Shown: positions 1-7,501 of the stretch, in pieces
Numbering within the stretch: the first letter of the stretch is position 1
Layout of the letters: each line of letters opens with the position of its first letter
From: Erythrobacter sp. 34-65-8
GTDB lineage: Bacteria; Pseudomonadota; Alphaproteobacteria; Sphingomonadales; Sphingomonadaceae
Assembly (NCBI GenBank): GCA_002278985.1
Contig: NCJP01000077.1
Span: 1 to 7,501, forward strand
Direction of reading: 5' to 3'
Length of the DNA stretch: 7,501 nt
The notes under the pieces: model-generated
Database searches by the model: none
What the model saw: the letters and a program-made list of their open reading frames with translations, nothing else
Told to the model about the DNA's origin: nothing
Made by a program: the position numbers and the translations under genes

Positions 1-1
1 G

Positions 2-58
2 AAAGTGAAGGTCAAGGGCCATGCGGCCGAAGTGCTGGAGGCGGCGAAAGCGCTTTGA
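2..58 (+). CDS. C-terminal end of an upstream gene, probably a Bcp-type peroxiredoxin (5' partial)
   Basis: Only the last 18 codons and the TGA stop at 56-58 are inside the window. The peptide runs KVKVKGHAAEVLEAAKAL. This lysine/valine-rich strand followed by an alanine-rich helix resembles the C-terminus of bacterioferritin comigratory protein (thiol peroxidase) in sphingomonads as I remember it, where the gene often lies just before a DUF455 gene. The catalytic cysteines would lie outside the window, so the identification rests on a short tail plus context. The stop overlaps the TTG start of the next gene (TTGA, 55-58), implying co-transcription and translational coupling. Confidence 0.5.
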   Translation, partial: KVKVKGHAAEVLEAAKAL

Positions 59-843
59 CCGGCGTCGGTGCTGCCATCCGGGCCGCGCTGCTCACCGCAG
101 AGCCCCGCGCCAAGGCCATGGCGGCGCGGGACGTCGCGCGCGGCTGGCGGCAGGGGCGGCTGACCTTCGCATTCGACGGTGCCATGCCCGACGAGCCGGC
201 CCGGCCCGCGCACCCTGAGCTGCTGTCCCCGGCGCAGATGCCCCGGCGGCGCAAGGGATCGCAACAGGGCCGCGTCGCCCTTTGGCATGCGCTGGCCCAT
301 ATCGAATTCGTCGCGATCGACCTCGCGCTGGACATGGCGGGGCGGTTCGGGGAGGAGATGGGGCAGGGCTTCGTGTCGGATTTTCTGGCGGTGGCGGCGG
401 ATGAAGCGATGCATTTCGCCCTGCTCGATCGCAAGTTGCGGAGCCTGGGCAGCCATTACGGTGCCCTGCCAGCGCACGGCGGCCTGTGGCAGGCTGCGCG
501 CGATACCGCGCATGATGTCGCGGCCCGCCTTGCCGTGGTGCCGATGGTGCTTGAAGCCCGCGGGCTCGATGTCACGCCGGCAACGCTCGAACGGGTCCGG
601 ATGCAAGGCGATGAGCAAGGTGCGCGGATCCTACAACGAATCCTTGACGATGAAATCCGGCACGTTGGCGTCGGCACAAAGCATTTCATCGCGCACTGCC
701 AGGCGCGGCGTGAATCGCCCGAATCCCGCTGGAAAACATTGGTCGCCCGCCACTTTCACGGCAGCGTTAAGCCGCCGTTCAACGACTCGGCGCGTCTTGC
801 AGCCGGTCTGTCGCGCGGTTTCTATGCCAGCCTTGCGGATTAA
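55..843 (+). CDS. DUF455 family ferritin-like protein
   Basis: This 262-residue protein matches the DUF455 family (ferritin-like fold, function not established). The expected helix-borne carboxylate and histidine metal ligands are visible: E84 in the HIEF segment, E117 and H120 in DEAMH, E167 in VLEAR, and E200 and H203 in DDEIRH. This ExxH-type arrangement on a four-helix bundle is what a di-iron or di-metal site looks like. No signal peptide or membrane segment is seen, so it is probably cytoplasmic. I chose the TTG at 55 because family members usually carry the VGAAIRAALLTA-type N-terminal helix, which starting at the ATG at 118 would remove. A GGAGG at 37-41 is rather far from this start, so translation may depend on coupling to the upstream gene. 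If that neighbour is a peroxiredoxin, a role in iron or oxidant handling is plausible but unproven. Confidence 0.88.
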   Translation: MTGVGAAIRAALLTAEPRAKAMAARDVARGWRQGRLTFAFDGAMPDEPARPAHPELLSPAQMPRRRKGSQQGRVALWHALAHIEFVAIDLALDMAGRFGEEMGQGFVSDFLAVAADEAMHFALLDRKLRSLGSHYGALPAHGGLWQAARDTAHDVAARLAVVPMVLEARGLDVTPATLERVRMQGDEQGARILQRILDDEIRHVGVGTKHFIAHCQARRESPESRWKTLVARHFHGSVKPPFNDSARLAAGLSRGFYASLAD

Positions 844-956
844 TCCTGATGCTGCACAACCCCCCAACACACGAACGGCCGACAGGTTCCGGAGCGTTCG
901 TGAAAGAAAATAGCACTGGCATCGGCCCTTCGGGGCAGGGGTCAAAAAACGGGGTC

Positions 957-974
957 GGCAGCTGGGGCGCTGCC
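957..974 (+). other. Small hairpin in the leader of the M23 peptidase gene
   Basis: GGCAGC at 957-962 pairs perfectly with GCTGCC at 969-974 around a six-base loop. It ends four bases before the AAAGGA ribosome-binding site (978-983) of the M23 gene. The rest of the 844-994 gap has a second short GCCC-TTCG-GGGC hairpin and GGGGTC repeated at 938 and 951, but no clear promoter or T-tract terminator. Whether the hairpin influences translation cannot be told from sequence alone. Confidence 0.3.
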
Positions 975-994
975 AGCAAAGGACGGACAAAACC

Positions 995-1705
995 TTGGTC
1001 GCAAACACCCTATTCTCGCGCCTGACCCGATTGGTCGCGCTTCTTGGTCTCGCACCGCTGGCGCTGGCAGCTCAGCCCGCTCTGGCAAACAGCAGCGCTT
1101 CCGCTGCCGCTGATGTCACCGCACCCATCCAGGACAACCGTGCCGGGGCCCTTTCCGGCGATACGCAGTTCCGCCAGCTGTTCTCGCAGTGGCGCGCGCT
1201 TGACGGTACGGATGAAACCGAAACCACCACCGCAGGCCCGCTGACCGGGATTTCGATCCCGTCACGGATGCCGCTGGAAGATGCCCGCATGTCGAGCAAC
1301 TTCGGAATGCGCACCCACCCCGTCCTCGGCGGTCGCCGCAGTCACGCAGGCATCGATCTTTCCGCACCCACGGGCACACCGGTTTACGCCACTGCCGATG
1401 GCATCGTCAGCCGCGCCGACTGGTTCAGCAGCTATGGCCTGTACATTGCGATCGAGCACGGTGCCGAGATGCAGACCCGTTATGCTCACCTTTCGCGTCT
1501 CGCGGTTGAATCCGGCCAGCGGGTCAAGAAGGGCGAAATCATCGGCTATGTCGGCTCGACCGGCCGTTCCACCGGCCCGCATCTCCATTATGAAGTCCGC
1601 ATCGCCGGTGCAGCGGTCAATCCGGTTCCCTACATGGTCGAATCGGAAGCCCAGCAGGCCTTCGCTCTCGCTACCGGCCGCGGCGGTCAGGGCGGCGGCG
1701 AATAA
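995..1705 (+). CDS. Secreted M23 family metallopeptidase (LytM-type cell-wall hydrolase)
   Basis: This 236-residue protein is a zinc endopeptidase predicted to cut peptidoglycan cross-bridges in the periplasm, or to act as a LytM-type factor in cell-wall remodelling. Residues 1-31 form a Sec signal peptide: basic FSRLTR, a hydrophobic LVALLGLAPLALAA core, and probable cleavage after PALA. A low-complexity linker follows to about residue 90. The peptidase_M23 domain spans about 97-212 and keeps all key residues: H117 and D121 (HAGID), H165 (YAHL) and the HLH pair at 197-199. The end is a Gly-rich tail. The TTG at 995 is chosen because the reading frame has a stop at 911-913, no ATG or GTG lies between, and AAAGGA (978-983) is suitably spaced. 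A strong terminator follows, so the gene ends its own transcript. M23 proteins with intact HxxxD and HxH are usually active, but LytM-type regulators cannot be excluded. Confidence 0.93.
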   Translation: MVANTLFSRLTRLVALLGLAPLALAAQPALANSSASAAADVTAPIQDNRAGALSGDTQFRQLFSQWRALDGTDETETTTAGPLTGISIPSRMPLEDARMSSNFGMRTHPVLGGRRSHAGIDLSAPTGTPVYATADGIVSRADWFSSYGLYIAIEHGAEMQTRYAHLSRLAVESGQRVKKGEIIGYVGSTGRSTGPHLHYEVRIAGAAVNPVPYMVESEAQQAFALATGRGGQGGGE

Positions 1706-1742
1706 GGCATCGCTTCCGGCGCAAGCCGCACCAAACTCTGTC

Positions 1743-1780
1743 AAAAAAGGGGCTGCCGGTCGAACCGGCGGCCCTTTTTT
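1743..1780 (+). terminator. Rho-independent terminator, potentially bidirectional
   Basis: A long GC-rich stem lies 38 bases after the M23 stop. CCGGT (1756-1760) pairs with ACCGG (1764-1768) around a CGA loop. The stem continues outward through G-C, T-G, C-G and three G-C pairs plus a G-T wobble, and ends in A6 (1743-1748) opposite T6 (1775-1780). The T run serves plus-strand termination. The A run would serve as a U-tract on the other strand, although no convergent gene is present. It separates the M23 gene from the acyl-CoA synthetase operon. Confidence 0.92.
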
Positions 1781-1781
1781 C

Positions 1782-1809
1782 TTGCCGGAGCGTGGCGGCA
1801 CGGTAGGTT
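1782..1809 (+). promoter_or_regulatory. Possible sigma70-type promoter for the acyl-CoA synthetase operon
   Basis: TTGCCG at 1782-1787 and TAGGTT at 1804-1809 are separated by 16 bases and make a weak -35/-10 pair. The operon must start somewhere between the terminator ending at 1780 and the start codon at 1863, and this is the best candidate I can see. The -10 match is poor, so the exact position is tentative. Confidence 0.22.
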
Positions 1810-1862
1810 TCGAATCGCAACAGATGGTGCGCCAAGCGCCGCGATGGAGAGAGCCTGACCCG

Positions 1863-3404
1863 ATGCATCCGATTACCCATGCCCAGAACCGGCCTGACCA
1901 CCCTGCCATCATCATGGCATCCAGCGGCGAGGTGGTGACCTACGGGGAGATGGACGCCACTGCCAACCGCTTCGCCCACCTGCTGCGGGCACATGGCCTT
2001 GGCCCCAACGATGCCTTTGCAGTCCTGCTCGAAAACAACGCGCTTTACCTGCAACTGGTGTGGGGATCGCAGCGCGCCGGCACCATGCTGGTGCCGGTCT
2101 CCACCCGCCTCACCCCGCCTGAAATCGCCTACATCCTCAAGGACAGCGAAGCGAAACTGCTGATCAGTTCGACCAGGTTCGCCGAGGTGCTGCAGGCCTT
2201 GCCGGATGCAGGGGCCGACGTGCCGACGCTGGTGATCGGCTCTGACGGGGCGGACGATTTCGAAGCTGCACTGGCCGCGCAGCCAGCGGAACCGATTGCC
2301 GACCAGGCCCCGGGGATGGTCATGCTCTACAGCTCCGGCACGACCGGCCGCCCCAAGGGCATCCGCCCCGCGCCGCCGGCTGATCCCGATATCCTGGCGC
2401 TCAACCCGCTGGTGATGCTCGCCACGATGGGGGCAGGGATGCCGTCGGATGGCAGCATGATCTACCTTTCGCCCGCGCCGCTTTACCACGCCGCCCCGAT
2501 CGGCTGGTGCAGCACGGTCCAGCGCCTCGGTGCGACCGTGGTGGTGATGGAGAAGTTCGATCCCGAAGCGGCGCTCGCCGCGATCGAGAAATACCGGGTG
2601 ACGGACAGCCAGTGGGTGCCGACCCACTTCGTGCGGATGCTCAAGCTGCCGGAAGAAGTGCGGACCCGCTATGACCTCTCCAGCCACCAACGTGCGCTCC
2701 ACGCTGCGGCGCCTTGTCCGGTCCCGGTCAAGCAGGCGATGATCGAATGGTGGGGCCCGATCGTTAACGAGTATTATGCCGGTTCCGAAAGCATCGGCAT
2801 GACCATGGTCCGCAGTCCCGACTGGCTGACCCACCCCGGCACGGTCGGCCGTGCGATCCACGGCAAGCTCCACGTGGTCGGCCCGGATGGGGAAGAGGTG
2901 CCGGCAGGCACGGACGGGCTGATCTATTTCGAGAACGACATCCTGCCGACCTACCACAACGATCCCGACAAGACTGCCGATGCCATGCATCCCAGGGGCT
3001 GGATGACCCTGGGCGACATCGGCCATGTCGACGAAGACGGCTTCCTCTACCTGACTGACCGCAAGAGCCACATGATCATCTCCGGCGGGGTCAACATCTA
3101 CCCGCAGGAGATCGAGAACCTGCTGGTCACCCATCCCAAGGTGATGGACGCCGCCGTGATCGGCGCGCCGGAGCCGGATCTGGGCGAACAGGTGGTGGCG
3201 GTGGTCCAGCCGATGGACATGGCCGAGGCCGGGCCGGAGCTGGAGCAGGAACTGCGCGAGTTCCTCGCCCCCAGCCTCTCTCGCATCAAGATGCCGCGCC
3301 TGTTCGACTTCCGGCCTGATCTGCCGCGCGAGGCCAACGGCAAGCTGTACAAGCGCGAATTGCGCGATGAATACGCGGCCCGCGCTGCACTGGAGGCCTT
3401 GTGA
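1863..3404 (+). CDS. AMP-forming acyl-CoA synthetase (class I adenylate-forming enzyme)
   Basis: This 513-residue enzyme is predicted to activate a carboxylic acid with ATP to an acyl-adenylate and transfer it to CoA. The core motifs are in the expected order: the P-loop-like YSSGTTGRPKG at 156-166, YYAGSES at 304-310, GDIGHVDEDGFLYLTDRK at 384-401, the hinge into the C-terminal domain GGVNIYPQEIE at 408-418, and the catalytic lysine K494 in ANGKLYKREL. The length is normal for the FadD/CaiC-like branch. There is no signal peptide or carrier-protein domain, so it is cytosolic and not an NRPS module. The ATG at 1863 has GGAGAGAG at 1846-1853 upstream. The open frame runs further back to 1281, but that part is an antiphase shadow of the M23 gene and crosses the terminator. 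The stop overlaps the P450 start. The acid substrate is not readable; with the P450 and dehydrogenase next to it, a terpenoid, steroid side-chain or aromatic acid is plausible. Confidence 0.93.
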   Translation: MHPITHAQNRPDHPAIIMASSGEVVTYGEMDATANRFAHLLRAHGLGPNDAFAVLLENNALYLQLVWGSQRAGTMLVPVSTRLTPPEIAYILKDSEAKLLISSTRFAEVLQALPDAGADVPTLVIGSDGADDFEAALAAQPAEPIADQAPGMVMLYSSGTTGRPKGIRPAPPADPDILALNPLVMLATMGAGMPSDGSMIYLSPAPLYHAAPIGWCSTVQRLGATVVVMEKFDPEAALAAIEKYRVTDSQWVPTHFVRMLKLPEEVRTRYDLSSHQRALHAAAPCPVPVKQAMIEWWGPIVNEYYAGSESIGMTMVRSPDWLTHPGTVGRAIHGKLHVVGPDGEEVPAGTDGLIYFENDILPTYHNDPDKTADAMHPRGWMTLGDIGHVDEDGFLYLTDRKSHMIISGGVNIYPQEIENLLVTHPKVMDAAVIGAPEPDLGEQVVAVVQPMDMAEAGPELEQELREFLAPSLSRIKMPRLFDFRPDLPREANGKLYKRELRDEYAARAALEAL

Positions 3405-4702
3405 TGGCGAGCGTGAGCGAACCCGTTCTGTCCGCAGATGTCGCCCGCGAGGTGATCGATCCGCGCAGCTATGCTGCCTGGAGCCCGCTGCTCGACACCT
3501 TCGACCGGCTCCGCGCCGAAACGCCGGTGGCGAAGATCGTGCCCGAGACCGAAGGCCTGTTCGAGCCGTTCTGGCTGGTCACCCGCTACGATGACGTGAT
3601 GCGGATGAGCAAGGACAACGCGACCTTCCTCAACAACCCGCGCCCGGTGGTGTTCAGCCTGAACGCCGCGATCGAGTTCTCCCGGGCGGCCACGGGCAGC
3701 AACATGCTGGTCGATTCGCTGGTGGTGTTCGATGCCCCGGTCCATCCCAAGTACCGCAAGCTGACCCAGGAGTGGTTCATGCCGCGCAACCTGGCGCGGC
3801 TGGAAGCGGAGATCCGCGATCTTGCCCACCGCACGGTTGACCGGCTGCTGGAAAGCGGGCCGGAAGCGGACTTCTGCAAGCTCGTTTCCGCGCCCTATCC
3901 GCTCCACGTGGTGATGCAGATCCTCGGCGTCCCGGAGGAGGACGAGCCGCGCATGCTGATGCTGACCCAGCAGATGTTCGGCGGGCAGGACAAGGACCTG
4001 TCCGGCACCGGGATGGACAACATGACGCCGGAGCAGGTCACCATGCTGGTGGCCGGCGCGGTCAAGAGCTTCGAGGAGTACTTCGCCCAGATCGCCCGCG
4101 ATCGCCGCGCCAACCCGACCGACGATGTCGCCAGCGTGATCGCCAATGCCAAGGTCGACGGCGCACCGCTGCCGGAACGGGACATGGCGGGCTACTACAT
4201 CATCGTCGCCACCGCCGGGCATGACACCACCAGCGCCAGCACCGCCGGGGCCATGCTCGCGCTGGCGCAGGACCCTGGCCAGTGGGCGCGGGTCAAGGCC
4301 GATCGCTCGCTGCTCCCCGGCATTGTCGAGGAAGCGATCCGCTGGACCACCCCGGTGCAGCACTTCATGCGCACTGCGGCGGAGGATACCGAGCTCAGCG
4401 GCCAGCCGATCCGCAAGGGGGACTGGCTGATGATGAACTACGTCGCCGCCAACCATGACCCTGCGCAGTTCGCAGAGCCCCGCAAGTTCGACGCCGCCCG
4501 CAGCCCCAACCGCCACCTGGCGTTCGGGGCGGGGGCGCACCAGTGCCTCGGCCTGCACCTGGCGCGGCTGGAGATGCGGATCCTGTTCGAGGCGCTGCTT
4601 GACCGCCTTGGCACGATCGAGCTGGCGGGTGAGCCAGCGCGCGCCAGCAGCACCTTCGTCGGCGGGCTCAAGACCCTGCCCCTGCGGTTCACCCCAGCGT
4701 GA
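3404..4702 (+). CDS. Cytochrome P450, CYP108-like (P450terp relative)
   Basis: This 432-residue soluble bacterial P450 is predicted to hydroxylate a hydrophobic substrate using O2 and electrons from a ferredoxin/reductase pair. The diagnostic motifs are all present: the C-helix DAPVHPKYRKL at 110-120, the I-helix oxygen-activation motif AGHDTT at 271-276, ExxR at E310-R313, and the heme loop FGAGAHQCLG at 374-383 with axial C381. No N-terminal membrane anchor is seen, as expected for class I enzymes. The C-terminal half (HFMRTA, PNRHLAFG, HLARLEM, FVGG) recalls P450terp (CYP108A1) as I remember it, and CYP108 members occur in Novosphingobium; the subfamily call is from memory, not alignment. 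The start is ATG 3404, which overlaps the previous stop as TGATG and follows TGGAGG (3391-3396) at ideal spacing. The GTG at 3401 would add one residue. No ferredoxin or reductase gene is adjacent, so its redox partners must be encoded elsewhere. Confidence 0.93.
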   Translation: MASVSEPVLSADVAREVIDPRSYAAWSPLLDTFDRLRAETPVAKIVPETEGLFEPFWLVTRYDDVMRMSKDNATFLNNPRPVVFSLNAAIEFSRAATGSNMLVDSLVVFDAPVHPKYRKLTQEWFMPRNLARLEAEIRDLAHRTVDRLLESGPEADFCKLVSAPYPLHVVMQILGVPEEDEPRMLMLTQQMFGGQDKDLSGTGMDNMTPEQVTMLVAGAVKSFEEYFAQIARDRRANPTDDVASVIANAKVDGAPLPERDMAGYYIIVATAGHDTTSASTAGAMLALAQDPGQWARVKADRSLLPGIVEEAIRWTTPVQHFMRTAAEDTELSGQPIRKGDWLMMNYVAANHDPAQFAEPRKFDAARSPNRHLAFGAGAHQCLGLHLARLEMRILFEALLDRLGTIELAGEPARASSTFVGGLKTLPLRFTPA

Positions 4703-5451
4703 GCGGCCCGAGCACGGCCGACCCGCTCGACCTGACCGGCAAGCGCGCGCTGGTGGTCGGCGGCTCCAGCGGCATCGGCAACGGCATTGCGCAGGCGTTC
4801 CGGGCGCGCGGGGCCGAGGTCCGCGTCTGGGGCACCCGCCCCTCTGCCGCCGACTATGCCGACGAGCCGGGCAGTGACATGACCGGTCTTGCTTACGAGC
4901 AGGTCGACGTCTCCGACCCTGCGGCGATCGACGCGGCGCAAGGCATGGACCGGCTCGACGTGCTGGTCACCTGCCAGGGCGCGGTCGAGTATCGCCGGGC
5001 CGAGTTCCAGCGCGAAGGCTGGCACCGGGTGGTGGACGTCAACCTCCATTCGGTGATGGACTGTGCCCGCAAGTTCCAGCCTGCCCTTGGTGCGGCTGGC
5101 GGCGCGCTCATCGTGGTCAGCTCCACCGCCGCCTTCCATGCGACCATCGGCAACCCGGCCTATGCCGCGTCCAAGGCGGCTGCGGTGGCGCTGGTCCGCA
5201 CCCTGGCGGCGGCCTGGGCGGGCGAGGGCATCCGCGTCAACGGCATCGCCCCCGGCTTCGTCGCCACCAAGATGACCAGGGTCACCACCGACCATCCGGA
5301 CCGCATGGCGGGCGCGCTCGCCCGCATCCCCTTGCACCGCATGGGCACGCCGGCGGACATGGCCGGGGCTGCCCTGTTCCTCGCCTCGCCGCTCAGCGCC
5401 TATGTGCTGGGGCAGACGCTGGTGGTCGATGGCGGGCTGACGCTCAACTAG
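4699..5451 (+). CDS. Short-chain dehydrogenase/reductase (SDR, classical type)
   Basis: This 250-residue Rossmann-fold oxidoreductase probably interconverts an alcohol and a ketone with NAD(P). The dinucleotide-binding glycine motif is at 20-27 (VGGSSGIG, with Val replacing the usual leading Thr). N115, the catalytic Ser (S141/S142), Y155 and K159 (YAASK) form the active site, and the IAPGFVAT segment at 183-190 plus the C-terminal LVVDGG are typical. The usual NNAG motif is altered to TCQG at 91-94. The GTG start at 4699 shares four bases with the P450 stop (GTGA). No good ribosome-binding site precedes it, so translation is probably coupled to the P450. A natural role would be oxidising the alcohol made by the P450 or handling a beta-hydroxyacyl intermediate; which one is not decidable here. 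No terminator is visible directly after it. Confidence 0.93.
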   Translation: MSGPSTADPLDLTGKRALVVGGSSGIGNGIAQAFRARGAEVRVWGTRPSAADYADEPGSDMTGLAYEQVDVSDPAAIDAAQGMDRLDVLVTCQGAVEYRRAEFQREGWHRVVDVNLHSVMDCARKFQPALGAAGGALIVVSSTAAFHATIGNPAYAASKAAAVALVRTLAAAWAGEGIRVNGIAPGFVATKMTRVTTDHPDRMAGALARIPLHRMGTPADMAGAALFLASPLSAYVLGQTLVVDGGLTLN

Positions 5452-5697
5452 CCCCGTTTCGCGGCCAGGCCGCCCTGTAGGACCGGCCGGGGGCCAATCT
5501 GCCGCCGCCGCGAGACATGGACCACTTGTTACACAGTCCTGGACCAAAAAAGTCCGCCCGGCGCGCGCGGGGGCCGCAGCGGCATGGACAGGCAAAAAAA
5601 TGGCGGCGCGGTGCGGCATGGGCGCGCGGTGTATCAGGGCGCCAGAGTGTAGGAAATATGGGTCGCAAACATCGCTTGATGGTCTAAAGGATGGGTG
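5452..5697. other. Intergenic boundary between the P450 operon and the restriction-modification gene
   Basis: No convincing gene, RNA or promoter is seen in these 246 bases. A small perfect palindrome, GCGGCC-A-GGCCGC at 5461-5473, lies ten bases after the SDR stop but has no T-tract, so it is at best a weak or Rho-assisted end. TGGACCA occurs twice in direct orientation (5518-5524 and 5540-5546), with GTCC copies at 5536 and 5552 that could pair with it. Two A-runs lie at 5546-5551 and about 5588-5594. An AT-richer patch around 5651-5658 (AGGAAATAT) is the likeliest place for a -10 element, but no matching -35 is clear. Then AAAGGA at 5686-5691 serves the next gene. Confidence 0.45.
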
Positions 5698-7501
5698 ATG
5701 CGGCTAGGCTGGGATGAAATAAAGCGGCGCGCCAAGGCCTTCAGCGAGGAATGGCAGCACGCCCATTACGAAAAGGGCGAAACGCAGACCTTCTACAACG
5801 AGTTTTTCGAAATTTTCGGCATCAGGCGCAAGCAGGTGGCGATCTACGAACAACGGGTAAAGCTGCTTTCCCAAAAGCATGGCTTCATCGATTTGTTTTG
5901 GCCCGGCACCCTGCTGGTCGAACAGAAAAGCAGCAATCTCGATCTGGACCGGGCGCAAGGGCAGGCGCTGGATTACCTTGCGGGCATCCACCCCACGGAC
6001 CAGCCGCAATACGTGCTCACCTGTGATTTCCAGCGCTGGCGGCTGCTCGATCTGGAAACAGGGCGGGAATTGAAGTTCGCCCTGCCAGACCTGCACAAGC
6101 ATGTCACCGCATTCGATTTCATGCTGGGCCGCAAGGTCAGTTTCGAAACCCAAGCGGGCGTTACCATCAAGGCGGCCGAATTGATGGGCAAGCTGCATTA
6201 TGCGCTGGAGGAATCCGGCTATCGCGGCCATGATCTGGAGCAATTGCTGGTCCGCCTGCTGTTCTGTCTGTTTGCGGACGATACGGGCATTTTCCAGCCG
6301 AAGGACATTTTCCTCCAGCTGATCGAAAACGACACACGGCCCGATGGCAGCAATGTGGGCCGCATTCTCAATGATCTGTTTGACGTGCTGGATACGCCGG
6401 AGAATACCCGCCAGACGACGCTGCAAGCCGAATTGAATGCCTTTCCCTACATCAATGGTCAGCTGTTCGCAGGACGGCTCAGAACGCCGCACTTCGATGC
6501 CACCATGCGGAAGCATTTGCTGGACGCGTGCCGCCATGACTGGTCCGGCGTTTCCCCTGCCATTTTCGGCTCGCTGTTCCAGTCTGTCATGGATGCCAAG
6601 CAGCGCCGGGCCAAGGGCGCGCACTACACCACGGAAGCCAATATCCTGAAGGTTATCGGCCCGCTGTTTCTTGATGATCTGAAGGCGGAACTGGCCAGCA
6701 TCACCGCCCGCAAGACAGCGCGGGAGCGGGAGCTCGCGAAGTTTCAGGACAAGCTCACCCGGCTGACATTTTTCGATCCGGCCTGCGGCTGCGGCAATTT
6801 CCTTGTCATTGCCTATCGTGAAATCCGGCGCTTGGAACTGGAATGCCTGAAGGCGCAATATGGCGACCAGCAAATAGACGCGGCGCTGCTGTCGCGCGTC
6901 ACGGTCGATCAGTTCTACGGCATCGAATACGAGGAATTCCCGGCCCGCATTGCCGAGGTGGCCATGTGGATGATGGACCATATCGCCAACAACGAAATCA
7001 ACGAGGCTTTCCGGCTCAATTACGCCCGCATCCCGCTCAAGGATTCCGCCCACATTCTCCATGCCGATGCGTTGGAGACGGACTGGAGCGCGCTTCTACC
7101 GCCGGAGAAATGCGCCTACATCATGGGCAACCCGCCTTTTGTCGGTGCGAAGTTCCAGAGCGAGCTTCAGCGCGCGCAGGTGCGCCGGATTGCGGGGCTG
7201 GGCGGCAGTGGCGGGACGCTCGATTATGTCGCGGCGTGGTTCATCAAGGCGGGGCAATATCTCAATGGATCCTCCCCGAAACGGGGAGGTGGCACGCGCG
7301 CAGCGCGTGACGGAGGGGAGTCCGCGTTACAGGCCTTGCCGATGGGGCAAATCCCCTCCACCATCCTGCGGATGGTCCCCCTCCCCGTGCCGGGGAGGAT
7401 GTGCGCGGAAACCGCCGCATCCGCGTGGCCTTCGTTGCGACCAATTCAATCTGTCAGGGCGAACAGGTGGCGCAGCTTTGGCCGATCCTGTTCGACCGGT
7501 T
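5698..7501 (+). pseudogene. MmeI-like type IIL restriction-modification enzyme, disrupted by a palindromic repeat and 3' partial
   Basis: The intact part encodes a single-chain nuclease/methyltransferase that would methylate and cut DNA at one recognition site. Residues 1-150 fit the MmeI N-terminal nuclease domain, with D65 in GFIDLFWPG and E75-Q-K77 forming a D...ExK motif. A helical linker spans about 150-320. The gamma-class N6-adenine methyltransferase follows with motif I DPACGCGNF at 360-368, YGIE at 407-410 and motif IV NPPF at 478-481. The ATG at 5698 has AAAGGA at 5686-5691, and the frame has a stop at 5677. After YLNG (522-524) the frame runs into a palindromic repeat (7269-7400). 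Family-typical sequence (FVATNSI, QGEQVAQLWPILF) resumes from 7401 in the frame one base back, so a frameshift separates the target-recognition and C-terminal domains. The upstream frame stays open to the window end but translates into non-family sequence. Codon use is less GC-biased than in the operon before it, suggesting transfer. Inactivation is likely; a sequencing indel or recoding cannot be ruled out. Confidence 0.85.
7269..7400. repeat. Multi-hairpin GC-rich palindromic repeat (REP/MITE-like), inserted in the restriction-modification gene
   Basis: The element is bounded by inverted ends ATCCTCCCCG (7269-7278) and CGGGGAGGAT (7391-7400). Each end is itself a perfect hairpin: CCTCCCCG/CGGGGAGG with loop AAA at 7271-7289, and the same 8-bp stem with loop TGC at 7380-7398. 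Inside are CACGCGC/GCGCGTG (7293-7309), ACCATCC/GGATGGT (7360-7376) and a longer-range GGAGGGGA/TCCCCTCC pair (7312-7319 with 7352-7359). It encodes no transposase and would depend on an enzyme elsewhere if mobile. Very similar GC-rich dispersed palindromes are common, to my knowledge, between genes in sphingomonads and other alphaproteobacteria. Exact ends and any target-site duplication are uncertain; a net insertion of 131 bases (7270-7400) explains the reading-frame change simply. Confidence 0.85.

What the first reader, a model, noticed from the sequence alone, without database searches (positions are those of the whole stretch)
7258..7450. A palindromic repeat has landed inside an MmeI-like restriction-modification gene and shifts its frame
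The conserved protein reads through LDYVAAWFIKAGQYLNG up to 7269. The next conserved family segment (FVATNSI, then QGEQV) starts after 7400 but in the frame one base back. The DNA between is exactly a multi-hairpin element with inverted ends. Such repeats normally sit between genes, so finding one in a coding core, between methyltransferase motif IV and the target-recognition domain, is unusual. In a single-chain enzyme, losing this part should silence cutting and methylation together, so inactivation would not leave a lethal unpaired nuclease.
Basis: partly seen in the sequence, partly recalled or inferred. Interest (0 to 1): 0.75.

Follow-up and report, generated by a model that had tools for sequence, protein, structure and literature searches.

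The report
Nuclease-linked palindromes that invade protein loops
A hairpin-rich repeat splits a restriction-modification gene into two reading frames here, and its relatives sit in frame inside the same loops of this enzyme and of essential proteins in many related bacteria, probably as shortened copies of a larger element whose nuclease gene would drive its spread.

Summary
In detail: a 132-base multi-hairpin element (7269-7400) lies between motif IV and the target-recognition domain of an MmeI-family gene, whose halves are in different frames as assembled. The reading "intergenic repeat kills a gene" is too small. At exactly this loop 21 of 151 MmeI-family proteins carry inserts of 16-60 residues, none elsewhere; 18 of the 21 look palindromic, of several unrelated families, with at least 18 gain or loss changes on a tree. 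At DNA level 8 of 9 scorable palindromic alleles keep frame; the window is the exception. Copies of the window's own family are in frame in ValS, MurB, UvrC, GlyS and TrmD; 39 of 120 ValS proteins carry inserts at one loop. The window's genome also holds a longer form, whose two halves flank a DUF559 (Vsr-like) nuclease in one open frame. In nine genomes 22 of 32 DUF559 genes have such palindromes on both sides (0 of 300 control places). So the short repeats are likely MITE-like derivatives of a nuclease-coding element. That the nuclease moves them, and whether the window allele is off or misassembled, is untested.

The parts
5695..7269 (+). Upstream half of the MmeI-family (type IIL) restriction-modification gene: nuclease domain, helical spacer, most of the methyltransferase domain, ending ...AWFIKAGQYLNG
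   Evidence: Pfam MmeI_N, MmeI_hel, MmeI_Mtase; PADLOC REase_MTase_IIG 655 bits
6775..6801 (+). Methyltransferase motif I, DPACGCGNF
   Evidence: read from the sequence; motif form as given in PMC4833311 passages
7129..7140 (+). Methyltransferase motif IV, NPPF
   Evidence: read from the sequence; motif as in PMC4833311 passages
7269..7400 (+). Short palindromic element (multi-hairpin) in the methyltransferase domain; it maps between T527 and N528 of MmeI (PDB 5hr4), counted by hand from the alignment of the empty homologue P0104
7271..7323 (+). Left half of the element, 81% identical to the left end of the DUF559-carrying element in the same genome (G000:C91)
7346..7398 (+). Right half of the element, 94% identical to the right end of the DUF559-carrying element in the same genome (G000:C91)
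7401..7501 (+). Start of the downstream half (VRGNRRIRVAFVATNSICQGEQV...), in another frame than the upstream half; continues to 8672 on the contig with the target-recognition and C-terminal domains

Best explanation
The insert is a short copy of a palindromic repeat that in Sphingomonadales genomes also sits in frame inside conserved proteins, with this loop of MmeI-family enzymes occupied in relatives by several unrelated repeat families, and it is likely an internally shortened form of a larger element whose DUF559 nuclease is predicted to help it move. Shown: the window's genome holds a 442-base version in which the two halves of this element flank a DUF559 gene, all in one open frame (PPRDGEG...DUF559...PLHQPAAGPPPRAGE), and 22 of 32 DUF559 genes in nine genomes have palindrome families seen as protein inserts on both sides. 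Inferred: short copies, which no longer code for the nuclease, spread in trans like MITEs; those landing in frame in a surface loop are tolerated as an unstructured linker peptide, others in genes are mostly lost. In the window the copy leaves the two halves of the gene in different frames, so this allele would make a protein without target-recognition domain and be off for both cutting and methylation, unless the frame is an assembly error.
For: Same-site recurrence: 21 of 151 MmeI-family proteins have an insert of at least 16 residues, at residues 522-526 of P0104, none elsewhere by the same measure; by eye 18 of the 21 are of palindromic repeat type (and P0106). Tree: at least 18 changes for 28 palindrome rows and 119 empty rows; 22 for all inserts among 206 rows. 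Near-identical empty neighbours over the upstream region: P0024 (insert) against P0104 (empty) 98.7%, window against P0017 (empty) 94.6%. Frame kept at DNA level in 8 of 9 scorable palindromic alleles, binomial P about 0.001 against 1/3 (by hand). Inserts are repeats of their hosts: 17 matches in G050 for the L033 family, 14 in G437 for the L015 family. Own-family copies in frame in ValS, MurB, UvrC, GlyS, TrmD. Empty and occupied valS and murB loops compared. ValS: 39 of 120 proteins with a loop longer than 14 residues at one place, several families by eye. DUF559 link: own-genome full element; ValS protein P0235 with a DUF559 domain inside the loop insert; both flanks match an insert family in 22 of 32 DUF559 genes (this includes one orthologous pair, L224 and L229) against 0 of 300 control places; flank inverted repeat above all 600 controls in 18 of 32. 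Insert modelled as coil at pLDDT about 26 between a helix and a strand.
Against: No movement has been seen and no target-site duplication was found; in the G001 valS and murB loops residues of the empty loop are gone. 10 of 32 DUF559 genes lack matching palindromes on both sides, 14 of 32 do not exceed the best control in the inverted-repeat test, and the L015, L020 and G018-valS insert families were not among the two best hits of any DUF559 flank shown, so the nuclease link covers only some families. Many copies of the window's family look intergenic. The nuclease model PF18741 scores under its curated cut-off (30.7 against 38.2 bits). The tree changes cannot tell gain from loss. The structure model is poor overall (pTM 0.38). 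The scaffold gap beside the element leaves the window's frame open to doubt.
Confidence: 0.66

Rival explanations
1. Ordinary inactivation: an intergenic-type repeat landed by chance in this gene and broke it, and nothing more general is behind it.
For: The two halves are out of frame as assembled; the gene is a strain-specific islet absent from a same-species complete genome, so its loss would be tolerated.
Against: The same loop is occupied in 21 of 151 homologues and no other place has an insert of that size; 8 of 9 scorable palindromic alleles keep frame; the downstream half has no stop over 423 codons.
Confidence: 0.12
2. Assembly or sequence error: the element is real and in this loop, but the frame break comes from a miscalled repeat next to a scaffold gap, and the enzyme is really made with an in-frame linker.
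For: A run of N lies about 100 bases downstream; the genome is a 422-contig, 70% complete assembly; most sister alleles are in frame; the downstream half shows no stop.
Against: No reads are available to show an error; out-of-frame alleles, with tandem tracts rather than palindromes, do exist at this loop in other genomes (L018, L046, L139, L140).
Confidence: 0.35
3. Same-site recurrence is tolerance only: elements land anywhere and this loop is merely the one place where 30-60 extra residues do no harm.
For: The loop varies in length in distant relatives (10 of 44 have 1-5 extra residues after residue 526 of P0104) and the insert is modelled as unstructured; several unrelated families share the site.
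Against: Another place, after residue 389, is longer than in P0104 in 44 of 44 distant homologues, by 2 to 13 residues, yet carries no insert of 16 residues or more in 151 close ones.
Confidence: 0.45
4. The repeats are REP-type elements moved by a RAYT (Y1) transposase.
For: Palindromic, short and interspersed like REPs; Y1_Tnp genes in 2 of 7 genomes.
Against: 5 of 7 genomes searched had no Y1_Tnp match; the gene in G001 is bounded by its own AATTCCGGGGACAC repeats, with one partial window-family match nearby; the one in G098 has no clear insert-family match around it.
Confidence: 0.1
5. The break is read through or the enzyme is made in two pieces, by frameshifting or by restart at the GTG at 7401 behind the element's GGGGAGGA.
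For: A GTG in the downstream frame directly follows the element's GGGGAGG.
Confidence: 0.04

Closest known systems
Rickettsia palindromic elements (RPEs), also reported in Wolbachia and Methanocaldococcus jannaschii (PMC10969869 and PMC2996958, passages read)
   Same: Short palindromic repeats in frame inside unrelated housekeeping proteins, in unstructured stretches, with a conserved peptide reading
   Different: Sphingomonadales, several of them cultured; several unrelated families share one loop; a nuclease-coding full-length form is seen here, none was mentioned for RPEs in the passages read
[quoted passage not shown]
   Same: A nuclease-coding insert without known splicing in a DNA methylase gene, readable in frame with the host protein
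   Different: Different nuclease (DUF559, Vsr-like), here in the same frame as the element peptide, palindromic ends, and many short nuclease-less copies across bacterial chromosomes
MITEs and REP/BIME elements
   Same: Short, palindromic, interspersed, apparently non-autonomous
   Different: No target duplication or general transposase partner found; coding-frame retention; the candidate parent encodes a DUF559 nuclease
MmeI (type IIL), PDB 5hr4, PMC4833311 (passages read)
   Same: Domain order and motifs; the empty homologue P0104 aligns to it without a gap around the insertion place
   Different: No insert between T527 and N528
DUF559 / Vsr-like VsrA of Caulobacter (PMC12907096, passages read)
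   Different: There a stand-alone repair-type gene; the word palindromic does not occur in that text

Membership tests
MmeI family, type IIL restriction-modification | N-terminal nuclease, helical spacer and gamma-class methyltransferase domains | tested here: met
   Pfam MmeI_N, MmeI_hel, MmeI_Mtase above cut-off
MmeI family, type IIL restriction-modification | Target-recognition and C-terminal domains in the same chain | tested here: inconclusive
   MmeI_TRD and MmeI_C are present downstream but in another frame and beyond the window
MmeI family, type IIL restriction-modification | Cuts and methylates a specific site | not testable with these tools
   no activity or methylation data
Rickettsia palindromic elements | In-frame insertion of a palindrome in unrelated protein genes | tested here: met
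   ValS, MurB, UvrC, GlyS, TrmD for the window's family; the window's own copy is not in frame
Rickettsia palindromic elements | Sequence membership in one of the RPE families | not tested
   no RPE sequence set was at hand; not filed as RPE
REP elements with RAYT partner | A RAYT (Y1_Tnp) gene bounded by the same repeat | tested here: not met
   2 of 7 genomes with Y1_Tnp; the G001 gene is bounded by different repeats, the G098 gene has no clear insert-family match around it
Homing endonuclease element | Nuclease gene inside the inserted element | tested here: met
   met for the long form: G000:C91 and ValS P0235, 22 of 32 DUF559 genes flanked; the window's short copy itself lacks the nuclease
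Homing endonuclease element | Nuclease cuts the empty allele and copies the element there | not testable with these tools
   needs biochemistry; many different places per genome argue against strict homing
Phase-variation tract | Simple sequence repeat whose copy number sets the frame | tested here: not met
   no direct repeat family in 7000-7501; four other homologues do hold such tracts at this loop

The most novel reading that the evidence does not exclude
A class of mobile elements made of one palindrome-ended DUF559 nuclease gene invades the loops of essential proteins and is translated as part of them without splicing; its short, nuclease-less copies are the protein-coding palindromes. 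Different families converge on the same loops because the nucleases cut conserved coding DNA there, and type IIL restriction enzymes are a favourite, switchable target. Rickettsia palindromic elements could be an ancient branch of the same kind.
Probability: 0.35. Interest if true: 0.93.

Novelty: new variant of a known kind. Interest (0 to 1): 0.84.

Why it matters
Protein-coding palindromes are known mainly from Rickettsiales (passages), without an engine named there. Here they are common in Sphingomonadales, several of them cultured, occupy the same loops of ValS and MmeI-family enzymes from unrelated families, and come with a candidate engine, a Vsr-like DUF559 nuclease between the palindrome halves. 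That makes two open questions testable: how protein-invading repeats spread, and how proteins acquire new disordered linkers. It also gives many DUF559 genes a likely biological setting, and warns annotators that inserts in ValS, UvrC or MurB of these bacteria are repeat-derived peptides.

Tried and rejected
Rfam: no family at gathering score in the window. RAYT as mover: rejected as general answer. Two-piece or frameshifted translation: no test found, kept as a weak rival. Duplicated target sites: none seen when empty and occupied valS and murB loops were compared. LigA (L158, name recalled) as a further invaded gene: dropped because an N gap lies in the element copy. L190 (ImuB-like by recall; DUF6504) and L162 (Smr domain): the frame is open across the element, but the Pfam match lies on one side only, so they are not counted. 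L189, an MmeI-family gene of G001, has MmeI_Mtase on one side and MmeI_TRD on the other of its insert and is mentioned as a likely case. Literature: searches (palindromes in proteins, sphingomonads; DUF559) showed, in the listings returned, no report of these elements in Sphingomonadales or of DUF559 with palindromic ends. Those listings were capped (for example 15 of 193 papers, 12 of 2,911); one search listed all 14 papers that hold the word DUF559, of which one was read in passages. The library holds open-licence papers only, and an RPE paper cited there, PMC186582, was not held. Searches served MmeI and phase variation.

Rows dropped before counts: P0094 (no motif match) from the trees; L018, P0100, P0059 and P0035 from the palindrome count on the 151-row tree (tandem tract or unknown insert; L046 was not in that set); L028 from the frame count (contig ends at the insert); one partial DUF559 hit (L239) from the flank tests, which used 32 of 33 hits. 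The ValS search and the first MmeI search were made with insert-bearing queries, so their insert fractions are enriched; the second MmeI search used the empty P0017, and each search listed only its best 120.

Full report
What is in the window. The gene from 5695 is an MmeI-family (type IIL) restriction-modification gene: Pfam MmeI_N, MmeI_hel and MmeI_Mtase match its first 525 codons. The contig continues to 10,491 bases; the downstream half is open from 7311 to 8672 in another frame and carries the end of MmeI_Mtase, MmeI_TRD and MmeI_C. Between the halves lies the element at 7269-7400, with 35-nt inverted arms and a fold far stronger than shuffles (z -6.69). A run of N at 7502-7533 of the contig is a warning about the local assembly. 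The same-species complete genome G098 has the two sides of the gene (contig 4620-5568 and 8821-10491) at 97% identity with 536 bases in place of the gene, so the gene is a strain-specific islet.

The loop is a recurrent site. Of 80 relatives fetched from one genome per species (114 were found, the best 80 kept), several carry other sequences at the same place, after QYLNG or a similar pair and before NRRIR. At DNA level the palindromic alleles L015, L020, L023, L029, L032, L033, L034 and L044 keep the frame and have no stop in it; the window does not; L028 ends inside the insert. Eight of nine against an expectation of one third gives P about 0.001 (by hand). Among 151 proteins, the listed best of two searches, 21 have an insert of at least 16 residues, all at residues 522-526 of P0104, and none elsewhere. 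By eye 18 of the 21 are repeat-type; the others are a tandem tract (P0100) and two of unknown kind (P0059, P0035). By eye the inserts in proteins and loci together are of at least five families: SPLPLAGG...PPASGRG, HPELVSGSI...WMLKQVQHDE, SPLAGEG...PLPQGERG, VTPGSTRGP (L020), and the window's PPRNGE...PPPRSGE. On the trees insert and empty alleles are mixed: 22 changes for all inserts among 206 rows, 18 for 28 palindrome and 119 empty rows. P0024 with insert is 98.7% identical over the upstream region to P0104 without. Changes cannot tell gain from loss. In MmeI itself the place is between T527 and N528 (counted), inside the methyltransferase domain given as 301-620 in PMC4833311 (passages). 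A model of the insert-bearing P0001 shows coil of pLDDT about 26 between a helix and a strand; the model as a whole is weak (pTM 0.38).

The inserts are genome repeats, and they invade other genes. The L033 insert has 17 matches in its own genome and the L015 insert 14; matches are pieces on either strand, so places are fewer. Seven inserts or copies besides the window fold with z from -2.9 to -9.0. The window's family has 12 matches in G098 and 42 in G001. Of 39 distinct places scored with a codon model, some at contig edges, in-frame crossing was checked with curated profiles: UvrC (one stretch 55-692 of a 695-codon frame in L003; the same layout stands in G098 and G001), ValS, GlyS and MurB, TrmD. 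Many other places look intergenic. Comparison with empty alleles shows the loop GWP...KHYPN of ValS occupied in G001 by the window's family and in G018 by an unrelated one, and empty in G000, G098, G003, G005 and G007; the murB loop is occupied in G001 and empty in the five others compared. In the two G001 loops some residues of the empty form are gone, and no target duplication was seen. In 120 ValS proteins closest to the G001 protein, 39 have a loop longer than 14 residues there, 78 have 7 or 8 residues, and 3 were not parsed. The query bore an insert, so the fraction is enriched.

The nuclease. One ValS, P0235 (1110 residues), has a DUF559 domain inside the loop insert, between stretches that by eye are halves of the window's family. 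The same layout is in the window's own genome at G000:C91, 4626-5067, and in G098: left half 81% and right half 94% identical to the window's halves in G000, DUF559 between. The frame that reads PPRDGEG at the left end runs through DUF559 to PLHQPAAGPPPRAGEAH and a stop, 149 residues. The element peptide in this reading is therefore the two ends of a nuclease reading frame, which would explain why that frame is often free of stops in short copies. DUF559 was found in 9 of 9 genomes searched, 33 hits: the window's own genome, six others of its species, genus or family, and the hosts of L023 and L015. In 22 of 32 both 130-nt flanks match an insert family, covering the window, L033/L029, L023 and L034 types; none of 300 control places in the same loci does. 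The inverted repeat between the flanks exceeds all 600 control pairs in 18 of 32. Against: ten of 32 do not fit the first test and 14 the second, and the L015, L020 and G018-valS families did not appear among the best two hits shown. [quoted passage not shown]

How it most likely works. Shown: palindromes with and without the nuclease gene, their in-frame presence in conserved proteins, recurrence at one loop of MmeI-family enzymes and one of ValS. Inferred: the short forms are deletion derivatives spread in trans; the nuclease makes the break through which element DNA is copied; selection keeps in-frame copies in loops. The choice of loop may be tolerance, targeting or both. Tolerance alone is strained by the place after residue 389, which is longer by 2 to 13 residues in 44 of 44 distant homologues yet free of inserts of 16 residues or more in 151 close ones. 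The window allele is predicted to be off, or wrongly assembled; its downstream 423 codons without stop, 93% identical to P0012, suggest that any loss is recent.

Known relatives. Protein-coding palindromes are described for Rickettsia, Wolbachia and M. jannaschii (PMC10969869, PMC2996958, passages), and an in-frame insert with a hidden HNH nuclease and no known splicing for phage methylases (PMC11855218, abstract and passages). Neither describes a palindrome-ended DUF559 element or same-loop convergence of unrelated families in the parts read. The capped listings named in Tried and rejected showed no report of it.

Noticed in passing
L018:5608-5664, L046:5613-5641, L139 and L140 at the same loop: The same loop holds simple repeats in other genomes: (GATCAGC)x8, (TCGG)x7 and poly-G runs of 10 and 8, these four out of frame at DNA level, while P0100 carries the ISDQRSA tract in frame. 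This looks like phase variation of type IIL enzymes.
   Followed up: partly
window 5569-7501 and contig to 8820: The gene is an islet between a short-chain dehydrogenase and galU (names by recall from the sequence); the same-species genome G098 has 536 bases there, and G001 has another MmeI-family gene beside galU with a palindrome in an open frame.
   Followed up: partly
ValS proteins P0152-P0271, after IKPVF (residue 689 of P0227): A second ValS stretch is also occupied by several palindrome families (13 and 9 rows of at least 16 residues at two neighbouring alignment places).
   Followed up: no
L151 (G098 glyS): Two different palindromic elements lie in frame in one glycyl-tRNA synthetase beta gene, PSPLQGRGLGEG... 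and ILPETGRGTSEAGGG....
   Followed up: no
L202:1114-2160 (G001): A RAYT-type Y1 transposase gene bounded by its own AATTCCGGGGACAC repeats, with one partial copy of the window's element in the same open frame.
   Followed up: no
L009:8677-8815: Another repeat of the CCCTCTCCC type lies just behind the restriction-modification gene; it is 80% identical in G001.
   Followed up: no
P0006 C-terminus: The MmeI-family protein P0006 has GEGGAPSPLMGEG at its end, apparently read into a palindrome behind the gene.
   Followed up: no
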